The position numbers and the translations under genes are program-made. A DNA stretch of 64,000 bases from Pyruvatibacter sp. HU-CL02332 (GTDB taxonomy: Bacteria > Pseudomonadota > Alphaproteobacteria > CGMCC-115125): assembly GCF_040362765.1 (NCBI RefSeq), contig NZ_BAABWK010000001.1, forward strand, positions 1,899,501-1,963,500. The letters run 5' to 3'. Below the pieces are notes generated by a model. It was given only the letters and a program-made list of their open reading frames with translations. It had not been told where the DNA came from and ran no database searches. Positions 1 to 64,000 of this stretch are shown in pieces. Numbering within the stretch: the first letter of the stretch is position 1; the number at the start of each line of letters is the position of its first letter.

Positions 1-2266
1 CAGCCCCCAGCACGCGCGTAAAAAATTCGTGGGGCCGCAGGATGCCGGTCCGGGCGCGGACCTCCGACAGATAGGCGAGGGCCTCGGGCGCGCCATCCAC
101 CATGTCGGCCCGCTCTTCCAGCGCCTTCCACAGGCTGATGGTTTTTTCCTTTGAGGCGCGCGCATGGGCAAGGTCAAACAGACCTTCCTCGCTGATGGCG
201 CACAGGGGACTGCGCAACACGGTCGCAAGCGTCAGATCATCGTCCGGCAACAGCGCAAAGCGCGCCAGGGCCATCAGATCCATGACGGCAATGTGGTCCC
301 CCAGTACCAGCCGGTCCACACCGGCCACGGGAATGTTGGATGTCTTGAGCTGGCGGATCAGCTCATCCACGAAGGCGCCGCGTTTGCGCACAAGAATGAG
401 CACATCCCCCGGCTCCATGGCCCGGTCGCGCTGCGGCAGAATCTCCTTGCCGATCCAGTCTTTCAGCTTGCCGACAATCCGCGTTGCAAGCTTGGCTTCC
501 TTGCTGCGTCCGCTGACCGCATCCAGCGGGGCGTCCCACAATTCCTGTTCGTCGATTTCGTCCGGGGTCACCGGCGACCAGAGTTCCACCAGCCCCGCAC
601 GCCCGGTCCACACGCTTTCATGGTGGATCGCCTCGTCACCGGCAACGACGCCCGCGCGCATCGGCTCAGGCGCAAACGTCTTGTCGACACCGGACAAGAT
701 CTGGTCTGCCGTCCGCCAGGAGACGGTGAGATCAATGTCATGCCATGTCTGGGTTGCCGCACCTGCCATGGACCGGAACGCAGCCCGACGGGCGGAAAAC
801 TCCTGCGGGTCTGCCCCCTGAAACGAGAAGATCGACTGCTTCTCATCACCCACGGCAAACAGCGTGCGCACGGCACCGGGGCCGCGCCCATCCTGATCCG
901 GCGCGAAGTCCCGCGCGCCATCGCCTGCAAAAAACTCGGTCACCAGCGCTGCAATGACTTTCCATTGCTGCGGGCTCGTGTCCTGCGCTTCGTCCACCAG
1001 AATATGATCGAGGCCCATGTCCAGTTTGTAGAGCACCCACTGGGTGCCCTCGCGGCTGTGCAGCAGAGACACAGTGCGGGTGATGAGGTCGTCATAATCC
1101 AATAGACCGCGACGTGTCTTCTCGGCCTCATAGGCGTCGAGCACTGCATAGCCGACCCGCAGGATGGCACCGGTCAGAACGGCGGTCTGGGCTGCCCGCA
1201 GCTTCGCGGTGAGGGCTGCCAGTGCGGCCTGCTGATCTTCCATCCATTGCAGGATATCTGGATGGGCCGCAGCCAGATCCTTTGTCATCAGGCTCGCCCG
1301 TGGCTCACCTGCCTGGGTCAGGAAGATGCCCGGGTAGTGTTCCTCAAAACCCTCCGGTGTCATGTCCGCCAGCAAGGCGGCAAGGGCGGTTGCCTTGGTC
1401 GCATCCGTTTTTTTGCCCGACGCCAGTGCAGATTGCGCGCCCCGTATCTGAGCGGGGTCGAGCTCCGCGAGGGCCTCCGCCATCAAGTCGTGAGTGGTCG
1501 CCCCCGGCGGCACACCCAGAGCATCGGCGACCGCGCGTTCAGCAGCGTCCAGGCCTTGCGCCTGTTCAACGTAACGCCGGATGCGGTGGCGCATGCCCGT
1601 GACTTCGCCCAGCAGCATTTCAAACGCTGCTTCGTCGGCCTCGCCAACAAGTTTGACGACCGCATGGGCAAGAGGCGTCTCCGGCTCGTCGATGCTGGCC
1701 TGAAGAACGTCATCGCGCGCCTGCGCCAGAAGCTCCGCAGACTGACGGTCGTCGGCAAGAGAAAAATGCGGGCTGACACCGGCTTCAAGCGGGAAGCGGC
1801 CCAAAAGGCTTTCGCAGAAGGCATGGATGGTTTGAATCTTGAGGCCGCCGGGTGTCTCAAGGGCGCTGGCAAACAGACGCCGCGCCTTGGCGATTTCATC
1901 TGCCTCAAGATGCCGCCCTTCAAGCTGGAACAATGCCTCTTCAAGCTTGTCCTCGGCCATGGTGGACCATTGGCCCAGCCGGTCATAGAGCTTGGTCTGC
2001 ATCTGTGCGGCAGCTGCCCGCGTGAAAGTGAGACACAAAATGTGCTCGGGCTTCGTGCCGCTCAGCAGCAAGCGCGCCACACGGCTTGTGAGCGTGTGGG
2101 TTTTGCCGGTGCCCGCATTGGCAGACACCCAGACGCTGGCCTTGGGATCAGCGGCATCAAGCTGCTTGGCCGTGGAGCGGCTTTGGAGCTCTGCATTGGC
2201 GCCGGAAGGTTCAAACTCAACCTCGACACCGTCGATCTTCAATCGGTGTCGGTTGCTGTCTGCCAT
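1..2266 (-). CDS. addA: AddA helicase-nuclease subunit (partial, C-terminus beyond window)
   Basis: Double-strand-break repair helicase-nuclease subunit, working with AddB to resect DNA ends for RecA (known for the family). The minus strand is open from an ATG at 2266 to the window edge, giving about 755 N-terminal residues. Visible superfamily 1 motifs: Walker A ANAGTGKT with motif Ia CLTFTRAAA close behind, motif II LVDEAQDTSPQQW near 960-1005, and motif III GDEKQSIFSFQGADP near 800-860. The C-terminal nuclease domain lies outside the window. Its start lies 28 bp inside the end of addB, so the two are translationally coupled. Family assignment is very secure; only completeness is unknown. 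Confidence 0.95.
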   Translation of the reverse strand, partial: MADSNRHRLKIDGVEVEFEPSGANAELQSRSTAKQLDAADPKASVWVSANAGTGKTHTLTSRVARLLLSGTKPEHILCLTFTRAAAAQMQTKLYDRLGQWSTMAEDKLEEALFQLEGRHLEADEIAKARRLFASALETPGGLKIQTIHAFCESLLGRFPLEAGVSPHFSLADDRQSAELLAQARDDVLQASIDEPETPLAHAVVKLVGEADEAAFEMLLGEVTGMRHRIRRYVEQAQGLDAAERAVADALGVPPGATTHDLMAEALAELDPAQIRGAQSALASGKKTDATKATALAALLADMTPEGFEEHYPGIFLTQAGEPRASLMTKDLAAAHPDILQWMEDQQAALAALTAKLRAAQTAVLTGAILRVGYAVLDAYEAEKTRRGLLDYDDLITRTVSLLHSREGTQWVLYKLDMGLDHILVDEAQDTSPQQWKVIAALVTEFFAGDGARDFAPDQDGRGPGAVRTLFAVGDEKQSIFSFQGADPQEFSARRAAFRSMAGAATQTWHDIDLTVSWRTADQILSGVDKTFAPEPMRAGVVAGDEAIHHESVWTGRAGLVELWSPVTPDEIDEQELWDAPLDAVSGRSKEAKLATRIVGKLKDWIGKEILPQRDRAMEPGDVLILVRKRGAFVDELIRQLKTSNIPVAGVDRLVLGDHIAVMDLMALARFALLPDDDLTLATVLRSPLCAISEEGLFDLAHARASKEKTISLWKALEERADMVDGAPEALAYLSEVRARTGILRPHEFFTRVLGA

Positions 2267-5200
2267 TCTTTCACTCGGGCCAGATGGTCATAGTCGCCAT
2301 CATAGGTCAGGAATTGCGGCCGGGGCCGCGAGATGTAGGGGGTGTCCTCCGTTTCAAACAGGGTGAGAAGGTCAACCATGTGCCCCATGGCCGCGTCTGC
2401 TTCTGTCATCACATCGGCATTCTTCTCGACCGCACTCACGACCTTGCCGGTCTTGAGTTCCACATAGGCCAGCTCGCTGGTGAGCGCCTTGGGTGGGCCG
2501 ATGGTCTTGCCGTCCTTGTCCGTGTGGAACGCACCATCTCTGGCCATGGCGGCCTCAAGGGGCAGCTGCACGGAAAATTTTGCGGTGGTCTGTTTGGCAG
2601 TCGGCGCGGCGCCCGTCTTGTAGTCGAGGATCGCCAGCGAGCCGTCGTTGAGCAGGTCAATGCGATCGGCAATGCCACTCAGCGTGAATACGCGTGTCGG
2701 CAGGGCGACAATGTGCTCGCCTTTCAGCTCCACGAATGTCTGCTTGATGCCGGTCCGCCGCTCGGTTTCCCAGGTGAGGAACCACTCTGCGACCTCCAAA
2801 AAGCGCGGATACCAGATGGCCTGCACGGCAGGGCGGGCATCGGTCTTGTCAAATTCTTCCCGCGCAATGGCGACCAACTCGCCATAAGCATTGTCCGGCA
2901 TCGGCTTTTTGGCGGTGGGCGGATGCTCCAGTGAAAACCGTTCGAGGATTTTGTGGATGATGTCGCCACGGTCCCGCGCACCGGCATCTGCGTCCAGATC
3001 ATCCAGCACATTCAACCCCAGCACATGGCTGGCATAGATGGCATATGGATCGCGGAAGAGATCATTGATGCGGGTGACGGACAGGCGGCCAGGGCGCGCT
3101 TCCACCGGCGGGGTTGGTGCCGGGCGATCAATCTGTCGGGCTTCACGGACCGGTCGGTCCAGCTCCCGCGCCATGGCAAGCCATGGGCCGGTTGGGATGC
3201 GGCGTTTCTTCTTCTTGCTGTCGTCTCCGGGCATCGGCAGACCACCGACGAGATTTTCAAGCCGCAGCCACCAGCGCGACGGCACCGTGGGCTGACCGTC
3301 CGAGCGTTCCGCCCGGGTCAGGATCACGTCCCCGGTGCCAAGTCCCTGCGCCACATCATGGGCCGCAAGACCGATCAGCCGTTCAGGGGCCTCAAGGCCA
3401 AGCTGCGCGCGCATGGGGCGGTTGATCCATGCGCCCGTTTCAGCGCGCTGTGGCCACACGCCTTCGTTGAGGCCACCCAGCACCAGTCGGTCAGCATGTT
3501 GCAGACGCGCTTCAAGGGGGCCGAGTATCTGCAACCGGGCATGGGAGCGCCGCACGGGCCGCACCATGCGGCCGGTCATGAGCGCGCCAAGAATGGCCGG
3601 GTAGTCCGCAGGCGAAATGCTGCCCAGCAGACTGGCCTGCGCCATGACATCCGCCATGAAGGTGGAAGCCGCTTCGCCCGACGCACCGGACCACAATCGC
3701 TGTGCACCTGTTTCCTCATGGGTCGCCGCGAGCGCTTCTGCTGCGGTGAGATGCGCTTCAATGAGGGCGGCGGCATCAACCTCGTCCGCATCCATCACCT
3801 CAAGGGGCGTGCCAATGAACGAGGTAAGTGCTCCATGCAGTCGCCGTGCCCGCGCGTGTTCATTTTCGTTGAGCGGGCCATACTTGCGGGTGGCGGCTTC
3901 CTGAATGGCGTCGGCAATGCCGTCAAGACCGGGCGCAGGACGGGGGCCGCGCAGAACCTGCTTGTCCAGCAGGTCCACCAATCCATGGAAGACGCCTTCT
4001 TCTTCCCCGCCGCGCGCGAGGGGATGACGCAGGGCCGTCAGCATCTCGATGGGGGCAAGCTGCTCGGTCAGCATTTCGGCCACCTGCAGCAAAAAACCAC
4101 CTGCCCGCGTATGAGCCAGCGGCTGGCCGCCACTGTCGTCCACAATGATGCCCCAGCGCGCCAGATCGCTGGCGACGCGGCGGGCGAGATTTCGGTCCGG
4201 TGTCACAAGGGCTGCGGTCTTGCCAGGCGTCTCCAGGGCTTCGCGCAGGGCAAGGGCGATGGTCAGGGATTCGAGCTGCGGATTGTCCGCACTCACCATG
4301 GTGAGACCGGTAAGAGCGTCGTCGATGATCGGCGACAGGTTTGTATCAGCGTCTTTCCACTGGTCCGTTGTTTCCGCGGGCCGCTGCGCTTCACTCACCA
4401 GCCGCGTACGCGCTTCAGCGTTGGGGAGTGTTTTGCCGTGGGTCCAGACGTTGACGGCATGGCGCTCCATGCCGATGCGCGAGAGAAGCAGCTTGAGGCC
4501 AAACTGCGGGTGCGCGGGTTCACACGCCGCCCACGCCGCGTCGTCCATCTGCTGGTCAAGGCCGGGCAGCACAACAGTTCCCTCGTCAAGACCGGCAATG
4601 GTCTTGAGCATGTCCGCAGTTGCCTTGAGGGAGCCGGTGGACCCGGCAGCGACGATGGCGCCGGGTGGAGTGTCCTGCCAGCGTTTGCACGTCGCCTTGA
4701 TGAGATCGGCGCGGCGGCGGGCTGGGTCCATCAGGCCAAGGGTGCTGAGCATCTGTGGCCAGATGTCCGTAATCACCTCGAGAAAGGTCAGCGTCTCTTT
4801 CCAGTGGTCGGCGAATTCGCGATGCACCACATCCTGCAATTTGCTGAGTGGCACATCCTGCGCCGCAAATGTATCCATGAGGGCGGCCAGTTCCCCGGCC
4901 AGCGCAATGGCCTGTGCCTGGCTCATGGTGGTGAGGCCGGTCGCCTCCGCGTGACGCTCAATGATCTGCGCCAGCACCAGTGTGCGGTGCATGGGCTCAA
5001 TGGCCGGCGGCAGGGTCAGCGGCGCGTCGCCGGCTTCTGCTCCCCCAAAGCCAAGCTCCTCGTCCACGTCGCCCAGCGGGCGAATGTCCGGCAGCAGCAA
5101 GGCGTCGGTTTCGCTTTGCTCCAGCAGGGCCTCCACAAGGGCACGGGCGGCACGGCGGGTGGGCACCAGAACTGTGGTTGTGGCCAGCGCATCCCCACGC

Positions 5201-5274
5201 GCCAGCAGCCCCGCCGCAAGGGCAGGCAGGAACGGTACATGCGGGGGAATGGTGAAAACCTGGCCCATGGCCAC
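2239..5274 (-). CDS. addB: AddB double-strand break repair nuclease subunit
   Basis: Partner of AddA in the RecBCD-like end-resection complex. The 1011-residue length fits alphaproteobacterial AddB. The N-terminus holds a degenerate helicase-like domain (VPTRRAARAL near residue 40) without a Walker A. A PD-(D/E)XK nuclease motif (LAILDYKTG near residue 880, followed by QLPLEAA) marks the C-terminal nuclease. I see no Cys cluster around it, unlike Firmicute AddB. A second ATG two codons in (5268) could be the real start. It follows murU in the same direction, separated by REP-like palindromes at 5346-5424. Confidence 0.95.
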   Translation of the reverse strand: MAMGQVFTIPPHVPFLPALAAGLLARGDALATTTVLVPTRRAARALVEALLEQSETDALLLPDIRPLGDVDEELGFGGAEAGDAPLTLPPAIEPMHRTLVLAQIIERHAEATGLTTMSQAQAIALAGELAALMDTFAAQDVPLSKLQDVVHREFADHWKETLTFLEVITDIWPQMLSTLGLMDPARRRADLIKATCKRWQDTPPGAIVAAGSTGSLKATADMLKTIAGLDEGTVVLPGLDQQMDDAAWAACEPAHPQFGLKLLLSRIGMERHAVNVWTHGKTLPNAEARTRLVSEAQRPAETTDQWKDADTNLSPIIDDALTGLTMVSADNPQLESLTIALALREALETPGKTAALVTPDRNLARRVASDLARWGIIVDDSGGQPLAHTRAGGFLLQVAEMLTEQLAPIEMLTALRHPLARGGEEEGVFHGLVDLLDKQVLRGPRPAPGLDGIADAIQEAATRKYGPLNENEHARARRLHGALTSFIGTPLEVMDADEVDAAALIEAHLTAAEALAATHEETGAQRLWSGASGEAASTFMADVMAQASLLGSISPADYPAILGALMTGRMVRPVRRSHARLQILGPLEARLQHADRLVLGGLNEGVWPQRAETGAWINRPMRAQLGLEAPERLIGLAAHDVAQGLGTGDVILTRAERSDGQPTVPSRWWLRLENLVGGLPMPGDDSKKKKRRIPTGPWLAMARELDRPVREARQIDRPAPTPPVEARPGRLSVTRINDLFRDPYAIYASHVLGLNVLDDLDADAGARDRGDIIHKILERFSLEHPPTAKKPMPDNAYGELVAIAREEFDKTDARPAVQAIWYPRFLEVAEWFLTWETERRTGIKQTFVELKGEHIVALPTRVFTLSGIADRIDLLNDGSLAILDYKTGAAPTAKQTTAKFSVQLPLEAAMARDGAFHTDKDGKTIGPPKALTSELAYVELKTGKVVSAVEKNADVMTEADAAMGHMVDLLTLFETEDTPYISRPRPQFLTYDGDYDHLARVKEWQTATDTD

Positions 5275-5345
5275 AAGTCTAGCGTGAGTCGGACGCGAAG
5301 AGTCGCTTCTTGGGCATGGTCATGCACTCAAATCCTATGCCGTAG

Positions 5346-5364
5346 CCCCGGACTTGATCCGGGG
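5346..5364. repeat. REP-like palindrome, copy 1
   Basis: Perfect-core palindrome CCCCGGACTTGATCCGGGG between addB and murU. The same core recurs at 12370 and 12430, with diverged copies at 5406 and 9939, always between genes. Confidence 0.8.
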
Positions 5365-5405
5365 CCTACTCGCGAAGGCTTCACGCCGCAGCAACTGAGA
5401 GTGGA

Positions 5406-5424
5406 CCCCGGGTCAAGCCCGGGG
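5406..5424. repeat. REP-like palindrome, copy 2 (variant)
   Basis: Variant CCCCGGGTCAAGCCCGGGG followed by ATACGG, 42 bp from copy 1 and in the opposite orientation, so the two could form a paired element between murU and addB. Confidence 0.75.
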
Positions 5425-5444
5425 ATACGGAGAGGGAGAGGACC

Positions 5445-6170
5445 TTAGAGCTCGCGGAGGAACGTCTCCGCTTCTTCCAGGGCACCTGGCGTGCCCACAT
5501 GCATCCACACGCCGTCGTGGCGCAGGCCATAGGCGCGTTTGTCTTCAATCAGACCGCGCCAGACCTTGGTGGTGGAAAACGCATCTTCCTCGATGTCTGC
5601 AAATAGCTGCGGCTTGATGATCTGCACGCCCGTATACATGAACGGTGCGACCGAAGCCGTCTCCCGCCACTCGATGCAGCCAGCCGCATCCATGGTGAAG
5701 TCACCGCGCGCCACATCGCCGACAATGTTGGCCGTCACAGCGACAACCAGCAGGGCATCCATCTCTTCGGCGTCAAACCGCTCTAGCAGACGTGGCAGGG
5801 TCTTGCCCATGCCCTCGACCCAGATGGAATCGCAATTGTGGGTAATGATGGGTTTGTCACCCAGGAGCGGCAGCGCCTTCTTGATGCCGCCGCCTGTTTC
5901 CAGAATGGCGTCCGTCTCATCCGAGATGATGATGCTGTCATCATTGCGCGCCTCAAGATGTGCCCGCATCTGGTCGGCGAAGGCATGAATGTTGACGATG
6001 ATGCGCTTGATGCCCGCATCCTTTAGCCGGTCAATGGCATGATCCACCATCGGCTTGCCCGCCACTTCGATCAGCGCCTTGGGCTTGTTTTTGGTTAGGG
6101 GGCGCATGCGGGTGCCGTGCCCGGCAGCCATCACCATTGCTGTGTCGATCGTGGTGTTTGGTGCTGTCAT
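5445..6170 (-). CDS. murU: MurU-type N-acetylmuramate-1-phosphate uridylyltransferase
   Basis: Sugar-phosphate nucleotidyltransferase of 241 residues. The N-terminal signature AAGHGTRMRPLT and PKALIEVAGKPM, then ETGGGIKKAL and HNCDSIW, are the NTP- and metal-binding motifs of this family. Start chosen at ATG 6170 because translation upstream of it loses all similarity and runs into the next gene. It lies 10 bp after an AmgK-type kinase; in Pseudomonas the AmgK-MurU pair turns recycled MurNAc into UDP-MurNAc, bypassing the fosfomycin-sensitive route. Specific substrate is inferred from this pairing; a general nucleotidyltransferase is the fallback. Confidence 0.87.
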   Translation of the reverse strand: MTAPNTTIDTAMVMAAGHGTRMRPLTKNKPKALIEVAGKPMVDHAIDRLKDAGIKRIIVNIHAFADQMRAHLEARNDDSIIISDETDAILETGGGIKKALPLLGDKPIITHNCDSIWVEGMGKTLPRLLERFDAEEMDALLVVAVTANIVGDVARGDFTMDAAGCIEWRETASVAPFMYTGVQIIKPQLFADIEEDAFSTTKVWRGLIEDKRAYGLRHDGVWMHVGTPGALEEAETFLREL

Positions 6171-6180
6171 CGGGCTGCAC

Positions 6181-7290
6181 TCATTTTGTGACAGTGTCCG
6201 GATCAATCGGTACACGGATTTTTTCAAGGGGCACATGCGCCTCAAACCAGGCCGCCACGGGCGCAAGGGCTGGATGCGCCAGATCGCGGGCGAGATAGTC
6301 AGCCAGTCGTGGAATGTGCTGCAAATAGCCCGGCTTGCCGTCGCGCAGAAGCAGACGGGCAAAAATGCCGATGATCTTGGTGTTCCGCTGCGCACCCATG
6401 ATGGCATAGGCCGCGCGGAAGGCATCCGCATCAAAGCCTGCATTCTGAGCAGCGCGCGCAGCCTCGTAGCGGGCAAGCAACCGTGTTTCGACATCCACTG
6501 GAACAGTACGCCGCGCATCCTGCAGCAGGGACGCCACGTCATAGGCAGCAGGACCAATCACGGCGTCCTGAAAATCAATGATGCCGATGCGCTGAAGGCC
6601 AGACCGATCATCGAGAACCAGCAGATTGGGCGAATGATAGTCGCGCAGCAGCAGAACGTCGGCAGCGGTGCGGGCCTTGGGCAGCACCTGCGTCCACGCA
6701 ACGTGGAACGCGGCCTGCGCTGTTGCGTCGAGGTCATCCCCAAAGGCCAGCCGTGCATACCAGGACGGCAGCAGCTCCGCTTCCGTCATCAAAGCGTTGT
6801 CGTCAAAGGGCGGGACAATATGGTGTGGACCATCATCTCCGCAGCCAAGGAGTGTGGGCGCAGGCACCGCGTGCAGGGCCGCCAGTACATCTACCGCACC
6901 GCCATACAGCTCTTCTTCGCTGTCGCCTGCATCAATACGCGCTGCAAAAACACCGTCGCCCAAATCTTCCAGCAGCAAAAAGCCCTGGGTCAGGTCCTGC
7001 GCAAAAATTTCAGGTGCGCTGAACCCATGCTGCGTGAGGTGCCGCGCAATGGCCGCGAAAGGCCGCATGTCCTCTGCCAGATGCACGATGGCGCTGTAGC
7101 TCTTGCCGTCCTTGACGGGCGGTCCGTCGGGACCGGGAGGCGCATCCATGAGAATGGCGCTCTTGCCGCCTTTGACCAGCCGCTCGTACAGCCGCGTCGA
7201 GGCGTCGCCCGCAACAGGTGTTGCACTGGCGTCAGCCCAGCTGGCCTGCGCGAGAAACGCATCTCTCGCCTGCGTGCGGTCAGCGCTCAT
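6181..7290 (-). CDS. amgK: AmgK-type anomeric MurNAc/GlcNAc kinase (APH family)
   Basis: Aminoglycoside-phosphotransferase-fold kinase of 369 residues. The catalytic loop reads LRDYHSPNLL (about residue 225) and the metal-binding segment GIIDFQDA (about 250), both intact. In characterised relatives it phosphorylates MurNAc or GlcNAc at C1 for cell-wall recycling. It sits between tsaE (27 bp) and murU (10 bp) on the minus strand, an order common in alphaproteobacteria, which supports the assignment over a drug-resistance kinase. Confidence 0.87.
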   Translation of the reverse strand: MSADRTQARDAFLAQASWADASATPVAGDASTRLYERLVKGGKSAILMDAPPGPDGPPVKDGKSYSAIVHLAEDMRPFAAIARHLTQHGFSAPEIFAQDLTQGFLLLEDLGDGVFAARIDAGDSEEELYGGAVDVLAALHAVPAPTLLGCGDDGPHHIVPPFDDNALMTEAELLPSWYARLAFGDDLDATAQAAFHVAWTQVLPKARTAADVLLLRDYHSPNLLVLDDRSGLQRIGIIDFQDAVIGPAAYDVASLLQDARRTVPVDVETRLLARYEAARAAQNAGFDADAFRAAYAIMGAQRNTKIIGIFARLLLRDGKPGYLQHIPRLADYLARDLAHPALAPVAAWFEAHVPLEKIRVPIDPDTVTK

Positions 7291-7317
7291 CAGTCCATGA
7301 TCCTCATTGCGTGATGC

Positions 7318-7824
7318 TCATTGCGTAATTCTGGCAAGCTTGGGTCCCCATGCACCGTACCCGACAGCGCTGAGTTTGCGTTTTTCAATCGCCGGGTCTT
7401 CGCCCTTGTCCTCAAGAGTGAGGGTCAGGTTGAGACGTCCCTTGACGCGCCCCGGCTCAAAGGCCCGGCCAAGACGGCCCGGCCATTCAACCACCAGTGC
7501 GCCATAGTCCAGCGCGTCTTCAAGGCCCAGTTCCTCAATCTCGCTGTCATCCTCGATGCGATAGAGGTCCACATGGGCGACCATCAGATAGGGCGTGTCA
7601 TATTGCTGGATCAGCGTGAAGGTGGGGCTGGGGATTTCGCCTTCCACCCCAAGTTCACGGATCAGTGCCCGCGCCAGGGTCGATTTGCCCGCGCCCAGAT
7701 CACCTTCAAGGGCGATCACGTCACCGGGCTCCAGATAGGAGGCCAGCCGCGCGCCAAACGCCTGGGTTGCAGCTTCGTCTGCAAGGTCCAGCTCGGCGTG
7801 TTGAAGATCAGCGACAGCAGGCAT
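7318..7824 (-). CDS. tsaE: TsaE, tRNA threonylcarbamoyladenosine biosynthesis ATPase
   Basis: P-loop ATPase of the TsaBDE complex that makes the t6A modification at position 37 of ANN-decoding tRNAs. The 168 residues include the Walker A GDLGAGKST (about residue 44), the PSPTFTLIQ segment and HVDLYRIED, all typical of TsaE. It is the first gene of the minus-strand run tsaE-amgK-murU-addB-addA. In many alphaproteobacteria divL lies directly upstream; here that partner is about 4.6 kb away, beyond accessory genes. Confidence 0.95.
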   Translation of the reverse strand: MPAVADLQHAELDLADEAATQAFGARLASYLEPGDVIALEGDLGAGKSTLARALIRELGVEGEIPSPTFTLIQQYDTPYLMVAHVDLYRIEDDSEIEELGLEDALDYGALVVEWPGRLGRAFEPGRVKGRLNLTLTLEDKGEDPAIEKRKLSAVGYGAWGPKLARITQ

Positions 7825-8044
7825 GGAAGGGTCCGGAAAATCGGGAGTAGCGCGAAAATCTGTTCTTCGCGCTTGTAGCCGGGGGCAGTGTGGCGCTCAA
7901 CCCTTAAGGCGGCCCTCACAGCCCCAGCGACCATCCGCCGACTTGGCCCGTTTTGCGGTTTTGTGCTACGCGCTGGAGCAAAGCTAGGGCGACAAGCCAT
8001 CCTCCGCTGATATCAGGCGGGGACGACGAACAGGGACAAGTACA

Positions 8045-9262
8045 ATGAGCGACAGTGTAGTCATCATCGGAGCCGGCCATGCCGCCGGTCAGGCCGTGGC
8101 CAGCCTCCGTCAGGAAGGCTTTGAGGGCACCATCGTGGTGGTCGGCGAAGAAAGCGTTGTGCCCTATCAGCGCCCGCCCCTGTCCAAGAAATTCCTCGCG
8201 GGAGAAATCGGGCTCGACCGCGTGCTGTTCAAGCCGGTGGATTTCTACGCCAAGGCAGAAGCAGAAATGATCCTCGACACCAAGGTCGAGAAAATCGATA
8301 CCGCCGCCAAGAAAGTGATCCTCGAAGAAGGCCGTGAGCTTGAATACGGCAAGCTGATCCTCACCACCGGTGGCCGCGTGCGCAAACTCAATTGCCCGGG
8401 TGCCGATCTGCCCGGCGTCAACTATCTGCGCTCCATCGCAGACGTTGAAGCCATTCAGGCGCACTTCAAGCCCGGCGCCAAGCTGGTGATTGTCGGCGGT
8501 GGCTATATCGGCCTTGAAGTGGCCGCGGTGGCCGTGAAACGCGACATCGACGTGACCGTCCTGGAAATGGCACCGACCGTGCTGGGCCGCGTTACCTGCA
8601 AGGAGGTGGCGACCTTCTTTGAGCGCGTGCATGGGGAGGAGGGCGTCAAGATCCTCACCAACACCGCGCTGGAAAGCATTGAAGGCGACAGCCATGTCAC
8701 CGGCGTCAAGACCGGGGACGGCACCATCATTCCGGCAGACTTCGTGATTGCCGGTATTGGTATCCTGCCCAACATGGAACTGGCCGAAGAGGCAGGGATC
8801 GACTGCGGCAACGGCATCGTGGTGGACGAACTGTGCCGCACCTCCGTGCCGGATGTGTATGCGGCAGGTGACTGCACCTTCCATCCCAACCCGATCTACA
8901 AGACCGATCTACGGCTTGAATCCGTGCACAACGCCCTGGAGCAAGCCAAGACGGCGGCCGCCCATATCTGCGGCAAGGACAAGCCCTATGGCCAGGTGCC
9001 ATGGTTTTGGTCGGACCAGTATGATCTCAAGTTGCAGATCGCAGGCCTCAGTCAGGGGTTTGACGAGGTTGTCATCCGTGGCGACATCACCGGGCGGTCC
9101 TTTGCGGCGTTTTATCTCAAGGAAGGACAGATGATTGCGGTGGATGCGGTGAACCGCGCGCCGGAGTTCATGATGTCCAAAATGCTGCTTCAGAAGGGCA
9201 CAAACGTGCCAGCCGAGCGTTTGGCGGACGAATCCATCGAGATGAAGGATATTGCCAAATAG
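8045..9262 (+). CDS. Ferredoxin (putidaredoxin-type) reductase, FAD/NAD-dependent
   Basis: Flavoprotein that passes electrons from NAD(P)H to a 2Fe-2S ferredoxin. The 405 residues show an N-terminal FAD dinucleotide-binding motif (VVIIGAGHAAGQA), the family hallmark YQRPPLSK, a second NAD-binding GxGxxG-type motif (VIVGGGYIGLE, about residue 150) and the C-terminal FAD motif VYAAGDC. This is the rubredoxin/putidaredoxin reductase type that serves bacterial P450 systems. The matching ferredoxin follows at 9523, but no P450 or oxygenase is in the window, so the final acceptor is unknown. Confidence 0.93.
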   Translation: MSDSVVIIGAGHAAGQAVASLRQEGFEGTIVVVGEESVVPYQRPPLSKKFLAGEIGLDRVLFKPVDFYAKAEAEMILDTKVEKIDTAAKKVILEEGRELEYGKLILTTGGRVRKLNCPGADLPGVNYLRSIADVEAIQAHFKPGAKLVIVGGGYIGLEVAAVAVKRDIDVTVLEMAPTVLGRVTCKEVATFFERVHGEEGVKILTNTALESIEGDSHVTGVKTGDGTIIPADFVIAGIGILPNMELAEEAGIDCGNGIVVDELCRTSVPDVYAAGDCTFHPNPIYKTDLRLESVHNALEQAKTAAAHICGKDKPYGQVPWFWSDQYDLKLQIAGLSQGFDEVVIRGDITGRSFAAFYLKEGQMIAVDAVNRAPEFMMSKMLLQKGTNVPAERLADESIEMKDIAK

Positions 9263-9522
9263 GGGCCGAAACGGGGATGCAACCGGGGGGTAGGTCAGGG
9301 CGCTTGACGTACCGCCAGCAAGGCTTTAATTGCAAAGACATAAAAAGTGACGGGTGCGTCATCTTTACGGAGTGCGGACAGGAGTTGTCTGTCCGCGCTA
9401 CCGGTTTTGGTCATGGGCTTGCGTCCCCCAAAACCACCCCGTAAGACACCACCCGACGAAACCAAATGTGTGGGCGCCAGCTGTATGGACGACCCGCGGT
9501 TTAGAACGATGCGAGAGGGAAC

Positions 9523-9843
9523 ATGGCGAAGATTACCTATGTCGAGCATGACGGAACTGAACATGTTGTGGATGTGGCCGATGGCCTGTCCGTCATGGAA
9601 GGCGCAGTCAACAACATGATCCCAGGCATTGATGCCGATTGCGGCGGCGCCTGCGCCTGCGCAACGTGCCATGTCTATGTGGACGAAAAATTCGCTGACA
9701 AGATCGAGCCGAAAGAAGACATGGAACAGACCATGCTCGACTTCGCACCAGACGTGAAAGACACATCACGCCTCTCCTGCCAGATCAAGGTCTCCGACGC
9801 TCTGGACGGCATGGTCGTCAAGATGCCCGAAAGCCAGCACTAA
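9523..9843 (+). CDS. 2Fe-2S ferredoxin, adrenodoxin/putidaredoxin type
   Basis: Small electron carrier of 106 residues. Cluster ligands are visible as [11 protein letters not shown]-type spacing ([13 protein letters not shown], about residues 39-48) with the fourth Cys in RLSCQI (about residue 86), the C-x5-C-x2-C-xn-C arrangement of the vertebrate-type family. The ATG follows GAGAGGGAAC, a good ribosome site. It lies 260 bp downstream of its likely reductase, co-directional, and ends at a strong terminator. Confidence 0.95.
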
Positions 9844-9883
9844 AGACTTTCCGCGCCGGAGCATCCTCCCGCGCGCAAACAAG

Positions 9884-9920
9884 AACAGCGCCCCGGCTAA
9901 TCCCGGCGGGCGCTGTTTTC
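9884..9920 (+). terminator. Rho-independent terminator after the ferredoxin gene
   Basis: A 10-bp stem AACAGCGCCC (9884-9893) with GGGCGCTGTT (9908-9917), with CGG/CCG in the loop region, then TTC. It lies 40 bp past the ferredoxin stop. Confidence 0.75.
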
Positions 9921-9938
9921 GTTTGTGGTGATATCCAA

Positions 9939-9956
9939 CCCCGTCTCAAGTCCGGG
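9939..9956. repeat. REP-like palindrome, degenerate copy
   Basis: CCCCGTCTCAAGTCCGGGG-like copy followed by ATACGG as at 5424; it has decayed on one arm and sits between the ferredoxin terminator and the AHSA1-gene stop. Confidence 0.6.
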
Positions 9957-9978
9957 GATACGGAACGCAGGTGTGATT

Positions 9979-10485
9979 CTACCCCTGCAACTCCTTGAGC
10001 AACTCTGCCAGTAGCTCCATGCCGCTGCCCCAGCCTGAATCGAGGCCGGCGATGGCGCCTTCGAAGCAGGTGAGTTCTGCCTCAGTCGCCTCGTGGGGTG
10101 ACCAGGTGAGGCGCATTTTGGTTTTGCCGCCTGCCTCTTCAAACGTCACCGTGGTGAGCAATATGCGGGGCCAGTCCGGCATCATGGGGTTGGCGGCGAT
10201 GTTCCACTCGGCATCGGTGTTGGACATCAGCATCACCAGTTTTTCCGGCGGCGAGACTTCCGTGTATCTGGATATCTGATAGCCCGAACCTTGGCTCATG
10301 CGCATCTCGTTGCGCCAGACGCCGCCGACGCGCACATCCAGCTCGTGGATGACGGTTTCGACGTTGGGGCCGTACCAGCGGGCGAGGAGCTCGGGGTCGG
10401 TCCATGTCTTCCACACCATCTCGCGCGGCGCATCGAACTCTCGGTCGAGAATGTAAGTCGGCAACTCGTTCATTTGGTCGCTCAT
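9979..10485 (-). CDS. SRPBCC/AHSA1-domain protein
   Basis: START-like (Activator of Hsp90 ATPase homologue 1) domain protein of 168 residues. The N-terminal REFDAPREMVWKTWTDPELL and LARWYGP, and the late LTWSPHEATEAE segment are typical of this fold, which forms a hydrophobic ligand cavity. It overlaps the upstream ArsR gene by 4 bp (ATGA), so the two are co-translated. Such pairs are common and the ligand is normally unknown; no enzymatic role can be assigned from sequence. Confidence 0.88.
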   Translation of the reverse strand: MSDQMNELPTYILDREFDAPREMVWKTWTDPELLARWYGPNVETVIHELDVRVGGVWRNEMRMSQGSGYQISRYTEVSPPEKLVMLMSNTDAEWNIAANPMMPDWPRILLTTVTFEEAGGKTKMRLTWSPHEATEAELTCFEGAIAGLDSGWGSGMELLAELLKELQG

Positions 10486-10850
10486 TTTGTTGGTCCTTGT
10501 TGTGTGGCGTTTTTCATGTCGTCGAGCAGGTCATCCAGCTGGTCAAAGCTTGCCGACCAGAAATGTCTGAACTCTTCCAGCCACGTCACGGCCGCCGCCA
10601 TGGGCGCGGCTCTGAGGCGGGCGGGGCGGCGCTGGGCGTCAATATCCCGCTCCACAAGACCTGCGCGCTCCAGCACCTTGAGATGCTTTGAAACGGCGGG
10701 CTGGCTCATGGCAAATGGTGTCGCCAAATCGTTGACCGATGCCTCACCGGTAGCGAGGCGCGTCAGGATCGCCCGGCGGGTCGGGTCCGCGAGGGCGGAG
10801 AAGATGGCGTCAAGGTTTTGCGGCTGGGTGCCAAGGTTGATCTGTTCCAT
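10482..10850 (-). CDS. ArsR-family winged-helix repressor
   Basis: DNA-binding regulator of 122 residues. The core reads IFSALADPTRRAILTRL, then the recognition helix AMSQPAVSKHLKVLERAGLV (about residues 45-65). No metal-binding Cys pair is seen, so it belongs with the SdpR/ydfF-like group that pairs with AHSA1 proteins. ATG 10850 is preferred over the GTG at 10856. No Shine-Dalgarno is visible, and an A/T-rich -10-like box lies just upstream, so the mRNA may be leaderless. A palindrome covers the start, pointing to autoregulation. Confidence 0.88.
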   Translation of the reverse strand: MEQINLGTQPQNLDAIFSALADPTRRAILTRLATGEASVNDLATPFAMSQPAVSKHLKVLERAGLVERDIDAQRRPARLRAAPMAAAVTWLEEFRHFWSASFDQLDDLLDDMKNATQQGPTK

Positions 10851-10864
10851 AACCACATGGTTAT
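10849..10864. promoter_or_regulatory. Palindromic operator over the ArsR start codon
   Basis: Arms ATAACCA and TGGTTAT (7 bp each, 2-bp spacer) overlap the start codon and abut TATATA on the minus strand. A repressor bound here would block transcription and initiation. Binding by the adjacent ArsR is inferred. Confidence 0.6.
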
Positions 10865-10952
10865 ATAAAAACCAACACGGGTCAAGAGGTGTATCTGCGC
10901 CTTTGCGACTAGGATGCTTGCCGACTCAATTTATCCGGTGGGGAATGCGCCT

Positions 10953-11840
10953 ATGCGACAGGTCGACGTGGTTCAGTTTGGCGATCATCTATGTGGCTGG
11001 GGCGAAGGGCTGTGCTGGGACCCGGACACGCAGCTGCTCCACCTGGTGGATTGCCTGCGCAATGTCAGGGGTGAAACCACACTGGATGCACCAGATGACC
11101 TTCGGCTGATCCCGACGCCCACATTGCCCACCAAGGTCCTGTTGTCCGACAAGGCAGACCGGCACCTGATCGTTCTGGATGACGGCATTTTTGCAATGGC
11201 GGAAACAGCGGATGCCTATGGGCAGGTTGCAGACATGCCACAGGCCTCCTCAGGCCGCTTCAACGACGCGACGGTTGATCCGGCCGGACGCATCATTACC
11301 GGCAATCTGGGTCTTAAGGCCAATACGGATGGATCCTACTGGAGCTGGCAGGGTGACGGCGGTGCAGGCAATTGGTCGACGATTGCGACGAAAAAGGGAA
11401 ACGCAAACGGGCCATGCTTCTCAAACGATGGACGCACGCTCTATTTCGCTGACTCACCGACCGGCAATATTCTGCGCTACGACTATGATCCCGAAACCGG
11501 CACAGCCAGCAACGAGACGGTGTTTGCCAACACGTTCGAGCTGGGCGGTGGGCCCGATGGCGCGGCGATTGATACCGACGGATATCTGTGGAGTGCCCTG
11601 TTCGGCGGTGGCGTGATTGCGCGCTATGCGCCTGATGGAACGCTCGACGGCACCATTGCTGTTCCCGTGCGCAACCCGACAGACATCGTGTTCGCAGGCC
11701 CGAACCTCGACCGGATGATTGTGGTATCCGCCATGGAACAGCCGACAGATGACCGCGAGCCAAGCCCGCTGGCCGGTGCGAGTTTTGAAATTACCGGCGC
11801 CGGGGTGACGGGCCTTCCCATTGGCAAAGTCCGTCTTTGA
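10953..11840 (+). CDS. SMP-30/gluconolactonase-like beta-propeller protein
   Basis: Six-bladed propeller of the SMP-30/regucalcin/gluconolactonase family, 295 residues. Metal-site positions are recognisable: Glu in CGWGEGLCW, Asn in GRFNDATVDPAG, Asn in NGPCFSND and Asp in GGPDGAAID. These enzymes hydrolyse sugar lactones with a divalent metal. ATG 10953 is preferred because GGTGGGGA lies 8 nt upstream; the in-frame ATG at 10914 has no proper spacing. It is divergent from the ArsR operon. Substrate is unknown. Confidence 0.88.
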   Translation: MRQVDVVQFGDHLCGWGEGLCWDPDTQLLHLVDCLRNVRGETTLDAPDDLRLIPTPTLPTKVLLSDKADRHLIVLDDGIFAMAETADAYGQVADMPQASSGRFNDATVDPAGRIITGNLGLKANTDGSYWSWQGDGGAGNWSTIATKKGNANGPCFSNDGRTLYFADSPTGNILRYDYDPETGTASNETVFANTFELGGGPDGAAIDTDGYLWSALFGGGVIARYAPDGTLDGTIAVPVRNPTDIVFAGPNLDRMIVVSAMEQPTDDREPSPLAGASFEITGAGVTGLPIGKVRL

Positions 11841-11875
11841 AAAAATCTATCCCCGGTCTTTTGAGCGGGGGGATA
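11840..11875 (-). terminator. Rho-independent terminator reading on the minus strand
   Basis: TATCCCC (11848-11854) pairs with GGGGATA (11869-11875). On the minus strand the hairpin is followed by GATTTTTT; on the plus strand no T-run follows. It would end a minus-strand transcript coming from the gene-free stretch to its right, or read-through from divL. Confidence 0.6.
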
Positions 11876-12225
11876 ATGCAGGCATCTCCCGCCACAAGGG
11901 CAGCCGGGCCGTCCGGGCTTGGGCGGGGGAGCGAATGCCTGGAAGCAGGAAGGTATGGGTCGCGCGGCCTAAGCCATTTCTGTGCGGCGGCAGCGAGTAA
12001 CGGGCGCTGTGGCTAGAGAGGCGGTGACGGTTCGGCCCGGCGCACAAAGTAAGATCGCCCCGGTGGACCTGCATGCATGGCAAGGCGCGAGGACTAGCCC
12101 ACGCTTTGAATGCATGTGTGACCGGTAGCAGGGCTGCGGCGGAGCAAAGCGGGTAACACCCGTACCGCCGGTTCTATTGGCACCGAAGCATGTTCGCGTG
12201 CGGAGCGTCTGAGGACTGCCCCATT
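11846..12225. ncRNA. Candidate structured non-coding RNA, family not recognised
   Basis: No credible gene occupies 11841-12465. The stretch contains nested helices: 11879-11893 with 11922-11941 (two stacked 7-8 bp runs, inner AGCCGG/CCGGGCT); 11972-11976 with 12010-12014 enclosing 11991-11995/12005-12009; 12060-12064 with 12121-12125 enclosing ATGCAT/ATGCAT; and 12138-12142 with 12165-12169 enclosing CGGGT-AAC-ACCCG. Unpaired parts are purine-rich on the plus strand (GGAAGCAGGAAGG, CAAAGTAAG, GAGCAAAG), and TTGGCA-N17-AATCTA at 11821 could be a promoter, both favouring plus. The terminator at 11840-11875 favours minus. RNase P, tmRNA, SRP, 6S and cobalamin hallmarks were sought and not found. 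Confidence 0.45.
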
Positions 12226-12369
12226 GTTTGATTAATCGCATGAGCCTTCGCAGGCCTCAGGCGCTCCCACTCCCTTGCCCGCGTCAGGGCGTTTGGGACG
12301 AGACGGAATGGATACCGGCGGCAGAGCTTCTGCGTGCGGATGCTGGCGGCTGCCTTTTTAACCCCGTAT

Positions 12370-12388
12370 CCCCGGACTTGATCCGGGG
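12370..12388. repeat. REP-like palindrome, copy 4
   Basis: CCCCGGACTTGATCCGGGG preceded by CCGTAT, identical in core to the copy at 5346. It and the next copy lie in opposite orientation downstream of divL. Between the RNA candidate and this element (12226-12369) I see nothing else. Confidence 0.85.
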
Positions 12389-12429
12389 GCCACTCTCGGC
12401 CGCTGTGCAGTTGATCGGTAGCGAGTAGG

Positions 12430-12448
12430 CCCCGGATCAAGTCCGGGG
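12430..12448. repeat. REP-like palindrome, copy 5 (inverted)
   Basis: CCCCGGATCAAGTCCGGGG, the reverse complement of copies 1 and 4, 18 bp past the divL stop on its 3' side. Together with 12370-12388 it makes a larger inverted pair that could form a 3' mRNA hairpin. Confidence 0.85.
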
Positions 12449-12465
12449 GCACGGCAATTGAGGGC

Positions 12466-15042
12466 CTAGGACGCTGCCGCGGTCCCGGTTTCTTCGGCTT
12501 CCGGTGCAGGTGCGCTCAATGGTTTCGCGTCGGTCGGCAGGTGACAGGTCACTCGGGTGCCTTCGCGCGGGGCGCTTTCAAGAGACACCCAGCCGCCATG
12601 CAGCTCGACGAAGCTGCGCACCAGGGTAAGGCCAAGGCCTGCGCCGCGACGTTTTTCTGAACTGCCGCGCGCTTCAAAGCGGTCAAACACGGTCGCCTGG
12701 TGTTCCGGCTTGATGCCGTCGCCCGTGTCCCGCACCCACAGGCGGATTTCACCGGCGTCGCGTTCACCGCCCAGCGTGATGGTGTCGCCGGGATTGGTGA
12801 AGGAGATGGCGTTGGACAGGAGGTTGAACATGATCTGCTTCAGACGCCGTGAGTCAGCCTGAATGCTGCCGAGATTTTTGGGATGCTCGATTTCAAGCAC
12901 CCGCTTGCCCTGCTTGGCGCGTGGGCTGGCCATATCAAACACCTGGGTCATCACCTGATCCAGATTGACCGGGTCAACGTCCAGCGTCATCGCACCCGCC
13001 TCAATGGTGGCGAGGTCAATGATGTCGTTCACCAGATCAAGCAGCTCGCTGGCGGATTTGAGAACGCCGCCGGCATACTCGCTCTGCTTCTCGTTGAGCG
13101 GACCGAAAAGTTCCGTGTTCAGAATTTCACCAAAGCCGATGATGTTGGTCAGCGGTGTGCGCAATTGATACGACACATGGCTGATGAATTCAGACTTGAG
13201 CCGGTCAGCGGTTTCAAGCGCATCGTTGCGATCCCGCAGCGCGCGCTCAATGCGCGAGGCATCGGTCACGTCCACATAGGTCAGCAGCGTGTTGCCATCG
13301 GGCAGGGGCACGGCGGCATAATCAATGACCGAGCCGTCCGGGCGCGACAGACGGCCGGTCTTGTTGCCGCGCTCGTCGCTGACCGCCGTGATGCGGCCTT
13401 TGATCTCGGCCCACTCGTCGGTGTTGCTGTAAAGGCCCTGACACCAGTCGATGATCTGGTCGATATGCGGTTCGCCGGAAAGCTGCTGCGGCTCCAGCTG
13501 CCAGATGCGTTGGTACGCCGGATTGTGCAGCTTGAGGCGACCGTCGGAACCAAACACGGCAACGCCCTCATAGAGCTTGTTGAGGGTTTCCATCTGCACG
13601 TGCTGCGCAGTGGTGAGGCTGGACTCGAGTTTAAGTTGGTCCGTGACGTTTTCGTAGAGATAGAGCAGCCCGCCAAACGGGTGCGGCTGGCTGATGACGC
13701 GCAGGGTGCGGCCGTCAGGAAGGTGCCACAACTCGTCGGTTGGTTCGTTGCTGGTGTAGAGCGCCAGGCGCTGCTGTTTCCACGCGCGGAAGTCCGTTTG
13801 CTCCGGGAGGCGGCGCGCCTCACGCAGCATTTCCAGCACTTCGCTCTCGCTGGGTTCGGTATCAAGAAAGCTCTCTTCAAGGCCCCACAGGGTCTGGAAG
13901 GCGCGGTTGTAAAACCGCAGGCGCCGGTCCGGCCCAAAGATCGCAACCGGACTGGCCAGTCGGTTGAGCGTGTCGCGGTGGGCCTCAAGGTGGCGTTGCA
14001 GATCCGCCTCGGCTTCCGACAGGGTGGAGATATCCAGCGCAAAGCCCGCACTGCCCCCATCGCCCAGCGGCAGCTCGATGATGTCGAGAACCTGACGCTC
14101 GCCATTCACCACGGCGTTGGCGCGATCCCGAAACTCTGTCTGCGCGGCAATGGCGGTGGTGGCAGACTTGAGAATGTCCGCGCCCAGAAGCTCACGGCCT
14201 TCGTCAATGGCTGTGTCTGCGTCCTTGGCTTCCACGGCCTTGGCATAGGCCCCGTTGACCCAGATGAGCGCCCCGTCTGCAGAGCGGCGCCACGCAGGGA
14301 AGGGGGCCGCATCAGTGACCTGGCTCAAAAGGGTGCGCTCGCGGTCCGCCTTGCGGGCGGTTTCGACCAGACGAGATTCTTCTTCGCGCTCGCCGGTGAT
14401 GTCGCGCATCCACAGGACGGCCTGTGCCCCGGCAGGGCGGCCTTCGGCTTCATAGGTGCGTCCATCACGCATCTGCAGGCTGAGCGAGAACCGCGCCCCG
14501 CGTTCGCGCAGACGCGACACACCGTTGCGCAGCGCTTCTGCATCTTCAGGCTCAAGGCGCGACAGCACGAAATCAAAATCAACAGCGCCCGACGACGGAT
14601 CGGCAAGGCCTGCCGTGGAACCAACCACGCGCGGACGGCCCCAGTTGCGCGAGCCTGTGGGTGTCACCATGCGTTCCGGTGACCAGATGAACACAGCATC
14701 CGGCTCGGCCGACAAAATGCTCTCGGCACTGTCGAGCTTTGTTTCAAGCTCGGTCATGCGCTCGGCACGGGTGGTGAGGTCGCGGCGGTTGCGCTTGAAC
14801 GCGCGGCCTGCTGCCCACAATGCGCCAATTGCGACGATCACAGCCCCTGCCGCAACGGAAGCTAGCAGCGTTTCAATGGAGGTTGCTTCTAGGTTTTGGC
14901 TGAAGCCCTGCTGGGCCTGCAGGGTGGTGGGTGTCGTCAGGGCGCAGGCCAATGCTGCCGCACCCAGAAGGGGGCGGTTGTGCGCAAGTCCGCGTGGCGT
15001 TCTGCCGGCGTCTGGTCGTGAAGTGCGCATGAGCCCTGACAT
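12466..15042 (-). CDS. divL: DivL-like PAS-domain pseudo-histidine kinase
   Basis: Large membrane sensor of 858 residues: an N-terminal hydrophobic segment (about 25-45), a membrane helix (about 58-80), several PAS-like domains (about 90-600), then dimerisation and ATPase domains. The H-box reads HVSYQLRTPL, so residue 625, normally the phosphorylated His, is Tyr (codon 13168-13170 TAT). N-box NLLSNA, G1 DTGDGI and G2 GAGLGL remain. A Tyr at this position is the hallmark of Caulobacter DivL, a cell-cycle protein that controls CckA rather than acting as an ordinary kinase. Position beside ahcY, and ancestrally tsaE, agrees. Function in this organism is inferred. Confidence 0.85.
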   Translation of the reverse strand: MSGLMRTSRPDAGRTPRGLAHNRPLLGAAALACALTTPTTLQAQQGFSQNLEATSIETLLASVAAGAVIVAIGALWAAGRAFKRNRRDLTTRAERMTELETKLDSAESILSAEPDAVFIWSPERMVTPTGSRNWGRPRVVGSTAGLADPSSGAVDFDFVLSRLEPEDAEALRNGVSRLRERGARFSLSLQMRDGRTYEAEGRPAGAQAVLWMRDITGEREEESRLVETARKADRERTLLSQVTDAAPFPAWRRSADGALIWVNGAYAKAVEAKDADTAIDEGRELLGADILKSATTAIAAQTEFRDRANAVVNGERQVLDIIELPLGDGGSAGFALDISTLSEAEADLQRHLEAHRDTLNRLASPVAIFGPDRRLRFYNRAFQTLWGLEESFLDTEPSESEVLEMLREARRLPEQTDFRAWKQQRLALYTSNEPTDELWHLPDGRTLRVISQPHPFGGLLYLYENVTDQLKLESSLTTAQHVQMETLNKLYEGVAVFGSDGRLKLHNPAYQRIWQLEPQQLSGEPHIDQIIDWCQGLYSNTDEWAEIKGRITAVSDERGNKTGRLSRPDGSVIDYAAVPLPDGNTLLTYVDVTDASRIERALRDRNDALETADRLKSEFISHVSYQLRTPLTNIIGFGEILNTELFGPLNEKQSEYAGGVLKSASELLDLVNDIIDLATIEAGAMTLDVDPVNLDQVMTQVFDMASPRAKQGKRVLEIEHPKNLGSIQADSRRLKQIMFNLLSNAISFTNPGDTITLGGERDAGEIRLWVRDTGDGIKPEHQATVFDRFEARGSSEKRRGAGLGLTLVRSFVELHGGWVSLESAPREGTRVTCHLPTDAKPLSAPAPEAEETGTAAAS

Positions 15043-15125
15043 TGATTCGTCTTGTTCCTACCTAGAAAACCCGCATACGGCGCGCCTTGCAACCATATGC
15101 GTGTCCCGACCGGCATTTGCACGCA

Positions 15126-15163
15126 ACAAAAAACGGGGTGTCCCGAAAAGGACACCCCGTTTT
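15126..15163 (-). terminator. Rho-independent terminator of ahcY
   Basis: An 11-bp perfect stem, ACGGGGTGTCC (15133-15143) with GGACACCCCGT (15150-15160). Read on the minus strand, it is followed by TTTTTTG. It lies 30 bp past the ahcY stop and separates ahcY from divL. Confidence 0.92.
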
Positions 15164-15193
15164 GAAGTGCGTTGGTCGTCGAAGCCGGGTCGC

Positions 15194-16591
15194 TTAGTAG
15201 CGGTAGTGCTCCGGCTTGAACGGACCCTGCTGCGGCACGCCGATGTAACCGGCCTGCTCGTCGGAGAGTTCCGTCAGCTGCACGCCGAGCTTGTCGAGGT
15301 GCAAACGGGCAACCTTCTCGTCGAGGTGCTTGGGCAGCACATAGACCTTGTTGTCGTACTCATCACCCTTGGTGAAGAGTTCGATCTGCGCCAGCACCTG
15401 GTTGGTGAAGGACGCAGACATCACGAAGGACGGGTGACCCGTTGCGTTGCCGAGGTTCAGCAGGCGGCCCTGAGACAGCAGGATCATCCGCTTGCCGTCG
15501 GGGAACTCAACCATGTCGACCTGTGGCTTCACTTCAGTCCACTTGTGGTTCTTGAGTTCAGCAACCTGAATCTCGTTGTCGAAGTGACCGATATTGCCAA
15601 CGATGGCCATGTCCTTGAGGGCGCGCATGTGATCGATGGTGACCACATCCTTGTTGCCCGTCGTTGTGATGACGATGTCAGCTGTTGGTGCTGCGTCCAT
15701 CAGTGTCACAACTTCAAAGCCGTCCATGGCAGCCTGCAATGCGCAGATCGGGTCAACTTCTGTGACCTTCACGCGGGCGCCGGCACCCTGCAGGGACGCC
15801 GCAGAGCCTTTGCCCACATCGCCATAGCCGCACACGATGGCGGTCTTGCCGGCCATCATCACGTCTGTGCCGCGACGGATGCCGTCCACGAGGGATTCCT
15901 TACAGCCATACTTGTTGTCGAACTTCGACTTGGTGACCGAGTCGTTCACGTTGATGGCCGGGAACGGAAGATGACCTTTTTCCATCAGCTGATAGAGGCG
16001 GTTCACGCCGGTCGTTGTTTCTTCCGACACACCCTGGATGGCGTGGCGCTGCTTCACGAAGAAGCCTGGCGTTGCTTCCATGCGCTTCTTGATCTGCGCG
16101 AAGAGATATTCTTCTTCTTCAGATGTCGGGTTGGAGAGGATGTCCTCACCTTCCTCGGCACGGGCACCCAGCAGGATGTACATGGTGGCGTCGCCGCCAT
16201 CGTCGAGGATCATGTTGGTGGGCTCACCGTCAGGCCACTGGAAGATGGCGTCGGTGTAAGTCCAGTATTCTTCGAGGCTCTCACCCTTGACCGCAAAAAC
16301 CGGCGTGCCGGATTTGGCGATGGCCGCAGCCGCGTGGTCCTGGGTCGAGAAGATGTTGCACGACGCCCAGCGCACTTTTGCGCCCAGGGCTTCCAGCGTA
16401 CGGATCAAAACCGCCGTCTGAATGGTCATGTGCAAAGAACCGGTGATGCGCGCGCCAGCCAGTGGCTTGCTGTCACCAAACTCTTCAACGCAGGACATCA
16501 GGCCCGGCATTTCCGTTTCTGCAATTTCAATTTCCTTGTAGCCGAAATCCGCAAGGGAGATATCAGCAACGACGTAATCCTGCTCGCTCAT
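15194..16591 (-). CDS. ahcY: S-adenosylhomocysteine hydrolase
   Basis: Reversibly splits S-adenosylhomocysteine to adenosine and homocysteine, relieving product inhibition of methyltransferases. The 465 residues contain [13 protein letters not shown] near the start, ILDDGGDAT, the NAD-binding loop [10 protein letters not shown] (about residue 250), NIGHFDNEI, and the conserved C-terminal HYRY that closes the NAD site. The ATG follows GGAGTGAG at good spacing. Transcribed alone, with its own terminator; its leader can fold (see 16641-16677). Confidence 0.98.
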
Positions 16592-16640
16592 AAGCGCTCA
16601 CTCCGTAGAAATGGGCACCTGATGGGACGCCCGCACATAA

Positions 16641-16677
16641 AACCCCCGGGCGCGAACCCGTGGCAATTGAGGGGGTT
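16641..16677 (-). promoter_or_regulatory. Possible folded leader/attenuator upstream of ahcY
   Basis: On the minus strand AACCCCC (16671-16677) can pair with GGGGGTT (16641-16647), or an inner CGGG/CCCG hairpin can form, followed by TTTTATG, about 50 nt before the ahcY ATG. The alternatives resemble an attenuator. It does not match the SAH or SAM-II riboswitch consensus as I know them. The rest of 16592-16898 shows nothing else. Confidence 0.3.
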
Positions 16678-16898
16678 CTATCAGTCCGCGTCCACCACAA
16701 CAAGGGTGATATAAAGACATGTTTATATCTGTGCGTCGAAAACAAGCCTCAGGCGCAGAAAAGCCCACAAAACAGACATTTCAACCAAATACACCAAATT
16801 AGTTCGCCGTCGTATCTGTCTTAACCACGAATTATCTGATTCCGATTAGCTTTGCTGAAGTTCCCGCATTGGTTGCTGGGATTTTCGAGAGGCGTTCG

Positions 16899-19157
16899 GT
16901 GGGTAAGGCAGAGTCACTTGTTGGGATCATTCAGCGGCATCTGATCAGGATGTCGGCGCTGGCTGTCCTGTTGTGCTGTGGGCTGGTGTTCATTGCCTAT
17001 GTGTTGGCAGACACCAAGCAGGAATGGGCTACCGCCGTTGAGCTGCGCGATCCGCGACCCATCGCGGTCAGTCGGCTGCGTCACCAGCTGGGCTATGGCG
17101 GGCTGGTCCATCACTATCTCAATTCGATTTTGCGGCCCGGCCAGTCGCTGGAAGAAACCGCGACATTTGACCTGGGCGCTGTCCGCGGCGCCATGCTGGA
17201 TTTTCAGTCGCTCGAAATGAGCCCCCTGGAACGCACGGCGCTCACAATCATCAACGATGAACTCGATCAGGTGTACATCGCTCTGGAACAGATGGAGCGC
17301 GATGTCTACGCGGGCCTGACGCCGCAAGAGGCCTATGCCCGCTTTGATGTTGACCTCGATCGCATGTCGAACGCGGTTGATACGCTGGCGACGGTGACCT
17401 TTGGCGAGTTTGGCGACGTGCCGCCGCACCATCAGCTATTGTCCGAGTTTGAAGCGGCGATCGGACTGGACGGCATCGTCCACCATGCAAAAGCATTCCT
17501 CCTGACAGCGGACCAGGACCACTCCGACCGGGCCAACGAGGCCGTGATGCGTGCAGAAGCACTGCTCTCTCAGCTACGAGACCGCGCGGTATCAAATGCA
17601 GAGCGCGAGGCCGTACGTGTTATCGGACAGACCGTAAATGACTATGCCGCTGGCATTGCCCTGGCCATTGACATGGTAGAGCAGGGCAAATCTCCGATAG
17701 AAATCGACGATGCCATCCGCGTGGATGACATGCCGGCCATCAGTGCCTACGCGACTCTGATGAGCTTTGAAATGGCTCGTCTGGAACGTGGCACCGAAGC
17801 GGTGGGGCGCGGACTGTTTTCCGCGCAGCTGACGGCAGTCCTGCTTATCATCCTGTTCCTCATTCCTTTCGTCGTTCTGTTCGTGCGCATTTCACTCAGC
17901 CTCATTCGCGTGGTGCCGCAATGGGGTAAGACCCTCAGCATTGTTGCTGACGGTCTGGCAAAAGAAGAATTTGAAAAGAACCAGGACTTCACCGGTCTAC
18001 CGTCGGAGTTGGCGGCGCTGGAAGAGCCATTTGCAGCCATCCGCCGCACGCTTTGGTTCCGCAAGGAGCAGGCGCTTGAAGGCGAGGCCCAGGTGGACTC
18101 CATGGCTGCCGAAACCGAGCAGCTCACAACCAAGATTGCCGGTGTCCGTGACGACCTGCGGACGGCGACCAAGCGTGCGGACGAAGCCGAGAAAGAAGCT
18201 GCCAAGGCCAGCCAGGACGTAGAGATGATGGGCGGGGTCATCGAGGCCATGTCCCATGGCGTGCTTGCGACCCGCGGCTTTGACGGGATCCTGTTCTGGA
18301 ATTTGCGCTTGAGCGAATTGCTCGGCGTTCCCCCGGACTGGTTCTCCCGCGATCGTTCACTTCACGAGTTGTTGCTGTATCTGGCAACCCGCGGCGACTT
18401 TGGGAAAGGTGACCCCACCGAGACTGTGCAGAAAGTGATCAGTTTCGTGGGCGAGAAACTGACCGAAGGTGTCCTGCGCCATGACCTGTCCCTGCAAGGC
18501 GGCGTAGAGCGCGTCATCGCATTGGAAATCGTGCGCCGCGGCGACGGAACCATTGTGTTCTCCGCCACCGACATTACGGCCCGCCATGAACTGGCAGTGG
18601 CCATGGAACAGCAGGCCATTTCCGATCCGCTGACCGGGCTTGCCAACCGCACGGCGCTCAACGACTTCACGTCATCAATGCTGAAGCACGCCAAGCGCTC
18701 CGGCGAGAAGGCGGCGATCCTCGCGCTGGATCTTGATGGGTTCAAACCCATCAACGATCACTACGGCCACGGTGCCGGTGACGAAGTGCTTGTGGAACTG
18801 TCCAACCGCCTGAGCGAAGAAGTGCGCGAAACAGACTTCGTGGCACGAACCGGCGGGGACGAATTCATTCTGGTGCTCCTGCACCTCGATGATGGTCTGG
18901 GCGCGGCACGCTTTGCGACCCGCCTGCTGCGCGCCATCGAAGTGCCGGTTCGCCTGTCATCGGGAGAAGATGTGAGCGTATCCGGTAGCATCGGTATCTC
19001 GGTCTTCCCGGACAACGCGGAAGATCTGGAGCTTCTCTATCGCAATGCTGACGAAGCGCTATATGCCGCCAAAGGTGCCGGGCGTAACTGCGTCAAGACC
19101 TATGACGAGATAGCGGTCATCAGTGAAGACGTGGAAGACGTTGCTGAAAGCGCCTAG
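16899..19157 (+). CDS. Membrane-bound diguanylate cyclase (GGDEF) with periplasmic sensor
   Basis: Makes cyclic di-GMP from GTP. From GTG 16899 (GAGAGG 6 nt upstream; a TTG at 16869 is the alternative) it has 752 residues: membrane helix about 20-40, a helical periplasmic domain about 40-305, a second helix about 315-340, coiled coil about 410-460, a PAS-like domain about 465-570 and a C-terminal GGDEF domain. The active site GGDEF (652-656) is intact and RETD five residues before it is a product-inhibition I-site. No EAL domain. It breaks the usual HPr-ahcY neighbourhood and converges on the HPr gene, 3 bp apart. Confidence 0.92.
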   Translation: MGKAESLVGIIQRHLIRMSALAVLLCCGLVFIAYVLADTKQEWATAVELRDPRPIAVSRLRHQLGYGGLVHHYLNSILRPGQSLEETATFDLGAVRGAMLDFQSLEMSPLERTALTIINDELDQVYIALEQMERDVYAGLTPQEAYARFDVDLDRMSNAVDTLATVTFGEFGDVPPHHQLLSEFEAAIGLDGIVHHAKAFLLTADQDHSDRANEAVMRAEALLSQLRDRAVSNAEREAVRVIGQTVNDYAAGIALAIDMVEQGKSPIEIDDAIRVDDMPAISAYATLMSFEMARLERGTEAVGRGLFSAQLTAVLLIILFLIPFVVLFVRISLSLIRVVPQWGKTLSIVADGLAKEEFEKNQDFTGLPSELAALEEPFAAIRRTLWFRKEQALEGEAQVDSMAAETEQLTTKIAGVRDDLRTATKRADEAEKEAAKASQDVEMMGGVIEAMSHGVLATRGFDGILFWNLRLSELLGVPPDWFSRDRSLHELLLYLATRGDFGKGDPTETVQKVISFVGEKLTEGVLRHDLSLQGGVERVIALEIVRRGDGTIVFSATDITARHELAVAMEQQAISDPLTGLANRTALNDFTSSMLKHAKRSGEKAAILALDLDGFKPINDHYGHGAGDEVLVELSNRLSEEVRETDFVARTGGDEFILVLLHLDDGLGAARFATRLLRAIEVPVRLSSGEDVSVSGSIGISVFPDNAEDLELLYRNADEALYAAKGAGRNCVKTYDEIAVISEDVEDVAESA

Positions 19158-19160
19158 GCG

Positions 19161-19472
19161 TCATTCCTCACCGAAATTATCTGTCACCAGCTTGCTGAGC
19201 GCTTCCATGGCCGCCTCTGCCTGAGGGCCTGACGCCTGCACTTTGATGCCGCAGCCTTTCGAGGCAGCCAGCATCATCAGCCCCATGATCGATGTGCCGG
19301 CAACTGTCTGTCCATCACGGGATACGCGGATATCCGCATCAAATGATTCCGCCAGATTCACAAACCGCGCCGATGCCCGGGCATGCAGGCCACGGGCATT
19401 TGTGATTGTGAGGTCACGGGACAGATTGCCCCCCTGGGGCGTATCGCCCTGCTTGTCGTCCGGCGCACTCAT
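19161..19472 (-). CDS. HPr phosphocarrier protein (nitrogen-type PTS)
   Basis: Phosphocarrier of 103 residues. His30 in ARGLHARAS is the site phosphorylated by enzyme I, and Ser61 in TSIMGLMML is the HprK target; their spacing of 31 matches other HPr proteins. No sugar permease or enzyme I gene is nearby, so this is a regulatory PTS. It is last in the run chvI-chvG-hprK-EIIA-HPr, 48 bp after the EIIA gene. Confidence 0.96.
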   Translation of the reverse strand: MSAPDDKQGDTPQGGNLSRDLTITNARGLHARASARFVNLAESFDADIRVSRDGQTVAGTSIMGLMMLAASKGCGIKVQASGPQAEAAMEALSKLVTDNFGEE

Positions 19473-19520
19473 GGCCCGTGTTTCATCCCTGACCGCCTGA
19501 TGATTGCAGCAGTCTTTTTG

Positions 19521-19925
19521 TTATTTGTCGTTCGCCAGGAGTTCGCTGGCAATGTTGATGTATTTGCGGCCTGATTCCTGCGCCATGGCAGCCGCCTCGG
19601 CAAGAGGTGTATCCACTCTGACGCTGGCAAGCTTGATCAGCATCGGCAGGTTGATGCCTGCCAGCACTTCCACATTGGCCTGCTCCATGACGGAGATGGC
19701 AAGGTTCGACGGTGTGCCGCCGAACATGTCCGTCAGCAAAATGACGCCATCGCCGGTTTCAACAGCGCCGACGGCGGAGATGATCTCCTTGCGGCGCTCC
19801 TCCATGTCGTCATCCGGTCCGATGCAGATGGCGCGGGTATTCGATTGCGGACCAACCACATGCTCCATAGCAGCAGCAAACTCTGTGGCCAGATGTCCGT
19901 GGGTAACAAGTACAAGACCGATCAT
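19521..19925 (-). CDS. PTS system EIIA component, mannose/fructose family
   Basis: A 134-residue EIIA-Man domain with the phosphoacceptor His9 in LVTHGHLA and the GGTPSNLA loop near residue 70. It is a stand-alone domain with no EIIB, C or D components, the form used by alphaproteobacteria for signalling rather than sugar uptake. It lies 163 bp downstream of hprK and 48 bp upstream of the HPr gene; the former gap could hold its own promoter. Confidence 0.95.
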   Translation of the reverse strand: MIGLVLVTHGHLATEFAAAMEHVVGPQSNTRAICIGPDDDMEERRKEIISAVGAVETGDGVILLTDMFGGTPSNLAISVMEQANVEVLAGINLPMLIKLASVRVDTPLAEAAAMAQESGRKYINIASELLANDK

Positions 19926-20088
19926 GTGTCTTCAGTGATCCGTATACGGTGGAATTGAAGCCGTGCCTTGATCCCAAGGAGCGGCGCTGACGTCCAACAC
20001 TTGAGCGTCAAGGATGATCTCAACGCCTTCCGGGGCGATTTGGCAAGAAGATTTGGCGGTATTTGCGCGTAAAGGGTGCCGGGCGGTC

Positions 20089-20556
20089 TCAGCTCATACG
20101 ACCATCGTCGCCGGGAAAGTGCCCCTGGCCGATGGTTTCAAGCGCCAGCGCGAGTTTTTGCGGGGCTGAAACCTCGAATGCTGCCAAGGGGATAACCGGC
20201 AAATCAACGCCATTCACGGTCTCAAAATGAGGCTCCGCAATACGCGGGAGGGCTTGGTTCGGCGTCATATCCACAATCAGGGCAACTGGAAAAAGTTTGG
20301 CATCCGCCGGCACCGCACGACTGACAATGCCCAGACCCCGGACCTCAAGAAGCCCTTTGAGGACATTGGGGCCCGACGCGTAAACATGCGACCCCGCGCC
20401 TGACAGGATCACCTGATCATCGGCAATGAGCCATGCATCCGCGTAGGTCTCCAGAAAACGGAAGGCAAGGTCGGACTTGCCCGACCCTGAAGGGCCGCGC
20501 AGCAAGGCGGCGCGTCCGCGACGGGCGACGCAGGTTGCGTGATGCGTGTCCGTCAT
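20089..20556 (-). CDS. hprK: Short HPr kinase/phosphorylase
   Basis: Phosphorylates HPr on the regulatory Ser. At 155 residues it is the truncated alphaproteobacterial form that keeps only the catalytic C-terminal domain. Walker A GPSGSGKSDL covers residues 21-30; DDQVIL and a GLGIV segment follow, as in HprK. Its ATG overlaps the chvG stop by 4 bp, tying PTS control to the ChvGI system, an arrangement known in rhizobia and Brucella. Confidence 0.94.
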   Translation of the reverse strand: MTDTHHATCVARRGRAALLRGPSGSGKSDLAFRFLETYADAWLIADDQVILSGAGSHVYASGPNVLKGLLEVRGLGIVSRAVPADAKLFPVALIVDMTPNQALPRIAEPHFETVNGVDLPVIPLAAFEVSAPQKLALALETIGQGHFPGDDGRMS

Positions 20557-22319
20557 TTGGCCGGCAGGCGAATGATGAAGCGGGCACCTGTCGTCTTGCC
20601 GTTCTCATCTGTCGCGTTTTCCGCGTCCAGCGACCCACCAAGGGCCTGCATGATCTGCCGCGAAATGGAGAGGCCAAGACCGGAGTTCTTGCCAAAGGCA
20701 TCAGGCTCGGGCCGGTCTGTGTAAAATCGTTTGAAAATCGTCTCGAGGTTTTCAGGTCGAATGCCCGGGCCGCTGTCTTCCACCGTGATGTCGATATCAC
20801 CGCCATTGCGCTTGATCGCCAGCACCACCGTGCCGCCGTCAGGGCTGAAGGACACGGCATTGTCCACAAGGTTGGCAAGCACCTGCCCGAACCGTAGTTC
20901 GATCACTTCAGCAACAAATGGCTGGGTGGACGGTGTGGACGTATCAAAGGTCACGCGGACACCGCGGGTCTCAGCACCATCGCGCGACTGGGTGTAGTTC
21001 CGCACAAAGGTCGCCAGAACCTCCGTCAGATCAATGGGGACGGCCTCAGCGCGGCTCATTTCAGCATCAATGCGGCTGGCTTCTGAGATGTCTGTAATCA
21101 GACGATCAAGCCGTGTCACATCATCCGCAATGATTGCGCGTAGCTGTTCGCGCGCCTTGTCATCCTTTGCGATGGATAATGTCTCGATGGCGCTGCGCAA
21201 GGAGGTAAGGGGGTTCTTGAGTTCATGGGCCACGTCCGCCGCAAACCGTTCGGTCGCGTCAATGCGGGCGTACAGCTCGCGCGTCATGTCACGCAGCGTG
21301 CCCGATAGCTCGCCGATCTCATCGCGCCTGTCACGAAAATCTGGAATTTCTACGCGCGTGTGCCGCTGGTGGCGCACACGTTCGGCTGCTTCTGCCAGCC
21401 GGCGGATCGGTGCTGCAATCGTGCCCGCAAGCAGGATGGCCAGCAGCACGGACACGACCATCAGCACGCCGAACACCCGCAACACGGCCATGCGTTCCGC
21501 GCGCACCAGGGCGTCGATGTCGCCCCCTTCAGTGGAGAGCAACAGCGCGCCCATCACCGCCTTGAAACGCTGAACCGGCACGGCAATCGACACAATCAAC
21601 TGCCCGCGATCATTCTCGCGCACCATGCTGGTGGGCTCTGCGCGCAATGCACCGCGCACTTCCTTGTAGCTGAGGCCCTTGTCGCCCGGCAGCTCTTCAT
21701 AAGGGGGAACATCCGAGCCGCGCAGGAGGCCGGACACAAGCACGTTGAACCAGTCGACAAGCGTGAAGTCGTCATCCTGCGGCGGTGGCAGCTCGTATGA
21801 AATAACGTCGCGCCCGGTATCGATGAACTGTGAGTCCACAACGATGACGCCGTTGGTGTTGTAGAGCCGCGCCCGGGCATCCGTGGGCAAGACGAGGCGC
21901 CGCAGAATGGCGGCTGCGCGCTGTGGGTCAATCGGGGCCTGACGGGCAGCAACCGTCAGATCAATCTGCGGGATCGGGCCATCGGGCACGATGATCTGTG
22001 TTTCAAGCTCAATGGTCGCAGCCTCTGCCAGCGCGCCGGCAATGATCTCGCCCTGCGCGCGCAGGTTCTGCACCCTTTGGTCAATCAGCCCGGCCTGAAA
22101 CTGGTTCACATACAAAATGCCCGCGGCCAGCAAAGCCAGCGCCAGCACGTTGAAGGCCACAATGCGGCGGGTGAGGGTGGAGAAACGCCCGCGCACCTGA
22201 AGGTCATTGAGTGTCCGCCGCGCCCGCGCGGTGAGGGGCATGACGAAATCGCGCGCTGAAGCCAGCCAGCCGGGGAGCCGACCGTTGCTGCTGCTGGAAC
22301 TGCGCGGTGTGTCCGCCAT
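20553..22319 (-). CDS. chvG: ChvG (ExoS/BvrS) sensor histidine kinase
   Basis: Inner-membrane sensor of 588 residues. A first membrane helix is at about 52-75, then a periplasmic domain to about 270, a second helix (about 275-300), a HAMP domain with TIAAPIRRLAEAAERV, the H-box DVAHELKNPL (His365), N-box NLVDNA, and G-boxes DSGPGI and GLGLSI. In rhizobia and Agrobacterium ChvG senses acid or envelope stress and phosphorylates ChvI. It starts 8 bp after chvI and overlaps hprK. Confidence 0.95.
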   Translation of the reverse strand: MADTPRSSSSSNGRLPGWLASARDFVMPLTARARRTLNDLQVRGRFSTLTRRIVAFNVLALALLAAGILYVNQFQAGLIDQRVQNLRAQGEIIAGALAEAATIELETQIIVPDGPIPQIDLTVAARQAPIDPQRAAAILRRLVLPTDARARLYNTNGVIVVDSQFIDTGRDVISYELPPPQDDDFTLVDWFNVLVSGLLRGSDVPPYEELPGDKGLSYKEVRGALRAEPTSMVRENDRGQLIVSIAVPVQRFKAVMGALLLSTEGGDIDALVRAERMAVLRVFGVLMVVSVLLAILLAGTIAAPIRRLAEAAERVRHQRHTRVEIPDFRDRRDEIGELSGTLRDMTRELYARIDATERFAADVAHELKNPLTSLRSAIETLSIAKDDKAREQLRAIIADDVTRLDRLITDISEASRIDAEMSRAEAVPIDLTEVLATFVRNYTQSRDGAETRGVRVTFDTSTPSTQPFVAEVIELRFGQVLANLVDNAVSFSPDGGTVVLAIKRNGGDIDITVEDSGPGIRPENLETIFKRFYTDRPEPDAFGKNSGLGLSISRQIMQALGGSLDAENATDENGKTTGARFIIRLPAK

Positions 22320-22327
22320 GGGCTTTG

Positions 22328-23068
22328 CTACTCTTCCTTGTAGCGATAACCGACGCCATACAGCGTTTCGATGGCGTCAAACTCAGTATCAACGGCCTTG
22401 AACTTTTTACGCAGCCGCTTGATGTGGCTGTCGATGGTGCGGTCATCCACATAGACCTGATCGTCATATGCCGCATCCATAAGTGCGTCACGGCTCTTCA
22501 CATAGCCGGGCCGCTGCGCCAGGGAGTGCAGGATCAGGAATTCGGTCACCGTCAGTGTCACCGGCTTGCCGCCCCATGTGCAGGCGTGGCGCTCGGGATC
22601 CATCTCCAGCCGTCCGCGCTCAATCACACCCTGGGCTTCGGTTGTGGAGGTCAGTTCGCCATTGCTGTTGGAACTTTTTCCGTTGCCGTTGCCCGAGCTG
22701 TCCTTGGGCGACCCGCGCCGCAGGACGGCACGAATGCGCTCAATCAACAGGCGCTGGGAGAACGGCTTCTTGATGTAATCATCCGCGCCCAGCTTGAGGC
22801 CGAACAGTTCATCAATCTCGTCGTCCTTGGAGGTCAGGAAAATGACCGGCATCTCGCTGGTCTGGCGCAGCTTGCGCAGCAGTTCCATGCCGTCCATGCG
22901 CGGCATCTTGATGTCGAACACGCCAACATCGCACGGCTTGCCAGCCAGCCCCTCAAGGGCGGCAGCGCCGTCGCTATAGGTGCGCACGGTGAAGCCTTCC
23001 GCTTCCAGTGCCATTTGCACCGATGTCAGGATGTTGCGGTCATCGTCCACCAGGGCAACTGTGGGCAT
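22328..23068 (-). CDS. chvI: ChvI (BvrR) response regulator
   Basis: OmpR-family regulator of 246 residues: receiver domain with acidic pocket DDD (8-10), phospho-site Asp52 ([11 protein letters not shown]) and conserved Lys in IKKPF; then a linker rich in Ser, Asn and Gly (about 125-140); then a winged-helix domain ending [14 protein letters not shown] and GVGYRYKEE. It is the first gene of the chvI-chvG-hprK-PTS run and divergent from pckA, as in many Hyphomicrobiales. Confidence 0.96.
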
Positions 23069-23683
23069 GGGGGAGTTCGCCTTCTTCTCATTCGCTGAAA
23101 TTCATGTCGTCGATGGTGCAGGACCGATCGCAGACCGCAGATATCTGCGGGGAATCGGGCATCAAGATGACGCGTTCATGTTGTAGCGCCTTATTTCGCC
23201 GGGCCAAAGTGCCTGTGCAACGCCGCAGAGACTCACTAAGCGCGGGAGCCAATGTCCACTAACTGCGAATCCGTTGCAGATTCCACACGCTGCTTTGCTC
23301 CCGGTAACCGCAATTCCCGAAAATCGTCGCCGCCTGTTGCGCAACATTATGACGCGGCATATTTTGACGGCGCTTGAAGACCGAATTTGGCTAAGCCCTG
23401 AATTTTTATGGGAAATCTGCGGTTTTTCACGCATCCCTGAAAAGACGTGGACAGTGCCCGGGTTGGCGCGATGCGTGCATCAGGTCAAAGACCACCGGCG
23501 TTGCACCAAAAAGCGGCTCGAATTGCGGCTTTTGTGGATCGACTCTGTAGCGCCAAAGCGTTAAGCCACGCTGCATTCACGCAGCGGAACTAGGGCGGAT
23601 TGTCCGCCACGCAGACAGACATCAGGTTCGCTTCCCGCGCGACACAAGATCCGCAGCGGGGCGACGTTAAGGAGACGACGAAG
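23069..23683. other. 615-bp divergent intergenic region chvI/pckA
   Basis: Carries the promoters of both chvI and pckA. It is more A/T-rich in its middle (23380-23440), with a TTGACG hexamer near 23362 that could be a pckA -35 element, but no convincing -10 partner. Short open frames here (for example 23274-23564) look non-coding. No terminator or repeat seen. Confidence 0.5.
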
Positions 23684-25297
23684 GTGACACAGACCGGTCC
23701 TAAGGTTTCAAGCTACGGCCTCGATAAAATGGGCTTTTCCGACATCAGGGCTCAACACTGGAACCATGGCGCCGCGTCCCTCGTCGAAATGTCTCTGGAG
23801 CGCACCGAAGGCAAGCTCGCCGCTGAAGGCCCGCTTGTCGTCAAGACCGGCTCCCACACCGGCCGTTCCGCTCAGGACAAATTCATCGTTCGCACCGACG
23901 ACACCGAGAACACCATCTGGTGGGACAACAACAAGGGCATGACCCAGGAGGCCTTCGACACCCTCCACGCTGACATGCTGGCCCACGCCAAAGGCAAAGA
24001 GCTTTTCGTGCAGGACCTGTTCGGCGGTGCCGACAAGGACCACCGTTTGCCAACTCGCGTTGTCACCGAGTTTGCCTGGCACTCGCTGTTCATTCAGCAC
24101 CTGCTGATCGAGCCGACCAGCGAAGAGCTTGAAACCTTCGAGCCGCAGTTCAAGATCATCGATCTGCCAAGCTTCAAGGCTGACCCTGAGCGCCATGGCT
24201 GCCGCTCTGAAACAGTGATCGCCTGCGACTTCACCAATCAGGTCGTCCTGATTGCCGGCACGTCCTATGCAGGCGAAATGAAGAAGTCCGTCTTCTCCAT
24301 GCTCAACTACAAGCTGCCGCCGAAAAAGATCATGCCGATGCACTGCTCGGTCAACACCGGCAAGGACGGCGACAGCGCCATCTTCTTCGGCCTCTCCGGC
24401 ACCGGCAAGACAACGCTCTCAGCTGATCCCGACCGCAAGCTCATCGGTGATGACGAGCACGGCTGGGGACCAAACGGCCTCTTCAACTTTGAAGGCGGCT
24501 GCTACGCCAAGATGATCAAGCTCTCTGCGACAGCAGAACCTGAAATCTTCTCCACCACAAAGCGCTTTGCGACCGTGCTCGAAAATGTGGTGATGGACGA
24601 GGACACCCGCCAGCTTGATTTCAACGACGCGACCCTGACGGAAAACACCCGCGGCGCGTATCCGATCAAATATATTCCTAATGCCAGCCTGTCGGGCATT
24701 ACCGGCCAGCCCAACACCATCATCATGCTTACAGCTGATGCCTTCGGTGTGCTGCCCCCTATCGCCAAGCTCACGCCGAGCCAGGCCATGTATCACTTCC
24801 TGTCCGGCTATACCGCCAAGGTTGCCGGCACTGAAAAGGGCGTGACCGAGCCGGAAGCCACGTTCTCAACCTGCTTTGGTGCGCCCTTCATGTCGCGCCA
24901 CCCAAGCGAATACGGCAATCTGCTGCGTGATCTCATCCATGAGCACAAAGTGAACTGCTGGCTTGTGAACACCGGCTGGACCGGCGGCGTCTATGGCGTT
25001 GGCCACCGTATGCCGATCAAGGAAACACGTGCGCTTCTCAATGCCGCTCTTGATGGCAGCCTGATGAATGCGGACATGCGCACCGACGCCAACTTCGGCT
25101 TCGAAGTGCCTGTTTCAGTGCATGGTGTTGATGATCGCCTGCTGAACCCGCGTGACACATGGGCCGATGGCGATGCCTACGACAAGCAGGCCCGCGCTCT
25201 GGTCAACATGTTCATCGAAAACTTCCAGAAGTTTGAAGAGCACGTTGATCCGGATGTCCGTGAAGCAGCTCCGGCATCTGCCGCCGCTGCTGAATAA
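23684..25297 (+). CDS. pckA: Phosphoenolpyruvate carboxykinase (ATP)
   Basis: Converts oxaloacetate and ATP to phosphoenolpyruvate, the first step of gluconeogenesis. GTG 23684 is chosen because TAAGGAG lies 9 nt upstream and it gives 537 residues, the usual family length; the open frame continues 28 codons further up without a ribosome site. Motifs: [10 protein letters not shown], the P-loop [11 protein letters not shown], the metal-binding DDEHGW and NTGWTGG with RMPIKETR. Divergent from chvI, the regulator reported to control it in rhizobia. Confidence 0.97.
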
Positions 25298-25315
25298 CCG
25301 CGCGACACCAAAGTT

Positions 25316-26854
25316 ATGCCTCACAAGGGAGCCGTTGCCGCAGGCCATCAGGTCACAGCGGCAGCGGCTTCTGAGCTTCTGGAGGATGGCGGCAACGCAT
25401 TTGATGCCGCCATTGCAGCCTTGCTGGCAGCCTGTGTCGCCGAGCCGGTGCTCGCGTCGCCCGGCGGCGGTGGTTTCCTCACCGCCCGCTCCAAGGGCGA
25501 AACCCGCGTCTTCGATTTTTTTGCCCAGACCCCGCGCCGCAAACGGTCGCAGGGCGACATAGACTTTCGCGAAGTCCATGTGGATTTCGGCAGTGTCACC
25601 CAGGCCTTTCACATAGGGCTTGGTGCTGCAGCGGCTCCCGGGTTCCTGCCGGGCATCTTTGCGGTGCATGAGCGTCTGGGGCGTGTCCCCATGACCCGTA
25701 TCGCAGAACCTGCAATTCGAGCCGCAAAGGAAGGCGTGTCGATCACAGAATTTCAGGCCTATCTCTTTGGTGTGGTGGACCCCATCCTCAAGGCAACGCC
25801 ACAGCTGCGCGATCTGTTTACAGACGATGAGGGCGAGCTGCTCAAAGCGGGTGCTCTACAGAAGAACCCCCACCTCGCGGACGCCTTTGATGCCCTTTCC
25901 CGTGAAGGCCTGGTGCTGGCCACCAAGGGCGAAATCGCGCAGGCGATGGCGCGTCAGGCGGAAGACGCAGGCGGCCACCTCACCCTTGATGATTTTCGGT
26001 TTTACGAAACTGCCACCCGCGCCCCCCTCGTGGCCCATGCCGGTGACCTGATGATCGAGACGGCACCGCCACCGTCGTCAGGCGGTATCATGGTTGCCCT
26101 GGGGCTGGACCGCCTTGAAGCCTCTCACAAACGCAAGCGCGTGCCGGCCCAGGACTTGGCGGCAGCCCTGCTGTGGATGAACGCCCTGCGTGAGCAATGC
26201 AATGGTGACCCGGATGCGCTGGTGGCGATACGCGCCGAACTGAAGAAACCAGCCAAGCAACGCCCGCAGGCCTTGCGTGGGACAACCCATGTCAGCGTGG
26301 TGGATGCAGATGGAAACGCAGCCTCTGCCACCGTCTCCAACGGCGAAGGCTGTGGCGCTCTCGTGCCCGGTTGCGGCTTCATGCTCAACAACATGTTGGG
26401 CGAAGACGACATCAATCCAGGCGGCTTCCATCAGTGGGCGGAGAACATGCGCATGTGCTCCATGATGGCGCCGATGCTCGCCCATGATGACAGAGGCGGC
26501 GTTACGGCTCTGGGGTCCGGCGGGTCAAACCGCATCCGCTCGGCGCTGCTGCAAACAGTCATTCTGCTGGCCCGTGGCGCACACGCGGAAGACGCCGTCA
26601 TGCATCCACGGATTCATGTAGAAGGGACACGGGCCGACGGTGTTGAGAATGATGGCCCACCCGCCAAACTCAGCTTCGAAGAAGGCTGGCCGGACGCCGA
26701 ACGCGACGCCATGAGCAAGGAGTTCGACATTGTCGAGCCCTGGGGCGAGCCCAACATGTTCTTCGGCGGCGTCCACATTGCGTCATGCGACGCGAATGGT
26801 GTCATGGAAGGCGCCGGCGACCCGCGTCGGGCGGGTGTTTTCCAGAAGATCTAA
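25316..26854 (+). CDS. Gamma-glutamyltransferase family protein
   Basis: Ntn-hydrolase family enzyme of 512 residues that cleaves or transfers gamma-glutamyl groups, for instance from glutathione. The N-terminal GGNAFDAAIAA and SPGGGGFL motifs are present. Autoprocessing is expected before Thr323 in GTTHVSVVD, leaving a small subunit with PGCGFMLNNML and GSGGSNRIRSA. No signal peptide is visible, so it may be cytoplasmic, unlike classical GGT. It starts 18 bp after pckA and may be co-transcribed. Its stop overlaps the convergent neighbour by 4 bp. Confidence 0.88.
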   Translation: MPHKGAVAAGHQVTAAAASELLEDGGNAFDAAIAALLAACVAEPVLASPGGGGFLTARSKGETRVFDFFAQTPRRKRSQGDIDFREVHVDFGSVTQAFHIGLGAAAAPGFLPGIFAVHERLGRVPMTRIAEPAIRAAKEGVSITEFQAYLFGVVDPILKATPQLRDLFTDDEGELLKAGALQKNPHLADAFDALSREGLVLATKGEIAQAMARQAEDAGGHLTLDDFRFYETATRAPLVAHAGDLMIETAPPPSSGGIMVALGLDRLEASHKRKRVPAQDLAAALLWMNALREQCNGDPDALVAIRAELKKPAKQRPQALRGTTHVSVVDADGNAASATVSNGEGCGALVPGCGFMLNNMLGEDDINPGGFHQWAENMRMCSMMAPMLAHDDRGGVTALGSGGSNRIRSALLQTVILLARGAHAEDAVMHPRIHVEGTRADGVENDGPPAKLSFEEGWPDAERDAMSKEFDIVEPWGEPNMFFGGVHIASCDANGVMEGAGDPRRAGVFQKI

Positions 26855-27921
26855 CCGATCATCCAGTCAATGATCCGCTCGGCAAAAGCGCCGCCGGTCC
26901 ACGAGATGACCGGCAGGCTCAACAGACCTGCAAAACGGAACATGGTGCCCACGTCGATCGCCCATTCCGACACGCCCTCAATGCGAGCCTCATAAGCCAA
27001 GAGGCCTGTAAGGCGGCTTCCGGCCTCCGCCCCTACCGGGCCGTGGTGAACGACCTGCTGGCGAGCCTGACGTATGTCTTCGCGTATCTTTGTCAGTTCG
27101 CGCTCCTTGGTTCGCGCGATCAGCTGGTGCACCCATCGCAATGGCGTAATCAAAACCATGAATGCGATGGCGACAATCAAACAGAAGGTCGCGATGAGCA
27201 CAGCGTTCAGAGGCTGTCCGACAAAAAGCAAAAAAAGGATGGCTGCGTGCAGGAGCCAAACGACCGCCCCGCGAAGGGCAATGTGTCCAACTGCCTGTGC
27301 ATCTGACTGGGACAGCAAATCAAGTTTCGCTTTGTCCATCAGATTGTCAGTAACGTAGGCGGTATCGCCCCGCGCCATGACCACCCAGCGGATGACAAGA
27401 CTGGAAAGGATCATGGTTGCGATCATGGCCCACCATGCAATGGGTGTGAATTCTTCAAAGTACCCACGTTCAGGCGTGCCCGCATCGCGTTGCCCAATAA
27501 AAAGCACGGCTCCAAGAGCCAATCCAAATGCGGCAGCGATCCACCCGCCACGCTGACGTTCGGGAGAGGGTTCAAGGGCCGCCAGGAGTTCGTCAACCGT
27601 CACGCCGGCAAGCTTTGGGGCCAGCACGTAGATGTCCGCAAAGTTGCGCCGACCTGCCAGCTCGTTGGCGGAGATGAACGCCCATGCAAACAACGAGATG
27701 ACAAATGCTGCCCAGCTATCGGCAGACAGGCCTGCCACGCTACGCGGCCCATCGTCGAACATTGAAACGCCTTCGATAAGCGTCACCACGTAGTAGCTGG
27801 CAAAGACCATGGCGGCGATGGCAAGGCCGGTCAGCACAGGGCCAACAGGCGAAACCGCCATCAGTTTCTGCTCCCATACCGGGAGATGCCGCCAAGCCTG
27901 ATCCGGAGGAATATCAGTCAT
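26851..27921 (-). CDS. Predicted multi-pass membrane protein, function unknown
   Basis: Unrecognised protein of 356 residues with hydrophobic segments at about 28-50, 72-90, 135-152, 165-185, 215-235 and 237-258, a charged helical stretch at about 265-310 (KERELTKIREDIRQARQQ) and a last hydrophobic segment near 325-345. No signature motif seen. ATG 27921 is chosen: it is 1 bp past the map stop, so the two are coupled. It ends the polA-map run and overlaps the GGT stop on the other strand. Confidence 0.75.
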   Translation of the reverse strand: MTDIPPDQAWRHLPVWEQKLMAVSPVGPVLTGLAIAAMVFASYYVVTLIEGVSMFDDGPRSVAGLSADSWAAFVISLFAWAFISANELAGRRNFADIYVLAPKLAGVTVDELLAALEPSPERQRGGWIAAAFGLALGAVLFIGQRDAGTPERGYFEEFTPIAWWAMIATMILSSLVIRWVVMARGDTAYVTDNLMDKAKLDLLSQSDAQAVGHIALRGAVVWLLHAAILFLLFVGQPLNAVLIATFCLIVAIAFMVLITPLRWVHQLIARTKERELTKIREDIRQARQQVVHHGPVGAEAGSRLTGLLAYEARIEGVSEWAIDVGTMFRFAGLLSLPVISWTGGAFAERIIDWMIG

Positions 27922-27922
27922 G

Positions 27923-28681
27923 TCAGGCAGCATCCGGCAATTGCGTCACCACGATAGGTCCACGCCGTGTGGCGACGAGCGTGTGCTCGTACTGCACGGC
28001 CAGCGTGCCCTTGGGCGTAAACAGGCTCCAGCCGTCATCCAGTTCATCCACTTGCGTGGCACCGGTGGAGAGAAACGGCTCAATGGTGAAGACAAGACCT
28101 TCCGTTATCCGGCGGCGGTCATGCTTGTCATACCAGGTTGGAATTTCACGTGGCTCTTCATGCAGTGCCCGCCCGACGCCATGGCTGGCAAGATTGTCGA
28201 TCACCGTAAAGCCACGCTTGGCTGCAACACTCTCAACCGTGCGCCCGATGACATTGAACCGCGCTCCGGTTTTGACCTGCCGTACGGATTGCTCCAGCGC
28301 CATGCGGCCAGCCTTGCACAGGGCGGCAATGGCGGGTGTCACCGGCGGCACACTGAAACTCGCGCCTGTGTCCGCAAAGTAGCCATCAAGCTCCAACGAC
28401 ACATCAATGTTGATGAGGTCGCCCGCCTGAATGACGTCATCACCAGGAATGCCATGGGCGCAGACTTCGTTCCGACTGATGCAGGTGGCGCCGGGAAAAT
28501 CATAGGTAAGGGCGGGGGCGGAGCGGGCACCGGCGCGATCCATCATCGCGGCCCCGATGCTGTCCAGCTCCCGGGTCGTCATGCCGGGTTCGGCCGCGCG
28601 CACCATGCACTGCAAAATGTCCGCAACCAGCCGCCCGGATTTTTTCAGGCCTTGCAGATCGTCATCATTGTCGATGGTCAT
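27923..28681 (-). CDS. map: Methionine aminopeptidase, type I
   Basis: Removes the initiator Met from nascent proteins. The 252 residues show NEVCAHGIP, DLINIDVSLELDGYFADTG with the paired metal-binding Asp residues, NLASHGVGRALHEEP with the metal-binding His, and late Glu ligands in FTIEPF and QYEHT. GGGGAG upstream of the ATG is a good ribosome site. It follows polA by 33 bp and precedes a membrane protein. A second map gene elsewhere is possible, since some alphaproteobacteria carry two. Confidence 0.95.
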   Translation of the reverse strand: MTIDNDDDLQGLKKSGRLVADILQCMVRAAEPGMTTRELDSIGAAMMDRAGARSAPALTYDFPGATCISRNEVCAHGIPGDDVIQAGDLINIDVSLELDGYFADTGASFSVPPVTPAIAALCKAGRMALEQSVRQVKTGARFNVIGRTVESVAAKRGFTVIDNLASHGVGRALHEEPREIPTWYDKHDRRRITEGLVFTIEPFLSTGATQVDELDDGWSLFTPKGTLAVQYEHTLVATRRGPIVVTQLPDAA

Positions 28682-28714
28682 GCGCTGCTCCCCAGCTGCG
28701 GCAAATGTTGCAGG

Positions 28715-31624
28715 CTAATGCGCTTCCGCCCAGCTTAACGCCGCATTGGCGTCCACCACCAGTGGCACGGAGAGATTGACCGCAGGTGCGGCTGCACCCT
28801 CCATGACCTGGCGCACAACCTTGATGGTCTTGTCCGCCTGCTTTTCGGGCACTTCAAAGATCAACTCATCATGCACCTGCAACAGCATTCTCGCTGGCAG
28901 CTTCGCAGCTTCCAGCGCTTCCGGCATACGGATCATTGCCCTGCGGATGATATCTGCGGCTGATCCCTGGATAGGTGCATTGATGGCTGCGCGTTCTGTG
29001 AACGAGCGTTGCGCACCGTTCTTGGAGGCAATCTCCGGCAGATGTGTCTTGCGGCCAAACAGCGTCGACACAAAACCATGCTCGCGCGCGTAGGCCTTGG
29101 TCTCGTCCATATAGGCGCGAATGCCCGGGAAGCGCTCAAAGTACTTGTCGATATAGTCGGCAGCTTCACCGCGCGGAATAGACAGCTGGTTCGCCAGCCC
29201 GAACGCGGAAATGCCGTAGATGATGCCGAAATTGATGGCCTTGGCCTTGCGGCGGATCATCGGGTCCATGCCTTCAATCGGCTCATTGAACATTTCGCTC
29301 GCCGTCATGGCATGAATGTCCAGCCCGTCCGCAAAGGCCTGCCGCAACGTATCAATGCCCGCCATATGCGCGAGCACCCGTAGTTCGATCTGGCTGTAGT
29401 CAGCCGAGATCAGCACATTGCCTTCATCCGCCACAAAGGCTGTGCGGATCTTGCGGCCTTCTTCCGTCCGAATGGGAATGTTCTGAAGGTTCGGGTCTGA
29501 CGATGACAGCCGCCCCGTGGTGGTGGAAGCAAGCGAGTAGCTTGTGTGCACGCGGCCCGTGTCTTCATTGATGAAGTCCGGCAGGGCGTCCGTATACGTG
29601 CTTTTGAGCTTGGAGAGCTGACGCCATTCCAGAACGCGGATCGGTAGGTCATGGCCCTGCGCCGCCAGCGTTTCCAGAACATCCGCACCCGTGCCCCAGG
29701 CTCCGGTCTTGGTCTTCTTGCCGCCTTCAATCCCCATCTTGTCGAACAGGATTTCGCCCAGCTGCTTGGGACTGCCGATATTGAACTCTTCACCCGCAAG
29801 CTCGTGGATCTCCGCTTCAAGGCCTGCAAGCTTCTGCGCAAAGTCACTGGACATGCGCTTGAGGATGGCCGGGTCCAGCTTGATGCCCGCCATTTCCATT
29901 TGCTGCAGCACGCCGACCATGGGGCGCTCCAGCGTTTCATAGACGGTCATCATCCGCTCGCCCACAAGACGGGGCTTCAGTACGTGATAAAGCCTGAGCG
30001 TGACATCCGCGTCCTCGGCGGCGTAGCGGGTCGCCTTGTCCAAGGGCACCTTGTCGAAGGTGATCTGTGACTTCCCCGTGCCCGCCACTTCCTTGAAGGG
30101 AATGGGTGTGTGCTCAAGGAACCGTTGTGACAGCGCATCCATGCCGTGGCTGTGCAGGCCGGTGTCCAGCGCATAGGAAATCAGCATGGTGTCATCGATG
30201 GGATAGACGTCAATGCCGACACGCTTGAGCACCACCAGGTCGTACTTTGCGTTCTGCAGCACTTTCATGACGCCGCCATCTTCCAGCAGCGGTTTCAACC
30301 GTGAGATGACATCCTTGACAGGAATTTGTTCAGGGGCCGGATCATCCAGCGCCAGCGTGCCTTCGCTTGCCATGCCGTGGGTGAGGGGAATGTAACAGGC
30401 ACGCCCGGGCTTGGTTGCCAGCGAGATGCCCACAAGGGACCCGGACATGGGGTCGAGAGAGGTGGTTTCCGTATCAAGCCCGATCAGCCCCGTCGCATAG
30501 GACTCAGCAATCCACGCGTCCAGCGCCTCAAGGGTCGTGACGCAGTCATACTCGGTCTCTTCAATGGGCGGGTTGTCCACATAAGTCGGGTCTACAGCGC
30601 CGGGCGTGCCGCCGGTTTCACCGGCTTCCACCGATGGGGCAGCCTTCGGTTTCGCCTCGGACTTGTGATCACCCGCCGCCTCAATGGCATCTGCGTCGGC
30701 GTCCAGCATTTCCGCCATGCGCCGCGTCAGGGTGTTGAATTCCATGTCCTTCAAAAAGCCGATGAGCTTCTTGGCGTCCGGCTCGATAACCACCATGTCG
30801 TCCAGCGGCACATCCACCGGCACGTCCTGGTCCAGCAGCACAAGCCGGCGTGAGATGCGTGCCTGCTCTGCAAACTCGATGAGGTTTTCCCGGCGCTTCT
30901 TCTGCTTGATGGTCTCCGCATTGGCGAGCAGGTTTTCAAGGTCGCCAAACTCGTTGATGAGCAGCGCCGCCGTCTTGATGCCAATACCCGGCACACCCGG
31001 CACATTGTCTGACGAGTCCCCCGCCAGCGCCTGCACCTCCACAACCTTGTCCGGTGTCACGCCAAACTTTTCAACAACCCCGTCGCTGTCGATGATCTTG
31101 TCCTTCATCGGGTCCAGCATCTCGATCTTGTCATCAACGAGCTGCATCAGGTCCTTGTCCGACGAGACGATGGTGACTTCAGCACCCAGCGCGGCTGCCT
31201 GCTTCGCATAAGTGGCAATCAGATCATCGGCCTCAAAGCCGGTCATCTCGATGGAGGGCAGGCTGAACGCCCGCGTCGCATCGCGGACCAGCGGAAACTG
31301 CGGCACCATGTCTTCCGGCGGCGCATCGCGATTGGCTTTGTACTCGGAATAGATCTCGTTGCGGAACGTGTTGCCCTTGGCATCAAAAATCACCGCAAAA
31401 TGCGTCGCCGCATCCCGGCTGCCCTTCTCCCGGGAGGCCAGCACCAGCTTTTGCAGCATATTGCAAAAGCCCGACACAGCCCCCACCGGCAGCCCGTCAG
31501 ACTTGCGCGTCAGCGGCGGCAGCGCGTGATAGGCCCGAAACAGATAGGCGGACCCATCCACCAGATAAAGATGGCTGTTCTTGGTGACGGGCGTTCCGCC
31601 GCTCGATGTCTTCTTGGTTGCCAC
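28715..31624 (-). CDS. polA: DNA polymerase I
   Basis: Repair and Okazaki-fragment polymerase of 969 residues from GTG 31624, which has CTGGAG 8 nt upstream; the GTG at 31633 is too close to that site. Domains: 5'-3' exonuclease about 10-290 (LVDGSAYLFRAYHA, GFEADDLIAT, GDSSDNVPGVPGIG); 3'-5' proofreading about 360-560 with DTETTS intact, so proofreading is probably active; polymerase about 570-969 with SADYSQIELRVLAH, RRKAKAINFGIIYG and QVHDELIFEV. First gene of polA-map-membrane protein. Confidence 0.98.
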   Translation of the reverse strand: MATKKTSSGGTPVTKNSHLYLVDGSAYLFRAYHALPPLTRKSDGLPVGAVSGFCNMLQKLVLASREKGSRDAATHFAVIFDAKGNTFRNEIYSEYKANRDAPPEDMVPQFPLVRDATRAFSLPSIEMTGFEADDLIATYAKQAAALGAEVTIVSSDKDLMQLVDDKIEMLDPMKDKIIDSDGVVEKFGVTPDKVVEVQALAGDSSDNVPGVPGIGIKTAALLINEFGDLENLLANAETIKQKKRRENLIEFAEQARISRRLVLLDQDVPVDVPLDDMVVIEPDAKKLIGFLKDMEFNTLTRRMAEMLDADADAIEAAGDHKSEAKPKAAPSVEAGETGGTPGAVDPTYVDNPPIEETEYDCVTTLEALDAWIAESYATGLIGLDTETTSLDPMSGSLVGISLATKPGRACYIPLTHGMASEGTLALDDPAPEQIPVKDVISRLKPLLEDGGVMKVLQNAKYDLVVLKRVGIDVYPIDDTMLISYALDTGLHSHGMDALSQRFLEHTPIPFKEVAGTGKSQITFDKVPLDKATRYAAEDADVTLRLYHVLKPRLVGERMMTVYETLERPMVGVLQQMEMAGIKLDPAILKRMSSDFAQKLAGLEAEIHELAGEEFNIGSPKQLGEILFDKMGIEGGKKTKTGAWGTGADVLETLAAQGHDLPIRVLEWRQLSKLKSTYTDALPDFINEDTGRVHTSYSLASTTTGRLSSSDPNLQNIPIRTEEGRKIRTAFVADEGNVLISADYSQIELRVLAHMAGIDTLRQAFADGLDIHAMTASEMFNEPIEGMDPMIRRKAKAINFGIIYGISAFGLANQLSIPRGEAADYIDKYFERFPGIRAYMDETKAYAREHGFVSTLFGRKTHLPEIASKNGAQRSFTERAAINAPIQGSAADIIRRAMIRMPEALEAAKLPARMLLQVHDELIFEVPEKQADKTIKVVRQVMEGAAAPAVNLSVPLVVDANAALSWAEAH

Positions 31625-31710
31625 GCAACACACTCCAGACGATAGTCAAAGTCACATTGATGCAAGTGACCAACCTATCATGCGACCACCAATGAAAAAG
31701 GGAGAATTCA

Positions 31711-32127
31711 ATGTTCACGCAGGGTGGCTTTGCGGTAGTTGCCTTGAGCGTACTTTCGTTTCTGGTCCCGCTTGTAGTGGGCGCGCTTTTCCTGATCGCC
31801 CTCTTTCGCCCGAACTATCGCTGGAAACTCATCACATACAGACGGGCGGGTGTTCTGTTTCTCATCTGCGTTGCCTGCGAGGCCATCGTCGGTTTGATGT
31901 CCGCGTTTCAGAGTGTTCGCTTCTATTGGAAGGATGCGCCGTATGAGCTGCATCTGGATAGCGTTACGCTATGGATGAATTGGGCAGCGGTGCCATTCTC
32001 GCTTTTCTCCGCTTCTTTCGTTTATGTGTCTGCGGCGTCATTGGTACTGCTACTTCTCAAAAACAATGGAGTTGACGTGGTTGAGGCCTGGGGCACAAAG
32101 CGCAAGGGGCTTGACCCTTACAATTGA
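31711..32127 (+). CDS. Small four-helix membrane protein, function unknown
   Basis: A 138-residue protein with hydrophobic segments at about 5-30, 45-65, 85-102 and 103-120 and a charged C-terminal tail. AAAGGGAG upstream of the ATG supports translation. I do not recognise a family. It lies 97 bp before an ABC ATPase gene in the same direction; it is too small to be a normal exporter permease, and a partnership is only a guess. Confidence 0.6.
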   Translation: MFTQGGFAVVALSVLSFLVPLVVGALFLIALFRPNYRWKLITYRRAGVLFLICVACEAIVGLMSAFQSVRFYWKDAPYELHLDSVTLWMNWAAVPFSLFSASFVYVSAASLVLLLLKNNGVDVVEAWGTKRKGLDPYN

Positions 32128-32224
32128 GACCCCAGGTTTGACCGCGTACCCTGCACGGGTGTACCAACGCCACCCCGGAAAAGCGGACTCACAAAGAGCC
32201 TGCCACCGGCCGAGGAAGACGCCC

Positions 32225-33205
32225 ATGGATATGGAAACCCCTGCCGCTTTGAAAAGCGATGCCTCCACGCGCATCCCCGCCATTCAGGCGCGCGGTCTGC
32301 GCAAGATCTACAAGGCATCCAACAATGAGCCCGCCAAAGAGGCGCTCAAGGGCATCGATCTGACCATTCCGCGCGGCAGCATCTTTGGGCTTCTGGGCCC
32401 CAACGGCGCGGGCAAATCCACCTTTATCAACGTCCTTGCCGGCCTTGTGGTGAAGACGGAAGGCGAGGTGGATGTCTGGGGATTTGATATCGACGAGAAC
32501 CCGCGCCAGGCGCGCGCCTCTATCGGCGTCGTCCCGCAGGAACTCAACATCGACCCGTTCTTTACGCCCGGCGAAGTGCTGGAGCTGCAGGCGGGCCTCT
32601 ATGGTGTGCCGCGCGCTGAGCGCCGCACCGACGAAATTCTGGAAGCCATGGGCCTGGCCGACAAGAAGGACGCCTATGCCCGCACTCTGTCTGGCGGCAT
32701 GCGTCGCCGACTGCTTGTGGGCAAGGCCATGGTGCACTCACCCCCCGTTATCGTGCTTGATGAGCCAACTGCCGGTGTGGACATCGAACTGCGTCAGCAG
32801 CTGTGGGCTTATGTCAAAGGCCTCAATGAGCGCGGCGTGACAATTGTTTTGACCACGCACTATCTCGAAGAAGCAGAAAGCCTGTGCGACGAGATCGCCA
32901 TCATCAACCACGGTGAAGTAGTGGCCTGCGAGCCAACGCCCCAGCTCGTGTCACGGCTGGACCGCAAGACGCTGCTGGTCACACCGGAAGCACCGTTGAA
33001 TGACGTGCCCGGCAGCCTCACCAAATATGACGCCAGCATCCTGCCCGGCGGCGTGCTGGAAATCGGCTACCGTCCTTCAAGCCAGAACGTGGCCGAGATC
33101 CTTGAGCATGTCAGCACAGCGGGCATCACCATCCGCGATCTGTCGATCGAGGAAGGTCATCTTGAAGATGTGTTCCTGGAAATCACCCGGTCGACAAACA
33201 GCTAG
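32225..33205 (+). CDS. ABC transporter ATP-binding protein (export, CcmA/DrrA type)
   Basis: ATPase subunit of 326 residues. Walker A GPNGAGKST (about 57-65), Q-loop VVPQELNID, signature LSGGMRRR (about 155), Walker B VIVLDEPT and H-loop TTHYLEEAE are complete, followed by a C-terminal accessory domain ending DLSIEEGHLEDVFLEIT, which is typical of ABC-2 exporters. ATG 32225 with GAGGAAG upstream is preferred to longer in-frame starts. No ABC-2 permease follows, which is unusual. Substrate unknown. Confidence 0.93.
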   Translation: MDMETPAALKSDASTRIPAIQARGLRKIYKASNNEPAKEALKGIDLTIPRGSIFGLLGPNGAGKSTFINVLAGLVVKTEGEVDVWGFDIDENPRQARASIGVVPQELNIDPFFTPGEVLELQAGLYGVPRAERRTDEILEAMGLADKKDAYARTLSGGMRRRLLVGKAMVHSPPVIVLDEPTAGVDIELRQQLWAYVKGLNERGVTIVLTTHYLEEAESLCDEIAIINHGEVVACEPTPQLVSRLDRKTLLVTPEAPLNDVPGSLTKYDASILPGGVLEIGYRPSSQNVAEILEHVSTAGITIRDLSIEEGHLEDVFLEITRSTNS

Positions 33206-33229
33206 AGCCTTAGGCCTCAACCTGTAAGC

Positions 33230-33838
33230 CTAGATGCCGATCTCGGGAAACGGCGGCTGGTCGTCGCCGGAGTACGCCACCAGCGCACACATGATGATGT
33301 CCACCTCTGCGCCATTGGGCGACAGGGGCATGTGCACGGCTTCAAACGTCATATGCGCCAGATCATGGGCCGGTGCTTCAAACGACGCTTCCTTGGGCGG
33401 TGTCCACCAGTCCATGGCGCCAAGCGTGCGCATGGGCCGACCATATTCAACAACCGCCGTAAACACAGCCGACGCCAGCCGGGCCGCCTGAGGCCCCAGC
33501 GCATCGAGCAATGACTTACCCGTCGGCTCGCAGCCAAACAGATCAACAATCGCCGTGCCCGCGAGCCGGAAGGCAAAGCCCCCATCCGGCAGCACATCAA
33601 TCAAGAAGACCCGCGGCAGATGGTTCACGAAGTCGCGCGGGTGAATGTTCTCGCGTGCGGGAATGGGCGTCGCGCCGCGCTTGCCGCGCCAGTAGTCGTG
33701 CAAAGCCACAAGGCGGGGATCTTTGAGCGCACAGACTGGGTCAGCATAGGCCTCAAACGGCGCCAGCTTGAGCAAAGGCGAGCGCTGTGCCGCTTTGCGG
33801 GCTGCTTCATTGGCAGCTGTCTGTGCTGGTGTCGCCAT
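33230..33838 (-). CDS. PAS-domain protein of the PAS_5 (PF07310) type
   Basis: A 202-residue protein. LHDYWRGKRG, HPRDFVNHLPRVFLIDV and FAFRLAGTAIVDLFG match the PAS_5 family, common in alphaproteobacteria and of unknown role. No output domain is present. ATG 33838 (MATPAQTAANEA) is chosen; the open frame extends 27 codons further up but in poor sequence. Transcribed alone, convergent with the ABC ATPase gene. Confidence 0.8.
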   Translation of the reverse strand: MATPAQTAANEAARKAAQRSPLLKLAPFEAYADPVCALKDPRLVALHDYWRGKRGATPIPARENIHPRDFVNHLPRVFLIDVLPDGGFAFRLAGTAIVDLFGCEPTGKSLLDALGPQAARLASAVFTAVVEYGRPMRTLGAMDWWTPPKEASFEAPAHDLAHMTFEAVHMPLSPNGAEVDIIMCALVAYSGDDQPPFPEIGI

Positions 33839-34140
33839 CGTCGTCGCGCCTCGTTGCCGGTCCAGGGCGGTCTCATGTGTCCCGTCAGAACAAAAAAGTC
33901 CCAAAAAGGCACAAAACACGCCTGTTCAAAGGCCAAAACGAATCGTCCGGCCTCCTTCCCCGCAACCCATGCGACTATCGCGCCACCTTGCCCCCAAGCC
34001 AAGCGCGATCAGGTTTTTGTCCAAATTCGGCGAAATTCAGGCCCGCAGCGCAATCTGCATGATTGCCGCCGCCCCCCAACCGCGCTAGTTTCCGCGCTCC
34101 CGTGACAGGGTCACTCCAAGTGGCCCCACTCGCCGGACCA
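33839..34140. other. 302-bp gene-free stretch before tRNA-Arg
   Basis: Contains the start region of the PAS gene and the tRNA promoter. A short inverted repeat GTGAC-AGG-GTCAC lies at 34102-34114, about 25 bp before the tRNA. Nothing else recognised. Confidence 0.4.
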
Positions 34141-34217
<77 letters not shown>

Positions 34218-34257
34218 CTTATATTTTCGAAAGCACCAGAACTACCAACGCCTCATT

Positions 34258-34935
34258 TCATGAAAACTGGGCAAGATAGGTGCGCAGGAGCCTGGCACGC
34301 TCCGGGTGGAAGCTTTCGTCGGTGGGCTTGAAAGCTTTGATCCGCGCCACCCAGAATTTTCGAAAGTCTTTGCGAAGGCAGCACCAGGCGAGCAAGGCGC
34401 AGCCGGTGTCGAGATAAACGATGGCCAGTGGGTAGATGCGCCGCTGTGTCCTGGCGCCGTCCGCATCGCGATAGTCAATGTCGAGGGCGCGTTCATCCCA
34501 GCAGGCCGAACGGATATCCGAGATGTCCGGCGTGTCACTGTCCGACGCTTCATACCGATAGACCATGTGGGTCGCGTGAAGCATCTGGCGCTGCAGACGG
34601 TCAGGCAGCGTTGCTGTGATCTTGGCAAGGGCTGCATCAGCGGCTTGTGCCAGATGCGGGTCGCCCCGCTGACGCACATCGCTGAGCCCAACGACCAGCG
34701 CCTCCATCTCGATCCGATCGAATGTCTGCGGCGGCAAGGCCGGGTCTTCAGTGAGCGTGTAGCCAAGACCGGGCGCACCATCAATCAATGCACCACCTGC
34801 CCGCAGGCTTTCAATGTCGCGGTAAAGCGTGCGCTCGGAGACTTCGGTTTCGTGCGCCAGTCGCGCCGCCGTCACTGGCTTGGGCAACACCCGCAGCGCG
34901 TTCAGAAGGCGAAAAAGGCGTTCAGGCCGACTCAT
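34258..34935 (-). CDS. YafY-type WYL-domain transcriptional regulator
   Basis: HTH plus WYL-domain protein of 225 residues. The N-terminal helix-turn-helix (LAHETEVSERTLYRDIESL, about 25-45) is of the DeoR-like type; the C-terminal WYL-like domain carries YRDADGARTQRRIYPLAIVYLDTGCALLAWC and KDFRKFWVARI. Ligand unknown; some WYL domains sense nucleotides or nucleic acids. It is divergent from a GST gene 89 bp away, its probable target. Confidence 0.9.
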   Translation of the reverse strand: MSRPERLFRLLNALRVLPKPVTAARLAHETEVSERTLYRDIESLRAGGALIDGAPGLGYTLTEDPALPPQTFDRIEMEALVVGLSDVRQRGDPHLAQAADAALAKITATLPDRLQRQMLHATHMVYRYEASDSDTPDISDIRSACWDERALDIDYRDADGARTQRRIYPLAIVYLDTGCALLAWCCLRKDFRKFWVARIKAFKPTDESFHPERARLLRTYLAQFS

Positions 34936-35024
34936 GAAACCCTCTCATGACATCCTGACGGAAACTGACAGTAGGGTCCGCCTATACCAGACGTCACGTG
35001 GAAACCAAATCATGAGATCACACC
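34936..35024. promoter_or_regulatory. Divergent promoter region WYL regulator/GST
   Basis: Holds CTCATGA near the regulator start and TCATGAG near the GST start, an inverted pair about 60 bp apart, plus CTGAC-GGAAA-CTGAC direct repeats. A plausible GST promoter uses CTGACA and TATACC. Regulator binding is inferred. Confidence 0.4.
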
Positions 35025-35645
35025 ATGCCGACCCTCTACCACTCGCCCAACTCCCGTTCGTCGCGCATCATCCGCCTGATTGATGAACTGAATGTCTGGA
35101 GCGAGATCGATGTCCAGATTGTCGGCGTCGCGCGCAATGACGGAACGGGCGGGCACGACCCAAAGAACCCGCATCCTGAGGGCAAGGTGCCGCTGTTGGT
35201 TCACAACGGTGTCGAGATTTGGGAATCGAATGCGATCATCCTCTATCTCACCGACCTGTTCCCCAAGGCCGGGATGGGCCCGGTTGTGGGCGACCCGCAG
35301 CGCGGCCGCTATCTCAGCTGGCTAGCCTGGTACGGCAACGTCGTAGAGCCGGTCGTCGCAATTGGCGTGGCCGGCCTGTCGCATCCGGTCCTCGACGTCA
35401 CGTTCCGGGGCATGCCCGAGATGATCGCCCGCTTGGCCCGTGCGCTGGAAAGCGCCCCATACCTGATAGGAGAGAGTTTTACGGCGGCGGACCTCTTGCT
35501 GGTCTCGACATTCACCTGGTCTCCCGATGCCGCGCCGGACAATCAGGCCATCAAGGAATGGATCAATCGATGCGAAGCCCGGCCGTCGGCAAAGCGGATA
35601 GCGGAGTTCGACAGCAAGCACGTTGAGCAAAGCAGCGATGTATGA
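35025..35645 (+). CDS. Glutathione S-transferase family protein
   Basis: A 206-residue GST. The N-terminal thioredoxin-like domain includes PNSRSSRIIRLIDEL (catalytic Ser/Cys region), GKVPLLV with the cis-Pro, and the glutathione-binding WESNAIILYL (about 63-72). The C-terminal helical domain has GESFTAADLLLVS. Likely conjugates or reduces electrophiles. Control by the divergent WYL regulator is inferred. Confidence 0.92.
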   Translation: MPTLYHSPNSRSSRIIRLIDELNVWSEIDVQIVGVARNDGTGGHDPKNPHPEGKVPLLVHNGVEIWESNAIILYLTDLFPKAGMGPVVGDPQRGRYLSWLAWYGNVVEPVVAIGVAGLSHPVLDVTFRGMPEMIARLARALESAPYLIGESFTAADLLLVSTFTWSPDAAPDNQAIKEWINRCEARPSAKRIAEFDSKHVEQSSDV

Positions 35646-35688
35646 TCGATCGCGCGGCCTGCCAGATGAAGAGCAACGGTCGTGGTTT

Positions 35689-36249
35689 CTAGTTCGCCAG
35701 CACTGTTCTGTATGTAAGCGACACCCGTCGTTTGCGCGGTGTTCGAACACCCTGAACCATGTCGGATTTGCGGGCGGGGATTGTGTGTGTCCACTCAAAG
35801 CGTGCAGGCCCGCCAAGAACCAGTAGGCTCCGCGGTTCTAGCATACAGCTCAGCCTCGCGCCGCTCGTTCTGTTGCCAAAAACAATCTCGCACGGTGACC
35901 CAAGCGACAACGACGCGACCACAGGGCCAAAACAGGGAACGCAATCAATATGTGGAGCGATGCCCTGCCCGGGCTCGTACTCGTTCACGATGATCTGGCT
36001 TGGCTGCTCATCAAACATATCCGAAGCACTGAGCTGGTCACACTCGGCCCTGAGGGGTGGGGGCAGCGGGCCGAGATAAGCGTCCGCAGAGACATGTCTG
36101 GCTCGATAGTCGTAAACCCAGCCATAGTGCTGGACCCGGCGACGCAGATCATCCCGCCAGTTCTGATGGTTTACCCACTCCAACAACTCCGCCTCGCGCG
36201 CGGCCGAAACAAATCCAAGTATGAGTGATGCACCTGCTGGCAGATTCAT
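35689..36249 (-). CDS. AlkB-like Fe(II)/2-oxoglutarate dioxygenase
   Basis: A 186-residue dioxygenase. Iron ligands His100 and Asp102 (APHIDCVP) and His155 (EWTHTI) are all present, as are Arg residues for 2-oxoglutarate (RRVSLTYR, 174-181) and the YEPGQGI loop. The layout resembles the nucleic-acid-oxidising AlkB/ALKBH8 branch, which removes or hydroxylates base modifications. ATG 36249 has AGAAGGTGA upstream; a start at 36276 would overlap the preceding gene by 8 bp. It follows a Bmt5-like methyltransferase gene. Substrate (DNA or RNA) is not determined. Confidence 0.85.
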   Translation of the reverse strand: MNLPAGASLILGFVSAAREAELLEWVNHQNWRDDLRRRVQHYGWVYDYRARHVSADAYLGPLPPPLRAECDQLSASDMFDEQPSQIIVNEYEPGQGIAPHIDCVPCFGPVVASLSLGSPCEIVFGNRTSGARLSCMLEPRSLLVLGGPARFEWTHTIPARKSDMVQGVRTPRKRRVSLTYRTVLAN

Positions 36250-36268
36250 AGAAGTCACCTTCTGAGGA

Positions 36269-37030
36269 TCACCCATGATGAGTCTGATGCCTCAGTTGGA
36301 AAACCCAAGTGCTGAAAGAGTCGTACTTCGTGATCGCGCTGTCAGGACCCTCAGTGTTCACATGGGTATATCCAGAAAAATCACTTGGTCGGAATGGATA
36401 AACCTCGGGTTTATTAAGTCCAGCCATTTTTCCGGCGTCAGGTAGATTGAATGCGCCAAGATAGTAGGGGCTGTTTACGATTGATATCGCTACTAATCCG
36501 GTCGGCAGAAGGCAGCCCGCAGCCGACTTTAGAAACCGCCTGATCATCACGTGGTTTGGATTTCTGCCGTAGACTGGGTTTCTACTATGGACATTCGGAA
36601 ACTGGAAAATGATGAGATGAAAACGCTTGGAGCTAAAGTGGTTGTTTAGCTTGGTGGCATCAATGCTGTATTCCACGCTCGAACCGAGTGATCTAATATA
36701 GCTTGCGTTGCGTTTGGCGGAGTTCGATATGTCAACCCTCGACTCAAAAGTCGTGGCCAATAAATTGCTAGCGCGACGCGGGTTCGTCTTAGCGAGACTG
36801 AGAGCAAAGCTCAGGTTCCCTTCGCCAACCAGCAAAGTAGCGCCCTCGCCCGTGTGGCCTAAAAAGTCGAAGGAAGCACCCTTTGCTTCAAGAAGTCGAC
36901 AATATTTCTGGTAGGCGTCATCAAGTTTTATCTTGCGAACAAGCTTGAACGGGTTTGATTTTGCATTTCCGCTCAGGATGTTTTCTTGGGCTTGCGGCCC
37001 CAAGTACCAGTAGGATCCAATTTCGTGCAT
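36269..37030 (-). CDS. Bmt5-like (DUF2431) Rossmann methyltransferase
   Basis: Resembles the domain of yeast Bmt5, which makes N3-methyluridine in 25S rRNA. The SAM-binding motif LLVGEGNLSF is at 66-75, followed by NLLATTFES, the DATKL motif and the active-site-like IIFQFPNVHS. About 60 N-terminal residues have no recognised relative. ATG 37030 has CGAGG 7 nt upstream; ATG 37069 and GTG 37081 are alternatives. The stretch 36269-37312 is visibly A/T-richer than its neighbours (46% G+C counted over 36301-36420), suggesting transfer. This family is uncommon in bacteria. Bacterial substrate unknown. Confidence 0.75.
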   Translation of the reverse strand: MHEIGSYWYLGPQAQENILSGNAKSNPFKLVRKIKLDDAYQKYCRLLEAKGASFDFLGHTGEGATLLVGEGNLSFALSLAKTNPRRASNLLATTFESRVDISNSAKRNASYIRSLGSSVEYSIDATKLNNHFSSKRFHLIIFQFPNVHSRNPVYGRNPNHVMIRRFLKSAAGCLLPTGLVAISIVNSPYYLGAFNLPDAGKMAGLNKPEVYPFRPSDFSGYTHVNTEGPDSAITKYDSFSTWVFQLRHQTHHG

Positions 37031-37312
37031 ATGAGGGCCTCGAGAAGTTGCGATCAGCAATTTTCTCATACCCTGTTGCACCGGGGATAAGCCCTCTTGT
37101 ATGGGGCCTGTCCACCAAGCTTCTGATTGTCGTGGCTACATCTCGATTCTCCAGAGTTAGCGAGGAAATAATTCCGGGATGTGTTCTAGCCCACGCCTCA
37201 CTCCCGGCCACTGGCACATTCCTCGCAACGCCCTGTCTTATCGAGGCGCTCAGCGCGCATTTGTCCATAAAGGGCACAGCGCAATGCCTCAGATATTTGG
37301 GCGGGAACGGGT

Positions 37313-38407
37313 ATGGCTAGGGTTAAGATCCTTGGAGACGTGTCTTCTGGACGCGACAACAATCTCAATTTGATGCGGCTGGTAGCAGCAGCCCTTGTGG
37401 CGCTGTCTCACAGCTATCTTATCGTTAATGGCGAGGGCAGTTCCCAGCCATTGGCTGATCTGACCGGTTTCACGCTGGGCTATCACGCGGTCAATATCTT
37501 CTTCGTTGTCAGCGGGTTTCTGGTGATCCGCAGCTGGCACCGCTCGTCTTCGCTGACCCATTTCGGGGCAGCGCGCGCCATTCGTATTCTCCCGGCACTG
37601 ATTGTCTGTGTCGTGATTACTGCTTTGATGGTGCTGCCGTTTGCTTCCAGTCTTTCCCTGTGGGCGTATTTCACGTCCCCACAAACCATGGCCTATGTGC
37701 CGTTGACCGCGAGCCTTGTGACGCCTGACGCCATACTGCCCGGCGTATTTGAAACCAATCCGGTGCCCTTCGAGGTCAACGGGTCACTGTGGACACTGCG
37801 CTACGAGATTGTCTGTTACGCAGCACTCGCGGTTCTGGGCATGCTCGGCGTGTTCTCAAACCGGTTAAAAATGCTTGCGGTCTTTGCTGTGCTGAGTGCG
37901 CCGTTGATCGTCCTGTCTTTCATGCCGACGCTCTTTGCCGACATCACGCCGGTGCAGCATCTGGTGCGCTTTGGCCTGTGCTTCGGTCTGGGTGTGCTGG
38001 CGCATGAGCTGCGCGACACTATTCCTCTGCACTGGAGCGGTGTGATCGCGCTTCTCGCGTCATCCGTTGTTGCCCACGGCACAGCTGCCTTTCCTTTGGC
38101 GCTATATGTTTTTGTTGCATACACGTCTCTTTGGGTGGCCTTCATTCCCGAAGGGCCTGTGCGCAAATTCAATCAGTTCGGCGACATTTCGTACGGCCTG
38201 TACATCTATGCCTTCCCGATCCAGCAATTGCTGATCTATCAACTGCCCGCACTGGGGCCGCTGGAGCTGTTCGTGGCGACACTGGCCATCACAATTCCCG
38301 TCGCCACCATGTCATGGCTATGGATCGAGCAGCCGATGCTGACTCACAAAGATGCGATGTACGGTTTCGTGCGGCGCGTTTTGAAACTGTCACCTGCACG
38401 CGCGTAG
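37313..38407 (+). CDS. Acyltransferase 3 (OafA/YrhL-type) membrane protein
   Basis: A 364-residue integral membrane O-acyltransferase with about ten hydrophobic helices. The family motifs are an early NLNLMRLVAAALVALSHSYL (catalytic His in SHS), FFVVSGFLV and SRSW/RAIRILPAL. It probably acetylates a surface polysaccharide or lipid. It is divergent from the low-GC methyltransferase gene across 231 bp in which I see no gene, only the edge of the A/T-richer stretch. Confidence 0.92.
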   Translation: MARVKILGDVSSGRDNNLNLMRLVAAALVALSHSYLIVNGEGSSQPLADLTGFTLGYHAVNIFFVVSGFLVIRSWHRSSSLTHFGAARAIRILPALIVCVVITALMVLPFASSLSLWAYFTSPQTMAYVPLTASLVTPDAILPGVFETNPVPFEVNGSLWTLRYEIVCYAALAVLGMLGVFSNRLKMLAVFAVLSAPLIVLSFMPTLFADITPVQHLVRFGLCFGLGVLAHELRDTIPLHWSGVIALLASSVVAHGTAAFPLALYVFVAYTSLWVAFIPEGPVRKFNQFGDISYGLYIYAFPIQQLLIYQLPALGPLELFVATLAITIPVATMSWLWIEQPMLTHKDAMYGFVRRVLKLSPARA

Positions 38408-38489
38408 CCACACCTATACAAGCGGCTGACAAATGCCGACACTTCCCGGGAACGACACAAAACAAACTGTGCATCCCCGGGAGGAAGCC

Positions 38490-39812
38490 GTGACTCATCT
38501 CAGAAAAAAACCTCTGCCAAATTTGGCCTCGAGCCGAGGCCTTACCGTGAGCAAAGCCCTGGCCAGCACCGCTGCAGGCCTTGCCCTGCTGGTCGCCGGT
38601 TCGGGTTATGCACAGGATGTCACTTCCGATGCTGCCCTGCTTGAGCAGGCCCGCGTCATTCATGGCCAGAGCCTCGTGCTGGATGCCCATGCGGACATCG
38701 TCATTCCTTCGACGTCCGAAAGCTATCTTGCTGAAGGCGGTGTTTCCAAAGTCTCGCCGGAGAAGATGCGCGCAGGCGGCGTTGACGCGGTGGTCATGTC
38801 GCTCGCGGTTGGCCCGGGGCCACGCACGCCGGAGGCTGACAAGGCCGCGCGGGCGCAAGTGGATGAGAAACTGGCTGCCGTCCTCGCGCTTGTGGCTGCG
38901 GCGCCGAACGAAGTCGTTCTGGCCACAACAGCAGACGAGATTGTTGCAGCCGATGCCGCTGGTCAGTCGGCCCTCATTTTGGGTTTCCAGAATGCGCGGT
39001 CACTGGAAGGCAATGTTTCAGCGCTCGACGACTTCTATGCTGCAGGCATGCGCGTCTTTGGGCTGAACCACCTGGCGCACAACGACTTTGCGGACTCGTC
39101 ACGCCCACTCTATGACGGAGCAACCGGCAGTTATGAGCCGACCGAAGAACACGGCGGCCTGTCGCCGCTTGGTGTTGAGGCGGTCAGCAGAGTCAACGCG
39201 CTTGGTGCTCTCGTTGACGTGTCGCAGATGTCAAAGGCCGCCACGCTGCAGGCGATTGATCTCTCAACGTCGCCCGTCATTGCCAGTCACTCAAACGTAC
39301 GCGCCATCTCCAATGTCACCCGCAATCTGTCTGATGAGGAGATTGATCGCATCGGTGAAACCGGTGGTGTCATTCATATCGCTGCCTTTGGCGCATACCT
39401 GGTGCAGTTGTCGGATCCAGAGACCCTGGCTGCGGTGGAAGCCGTCCGCCTCGAAGCAGGTCTGCCCGCAGAATATTCATACCCTTACGAGCTCTACTGG
39501 GAGCTTGAAGACCCCGACGCCCAGCGCGCCTTCCTGATGAAGATGCGGTCCACCATCGGTAAGGGCAGCGTTGCCGACATGATTGCCCACATCAATTACA
39601 TCGTGGAACGCATCGGCGTTGAACATGTCGGCATTGGCAATGACTTCAACCACGGCAGCAGCATCGACGGATTTGCGGACGCCAGTGAAGCACTGAATGT
39701 AACGGTTGCGTTGGTGCAGGCGGGCTATTCCGCCGAGGACATTCAAAAGATCTGGAGCGGAAATTTCCTGCGTGTGCTGCGCCAGGCAGAGCAGGGCGCA
39801 GCAGCACCCTAG
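38490..39812 (+). CDS. Secreted membrane dipeptidase (M19, renal dipeptidase family)
   Basis: Zinc peptidase of 440 residues. From GTG 38490 (GGGAGGAAG just upstream) a signal peptide runs to about residue 41 (LALLVAGSGYAQ), so it is exported. Metal-binding DAHAD is at the mature N-terminus, with further ligands in LNHLAHNDFADS, SHSNVRAIS and GIGNDFNHG. M19 enzymes cut dipeptides, including D-residue-containing ones. Transcribed after the acyltransferase gene with an 82-bp gap. Confidence 0.9.
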   Translation: MTHLRKKPLPNLASSRGLTVSKALASTAAGLALLVAGSGYAQDVTSDAALLEQARVIHGQSLVLDAHADIVIPSTSESYLAEGGVSKVSPEKMRAGGVDAVVMSLAVGPGPRTPEADKAARAQVDEKLAAVLALVAAAPNEVVLATTADEIVAADAAGQSALILGFQNARSLEGNVSALDDFYAAGMRVFGLNHLAHNDFADSSRPLYDGATGSYEPTEEHGGLSPLGVEAVSRVNALGALVDVSQMSKAATLQAIDLSTSPVIASHSNVRAISNVTRNLSDEEIDRIGETGGVIHIAAFGAYLVQLSDPETLAAVEAVRLEAGLPAEYSYPYELYWELEDPDAQRAFLMKMRSTIGKGSVADMIAHINYIVERIGVEHVGIGNDFNHGSSIDGFADASEALNVTVALVQAGYSAEDIQKIWSGNFLRVLRQAEQGAAAP

Positions 39813-39980
39813 CTGCGCTCCCGACGAAGCTGGTTCTCCAATATCCCTGAGCCGGTCCAAGTTCCAGGTGGAGGCAACTTCACCTCCTGTTTCACAAAAC
39901 CGATTTGACGCAAGCCCTGCGAATGCGCACCCTGAGCGTCAAATCCATATTGAATTTCACACCATTCGGAGCCTGCCCAG

Positions 39981-41066
39981 ATGACAGACCTGCTGTCACC
40001 GCTCTCTTTCACGAGCGGTCCCACCATGAAAAACCGCTTCATGCTTGCCCCCCTCACCAACTGCCAGAGCCATGTCGACGGCACCCTGTCGGATGATGAG
40101 TACACATGGCTCACCATGCGTGCCAAGGGCGGCTTTGGACTCACCATGACGTGTGCCTCGCACGTGCAGGCTATCGGGCAGGGCTTCCCGGGCCAGTTGG
40201 GCATCTGGGATGACAAACACATTCCCGGCCTCACCCGCATGGCGGACGGCATCAAGGCGCATGACAGTGTCGCCCTGGTTCAACTGCATCACGCAGGCAT
40301 GCGATCTTCGCTGGTAAAGGACCTGCTGGACGGGCCTCCCGTATGCCCATCCGACAACGAGCGGTCCGGCGCCCGTGGGCTGTCACTCGCTGAGACGCAG
40401 CAACTCGTTGAGGATTTTGTCCGGGGTGCTGAACGCGCCGAGGCGGCAGGTTTTGATGGCGTCGAGTTGCACGGGGCGCATGGTTACATCCTGTGCCAGT
40501 ATTTCAGCGCTTCCATCAACAAGCGTGATGACCAGTATGGCGGAGACACAGAGGGTCGTTACCGCATCCTGTTTGAGATCATCGAGGGCGTGCGCGCCCG
40601 CTGCCGCAAGGACTTTGTACTGGGTGTGCGCCTGTCGCCGGAGCGCTTCGGCATGCAACTCGGCGAGGTTCTCGGTGTTGCCGAAAAACTCCTGAACGAC
40701 GACCGTGTGGACTTCCTGGATATGTCGCTGTGGGATTGCTTCAAGGAACCTGAAGAAGACGACTTCAAAGGAAAATCCTTGCTGGATCACTTCGGTGCCC
40801 TCAAGCGCGGCAACACACGACTGGGTGCAGCAGGTGCACTCGAAACACCGGCGGACGCCGAGAAGGTGCTGGCGGCCGGGTACGACTACGCGATGCTTGG
40901 TCGAGCGGGCATGTGGAACCACGATTTCCCGAAACTCTATGAAGCCAACCGCAGCTTCACGCCGGCCACCTTGCCAGCAAGCCGTGAATATCTGAATGCC
41001 GAAGGCATCTCGAATACATTCGTGGACTACATCAAAGGCAACTGGCCGCAATATGTTGCGGAGTAG
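39981..41066 (+). CDS. Old Yellow Enzyme-type NADH:flavin oxidoreductase
   Basis: FMN-dependent ene-reductase-like TIM barrel of 361 residues. Motifs: MKNRFMLAPLTN at the start, QLHHAGMRS with the substrate-binding His pair, GFDGVELHGAHGYILCQYFS, NKRDDQYGG, GVRLSPERFG and YDYAMLGRAGMWN for FMN phosphate. It may reduce activated C=C bonds. No strong ribosome site is visible. It converges on an alpha/beta hydrolase gene 6 bp away. Confidence 0.93.
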   Translation: MTDLLSPLSFTSGPTMKNRFMLAPLTNCQSHVDGTLSDDEYTWLTMRAKGGFGLTMTCASHVQAIGQGFPGQLGIWDDKHIPGLTRMADGIKAHDSVALVQLHHAGMRSSLVKDLLDGPPVCPSDNERSGARGLSLAETQQLVEDFVRGAERAEAAGFDGVELHGAHGYILCQYFSASINKRDDQYGGDTEGRYRILFEIIEGVRARCRKDFVLGVRLSPERFGMQLGEVLGVAEKLLNDDRVDFLDMSLWDCFKEPEEDDFKGKSLLDHFGALKRGNTRLGAAGALETPADAEKVLAAGYDYAMLGRAGMWNHDFPKLYEANRSFTPATLPASREYLNAEGISNTFVDYIKGNWPQYVAE

Positions 41067-41072
41067 CCAGAC

Positions 41073-41963
41073 CTAGTTCAGCTGGTCGAGATATCGCAGG
41101 ATCGCTTGCGCTATCGCGTCCGGCTGCTCTGGAAGCAGCGCGTGTCCTGCGTCCTCAATGAGCGCAACCTCAACGCGCCCGGCAAACTCTTCAGCCAGGG
41201 CGTCGGACGCGTCCTCCTTGGGTGCCACGGTGTCGCTGTCCGCCTGCACCACAAGAATGGGCACACCACCTGCCGCCTGCCATGGCTCGTCGCCCATCTG
41301 CTGCCACGATTTGCCCTGCAAAGTGGCCGTGTGCCGGTACCAACCGACGTTCCAGTAGTCCGGTATGGGATTGTCGCCTGCAAAAAACGCCATGCGGATG
41401 TTCTCTTCGCGCACGTTCGCGGGAACCGTCGGATCAAATGCCGCTCTCAGGGCCTTGCTCGCCTCAACAGGCACAGGCTTCTGGCCTCCGGCGGCAATCA
41501 ATATGGCTGCCCGCACCCGTGGTGCATGATCATGGGAAAAAGCGCGCACCACGCGGTTGCCAAAGGCATGGCCGAGCACGACCACAGGATCTGTCACACT
41601 TTCTTTGGCAAGAACTGTATCGATGTCTGTCGCAAGGTCGCGCAGGCTCATGGGCTCGTCTGGCAAGGCAGACCCGCCAATGCCCGGTGCTTCAATGGCG
41701 ATGGTTCGATATCCACTGGCCACCAGAGTTGCCACCAGTTCATTGAAGTCGCTTACTTCGCGCCCGGCGCTGGCCATCAAAACCACTAACGGCCCCTCGC
41801 CATTGACGAAGTATTCAATCGCCCGGCCATCCCGTTCGGTCTGATAGGCATAGCCAACAGCAGCGCGCGCCGGGCTGTCGGGCAGAGGGGCATAGACCAT
41901 CCAGAAAACTCCAATCAGAACTGCCAACATGGCGGCAAGAGTTAGGGAGATGTATCTCAGCAT
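41073..41963 (-). CDS. Alpha/beta-hydrolase-fold protein lacking the usual Ser nucleophile
   Basis: A 296-residue protein with an N-terminal membrane anchor or signal helix (about 5-25) and a full alpha/beta-hydrolase fold. The nucleophile elbow reads GHAFGN, so residue 133, normally Ser, is Ala (codon 41565-41567 GCC). The acid (QADSDTVAP) and His (DAGHALLPEQ) positions remain. Either catalysis differs or the protein is a binding or pseudo-enzyme. It lies 12 bp downstream of a LysR gene and is probably co-transcribed. Confidence 0.85.
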   Translation of the reverse strand: MLRYISLTLAAMLAVLIGVFWMVYAPLPDSPARAAVGYAYQTERDGRAIEYFVNGEGPLVVLMASAGREVSDFNELVATLVASGYRTIAIEAPGIGGSALPDEPMSLRDLATDIDTVLAKESVTDPVVVLGHAFGNRVVRAFSHDHAPRVRAAILIAAGGQKPVPVEASKALRAAFDPTVPANVREENIRMAFFAGDNPIPDYWNVGWYRHTATLQGKSWQQMGDEPWQAAGGVPILVVQADSDTVAPKEDASDALAEEFAGRVEVALIEDAGHALLPEQPDAIAQAILRYLDQLN

Positions 41964-41975
41964 ACGGATGGTCCT

Positions 41976-42902
41976 TCAGCCAATACGCTGGTCGAGCGCC
42001 AGGGTTTCCTGCACTAGGCGGCTCAGTTTTGCAGCAGCCGGGGGCAGGGGGCGTCCGGCAAGAGAAGCAATAACGCCAGGAATGGTTTCGGCAAAGGGCG
42101 AGCTGGCCGGTGGCAGCATCGCCAGTTGACCGGCCCGCAAATCCTCTTCGATGACTGGCAGCGGCATCATGGCCAGCGCATCTGTTGCCAGCAGCATCTG
42201 GCGAACAAGTCCAAGATCCTGCGCAATCATGAAAGTAGACCGCAGGGCTTCAATCGACCTGAACCGCTCGGGGTACTTTTGCTGCAGGGCAGACAGAAAC
42301 CAGTCAGGCGCCTCCCCACCAATGATTGGATATTCCGTCCAGTCGGTCGCGTCAGTGGCCGGATTGCACAGCAGCGGATGTGATGCACGGCAGGTCACAA
42401 CAGGGGGCAGAAAAGACAGGTCCGCATATACGAAATCACTCTCTCGCCTGTCCGGGGCCAGGCCGAGATAGAGATCAATGCGCCGAGCACGCAGTTCTTC
42501 CACCATCGTGACCCAATTGTGGGCACGTACAGAGAAATGAAGTTTGGGGTACTCCCGCATCAATTGACTAAGGGCAGGGGCCAGCAGGCTTTCACTCACA
42601 TTGGGGTCCGACCCGATGATCAGGCGACCTGCTTCCAGGTTGCGCATCAGGCTGATTTCCCGCTCAGCCTCGCCCACCTCGCCAATCGCCAGACGGGCCG
42701 CATCCATCAGCCGCTGTCCGTAGCTTGTGGGGACCGTCGCCAGCTTTGTCCGGACGAACAGGGAAACGCCAAGCCGCTTCTCCATCTTTGAGACCGTTTG
42801 ACTAAGCGCCGAGTGCGAAATACCCAGCCGGTCCGCCGCCTTGCGGAAGTTTCCAGCGTCCTCAAGGGCCAGCAGCTGTCGATAGTCATTGAAGGAATCC
42901 AT
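41976..42902 (-). CDS. LysR-family transcriptional regulator
   Basis: A 308-residue LTTR. The N-terminal winged helix is standard (NFRKAADRLGISHSALSQTVSKMEKRLG, about 18-45), followed by an effector domain with GRLIIGSDPNVSESLL. Divergent from an SDR/monooxygenase pair 128 bp away, its likely target, and upstream of the alpha/beta-hydrolase gene. A T-N11-A dyad lies between the divergent genes. The inducer is unknown. Confidence 0.94.
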   Translation of the reverse strand: MDSFNDYRQLLALEDAGNFRKAADRLGISHSALSQTVSKMEKRLGVSLFVRTKLATVPTSYGQRLMDAARLAIGEVGEAEREISLMRNLEAGRLIIGSDPNVSESLLAPALSQLMREYPKLHFSVRAHNWVTMVEELRARRIDLYLGLAPDRRESDFVYADLSFLPPVVTCRASHPLLCNPATDATDWTEYPIIGGEAPDWFLSALQQKYPERFRSIEALRSTFMIAQDLGLVRQMLLATDALAMMPLPVIEEDLRAGQLAMLPPASSPFAETIPGVIASLAGRPLPPAAAKLSRLVQETLALDQRIG

Positions 42903-42929
42903 GGAAATCCGCCAATTCGCACTTTCACC

Positions 42930-42946
42930 GGTAAGTATTTCTTACC
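42930..42946. promoter_or_regulatory. LysR-type T-N11-A binding dyad
   Basis: GGTAAG-TATTT-CTTACC, a perfect 6-bp-arm dyad containing T-N11-A (42932-42944), between the lysR start and the SDR gene. This is the classic LTTR recognition layout; binding is inferred. Confidence 0.65.
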
Positions 42947-43030
42947 TTATTCCATAAATTGGTCAGCCATGGAACAAGTGCGCCTATTGAAACAGCCACG
43001 TCCGAAACAGATCAAACGGAGCATCAAAAA

Positions 43031-43870
43031 ATGCAGATAGATGGCAAAGCAGCTTTCATAACGGGCGGTGCCTCCGGCATCGGATTTGAGATCGCCAGAG
43101 CACTTGGTGAAGAAGGCGCCCAGGTGATGATTGCAGACCTTGATCAGGCAAAGGTCGATGATGCGGTCAAAGCACTCACCGCAAAAGGCGTGACAGCTTT
43201 TGGCACCACCTGCGACGTCGCTGACGAAAGCGCCATGCGTGCTGCTGCCGACAAGGCTCTTGCCGAACTCGGCGGTGTCGACATCCTCGTCAACAATGCA
43301 GGCGTCAGCCTTGGCGGTGAGACCGGGACCATCCCTCTCAAGGACTGGCGCTGGATCATCGATGTCAATCTGATGGGTGTCGTTCACGGCACCGAGATTT
43401 TCACACCGCTTCTCAAGGCACGCGGCGGCGGCCATATCGTCAACGTGGCGTCCATGGCTGGCCATTGGGCCAGCCCCGGTCTGTCACCTTATTGCGCCAC
43501 AAAGTTTGCTGTTGTCGGTCTGTCGGAAAGCCAGCGTCTTGAACTTGAGGCTGACAAGATTGGTGTCAGCGTTCTGTGTCCCGGCTTTGTACGCACCAAT
43601 ATCCACAACGCCCATCTCGGTCGCCCCTCGGGCAAGACGTATGATGATTCCGCAGGCCTTGAAGCCATGACGGCCTTTGTCGAAGGCGGCATGCCCGCGG
43701 ATATTGTTGGTGGGGTGACATTGGATGCCATCCGTGACAATCGGCTCTACATCTTCACCGATCCCGACATGGGCGTCGCAATTGATGCACGCCGCGACAT
43801 GATACAGGCCGACTACGCCGCCTGCGCGGCCAATCCGCGGGTCAAGGCCTTTCGGGGAGAAGCGTCGTGA
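43031..43870 (+). CDS. Short-chain dehydrogenase/reductase
   Basis: A 279-residue NAD(P)-dependent SDR. Cofactor motif TGGASGIG (about 11-18), acidic DLD after beta-2 suggesting NAD, NNAG, catalytic Ser in VNVASMAG and YCATK for Tyr/Lys. ATG 43031 is chosen by homology start; the frame is open 24 codons upstream. Its stop overlaps the monooxygenase start (GTGA), so alcohol-ketone oxidation followed by Baeyer-Villiger oxygenation is a reasonable reading. Confidence 0.92.
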   Translation: MQIDGKAAFITGGASGIGFEIARALGEEGAQVMIADLDQAKVDDAVKALTAKGVTAFGTTCDVADESAMRAAADKALAELGGVDILVNNAGVSLGGETGTIPLKDWRWIIDVNLMGVVHGTEIFTPLLKARGGGHIVNVASMAGHWASPGLSPYCATKFAVVGLSESQRLELEADKIGVSVLCPGFVRTNIHNAHLGRPSGKTYDDSAGLEAMTAFVEGGMPADIVGGVTLDAIRDNRLYIFTDPDMGVAIDARRDMIQADYAACAANPRVKAFRGEAS

Positions 43871-45351
43871 GTGCCGCGAAGACCGAACCCGTGTCCAAGG
43901 TTCTGGATGCTGTCATCATCGGCTCAGGATTTTCCGGCCTGTGCGCCGCCATCAAGCTGCGTGAAAAGGGCATCAACAACATTGCCTTGATTGAAAAAGG
44001 CGACGGGGTGGGTGGCACATGGCGGGAGAACACCTATCCAGGCGCCGCTTGCGATGTGCCGTCGCCGCTATATTGCTACTCGTTTGAACCAAACCCGGAA
44101 TGGTCGCGGCTGTTCTCACCGCAGCCCGAGATCCACGCCTATATCCGTCATTGTGCGGACAAATATGGCATTACGCCTCTGGTGCGGTTCAACGAAAAGG
44201 TCAAAACCCTGCGCCTTGATGATGCGCACATCTGGAACGTCGAGCTTCATTCAGGCGAGACCATGCAGGCACATCACGTCATCAATGGGTCAGGTGGCCT
44301 GCACAAGCCGATGATCCCGGACTTTGCCGGTCTGGAAACATTCGAGGGCCCATACTTCCATACGGCGACCTGGAACCATGACGTGGATCTGGATGGAAAA
44401 CGTGTGATCGTCATCGGCAGTGCCGCCAGCGCGATTCAGGTGATCCCGGAGATTGCGAAAGTCGCCACTCATGTCACTGTCATGCAGCGCACACCAAATT
44501 ACATCGCGCGACGCGGTGACATAGTATTTTCCGACAAAGACAAGGCGCAATTCCGCGACAAGCCTGAAACGCGGGCAAAGCTGCGGCAGGACATCTTTGA
44601 TTTTTTGGAAGCGGAAAACGTTCCCATCATCAAGCGTGACTCTGAGGTCGCCGCCCGCCGGACCGATGAAATTCTCGGCCACATGCGCGGCATCATCAAA
44701 GACCCGGATATGCGTGCCAAGCTGACGCCAGACTATGAGTTGGGCTGCAAACGCATTCTGCTGTCAGACAATTTTTACGAGACCCTGACACTGCCGCATG
44801 TGGACCTTGTCGCCAGTGGTGTTGAACGTATCGAAGAGAACGCTGTCATCGCCAGCAATGGTGAACGGATCGAGGCCGATGTGATCATCATGGCCACAGG
44901 CTTTGACCTTGCGGGTCATGCCGTCGAGCTGGAAGTGTTGGGAGAGGGCGGGCACAATTTGGCGACGCGCTGGATCAATGGTCCCGACACGCTCAATGGT
45001 GCGTGTGTCCCCGGGTTTCCAAATCTCTACTGGGTGACGGGCCCCAACACGGGTGTTGCCACCAACTCAGTTGTGTTCATGGTCGAAGCGCAGGTCAACT
45101 ACATCGTCCAGGCAATCGAACTTGCCGGTCGCGACAAGACGATTGAGCCCACTGAAGAAGTCGTTGCAGCGCAGGATGCGCAGTTCCAGGCAGACCTCAA
45201 AGACACCGTTTGGGCGTCTGGCTGTAACAGTTGGTATCTTGGTGAGGGTGGCGCAGAGCGCATCGGGACGCTCTATCCATATGATGCCCGGCGGTTTGCG
45301 GCAGAACGGGCAACACTCAATGTGGACGAGTTCCTGATCAAGCAACGGTAG
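43867..45351 (+). CDS. Flavin-containing Baeyer-Villiger-type monooxygenase
   Basis: FAD/NADPH monooxygenase of 494 residues. FAD motif GSGFSGL (about 20), the long GGTWRENTYPGAACD motif, the BVMO fingerprint FEGPYFHTATW (about 160-170), the NADPH motif IGSAASAIQ and a C-terminal ATGFD are seen. It oxidises ketones to esters or lactones in known members; substrate here is unknown. Start is GTG 43867, overlapping the SDR by 4 bp. Confidence 0.93.
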   Translation: MSAAKTEPVSKVLDAVIIGSGFSGLCAAIKLREKGINNIALIEKGDGVGGTWRENTYPGAACDVPSPLYCYSFEPNPEWSRLFSPQPEIHAYIRHCADKYGITPLVRFNEKVKTLRLDDAHIWNVELHSGETMQAHHVINGSGGLHKPMIPDFAGLETFEGPYFHTATWNHDVDLDGKRVIVIGSAASAIQVIPEIAKVATHVTVMQRTPNYIARRGDIVFSDKDKAQFRDKPETRAKLRQDIFDFLEAENVPIIKRDSEVAARRTDEILGHMRGIIKDPDMRAKLTPDYELGCKRILLSDNFYETLTLPHVDLVASGVERIEENAVIASNGERIEADVIIMATGFDLAGHAVELEVLGEGGHNLATRWINGPDTLNGACVPGFPNLYWVTGPNTGVATNSVVFMVEAQVNYIVQAIELAGRDKTIEPTEEVVAAQDAQFQADLKDTVWASGCNSWYLGEGGAERIGTLYPYDARRFAAERATLNVDEFLIKQR

Positions 45352-45475
45352 AGCTTGGAGATGGCGACCTGAAGTTCTATTGCAATCTCTCAGTCTGGTA
45401 ATGGTGCGGCGGGCGGCGTATGACGCTGCCTCACCAGTGCTGGCTGTGCCCAGCGCAGAAACGGGCGGAGCTTGA

Positions 45476-46675
45476 ATGACGTCGAACGACAGCCAGCATG
45501 GACACACCCTGAGCAGATCACGTTTGTACCTGCTCGCGCTGGCAAGTGCCGTTGTCACCGCCAATGCCTATTATGTTCACCCCATCATCGCCGTCGTAGC
45601 GGAAGACTTTGGCGTCAGCGCTTCCATCATTGGAGCCGTGCCTGCCTTCAACCAGATTGCACTGGCATTGGGCATCTTCTTCCTGCTGCCTTTGGGTGAC
45701 CGTGTCAGCAACAAGCGCCTGACATCCATCTTTGTGGCTGCGCAGTTTTTTGCCATAGCCGGAATGGCATTTGCTCAAGACTTCGAGCTGTTTGTTGCCA
45801 GCTCGGCCTTGTTGGGCTTCTTCACCATCGCCCCCTATCTTTTGCCCGCCTATGTCTCGCGTCGTGTGGCCCCCGGTGAGCTTGGTCACGCAACAGCGAT
45901 TCTCACCACAGGCATTATTGCGGGCATTCTGGTGGCACGTGCTGGCGGTGGCATTCTGGCGGAGCAGTTTGGCTGGCGCTCGGTCTATTACGCAGCTGCA
46001 GGTCTCATGTTGCTTGTCTCGATCTTGTTGCCATTCATCATGGAGCCCCGGGACGGCGAGACGGCACCGAGCCAAAGCTACGCCCATCTGATCCTGTCGA
46101 TTTTCCCTATCATTGCCAACCACCCAAAGGTCCTGTTGTCCGGCGTGATCCAGGCGTTGAGCTTTGGCATCTTTCTGGCGGTATGGATGGGCCTTGGCCT
46201 TCATCTCACCAGCCCCCAAATGGGCTACGGCGTGGACGTGGTTGGCTATCTTGCGGTTTTCTCCGCCATCAGTCTGGTGACGACCGCACGCCTTGGGAAA
46301 TGGGCAGATCAGGTGGGTGCCACCAAAGCCCGCTTCGTGCTGGCCATAGGTCAGCTCGTAGCCGTTGTGACCTTGCCGTTCTTCGGACATAGCCTGTGGC
46401 TGTTGATGATCCCGATCATCTTGATGAACCTGGTCGGCCCCGCCATCGACGTGTCCGGCCGCATGACGTTTCTCAGTCTCGACCCTGAAATCCGCACCCG
46501 CCTAATGACGATCTATATCGTCATCATGTTTGCAGGTGGCGGCATCTTCAGTTGGGCAGGAACCATCGCGTACGACCTGGCAGGATGGAACGGAAACGCC
46601 ATCCTGTCGGTAATCCTGTCCATCCTCGTCCTTGGACTGACAGCCTTAAGCCTGCGGCAGCGGCGCGACAGCTAG
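45476..46675 (+). CDS. Major facilitator superfamily transporter
   Basis: A 399-residue transporter with about 12 membrane helices. The N-terminal half carries NAYYVHPII and a GDRVSNKRL loop typical of MFS loop 2-3; the second half has a GKWADQVGATKARF loop. GGAG 5 nt upstream of the ATG. Sited 124 bp after the monooxygenase and possibly in the same operon; it resembles drug or aromatic exporters such as the YgaY/NepI type. Substrate unknown. Its stop overlaps the convergent IalB-like gene within CTAG. Confidence 0.9.
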   Translation: MTSNDSQHGHTLSRSRLYLLALASAVVTANAYYVHPIIAVVAEDFGVSASIIGAVPAFNQIALALGIFFLLPLGDRVSNKRLTSIFVAAQFFAIAGMAFAQDFELFVASSALLGFFTIAPYLLPAYVSRRVAPGELGHATAILTTGIIAGILVARAGGGILAEQFGWRSVYYAAAGLMLLVSILLPFIMEPRDGETAPSQSYAHLILSIFPIIANHPKVLLSGVIQALSFGIFLAVWMGLGLHLTSPQMGYGVDVVGYLAVFSAISLVTTARLGKWADQVGATKARFVLAIGQLVAVVTLPFFGHSLWLLMIPIILMNLVGPAIDVSGRMTFLSLDPEIRTRLMTIYIVIMFAGGGIFSWAGTIAYDLAGWNGNAILSVILSILVLGLTALSLRQRRDS

Positions 46676-47247
46676 TCGCTCTGGCGGTAAGCATCCATCC
46701 AGCGAAGCGCATTGGTCAGGCCAAAGAGCGAGAACTGCACATTGCCGGTCTCACCATTCTCGTCCGTAAACCGCACAGCCATTGTAGAGCCGGCCTGCAT
46801 CGCAGGAAGCATGTCGAGGTTGCTACGCGACTGGCCGAAGGTGAATTCATTCACCACATTGCCCTCGCGGTAGTAGCCGTCATCGGCACCGAACTCAAAA
46901 TTGCCCAGCGACTCATCGTCTATGATGATCTCCATCGGCATGGATGTATCCGCCATCACGGCGATGGGAACGAATTGCATCTGGTAATCCAGTCCAACCA
47001 TGCCGGAGCGGACATAAAACTGGTAGTCGCCCACATGGCCAACCTTGCCGGCGTAGCCGACGGCGCGGCAGGCGTCCTCGCCTGGTTTGCAGACGGCCAG
47101 CCAGTCCCGGAAGTAAGCACGCGTCTCACCATATTTGGTGGTGATGCTGTTGGGCACGGGGGCTGAGTTGAAGTCCTGCGCCTGTGACGGCGCGGCAAAC
47201 GCGAACGCCGCACACAACAAGGCACCAAGGAAAGTGAGATTTTTCAT
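46672..47247 (-). CDS. Secreted IalB-like (invasion-associated locus B) protein
   Basis: A 191-residue exported protein; signal peptide about 1-23 (FAFAAPSQAQ). The mature part has FRDWLAVCKPGEDACRAVGYAG with two Cys likely to form a disulfide and QMQFVPIAVM, matching the IalB family named from Bartonella. In free-living alphaproteobacteria these are common periplasmic proteins without proven roles, so invasion should not be inferred. ATG 47247, 4 bp after the pirin gene stop: same operon. Confidence 0.78.
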   Translation of the reverse strand: MKNLTFLGALLCAAFAFAAPSQAQDFNSAPVPNSITTKYGETRAYFRDWLAVCKPGEDACRAVGYAGKVGHVGDYQFYVRSGMVGLDYQMQFVPIAVMADTSMPMEIIIDDESLGNFEFGADDGYYREGNVVNEFTFGQSRSNLDMLPAMQAGSTMAVRFTDENGETGNVQFSLFGLTNALRWMDAYRQSD

Positions 47248-47251
47248 ATTC

Positions 47252-48166
47252 TTATTTCTCCGGAAGCGGAATGAATTCATCTTCGCCGGGCACCTTTGCA
47301 AAGCGGCCCTCCTGCCAGTCCTGCTTGGCCTGCTCAATACGCTCAGGCCGTGTGGACACCAGGTTCCACCATAGTTTGCGCGGACCAATGGGAGCGCCAC
47401 CAATCAACATCAGATGGGCGCCGTGTGGCGAAGTTATGGCCGGGGTCACATGTTGGTCGAGCACCAGCATCTGCATTTTTCCAAATGTATCGCCTGCCAC
47501 CTCTATTTCTCCGTCCACAACATAAAGGGCGCGCTCTTCCACCCCGACAGGAACACCAAACTGCGTTCCGGGTTGCATGCGAACATCCGCATACAGTGTT
47601 TCTGAATAGACCTTCATCGGTGACACCATGCCGAAGGCTCCACCGGCGATCAGCGCCACGCGCACGCCGCCATGGTCCACCACCGGAATGTCTTCCATAG
47701 GGTAGTGCTCAAATGTTGGATCAATTTCTTCATCCTCGGCAGGCAATGCATGCCAGGTTTGAATGCCTTCAATGCGCGCGTCGCTGTCACGAAAATGATC
47801 CGGCGAACGCTCCGAGTGCACAATGCCGGACCCGGCCGTCATCCAGTTGACTTCCCCCGGCTTGATTTCCTGCACGGCACCGACGCTGTCACGGTGCATC
47901 AAGGAGCCATCAAACAGCCAGGTCAGGGTTGATAGGCCGATATGGGGATGCGGCCGTACGTCGATGCCTTGTCCGGCAGGCAGCGTTGCCGGTCCCATAT
48001 GGTCAAAGAACACAAATGGGCCGATGGAACGCGCCTCAATAGACGGCAATACCCGGCGCACCTCAAAGCCACCGATGTCCTTTGGCTTTGGCGTGATGAC
48101 CGCACGTATCGGTGCACACCCGGTGTTGCCGTTGCAGTCTGCATCCTGTGATGGTTGCCAGCTCAT
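47252..48166 (-). CDS. Pirin family protein
   Basis: Double beta-barrel cupin of 304 residues. The N-terminal barrel has the metal-binding FFDHMGP, RPHPHIGLSTLTW (two His), AGSGIVHSERSP (His and Glu nearby) typical of pirins. Some pirins act as quercetinases or bind metal as regulators; no specific role here. Operon with the IalB-like gene downstream. Confidence 0.95.
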   Translation of the reverse strand: MSWQPSQDADCNGNTGCAPIRAVITPKPKDIGGFEVRRVLPSIEARSIGPFVFFDHMGPATLPAGQGIDVRPHPHIGLSTLTWLFDGSLMHRDSVGAVQEIKPGEVNWMTAGSGIVHSERSPDHFRDSDARIEGIQTWHALPAEDEEIDPTFEHYPMEDIPVVDHGGVRVALIAGGAFGMVSPMKVYSETLYADVRMQPGTQFGVPVGVEERALYVVDGEIEVAGDTFGKMQMLVLDQHVTPAITSPHGAHLMLIGGAPIGPRKLWWNLVSTRPERIEQAKQDWQEGRFAKVPGEDEFIPLPEK

Positions 48167-48225
48167 ATGATCCTCAAAAACACGCGAAGCAGTTGAGACC
48201 CATACTGGCCGTATGCAGAGGTTTT

Positions 48226-49281
48226 TTAAAGCGGCGAGTGGTCGGGCGTCGCGGCCAGCCCGTCAAGAAGTGAAAGAGTGCCACCCAGATATCTCGTACA
48301 ATAAGTGACGTTGTAGGTTGCAGCTGCCTGCGCATCACCAACGAGCAACCCTGTTTGAGGCATCAAGGCCCCATAGCTCTTTCTGTCTGTTGCAATGCGT
48401 GCAGGCTCAAGGGCGCAGTCAAACCTGTCTGGTGTTGCGAGGTATTCTGCTGCAAGCAGATCAAACGGATAAAACCCATCCCGCCCCACGTCCCTTTGCC
48501 AAAAGGCCAGCCATGCCGTCGATCGTTCGGCTACCCATGAAACAGCACCTGTAGATGCGGCCAGGGCCGCAAGGTCTTGAGACGTAATCTCCACCTGGCG
48601 CGCAAGTTCGTAGGGCAGGAGCGTCACCGCGACATCAAGAGTTGCCAGCAGGCGCGCAGCTTCGGTGTCTTCGCATAGATTGAAATCCCGAAAGAGCGGG
48701 CCGTGCCCGAACAGCACACCCCCGGTCGCTCCCTCTGCTGGGTGAAACGCATGTCCTTCACGCTTGCCCATGACGGCAACCGCATTGGTTACGTTGTCGA
48801 CAAGGTCTGGCCGCGCGCTGAAGAGGTCCGCGAGATTGGTCAGCGGCCCCAGGGCAACAAGCGTCAATGGTCCTTCTTCCAGCGCCCGCGCAAGTGCCTG
48901 AGTGGCGTCTGTCTCACGTACAACACTGGGAGAGAAGGGTGTCCCAGCGCCGCGATACACCTCCAGGAGCTGGCCCGTCTCCCGCGCGATTTCAAAAGCC
49001 AGTGCGCGCGATATCGTATCTGTCGTCTCAATGTCGGCATTGCCGAACACGGTCGAGACCCCGACAATCTCGATATCCGTATTGCGCGCAAGGGCGGCGA
49101 TGGCGAAGCAGTCGTCCGGGTCCACGCGGCCTACTGCACCGCAGGCAGCGTCCGTGTCGATCCATACTCGTTGCGGCGCGGCAAAAGCGGATGTGACTGT
49201 GAGCCCGGCCACAGCGGCAGCAAGCAAGGCGGACAGGCTCAAACCCCTTCTTGTCACACCAAAAGCGAAGCGTTTGCTCAC
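48226..49281 (-). CDS. Secreted nucleoside hydrolase (IUNH family)
   Basis: Hydrolyses ribonucleosides to base and ribose in known members. From GTG 49281 it has 351 residues: an N-terminal RRGLSLSALLAAAVAG signal sequence (to about residue 34), possibly Tat-like, so it is exported. The Ca-binding site is split: DTD and DPDD are separated by AACGAVGRV, an insertion compared with the common DTDPGxDD. Later VGVSTVFGN, LVALGPLTNLA and a GGVLFGHGP region fit. A TTG at 49296 is the alternative start. Confidence 0.85.
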   Translation of the reverse strand: MSKRFAFGVTRRGLSLSALLAAAVAGLTVTSAFAAPQRVWIDTDAACGAVGRVDPDDCFAIAALARNTDIEIVGVSTVFGNADIETTDTISRALAFEIARETGQLLEVYRGAGTPFSPSVVRETDATQALARALEEGPLTLVALGPLTNLADLFSARPDLVDNVTNAVAVMGKREGHAFHPAEGATGGVLFGHGPLFRDFNLCEDTEAARLLATLDVAVTLLPYELARQVEITSQDLAALAASTGAVSWVAERSTAWLAFWQRDVGRDGFYPFDLLAAEYLATPDRFDCALEPARIATDRKSYGALMPQTGLLVGDAQAAATYNVTYCTRYLGGTLSLLDGLAATPDHSPL

Positions 49282-49353
49282 GTTTTCCGTCCCCAATTGA
49301 CAATCAGGATGTCATTTGGGGGATTGGACCCATGCTTTCAACCCGCTTTGCAC

Positions 49354-49370
49354 CTTACCTGGAAGGTAAG
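49354..49370. promoter_or_regulatory. Inverted repeat upstream of the XRE regulator
   Basis: CTTACC-TGGAA-GGTAAG, 6-bp arms, between the divergent nucleoside hydrolase and XRE genes, about 70 bp before the XRE start. A candidate autoregulatory operator; binding is inferred. Confidence 0.45.
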
Positions 49371-49439
49371 TGTAAGCTGATTGGTGCCTCCTAATATGAA
49401 AGCCAGACCAACCTGTTCGCCCGTCTCTGGAGATCCACA

Positions 49440-50249
49440 ATGAATGACCTGATTGCCAATCCCGCCAGCTTGGAGGGCACAGAACCTGAGACTTTTGGCG
49501 ATCATCTGCGTCTCTGGCGCCGCATTCGTGGTCTCAGCCAGTTGCAATTGAGCGTACGGGCGGACGTATCATCCCGCCATGTGTCGTTTCTGGAGTCCGG
49601 CCGCGCCAAACCCAGCCGCCAGATGGTGGACACGTTGGCTGACGCCTTGGACATTCCCCTGCGTGCCCGCAACCCGCTGCTTCTGTCAGCGGGCTTTGCG
49701 CCTGCCTACCGCGAAACCGCGCTGGAGGCACCAGACGCAAGTTACATCCGCCAGGTGCTTGAAACTGTTCTCAAGAGCACCGAGCCGTTTCCAGCTCTGG
49801 TGCTGGACCGCCACTGGCGCGTGCTGATGACGAATGCAGGTGGCGGATTGCTCATGAGCCTTGCTGGCGATGACAGTGCGGACAAAACCATGTTCGAGCT
49901 GATGCTCCAGCCCGGTCCCATGCGCGACGCGATCGTCAACTGGGATGAAGTCGTATCCGACGTGCTCAAACGCGTGCGCCGGGAAGCAGACCACGCAGGC
50001 GATGACACCGTGCTCAAAATGATGATGGAGATGCTGCCCAAGGGCTGGAAGCCGCCGCGCCGGGCCGACAATGCAGTGCCGCTCATCATCCCCCTTCACA
50101 TGCGTCTGGGCGATGTGGACATGCGCTTCACGTCAATCATTGGAAGTCTTGGAACCGCTGCCGACATCGGCCTGGCAGAACTCTCTATCGAGACATTCCT
50201 GCCGGCCGATGAAGCAACGGAAAACGTGCTGCGCGAGATGATCGCCTAG
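49440..50249 (+). CDS. XRE-family regulator with MmyB-like ligand-binding domain
   Basis: A 269-residue regulator: N-terminal helix-turn-helix (RRIRGLSQLQLSVRADVSSRHVSFLESGRAKPS, about 27-60, described here by its edges LRLWRR and KPSRQM), then a C-terminal PAS-like MmyB domain (FPALVLDRHWRVLMTN, about 118-133). In known structures this domain binds fatty-acid-like ligands. Divergent from the nucleoside hydrolase; convergent with a membrane protein, sharing CTAG. Target genes unknown. Confidence 0.85.
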   Translation: MNDLIANPASLEGTEPETFGDHLRLWRRIRGLSQLQLSVRADVSSRHVSFLESGRAKPSRQMVDTLADALDIPLRARNPLLLSAGFAPAYRETALEAPDASYIRQVLETVLKSTEPFPALVLDRHWRVLMTNAGGGLLMSLAGDDSADKTMFELMLQPGPMRDAIVNWDEVVSDVLKRVRREADHAGDDTVLKMMMEMLPKGWKPPRRADNAVPLIIPLHMRLGDVDMRFTSIIGSLGTAADIGLAELSIETFLPADEATENVLREMIA

Positions 50250-50779
50250 GCGTTTTTCGTCTCTTTGAGGTACGCCAGTGCACCAATGGCGATCACGGCC
50301 AGCATGATGTGTACGGCCATGACCGGCGGCCAGCCGAACAGGTAGATCACGTCATTGGCCAGGCTCTGCTTGAACGGGCCGCCGCCAAACGCCAGGCCGC
50401 GTGTGCCAAAGAAAGTGTTGGCCATCGCAGGCAGCGTGAACAGCCATGCAGTGATCAGGGATGACCACAGCAAAACCGTCTGCATCCTGTCGGTCAGCCG
50501 CAGATAGCGCCCGCCAAAACCAAGCCCCATCAGCATCAGGCCCTGTGTGATGGCCTCCATGTGCCCCATGCGGAAAGCTCGGGAGTCGCCGGGAATGTCC
50601 ACTTCAATCTGGATCGGCAGCGGCCAGAGAACGATCTCGCCCAGCAGATGGAAGAACCAGACCCACCCAAAAAGGCAGGCGACGGCAAAAAGCCCAAACC
50701 CGTTGAAAAAAAGCAAAGCGCGCCGCCTCTCGGTCATCACGCTTCGCTCCACACTGTCTGTGTACGTTGTATCAGCCAT
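50246..50779 (-). CDS. Predicted four- to five-helix membrane protein, function unknown
   Basis: A 177-residue protein with hydrophobic segments at about 24-50, 72-90, 103-125 and 152-170. RMGHMEAITQGLMLMGLGFGG may be a conserved core. I recognise no family with confidence. ATG 50779; it lies 35 bp after the PF10118 gene on the same strand and is probably co-transcribed and under the same TetR control. Confidence 0.7.
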   Translation of the reverse strand: MADTTYTDSVERSVMTERRRALLFFNGFGLFAVACLFGWVWFFHLLGEIVLWPLPIQIEVDIPGDSRAFRMGHMEAITQGLMLMGLGFGGRYLRLTDRMQTVLLWSSLITAWLFTLPAMANTFFGTRGLAFGGGPFKQSLANDVIYLFGWPPVMAVHIMLAVIAIGALAYLKETKNA

Positions 50780-50814
50780 CGATCCGTGTTCTCCCCTTTG
50801 GTAAAGCGCCGTCT

Positions 50815-51738
50815 TTATGCAGCGATGAGTGCCGGCTCTGGTTCCTCGAGCCGGGTCGTGTCGAGCTTGCCAAGCTGTTCGCCCATGGTCACCGGATGTG
50901 CGCCATACAGGTCCCACCACGCCTTCACCCAGTCAGGATCAGCCACCTTGCTGGGGTGATAGGAGGGCTTGAGAATGCGCAGCATCTTGGGCGTGAGGAT
51001 GCGGAAGATGCGGCCAAGGTCTTTAGCCAGTTGCCAGCGTGAGCGCCAGTTGCGCCACAACCCATCTTCCTTCAGCAGGGCGCGATAGCCCTGGCCGATG
51101 CGGTACATGATGTGTGCCGTCGCAAACAGCAGCCCATAAACGCGCCAGAAGTACCCGCCTCCGATGGCATGGAATACGTCGAACGTTGCTTCCTTGTGCT
51201 CGATCTCTTCTACGAAATGCCACAGCACCAGCGAAGACACTGCAGGGTCCGCATCACCAAAAAGATGTTCGCGGTCTTCCACCAGCATGTGGCCGATGGC
51301 CAGCGCCATGGATTCAAAACCTTCCGCGTAGGCCATGTTGAACTTGAGGGAGCGCTTCTCACCGAAGCTTGCATAGTCGCGCTTCAGCACCTCTTCAAAG
51401 GGCGCCACGCTCTCATACCCACAGGCAGCCACCGTATCGTTGAACATCTTGTGCTGGCGGTAGTGGGTTGTTTCCTGCGCCACGTAGCCGTTCAGCTCCT
51501 TGACGAGGGCAGGGTCATCAACCAGCGGGCGCGCTTTTGCCATTGTGCGGATCAGGTAGGGCTCCAGGTAAGGCATGGCCAGCGACGCCGCGTTGACGAT
51601 CTGGCTGAACTCGGGCCGCTTCTTGTTCCAGTGGGCGCCCTGCTCGATGGGAAAGCTGAACTTCAGTTTGCGCACACCCCTAATGCGACCTTCAGGCTCG
51701 GCCTCATGTGACGTTTCGTCTTGCACGATCTTGTCCAT
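50815..51738 (-). CDS. PF10118-type predicted metal-dependent hydrolase
   Basis: A 307-residue, mostly helical protein. AQETTHYRQH and WHFVEEIEHKEATFDVFH give repeated Glu and His positions like those of a ferritin-like di-metal site; this fits the COG3687/PF10118 family, whose biochemistry is poorly known. The N-terminal VRKLKFSFPIEQGAHWN is typical. Divergent from a TetR gene with two palindromes between, so it is probably the repressed target. Confidence 0.85.
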   Translation of the reverse strand: MDKIVQDETSHEAEPEGRIRGVRKLKFSFPIEQGAHWNKKRPEFSQIVNAASLAMPYLEPYLIRTMAKARPLVDDPALVKELNGYVAQETTHYRQHKMFNDTVAACGYESVAPFEEVLKRDYASFGEKRSLKFNMAYAEGFESMALAIGHMLVEDREHLFGDADPAVSSLVLWHFVEEIEHKEATFDVFHAIGGGYFWRVYGLLFATAHIMYRIGQGYRALLKEDGLWRNWRSRWQLAKDLGRIFRILTPKMLRILKPSYHPSKVADPDWVKAWWDLYGAHPVTMGEQLGKLDTTRLEEPEPALIAA

Positions 51739-51782
51739 TTCCCGTTCCTTCCTCTTGCGCCTGCTACTGTGACCGGCGACAA

Positions 51783-51800
51783 TTAGAGTAATTCATCTAA
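51783..51800. promoter_or_regulatory. TetR operator, weaker half (TTAGA...TCTAA)
   Basis: TTAGA-GTAATTCA-TCTAA, 5-bp arms in the divergent tetR/PF10118 promoter, adjoining a perfect palindrome with the same TTAGA/TCTAA core. Binding is inferred. Confidence 0.55.
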
Positions 51801-51820
51801 TTTAGAGGTTTTCCTCTAAA
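51801..51820. promoter_or_regulatory. TetR operator, perfect palindrome
   Basis: TTTAGAGG-TTTT-CCTCTAAA, 8-bp perfect arms, 41 bp before the tetR ATG. With the neighbouring weaker copy it suggests two bound dimers that repress both directions. Confidence 0.65.
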
Positions 51821-51861
51821 ACAAGGTGAGTGTCAAGTGTGGCGTGAGTGGGACTGCGAAA

Positions 51862-52524
51862 ATGGCCGGAAACCGGGAAAAAATAATTGAGGGCGCGCGC
51901 CAGCTGATGAACCGCGAGGGCACGTCAGCCACCGGAACAACGCGCATTGCCGAAGCTCTCAGCATTAGCCCTGGCAATCTCTACTATCACTTCAAAAGCC
52001 GCGAAGAGATCGTGGCGGAGATCTATGAGCGGTTTGAAACCGCTTTCCGCGACAGCCTGGTAAGGGACATTGACCACATCTCCCCGGAGCGGTTTGCTGA
52101 GTTTTATCTCAACGCCATGGAGATCGCCTGGGCCTACCGTTTCTTTTTCGCAAGCCAGACGGATCTCCTCACAGCGGACGAAAAACTCGCCGCCCGCCAC
52201 AAGGAGTTCCAAAGCTGGAGCCTGGCCGCGCTGGAAGCCATTGTGGTCGTGCTGGAAAAACAGGGCACAGCTTTGCTGCCAAAGGCCCGTGCCCAGGCAG
52301 CCCGCCTCAGAAAATCCATCGCGCTCAACACCTGGCTGCTTTGGAGCGCCTGGATCAGTTTTCGAAAAGTGGAAAAGGCCGAAAGCGAACTGGTGCGCGA
52401 TGACATGGCCCGCGGCGCTGTCCAGATGTTTGACCTGTTCAGCCCGTGGCTTGATCCGGATTTTGAAGCAAAGGCCCGCAAGACCCTGACAAAGGAACTT
52501 GATCGCGTAGAGGCCGTGGCCTAG
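51862..52524 (+). CDS. TetR-family transcriptional regulator
   Basis: A 220-residue regulator. The N-terminal HTH reads [27 protein letters not shown] (about 25-50, quoted in part), with ligand domain of the TetR_C type ([19 protein letters not shown]). ATG 51862 is chosen; a GTG at 51826 is possible. Divergent from the PF10118 operon; operator palindromes lie between. Stop overlaps queH within CTAG. Ligand may be a fatty acyl or hydrophobic molecule, by analogy only. Confidence 0.92.
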
Positions 52525-53258
52525 GCGTCGGTATCTGTCTCAGCTTCTTTGGCCGCCAGCGCCTGAGCCTCATAATCGGTCTCAGGCTTGCCGTAGTACT
52601 TGATGCCGTGGCGGATCGGCGGACGGCCCTGATCCATGCGGTGCTTGTTCGTATCGCGCAGAGAATAAACGCAGCCGCAATATTCCTGCTGATAGAATTC
52701 TTCATCCTTGGACACTTCCAGCATCCGCTGGCTGCCGCCGCCCTTGCGCCAGTTATGGGTCCAGTAGGCCATGTCCGGGTAGCGCGAGGCCGCACGCTCA
52801 CCGGAGCCGTTGATCTGGTTGAAGTCCTTCCAGCGCGATGTGCCCAGCGTGGAGCAGATGGTGCCAAAGCCATGCTCGTAGGCGTAAAGCGCTGTACGTT
52901 CAAACCGCATGTCGAAACACAGCGTGCACCTGTGGCCACGCTCGGGCTCGTTCTCAAATCCTTTGATCCGTTCGAACCAGTTGTCCTTGTCATAATCAAG
53001 GTCGATGAACGGCACGCCGAGCTTCTCCGCGTAGCGCATGTTCTCCTCCTTGCGGAGGTCATATTCCTTACGCGGATGAATGTTCGGATTGTAGAACAGG
53101 ATCGTATATTCGATGCCCGAACGCTCAATCTCGTTCATCACATCACCTGAGCACGGCGCGCAGCACGAATGCAGCAGCAGCTTGTCTCCGGCCGGGAGAA
53201 CGAGCGGCTTAGGCATCTGTTTCTTGTCCGTCTTGGACTTGTTGGTGCTGTGCGTCAT
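52521..53258 (-). CDS. queH: Epoxyqueuosine reductase QueH
   Basis: Final step of queuosine synthesis in tRNA: reduces epoxyqueuosine to queuosine. The 245 residues show the QueH hallmarks: adjacent Cys in [10 protein letters not shown] (32-33), RCTLCFDMR, and DFNQING, with CGCVYSL near the end; the Cys residues hold an Fe-S cluster and a second metal site. It replaces QueG in many bacteria. ATG 53258 is used; the open frame upstream lacks a normal start. Follows an SDR gene by 51 bp. Confidence 0.93.
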
Positions 53259-53309
53259 GGGCGGCGTTATACCGCCCAATCAGCCTTGATGCCAATGCCT
53301 GCCTGGGCG

Positions 53310-54155
53310 TTAGGACGCTTCTTCTTCCTGCCCGCCCATCAGGCGGCCAAGCACCTTGTGATACTTGATTGGCAGCAGGCGCTGGATGCGATCCATAAAG
53401 CGCGCATCGCCGCCAATCAGGATACGTGGGTTGTTCTTTTCAATGCCGGTAAAAATGACCCGCGCGGCTTCTTCCGGTGTGGTGCGGGCAAACTCGTCAA
53501 AGCCCTTGGCAATTTCGTCCTTGCGGGCCAGCAGCTCTTCGTTCTGGGCCAGCCGTGCATTGCGCGCCACATTGGTTTTGATGCCGCCGGGGTGAACGCT
53601 GGCGATTTCCACGCCGGTCTCGTTGCGCACCATTTCCGTGCGCAGGCTTTCGGTAAAGCCGCGAATGGCGAACTTGGCAGCGTGATAGGCCGAGTTGCCC
53701 GGCACCGCGATCATGCCGAAGATCGACGACACATTGACGATGTGCCCCGAGCCGCGCTCGATCATCCGGGGCAAAAACGCCTTGGTGCCGTACACCATGC
53801 CCCAGAAATCAATGTCCATGACCCACTCAAAGTCCTGATAGGTCATCTCGTTCACTTCAGCGAACAGCGCCACGCCTGCATTGTTGATCACAATGTCCGC
53901 GCCGCCATGGTCCGCCTGAATGCTATCCGCCAGCGCGTACACCGCGTCCTTGTCGGAGACATCCAGAATGTGGGTTTCGATTTCGCCGGACCCCAGCTTC
54001 GAGGCCTCCTCTGCCGTTTTGCCAAGACCCGCAGAATCCACATCCGTCGCGATCACCCGCTTGGCGCCATGCTGGATGGCGTGCTTCACGAGGCCGCGGC
54101 CGATGCCGGATGCACAGCCGGTGATGAAAATGGTTTTGCCTGCAATCTGGGTCAT
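53310..54155 (-). CDS. Short-chain dehydrogenase/reductase
   Basis: A 281-residue SDR. TGCASGIGRGL near residue 12, NNAG (about 92), VNVSSIFG (catalytic Ser) and SAYHAAK (Tyr/Lys) are intact, and PGGIKTNVARNARL follows. TDVDSAG after beta-2 suggests NAD(H). AGGAAA 8 nt upstream of the ATG. The C-terminal IQRLLPIKYHKVLGRLMG resembles long-chain lipid-acting SDRs. Divergent from an acyl-CoA dehydrogenase gene. Substrate unknown. Confidence 0.92.
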   Translation of the reverse strand: MTQIAGKTIFITGCASGIGRGLVKHAIQHGAKRVIATDVDSAGLGKTAEEASKLGSGEIETHILDVSDKDAVYALADSIQADHGGADIVINNAGVALFAEVNEMTYQDFEWVMDIDFWGMVYGTKAFLPRMIERGSGHIVNVSSIFGMIAVPGNSAYHAAKFAIRGFTESLRTEMVRNETGVEIASVHPGGIKTNVARNARLAQNEELLARKDEIAKGFDEFARTTPEEAARVIFTGIEKNNPRILIGGDARFMDRIQRLLPIKYHKVLGRLMGGQEEEAS

Positions 54156-54300
54156 CTGGAGTTTCCTGGGGCCTGATTATGACTTTTTGTCAGTAATGTT
54201 GGCGATGTTATGCCCGATAGCGCCAAGCTGGCGCAATGCCTGACGCCTGCTTATCCTTATGCCCGAACAAGAAAAACGCTGCTTCAGGAAGGTAAAGCCT

Positions 54301-55521
54301 ATGGAAATCGCTCCAATTCCCGGTCTTGCAGACGAGGTCAATGACATCCGGCTGCGTGCGGCCAAGATCGTCAATGACAAGATCATTCCCGCCGAACCAA
54401 TCCTCTTTAAAGGCGGCAAGGATGCCGAACCTGTCCGGGCTGAGATCAAGGAACACGTGAAAGACCAGGGGCTGTGGGCACCGCATCTGCCAGTGGAATA
54501 TGGCGGCATGGGTGTCGGCTTCCTCGCCCACGCCTACATGAATGAAGTCATGGCCTGGTCGCCCTTTTCAGCGCGCCTGTTCGGCGTCGTGGCGCCCAAT
54601 TCCGGCAACCAGAAAGTGCTGCTGAAATACGGCACCGAAGAGCAGAAGAAGAAATGGCTCGAACCGTTGATCTCCGGAGAGATGGAAAGCTGCTTCTCCA
54701 TGACCGAGCCAGACAATGCAGGCTCTGACCCCCGTTCCATCCAAACGCGCGCCGTCCGCGACGGAGACGAGTGGGTCATCAACGGCCACAAATGGTACAC
54801 GTCAAACGCGCGCCGGGCAGACTTTGCCATCGTCATGTGCCGCACCGCACGCGAAGAGGCGGAAGCCGGCAAGCCGAGCGACACCATGGTGCAGATCATC
54901 GTGCCAATGGACTCGCCGGGTCTTGAAATCGTGCGTTCTGTTCCTGTTTGGGGACACACCCACGGTGACCATTGTGAAATAACGTATACGGATGTTCGGG
55001 TGCCTGTGGAAAATGCGCTGGGCCGCGTCGGCTCAGGGCACGCTGCCGCCCAGGACCGGCTGGGCGCGGGGCGCGTCTTCCATTGCATGAATTCCATCGG
55101 CGCCATGTGGCGCGCCTTCGACATGATGGTGACCCGCGCCATGAGCCGCGAAGTGCATGGCGGCACACTTGAGACCAAGCAGTTCGTTCAGGGCTTTATA
55201 GCGGATAGCTATATGGACATTCAGGCAGCACGCCTGATGACCATCAACTGTGCCCGCGTCATGGACGAAGGCGGTGATGCCCGCACGGATATCTCGGCCA
55301 TCAAAGTGTTTGTGCCAGCGGCCTTCGAGCGTGTGGTTGACCGCGCCATTCAGGTGCATGGTGCCCTTGGTGTCTCCGGCGATACGCCGCTTGCAGGCAT
55401 GTACACCGGGGCCCGTACCCTGCGACTGGCCGATGGCCCTGATGAAGTGCATCGAATCCTGATCGCCAAAAATGTCTTCAAACATTACAAGGCAGGTGGT
55501 AGCTGGGACTTTGGTACCTGA
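54301..55521 (+). CDS. Acyl-CoA dehydrogenase
   Basis: FAD enzyme of fatty-acid or other acyl-CoA beta-oxidation, 406 residues. Motifs: LPVEYGGMGVGF, CFSMTEPDNAGSDP (flavin/substrate binding), INGHKWYTSNA, the RQ-type GGTLETKQFVQGFIAD segment, and a C-terminal QVHGALGVSGDTPLA with the likely base in ADGPDEVH. ATG 54301 follows AGGAAGG. The 44 bp before phoR leave little room for a promoter, so read-through into phoR is possible. Confidence 0.94.
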   Translation: MEIAPIPGLADEVNDIRLRAAKIVNDKIIPAEPILFKGGKDAEPVRAEIKEHVKDQGLWAPHLPVEYGGMGVGFLAHAYMNEVMAWSPFSARLFGVVAPNSGNQKVLLKYGTEEQKKKWLEPLISGEMESCFSMTEPDNAGSDPRSIQTRAVRDGDEWVINGHKWYTSNARRADFAIVMCRTAREEAEAGKPSDTMVQIIVPMDSPGLEIVRSVPVWGHTHGDHCEITYTDVRVPVENALGRVGSGHAAAQDRLGAGRVFHCMNSIGAMWRAFDMMVTRAMSREVHGGTLETKQFVQGFIADSYMDIQAARLMTINCARVMDEGGDARTDISAIKVFVPAAFERVVDRAIQVHGALGVSGDTPLAGMYTGARTLRLADGPDEVHRILIAKNVFKHYKAGGSWDFGT

Positions 55522-55564
55522 GGCTCCTGTATGATTCTGGTGTCCTGTCTCCCCTGGAGAACCA

Positions 55565-57016
55565 ATGGCCGACGAGCGTGATGACCTGACGCATTCTACT
55601 GACCCGCTGCGCCGCGGTCTGCGTCCGGCTGCCTCTGAAGACCTGGTCAAGCTGCGTACCCTCGACATTGCTGTTGTTGCAGCGGGCGGCATGGGGTTCG
55701 TGCTGTTCGCAGGCTTTTGGGATGTCATGGCCATGGACGCCGCGGTGTTGCTGGCAGCAGCTATCGCAGCCTTGGCAGCGGCATGGTTGAAATTTGCGCC
55801 GCGTGCCAGCCAGACGGTGCGGCGCGCCGAAATGCCCATGACCCGACCAGTATCAACCCGGTCTGAGTTTCCGCTTACACCTGAAACCGGTGTCGCCATT
55901 ATTGAGCGTCTGCCGGACCCGATCATTCTGCTGGATCGCTCGGGTCGTATCATCCTGCACAACCGCGCGGCCACAAATATTGTGGGGCAGGGGGCAGCGC
56001 GCCGTCACATCTCCACCGTCATGCGCGTGCCGGAGGTTCTCGAAGCGGTGGCGCATGTGGTGGAGGGTGAAGCAGCACAGGTTGTGGAATATGCGCAGCC
56101 AGTTCCTATTGAGCGCCACTACCACGCATTTATCGCGCCGGTTATTGCGGCCGCCGCCGACAATGCAAAAGAGCGCCAGCGCAATGTGCTGATACTGCTG
56201 CACGACCTGACGACCCTCAAGCGAGCCGAGCAGATGCGGGCGGATTTTGTGGCCAATGCCAGCCACGAACTGCGCACGCCTCTGGCGTCCATGTCCGGCT
56301 TTGTGGAAACCTTGCAGGGCCCCGCCCGTGATGACCCTGACGCCCGCGACAAGTTCCTCGGCATTATGCAGGAGCAGGCGGAGCGCATGGGCCGTCTCAT
56401 CAATGATCTGCTGTCGCTCAGCCGCATTGAACTCAATGAGCATGTGCGCCCGAGCGATCGCGTAGACCTTGGTTCCATCATTCGCGACACCGCAGACATG
56501 CTGTCCCCTCTTGCTGAAAAAGAAGGGGTCACCATCAGCATCGATATCGAGGATGACCTGCCCCAGCCCCTCGGCGATCGCGATGAGCTGGTTCAGGTCT
56601 GTCAGAACCTGCTGGCCAATGCATTCAAATATGGTGGGTCCGGCGGCCGCGTTGAAGTCTCGCTGCGGCGCGACCGGCCCCAGGGAAGTGACGACACTTC
56701 CAGTGCTGACCCTTTGCCTGGCAGCATCGTCATGACTGTGCGCGACTTTGGACACGGCATTGAGCGCGAGCACATTCCGCGTCTGACGGAACGGTTCTAC
56801 CGGGTGAATGTGGAGCAGAGTCGCCGTCGCGGTGGCACCGGGCTTGGCCTTGCGATCGTCAAACACATCGTCAATCGGCACATGGGCTCCCTGTCTATCG
56901 ACAGCGAGCTGGGTGTCGGCTCGACCTTTAGGGTGTTCCTGCCGGTGGATCAGAAATCGATTCTGGCATCGGTCGTGGCGCGGTCACCGGCGAATGTGAC
57001 AGGCAATGTCACATAA
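55565..57016 (+). CDS. phoR: PhoR phosphate-regulon sensor histidine kinase
   Basis: A 483-residue kinase: two membrane helices (about 32-50 and 55-75) with almost no periplasmic loop, a PAS domain (about 110-215), H-box NASHELRTPLASMSGF (His234), N-box NLLANAFKYG, G-boxes DFGHGI and GTGLGLAI. The near absence of a periplasmic sensor fits PhoR, which senses phosphate through Pst and PhoU. First gene of the phoR-pstSCAB-phoU-phoB locus; GGAG lies before the ATG. Confidence 0.96.
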   Translation: MADERDDLTHSTDPLRRGLRPAASEDLVKLRTLDIAVVAAGGMGFVLFAGFWDVMAMDAAVLLAAAIAALAAAWLKFAPRASQTVRRAEMPMTRPVSTRSEFPLTPETGVAIIERLPDPIILLDRSGRIILHNRAATNIVGQGAARRHISTVMRVPEVLEAVAHVVEGEAAQVVEYAQPVPIERHYHAFIAPVIAAAADNAKERQRNVLILLHDLTTLKRAEQMRADFVANASHELRTPLASMSGFVETLQGPARDDPDARDKFLGIMQEQAERMGRLINDLLSLSRIELNEHVRPSDRVDLGSIIRDTADMLSPLAEKEGVTISIDIEDDLPQPLGDRDELVQVCQNLLANAFKYGGSGGRVEVSLRRDRPQGSDDTSSADPLPGSIVMTVRDFGHGIEREHIPRLTERFYRVNVEQSRRRGGTGLGLAIVKHIVNRHMGSLSIDSELGVGSTFRVFLPVDQKSILASVVARSPANVTGNVT

Positions 57017-57358
57017 GACCATGCACTATGTGCGGATATTGAAAATCGCAACCGCCCAAATACGAAGAAAATACCTCAAAAAGCTCTGAAATCAGCCGTT
57101 TCCGCACAGGCTGATGCTGTCACTGAACCGTCATCTGGGCGTAATAAATCAGTCGTCGGTCCGGCCTAATTTCCGCGGCAACCGACCCGCTGAGACGGTC
57201 GGCTTGGGATGGTGTCACCCATAGCGGCGCGCGCGTCTGGCGTTTTTTCAGACGGAAGCGGTCACACACTTTTTGTTGTCTCAGGATCGTTGCCGGGTCG
57301 CCAAGGGGGCGTCTTAGGGGAGCGGTCTTAGAAGATTTCCAACCGGATTGGAGAAATC
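57017..57358. other. 342-bp phoR-pstS intergenic region
   Basis: Holds the Pho box and the pstS promoter (TAATAA-like -10 near 57142) and a leader of about 200 nt with G-rich runs near 57285-57320. No gene or terminator is seen. TGTGACAGGCAATGTCACA near 56994-57013 is a second dyad overlapping the phoR 3' end. Confidence 0.5.
57117..57134 (+). promoter_or_regulatory. Pho box upstream of pstS
   Basis: CTGTCAC-TGAA-CCGTCAT, two 7-mers separated by 4 bp, matching the CTGTCAT-N4-CTGTCAT consensus at 11 of 14 or better, about 225 bp before pstS and in the -35 position of a TAATAA box. PhoB binding is inferred. Confidence 0.75.
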
Positions 57359-58393
57359 ATGAACTATCGCAAAATGACCATCGCTGCTGCAGCGGTTGCG
57401 TCGATCGCATTCGCAGGCGCTGCCCAGGCACGCGACCAGATCCAGATCGTCGGTTCGTCGACGGTTTTCCCGTTCTCGACCCTCGTGGCCGAGCAGTTCG
57501 GTAAGACGACCGAATTCAAGACACCGGTTGTTGAATCAACTGGTTCAGGCGGCGGCATGAAGCTGTTCTGCTCAGGCGTTGGCCTTGAGCACCCGGACGT
57601 CACCAATGCGTCACGTCGCATCAAGTCCAGCGAATTTGAAAAGTGCACAGCAGCCGGCATCACCATCACCGAAGTCAAAATCGGTTACGATGGCATCGTG
57701 CTCGCAAACTCCAACTCTGCACCAACATACGAACTGACACGTCAGCAGCTGTTCCTGGCGCTTGCCAAGCAGGTTCCAAATGCTGAAGGCGAGCTTGTTG
57801 ATAACCCCAACAACACATGGTCAGACATTGACCCGTCTCTGCCGGACGTTGAAATCGAAGTTCTGGGCCCGCCCCCGACCTCCGGTACGCGTGACGCATT
57901 CGTTGAGCTCGTGATGCGCAAGGGCGCTCGCAAGTTCGACCAGCTCAACACACTGCGCGGCGAAGACAAGAAGGCATTCCGTGCCATCTCCGACACCATG
58001 CGCGAAGACGGCAAGTTCGTTGAAGCCGGCGAAAACGACAACCTGATCGTTCAGAAGCTCGAAGCCAACCCGAACGCTCTGGGCATCTTCGGTTTCTCTT
58101 TCCTCGAAGAAAACCGCGACAAGGTTCACGGTTCAATCGTTGAAGGCAACGAGCCGACCTTTGAATCAATCGCTTCTGGCGACTACCCCGTCTCCCGCTC
58201 ACTCTTCTTCTACGTGAAGAACGAGCACGTCGGTGTGGTTCCAGGCATCAAGGAATTCGTTGCCGAATTCGTTGCTGAAAAGGCTGTTGGCCCAGAAGGT
58301 TATGCCATCGACAAGGGTCTGATCCCGCTTCCGGACGCTGACCGCGAAGCAATGCGTGAAGGTGCATTGGCACTGACACCACTGACCATGTAG
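57359..58393 (+). CDS. pstS: PstS periplasmic phosphate-binding protein
   Basis: High-affinity phosphate receptor, 344 residues. Signal peptide cleaved near AQA/R (24/25). The phosphate-binding loops QIVGSSTVFPFST and ESTGSGGGMKLFC near the N-terminus, then GYDGIVLANS and PPTSGTRDAFVEL, fit the PstS family. Preceded by a Pho box and followed by a GC-rich hairpin, so its mRNA may be more abundant than the downstream permease genes. Confidence 0.97.
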   Translation: MNYRKMTIAAAAVASIAFAGAAQARDQIQIVGSSTVFPFSTLVAEQFGKTTEFKTPVVESTGSGGGMKLFCSGVGLEHPDVTNASRRIKSSEFEKCTAAGITITEVKIGYDGIVLANSNSAPTYELTRQQLFLALAKQVPNAEGELVDNPNNTWSDIDPSLPDVEIEVLGPPPTSGTRDAFVELVMRKGARKFDQLNTLRGEDKKAFRAISDTMREDGKFVEAGENDNLIVQKLEANPNALGIFGFSFLEENRDKVHGSIVEGNEPTFESIASGDYPVSRSLFFYVKNEHVGVVPGIKEFVAEFVAEKAVGPEGYAIDKGLIPLPDADREAMREGALALTPLTM

Positions 58394-58406
58394 TCAAACG
58401 GCTGGC

Positions 58407-58436
58407 GGGGCGGCGATCCGGACGGATTGCCGCCCC
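58407..58436 (+). terminator. Intercistronic hairpin after pstS
   Basis: GGGGCGGCGATCC pairs with GGATTGCCGCCCC (13 bp with one mismatch) 14 bp past the pstS stop, with no T-run. It more likely stabilises pstS mRNA or attenuates transcription into pstC than ends it fully. Confidence 0.6.
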
Positions 58437-58656
58437 AACGGCACTCAAGCCATAAGTTTGATATTCTCTACGCCTGTCGTGCCGATTCTATCTTTTTGAA
58501 TTTTCGTGCTTTTCGTTGCGCCACCTGGTGCAGCGATGAGCGCCGGATCCGCGCTTTTGGGGCAATCCGGACTACAGGGGGCAAGTCAGACCGCTCAGTG
58601 CTTCAGTCCACCAGGACATGAAGCAGGACGGCACCTGACAACGAACGAGTAACCGC

Positions 58657-60042
58657 ATGAGCGCGACCACCCTAATCCTTGTTATTCTGGTCCTGAGTTA
58701 CATCGGGTACCTGTTGGGCCGCAGCAAGGCGACCGCTGTTGCAGGCGGCGAACTGGTGTCTCTTCATTCGCTTCCCAGCTATCACGGCGCCTATGTTGCC
58801 GTTTGGTGCGGCATCCCCGCCCTTGTCCTTCTCGCGCTGTGGCTAGTGCTGGAGCCACAGGTCGCGGACATGATCCTGCGGGCAAATCTGCCGGACTCAA
58901 CCGTTGCCGCACTCACCGCTCCAGAGCTGAGCCTCCTTATCACCGACATCAAGAACCTTGCGACCGGCAACATTGTCAGCCGCGAGGTTGATCCTGCCCT
59001 TCAGGCGGCCGCGGATGGATATTCTGCAGCGCTTTGGATCAGCAACATGGCGCTCATCGTTGTGGCGCTGTCGATAGCCATCCTCGGTATTGGTTACGCG
59101 CGCAGCCACATCGAAAAAGACCTGCGGGCTCGTAACCGTGTCGAGCGTGTCGTCCGGGTCGTCATGGTTGTCGCATCAACAATCGCCATCTTCACGACCA
59201 TCGGCATTGTTGCCTCGCTCATATTTGAGGCCAGCCGCTTCTTTGCCCGCGTCTCCTGGGTTGAGTTCCTTTTCGGCCTTCAGTGGAGCCCGCAGACAGC
59301 CATCCGCGCCGAGCAAGTGGGGTCCTCAGGCGCCTTTGGTGCTATTCCGATTTTCGCTGGTACATTCCTCATCACCATCATCGCCATGTGCGTGGCGGTG
59401 CCGGTTGGATTGTTCTCAGCCATCTACATGTCTGAATATGCCGGCCCAAAATTCCGGTCGGTCGCAAAGCCAATTCTTGAGGTACTCGCTGGCGTCCCGA
59501 CCGTGGTGTACGGCTTTTTCGCGGCCCTCACTGTGGCGCCGCTCTTTCGCGGCTTTGGCGAGTCGATCGGCCTTGATGTGTCATCAGAAAGTGCGCTTGC
59601 TGCAGGCATGGTCATGGGTGTCATGATCATCCCCTTCGTATCATCCCTTTCTGATGACGTGATGAACGCTGTGCCGCAAACCCTGCGCGACGGGTCATTT
59701 GCTCTGGGCGCCACCAAGTCTGAAACAATCAAGCAGGTGGTCGTGCCCGCCGCATTGCCGGGCATTGTGGGCGCCGTTCTGCTGGCCGTCTCCCGCGCCA
59801 TCGGTGAAACCATGATTGTGGTCATGGCTGCAGGCTTGGCGGCCAACCTGACGGCGAACCCGCTTGAAGCTGTGACCACCGTCACCGTGCAGATTGTGAC
59901 GCTGCTCGTGGGTGACCAGGAATTTGACAGCGCCAAGACACTGGCAGCCTTTGCGCTGGGTCTTGTTCTCTTCTTCATCACGCTCTGCCTGAACGTCTTC
60001 GCGCTCAGCATCGTTCGCAAGTACCGGGAAAAGTATGACTGA
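58657..60042 (+). CDS. pstC: PstC phosphate ABC transporter permease
   Basis: A 461-residue permease, longer than the usual 300 because of an N-terminal extension with two or three extra helices (about 1-20, 48-72, 125-150) and a periplasmic loop. The conserved core begins near 170 with FEASRFF and contains the EAA-type loop ALGATKSETIKQVVVPAALPGI (about 350-372). It overlaps pstA by 8 bp. Works with PstA in the membrane. Confidence 0.96.
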   Translation: MSATTLILVILVLSYIGYLLGRSKATAVAGGELVSLHSLPSYHGAYVAVWCGIPALVLLALWLVLEPQVADMILRANLPDSTVAALTAPELSLLITDIKNLATGNIVSREVDPALQAAADGYSAALWISNMALIVVALSIAILGIGYARSHIEKDLRARNRVERVVRVVMVVASTIAIFTTIGIVASLIFEASRFFARVSWVEFLFGLQWSPQTAIRAEQVGSSGAFGAIPIFAGTFLITIIAMCVAVPVGLFSAIYMSEYAGPKFRSVAKPILEVLAGVPTVVYGFFAALTVAPLFRGFGESIGLDVSSESALAAGMVMGVMIIPFVSSLSDDVMNAVPQTLRDGSFALGATKSETIKQVVVPAALPGIVGAVLLAVSRAIGETMIVVMAAGLAANLTANPLEAVTTVTVQIVTLLVGDQEFDSAKTLAAFALGLVLFFITLCLNVFALSIVRKYREKYD

Positions 60043-61846
60043 CGCCACCTCATCTCCTGGATCTGTCGTCGACCGCAAGCCGGACCTTTCTCCCGCGCGT
60101 GTGCGTCGGCGCTACGCTGCTGAACGACGCTTTCAGGCTTATGGCCTGACGGCCATCTTCATTGCGGTTGGTGTGCTCGTGTGGCTCATCGGCTCTATCG
60201 TGTGGCAGGGTCTGCCCGCGTTTACTCAGTACAAGACCACCCTCAATGTGGAGCTGAGTGCCGACGAGATTGACCCGGACAACCTGGGAGCGGCCAACTA
60301 TCAGGCCCTCGCACGCCGGGCGCTCTATGACCGTTTTCCCAATGTAACCGCGCGACGCGACAAGCGGCAGCTGGCCTCGGTGCTGTCTGGCGGCGCGGAC
60401 ATCACATTGAAGGAATTTGTCGAGGCTGATCCATCGGTCATTGGCACCACACAGGAAGTTCAGGTGTCGGTATCCGACAGCATGGACACTTTCCTCAAAG
60501 GCCAGATGACGGACATTGTTGAAACCAATCCGGATACAGATCTTCTGCCGTCCCAGGACGGTGATGCTGTCACACTTGTCGCTTCAACAGACGTATTCGC
60601 TGACGTGCTGGCCTCGGTCAAAGTCGAGCTGGAGGCAGAAGCCAACAAGACGCTGGAAAGTGCCCGCCGTGAAACGCGCGGCATCGCCGTAACAGAAAAC
60701 GACCTTGCTGCCCTGCGCGTGCGTGTCGACCAGTCGGTTGGTGCCGAACGCGAAAGCCTTGAGGCGCGCGTTGCAGCGCTTGAGACGGATATCGCCAAGC
60801 GCATTCGCAAGCTGGAAGCATTCAACAGCCAGGCAGAGCAACTGCTTGACGTGGCAGGATCAGCAGGCGGCACCCTTGACCTGACGGTGGCCATGCCCAG
60901 CGTCCTTGTTGAAATCAATGGCGGTGTGGTGAAAGCCCAGCAAGTTGCCAATGACCGGGTGATAGGCAAGGCGTTTATTCCGCTTGAGACCACAGCACCC
61001 GCCGCTGCGGGCGAATGGACAGTCGTCACCTATGTAACGCCGGAACGCGGCCGTCAGGTCAACGACCAGACAGCCACCTGGTTGCGCGAGCTGCAGAAAG
61101 ACGGGGCCGTTGAAAACACGTTTGCAGATGTGTTGTTCACCAAGGGTGACAGTCGTGCACCTGAGCAGGCTGGTCTATGGGGCGCAGTTGTCGGCTCGTT
61201 CCTGACGCTGATTATTACTCTGATGCTGTCATTCCCAATCGGCGTGCTGGCCGCGATCTATCTGGAAGAGTTTGCGCCGCAAAACCGCATTACGGATCTG
61301 ATCGAAGTCAACATCAACAACCTGGCCGCTGTTCCCTCGATCGTGTTCGGTCTTCTGGGCCTTGCAATGTTCCTGAACTTCTTCGGATTGCCGCGCTCCG
61401 CGCCGCTCGTCGGCGGCATGGTGCTTGCGCTCATGACGCTTCCGACGATCATTATTGCGACCCGCGCCGCTCTCAAGGCAGTGCCGCCTTCCATTCGCGA
61501 AGCAGCGCTTGGCATCGGTGCCTCCAAAGTGCAGGTCATCACCCATCACGTATTGCCGCTGGCAATGCCCGGCATTCTGACCGGCACAATCATCGGCATG
61601 GCGCAGGCGCTGGGTGAAACAGCGCCGCTCCTGATGATCGGCATGGTGGCCTTCATTGTGGACGTGCCGGGCGGATTTACCGACCCCGCGACAGTGCTGC
61701 CTGTGCAGATTTACATTTGGGCTGACAGCCCCGAACGCGCCTTTGTGGCAAAAACCAGTGCCGCCATCATGGTGCTGCTCACCTTCCTGATCATGATGAA
61801 CGCACTTGCTGTTCTACTTCGCCGCCGCTTTGAGCGCCGCTGGTAG
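60035..61846 (+). CDS. pstA: PstA phosphate ABC transporter permease with large N-terminal domain
   Basis: A 603-residue permease. A first membrane helix (about 38-62) is followed by about 320 residues of periplasmic, partly coiled-coil sequence (DUF3333-like, 65-390), then five helices with the EAA loop ALGIGASKVQVITHHVLPLAMPG (about 490-512). Classical PstA is about 290 residues; the extended form is known in alphaproteobacteria. The extra domain could contact PstS. Overlaps pstC; pstB follows by 46 bp. Confidence 0.95.
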   Translation: MTDATSSPGSVVDRKPDLSPARVRRRYAAERRFQAYGLTAIFIAVGVLVWLIGSIVWQGLPAFTQYKTTLNVELSADEIDPDNLGAANYQALARRALYDRFPNVTARRDKRQLASVLSGGADITLKEFVEADPSVIGTTQEVQVSVSDSMDTFLKGQMTDIVETNPDTDLLPSQDGDAVTLVASTDVFADVLASVKVELEAEANKTLESARRETRGIAVTENDLAALRVRVDQSVGAERESLEARVAALETDIAKRIRKLEAFNSQAEQLLDVAGSAGGTLDLTVAMPSVLVEINGGVVKAQQVANDRVIGKAFIPLETTAPAAAGEWTVVTYVTPERGRQVNDQTATWLRELQKDGAVENTFADVLFTKGDSRAPEQAGLWGAVVGSFLTLIITLMLSFPIGVLAAIYLEEFAPQNRITDLIEVNINNLAAVPSIVFGLLGLAMFLNFFGLPRSAPLVGGMVLALMTLPTIIIATRAALKAVPPSIREAALGIGASKVQVITHHVLPLAMPGILTGTIIGMAQALGETAPLLMIGMVAFIVDVPGGFTDPATVLPVQIYIWADSPERAFVAKTSAAIMVLLTFLIMMNALAVLLRRRFERRW

Positions 61847-61892
61847 ACGACACGACCGTAACGCGCATACAAACGCATAGAGGACTATCTCA

Positions 61893-62708
61893 ATGTCAGT
61901 TGCCGAGAATATCTCTGAAGCCCCGACCACTGAGCCGGCTGCGACCAACGCGCCGGTGAAGATGGAAACGCGCGACGTCAATGTCTTCTACGGTGAGAAG
62001 CAGGCCCTGTTCGATGTCAGCTTGGACATCCGCAAGAACCAGGTCACGTCCCTCATCGGCCCGTCCGGCTGTGGCAAGTCCACCTATTTGCGCTGTCTCA
62101 ATCGCATGAACGATGTGATCGATATTGCGCGTATCACAGGGTCTATCAAGCTGGACGAGGAAAACATCTACGACCCGAATGTGGACGTGGTGGAAATCCG
62201 CGCTCGCATCGGCATGGTGTTTCAGAAGCCAAACCCGTTCCCCAAATCCATCTACGACAACATTTCCTATGGCCCGCGCATCCACGGCATTGCAGCCACA
62301 AAGAATGAGATGGATGAAATCGTTGAAGTGTCGCTTCGGCGCGCTGGCCTTTGGGAAGAGGTCAAAGATCGTCTGGCCGAACCTGGCACGGGCCTGTCTG
62401 GTGGCCAGCAGCAGCGGCTGTGCATTGCCCGTGCCATTGCTGTGTCACCGGAAGTGATCCTCATGGATGAGCCATGCTCTGCTCTTGACCCGATCGCGAC
62501 AGCCCGCATCGAAGAGCTGATCGATGAGCTCAAGGACAATTACACCATCGCCATCGTGACCCATTCCATGCAGCAGGCGGCACGCGTGTCCCAGCGCACG
62601 GCGTTCTTCCACCTGGGCATTCTGGTGGAAGAAGGCGATACGGAACAGATTTTCACCAACCCGCGCGATGAGCGGACACAGGACTATATTACCGGTCGTT
62701 TTGGTTAG
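61893..62708 (+). CDS. pstB: PstB phosphate ABC transporter ATPase
   Basis: ATPase of 271 residues powering phosphate import. Walker [13 protein letters not shown] (about 54), Q-loop [16 protein letters not shown], signature [14 protein letters not shown] (about 168), Walker [14 protein letters not shown] and H-loop [12 protein letters not shown] are all intact. AGAGGA lies before the ATG. It also relays the phosphate signal to PhoU and PhoR. Confidence 0.98.
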
Positions 62709-62805
62709 TCGGCCGATGCACCTAGACTGTTCAGCAAGGTCCGCATAGTTGGGCCGTCAGGCTGAATGCCACACCGGGCTAAGGCCCAATCGGGAGAGAC
62801 CCCAA

Positions 62806-63540
62806 GTGCAAGAGCATATCGTTACGTCCTTTGAAGAGGCTCTCGATAGTATCAACGAAAGCCTCGCACGCATGGGCGGCCTTGCTGAAAAGCAGCTGGC
62901 CGACTCCATTGAAGCGATTACCCGCCGCGACCGCGCGCTGGCGGAACAGACCGTTGCATCTGACAAGCAGATTGATGCTCTTGAGGTGGACATTGAAGCG
63001 CAGGCGCTGCGCCTGATTGCTCTGCGCCAGCCAATGGCGATTGATCTGCGCGAAACAGTCTCCGCCATCAAGATCTCATCGGACCTTGAGCGCATTGGTG
63101 ATTTGGCCAAGAACATTTCAAAGCGCGCGCTGGCTGTGGATCAGGCAAGTCCGGGTCGTGCCATGCAGGGGCTTGAGCGCATGGGCCGTCAGGTCCTCAA
63201 TCAGCTCAAGGAAGTGCTTGATGCCTACGCCCAGCGCGACAATGAGCGTGCCATGGTCGTCTGGCGGCGCGACGAAGAGATTGACGAGATGTACAACTCC
63301 CTCTTCCGGGAGCTGCTCACCTACATGATGGAAGATCCGCGCACGATTTCCCTGTGCACCCATCTTCTGTTTGTCGCCAAGAACCTTGAACGTATCGGCG
63401 ACCATTCCACCAACATCGCAGAAACCATTCAGTTCCTTGTGACCGGTGAAGCGCTTGGAGAGAACCGGCCAAAGGGTGACACGACCAGTGTCACAAACAT
63501 GGAATTCCCAGCTGACGCAGAAACACCACCGCAGTCATGA
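62806..63540 (+). CDS. phoU: PhoU phosphate-signalling regulator
   Basis: Two-repeat three-helix-bundle protein, 244 residues from GTG 62806 (GGGAGAG upstream); the open frame further up is not conserved-looking. Both metal-binding E/DxxxD motifs are seen (ISSDLERIGDLAKNI about 90-105 and AKNLERIGDHSTNIAET about 190-206). In other bacteria it links PstB to PhoR and switches PhoR off in high phosphate. Its stop is followed closely by phoB. Confidence 0.95.
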   Translation: MQEHIVTSFEEALDSINESLARMGGLAEKQLADSIEAITRRDRALAEQTVASDKQIDALEVDIEAQALRLIALRQPMAIDLRETVSAIKISSDLERIGDLAKNISKRALAVDQASPGRAMQGLERMGRQVLNQLKEVLDAYAQRDNERAMVVWRRDEEIDEMYNSLFRELLTYMMEDPRTISLCTHLLFVAKNLERIGDHSTNIAETIQFLVTGEALGENRPKGDTTSVTNMEFPADAETPPQS

Positions 63541-63593
63541 TGCAACTCTCGACCGCGCCATCAGCTGCAAAAGCAATGTCCGGGGCAAGACCA

Positions 63594-64000
63594 ATGAAAA
63601 CGCAACCCCTCGTGCTCATCGTTGAAGACGAAGACGCACTGACGACCCTGCTGCAATACAATCTTGAAAAAGAGGGTTACAGGGTCTCAACCACAGCTGA
63701 CGGCGAAGAAGCCACGATGATTGTGGATGAGCAGCAGCCTGATTTGGTCCTGCTGGACTGGATGCTGCCGCAGGTCTCAGGCATTGAGCTCTGCCGTCGC
63801 TTTCGGGGGCGCAGCGAAACACGCAACATTCCTATCATCATGCTGACCGCACGCGGCGAAGAAGCGGATCGTGTTCGCGGGCTGGATACGGGCGCTGACG
63901 ACTACATCACCAAGCCCTTTTCCATGACCGAGCTTCTCGCCCGCGTCCGGGCAGTCCTGCGCCGTATTCGGCCAGCCCTGACAGACGACATTGTGACCTT
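63594..64000 (+). CDS. phoB: PhoB response regulator (partial, C-terminus beyond window)
   Basis: N-terminal 135 residues are visible: receiver domain with VEDED pocket, phospho-site Asp55 (LLDWMLPQVSG), TAR and KPFSM with conserved Lys; the winged-helix domain is beyond the edge. ATG 63594 is chosen, with in-frame ATGs at 63540 and 63576 as alternatives. Position after phoU completes the regulon. Activates Pho boxes such as the one before pstS. Confidence 0.95.
   Translation, partial: MKTQPLVLIVEDEDALTTLLQYNLEKEGYRVSTTADGEEATMIVDEQQPDLVLLDWMLPQVSGIELCRRFRGRSETRNIPIIMLTARGEEADRVRGLDTGADDYITKPFSMTELLARVRAVLRRIRPALTDDIVT

Follow-up and report, generated by a model that had tools for sequence, protein, structure and literature searches.

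Evidence for a multicopy family of folded noncoding RNAs in a small alphaproteobacterial genus

Does a stretch of bacterial DNA that folds into several strong helices, and seems to encode no protein, hold the gene of a stand-alone RNA, and if so, which strand is read and to what family does the product belong? The question is raised by a locus in a 64,000-nucleotide stretch (the window) of the genome of Pyruvatibacter sp. HU-CL02332. A first-pass annotation had described a structured RNA at 11846-12225, with nested strong helices, no plausible protein and no known family. That description held in part: the helices and the lack of both an Rfam family and a protein stood, the extent and the clue to a promoter did not, and the repetition of the element had been missed. 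What looks like a genuine plus-strand structured RNA gene of about 400 bases in the window is one of nine copies in its own genome (G000), eight of which lie outside the window. Its confident core is now placed at 11847-12274 (plus strand), perhaps reaching about 12359; across copies the core is about 370-490 nt long, with maybe 85 nt more at the 3' end.

Copies, distribution and shared positions

A search of the G000 genome with 11841-12465 (625 bases) returned 78 matches, the majority in a REP-like inverted-repeat pair at 12362-12454, which is a separate dispersed repeat that adjoins the RNA. Such pairs (CCCCGGACTTGATCCGGGG) are abundant in G000 and adjoin several RNA copies, some upstream and some downstream. 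The remaining matches were parts of 11841-12160 recurring at several loci, and upon reading of these loci they resolved into the nine copies, four almost identical to one another and five, including the window copy, divergent. With R1, a covariance model built on the 5' domain, nine strong matches were obtained in G000 (E 2.8e-22 to 7.6e-16), the next standing at E 0.019. Across 59 genomes, its own included, R1 matches were confined to four genomes of the genus, which represent the order among the genomes examined: G000 with nine copies, G001 with ten (one of them degenerate), G002 with four (three of them cut by contig ends) and G003 with eight, 31 copies altogether. Three of these genomes are complete, and G002 is fragmented. 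The relative with eight copies is probably "Candidatus Phaeomarinobacter ectocarpi" Ec32, with which Pyruvatibacter, its cultured relative, presumably shares a genus. In the accessible part of the main text of the Ec32 genome paper (PMC4110880) the words "non-coding" and "repeats" are absent, and within the open-licence literature no paper on this RNA was recognised by its title or the start of its abstract among the matches listed.

A second covariance model (R2), built from 28 of the 31 copies, was run on a sample of 385 genomes of the class and matched strongly in the same four. Among the other 381, four genomes had a single match each (E 0.0018-0.0077), about what chance provides for 385 genomes at E 0.01; the core motif followed by GTAAC was not found in these four regions, and the matches were rejected as family members. 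A pattern spanning P3a to P4 matched three of the 385 genomes, all of the genus, and no controls. Searches with blastn, using one copy each, gave no match in phage and plasmid records, and a viral pattern scan gave none. A short palindromic pattern, run across genome contigs, hit at least 119 stretches in many unrelated phyla and was taken for chance. An RNA with this fold in 8-10 copies appears to be limited to one small alphaproteobacterial genus.

The positions of the copies are largely shared among genomes. When flanks were compared as separate records, all eight Ec32 copies paired with G000 copies by both flanks; the window copy corresponds to position 263412 of Ec32 and also, through its downstream flank, to G001 position 2588340. 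None of the eight Ec32 copies corresponds to the G000 copy at 466896, whose downstream flank pairs with the degenerate G001 copy (G001:C1:603926-604020, L166, corresponding to G000:C1:466896), whose degeneration is a sign of possible copy decay. Immediately upstream of copy 466896 lies a gene (L016:1531-2388) whose match to an Eco29kI-type restriction endonuclease is weak and falls below the cut-off. In the tree, the nine G001 copies that entered it group as a single clade (97/95), although two of them occupy positions common to other genomes; two within-genome pairs of short copies are supported, and the remaining branching among short copies lacks resolution. Near-identical copies also occur within G000 and within G003. 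Shared positions combined with within-genome clades indicate that several positions are old and that within genomes the copies have been made alike in sequence, probably through gene conversion.

Comparative evidence for the fold and its strand

Structure was assessed on an alignment (A3) of 27 of the 31 copies, all full-length, from which the three G002 copies cut by contig ends and the degenerate G001 copy 603926 were left out. A consensus of 127 pairs was obtained from base-pair probabilities averaged over copies, with helix P2 enforced. In this alignment 76.8% of cells pair, against 69.7% in shuffled and 38-44% in slid controls. Changes on both sides occur in 73 of the 127 pairs (53.9 shuffled, 30-46 slid), double-change cells number 315 (140.0 shuffled, 79-124 slid), and the covariation score is 0.262 (0.155 shuffled, 0.075-0.107 slid). 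No shuffle out of 500 equalled the observed values on any of five measures. The compensatory changes thus exceed the controls, and the strong helices of the first-pass annotation are confirmed. Because the consensus was scored on the sequences from which it was derived, and because related sequences inflate the shuffled control, the cross-group test, which lessens this circularity, weighs most. In this test a structure derived from one group was scored on the remaining ones: the G001 structure gave 71.0% pairing there, that of the short group 68.3%, that of the window pair 66.2%, that of G002_204 66.3% and that of the G1306 pair 63.3%, against 36-48% for their slid versions. The G001 structure gathered 117 double-change cells against 32-61 slid, a clear margin, and the G1306-pair structure 144 against 58-117, a small one. 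The 27 sequences, all from one genus, cluster into a few sets of near copies, so the effective sample is small.

Folding energy is weak as sole evidence, and the comparative evidence is decisive. For 11841-12361 the folding z is -2.66 on the plus strand and -0.01 on the minus strand, and for a 402-base core -1.43 and +0.40; over nine copies the plus-strand values run from +0.24 to -3.21 and are unremarkable in some. The strand, which had been left open, leans clearly to plus. The proposed pairs contain 393 G-U cells and 165 A-C cells, an excess that favours plus in part because folding was done on that strand. In cross-group prediction, minus-derived structures (52.5-60.1%) fell below plus-derived ones (66.2-71.0%) in four of four trials. 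The lower folding z lies on plus in six of nine copies and on minus in three.

The predicted fold, in which a P1 hairpin is followed by a P2-closed domain holding P3-P8 and by a 3' hairpin, P9, is supported by covariation, P2 chiefly by conservation. P1 occupies 11885-11930 (helices 1 and 2). Its outer pairs changed on both sides in 8 of 13, with 83.8% of cells paired, and its inner CCGG.CCG.CCGG stem is near-invariant, four of six pairs never varying. The 5' strand of P2 (helix 3), GCGAATGCC at 11931-11939, pairs with 12188-12197; 88.3% of its cells are paired in the consensus that enforced it, and one of its nine pairs shows a both-side change (G-C to A-U, in four copies, columns 71/372). 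The predicted P3/P3a arm (11945-11983, helices 4-7) is missing from the short group of eight copies. The share of paired cells in its helices is 94.7, 52.6, 26.3 and 85.5%, which leaves the middle of P3 weakly supported. P4 (11988-12014, helix 8) is a hairpin with a 9-base loop, AGTAACGGG, at 11996-12004, in which GTAACG is almost invariant in A3; seven of its eight pairs changed on both sides, and 81.3% of its cells are paired.

The central domain (12022-12185, helices 9-15) consists of P5 with P6 and P7, followed by P8 and P8a, with 61.1 to 88.4% of cells paired and P7 the lowest (61.1%). P8 and P8a (12137-12170, helices 14 and 15) have both-side changes in 3/5 and 7/10 pairs and 87.9 and 64.9% of cells paired, and P8a, which like P7 is weakly supported, is capped by a loop of the GGTAACRCC type at 12151-12161. 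In many long copies (e.g. L039, L037) the P3a loop CUUGGGAACG is complementary to the P7 loop CGUUCCAAAG at all but one position; in the window copy these loops read UCGCGC and GCGCGA. The two might form a kissing interaction, but a cross-pairing matrix separates true from mismatched partners poorly, so the idea is no more than a lead. In long copies, the stretches GAGUAACG and UGGGAACGUG from the loops of P4 and P3a resemble adjacent stretches of alphaproteobacterial 16S rRNA, a likeness that is probably due to chance; a small-subunit rRNA search found none in the G000 genome, but it missed the Caulobacter control too.

P9 is a long 3' hairpin at 12198-12270 (helices 16-18, in which 80.0, 94.4 and 64.4% of cells pair). 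Its inner part is weak, both at the 64.4% helix and at the small helices 19 and 20 (66.0 and 44.2%). A C-rich tail, ACTCCC at 12269-12274, follows P9 in A3 and ends the confident core; CTCC lies within the final nine bases of 24 of the 27 aligned copies. A tentative hairpin, P10, with a T run (12355-12359) occupies 12315-12359 on the plus strand as a possible transcript 3' end. Hairpins and then a GCGGAG..TTTTGG-like stretch are found 3' of several copies, not all, and a terminator scan did not match P10 or its T run.

The promoter-like box and coding potential

A box at the -35 place, CTATCCCCGG at 11847-11856 on the plus strand, is common to most copies and appears, from its sequence, to be a promoter-like element conserved as DNA. 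The exact form YTATCCCCGG is present in 20 of the 31 copies (8/9 in G000, 8/8 in G003, 4/4 in G002 and 0/10 in G001), and the G001 copies have a TTTTCCCCGG-like box. A -10-like hexamer, GATAAT, lies 15 bases past the box at 11872-11877, with a predicted start near 11884. The hexamer (C/G)ATA(A/C)T occurs in 28 of 31 copies, spaced 15-16 bases from the box. In the whole G000 genome the combined pattern of box and -10 occurs six times, always at family copies, and the reversed control has no occurrence. No promoter was scored at the box in a scan with the sigma-70 consensus; the box, if a promoter, is therefore of a non-standard type. The promoter originally suggested, a TTGGCA-N17-AATCTA box, was not found upstream of the orthologue.

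In the window, the plus-strand box is overlapped by a hairpin (TATCCCC/GGGGATA, 11848-11875) with six T after it on the minus strand, which had been read as a minus-strand terminator. The hairpin is real in the window but is not general to the family, since in 5 of 31 copies the minus strand carries a hairpin with a folding energy of -8 kcal/mol or lower and then at least five T; a simple terminator scan found none. Such hairpins may end minus-strand transcripts at some copies and are no family-wide property. One over the box could possibly also serve as a shield against transcription on the minus strand.

No conserved protein was found in the element, as the earlier reading had held. The window copy contains open reading frames of 90 and 78 aa on the minus strand and 59 aa on the plus strand, and a 92-aa minus-strand frame overlaps its 3' end; the eight other copies overlap frames of 109-196 aa (seven antisense, one sense) that were judged to be chance. 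Three of eight orthologous pairs, the window pair included, differ by 1- or 2-base indels. In the five indel-free pairs, 12 antisense frames are open for at least 80 codons and show no general third-position excess. In all 12, non-synonymous changed codons outnumber synonymous ones, and in one frame 11 of 20 changes fall at position 3. A coding gene is disfavoured by the indels in three pairs and by the substitution pattern in the other five.

Competing explanations and the proposed role

The conservation of both the fold and the promoter-like DNA supports a family of folded RNA genes. The explanation that we favour, with modest confidence, is a new family of noncoding RNA genes that stand alone and are read from the plus strand, whose products act in trans as protein-binding scaffolds and whose copies are probably gene-converted. 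Transcription from the box at 8-10 genes would yield a high dose of one RNA, which would fold into the P1 hairpin, the P2-closed domain holding P3-P8, and the P9 3' hairpin. This RNA would act in trans on its protein partner, and the likeliest contact sites would be the nearly invariant GUAAC loops in P4 and P8a. A scaffold is preferred over seed pairing because the conserved parts are the helices and two short loops, not long unpaired runs; this is a preference, not a demonstration.

The strongest competitor, which we consider possible but unlikely, is a multicopy base-pairing small RNA, resembling LhrC, Qrr or the rhizobial alpha-r-like RNAs, that would act on mRNAs through an unpaired seed. 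LhrC and Qrr are much shorter and act by their seeds. Multicopy sibling small RNAs of this kind are known, and in the accessible parts of their descriptions LhrC and Qrr have several copies per genome, as the element does. The C-rich tail after P9 could, for example, cover G-rich ribosome binding sites, and its CTCC is widespread, but 3 of the 27 aligned copies lack it. Compared with LhrC and Qrr, moreover, the element has a core of 370-490 nt that is mainly paired and is closed by the long-range P2, and its longest near-invariant unpaired run, in the P4 loop, is only about six bases. CsrB/RsmX decoys, which bind protein and are multicopy in some species, were also considered and are disfavoured, since CsrA (PF02599) had no match in the G000 genome; PF02599 matched 3 of 14 controls.

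The near-identical copies within G000 and within G003, the nine-copy clade of G001 and the REP-like repeats beside several copies would suit a non-autonomous mobile repeat, whose structure would serve its own spread, for instance with a reverse transcriptase or transposase supplied in trans, with no benefit to the cell. We regard this as rather improbable, given that every Ec32 copy occupies a shared position, that pairing is kept in divergent copies and that neither phage nor plasmid records matched. A REP or BIME element moved by a RAYT was rejected, the Y1 transposase (PF01797) having no match in the G000 genome and matching 5 of 14 controls.

A diverged form of a known structured RNA (RNase P, 6S, tmRNA, SRP, HEARO/omega or a group II intron piece) is very improbable, even though the element is large and folded. 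RNase P RNA of type A is a large folded RNA with GGUAAC-capped hairpins, a trait that it has in common with the element; the element differs in having no match to RF00010. The sole match to Rfam 15 at gathering score in the whole window is a tRNA at 34141-34214, outside the element, and at lax limits the window copy and 11 loci gave sub-threshold matches alone, mostly to microRNA models and none credible, which agrees with the absence of a known family noted at first. In the genome, RNase P RNA (RF00010) has its single match at C1:386612-386983, away from all copies, and 6S RNA (RF00013) at C1:661802-661959, likewise elsewhere. ARAGORN found no tRNA or tmRNA genes in nine copy-bearing loci. 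Stand-alone omega RNAs exist; HEARO and omega RNA had no Rfam match in the window or in the 11 loci. Of the 18 nearest flanking ORFs at nine loci, the 17 scanned with Pfam (the left ORF of L011 was left out) encode no IscB/TnpB-type nuclease, and one has a below-cut-off RE_Eco29kI match.

The neighbouring genes bear on the last alternative. The gene downstream of the RNA is co-directional at five of nine loci and opposite at four, among them the window locus, where it is convergent. A Pfam scan of eight of these nine genes assigned them to unrelated families: MarR, zinc-binding dehydrogenase, histidine phosphatase, GFA, isopropylmalate dehydrogenase, short-chain dehydrogenase, sodium/proton exchanger and PAS histidine kinase. 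An ArsR-family regulator is also encoded in the window (10482-10856, minus strand), and the ORF that follows it (9979-10485, minus strand) is presumably an SRPBCC/AHSA1 protein. That the RNA is a cis-acting, riboswitch-like leader of its downstream gene is hardly credible, since the co-directional loci that would permit it are set against mixed orientations and unrelated downstream families. The mixed orientations and unrelated families of the neighbours, together with the covariation and the lack of an Rfam match, support the original proposal of a stand-alone, unassigned structured RNA.

Among the closest analogues of the favoured scaffold RNA are OLE, GOLLD and ROOL, which, in the accessible part of a published account (PMC12286853), are likewise large folded bacterial RNAs without a protein product. 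The element may act as a folded molecule as they do. It differs from them in having no Rfam match, and hence no membership by sequence or by structure, in its 8-10 chromosomal copies per genome and in its occurrence in one genus.

Few large structured noncoding RNAs are known in bacteria, and many of them were discovered through being widespread. In this family the 8-10 copies, their largely stable places and the signs of concerted evolution hint at selection on dose. More speculatively, the homogenised copies might constitute a lineage-specific RNA machine, supplying an abundant RNA-protein particle or an RNA oligomer with a cell function peculiar to the order. If true, the family would allow the function of such RNAs, and the origin of a new one, to be put to the test, and its covariance models and alignment could become a public family.
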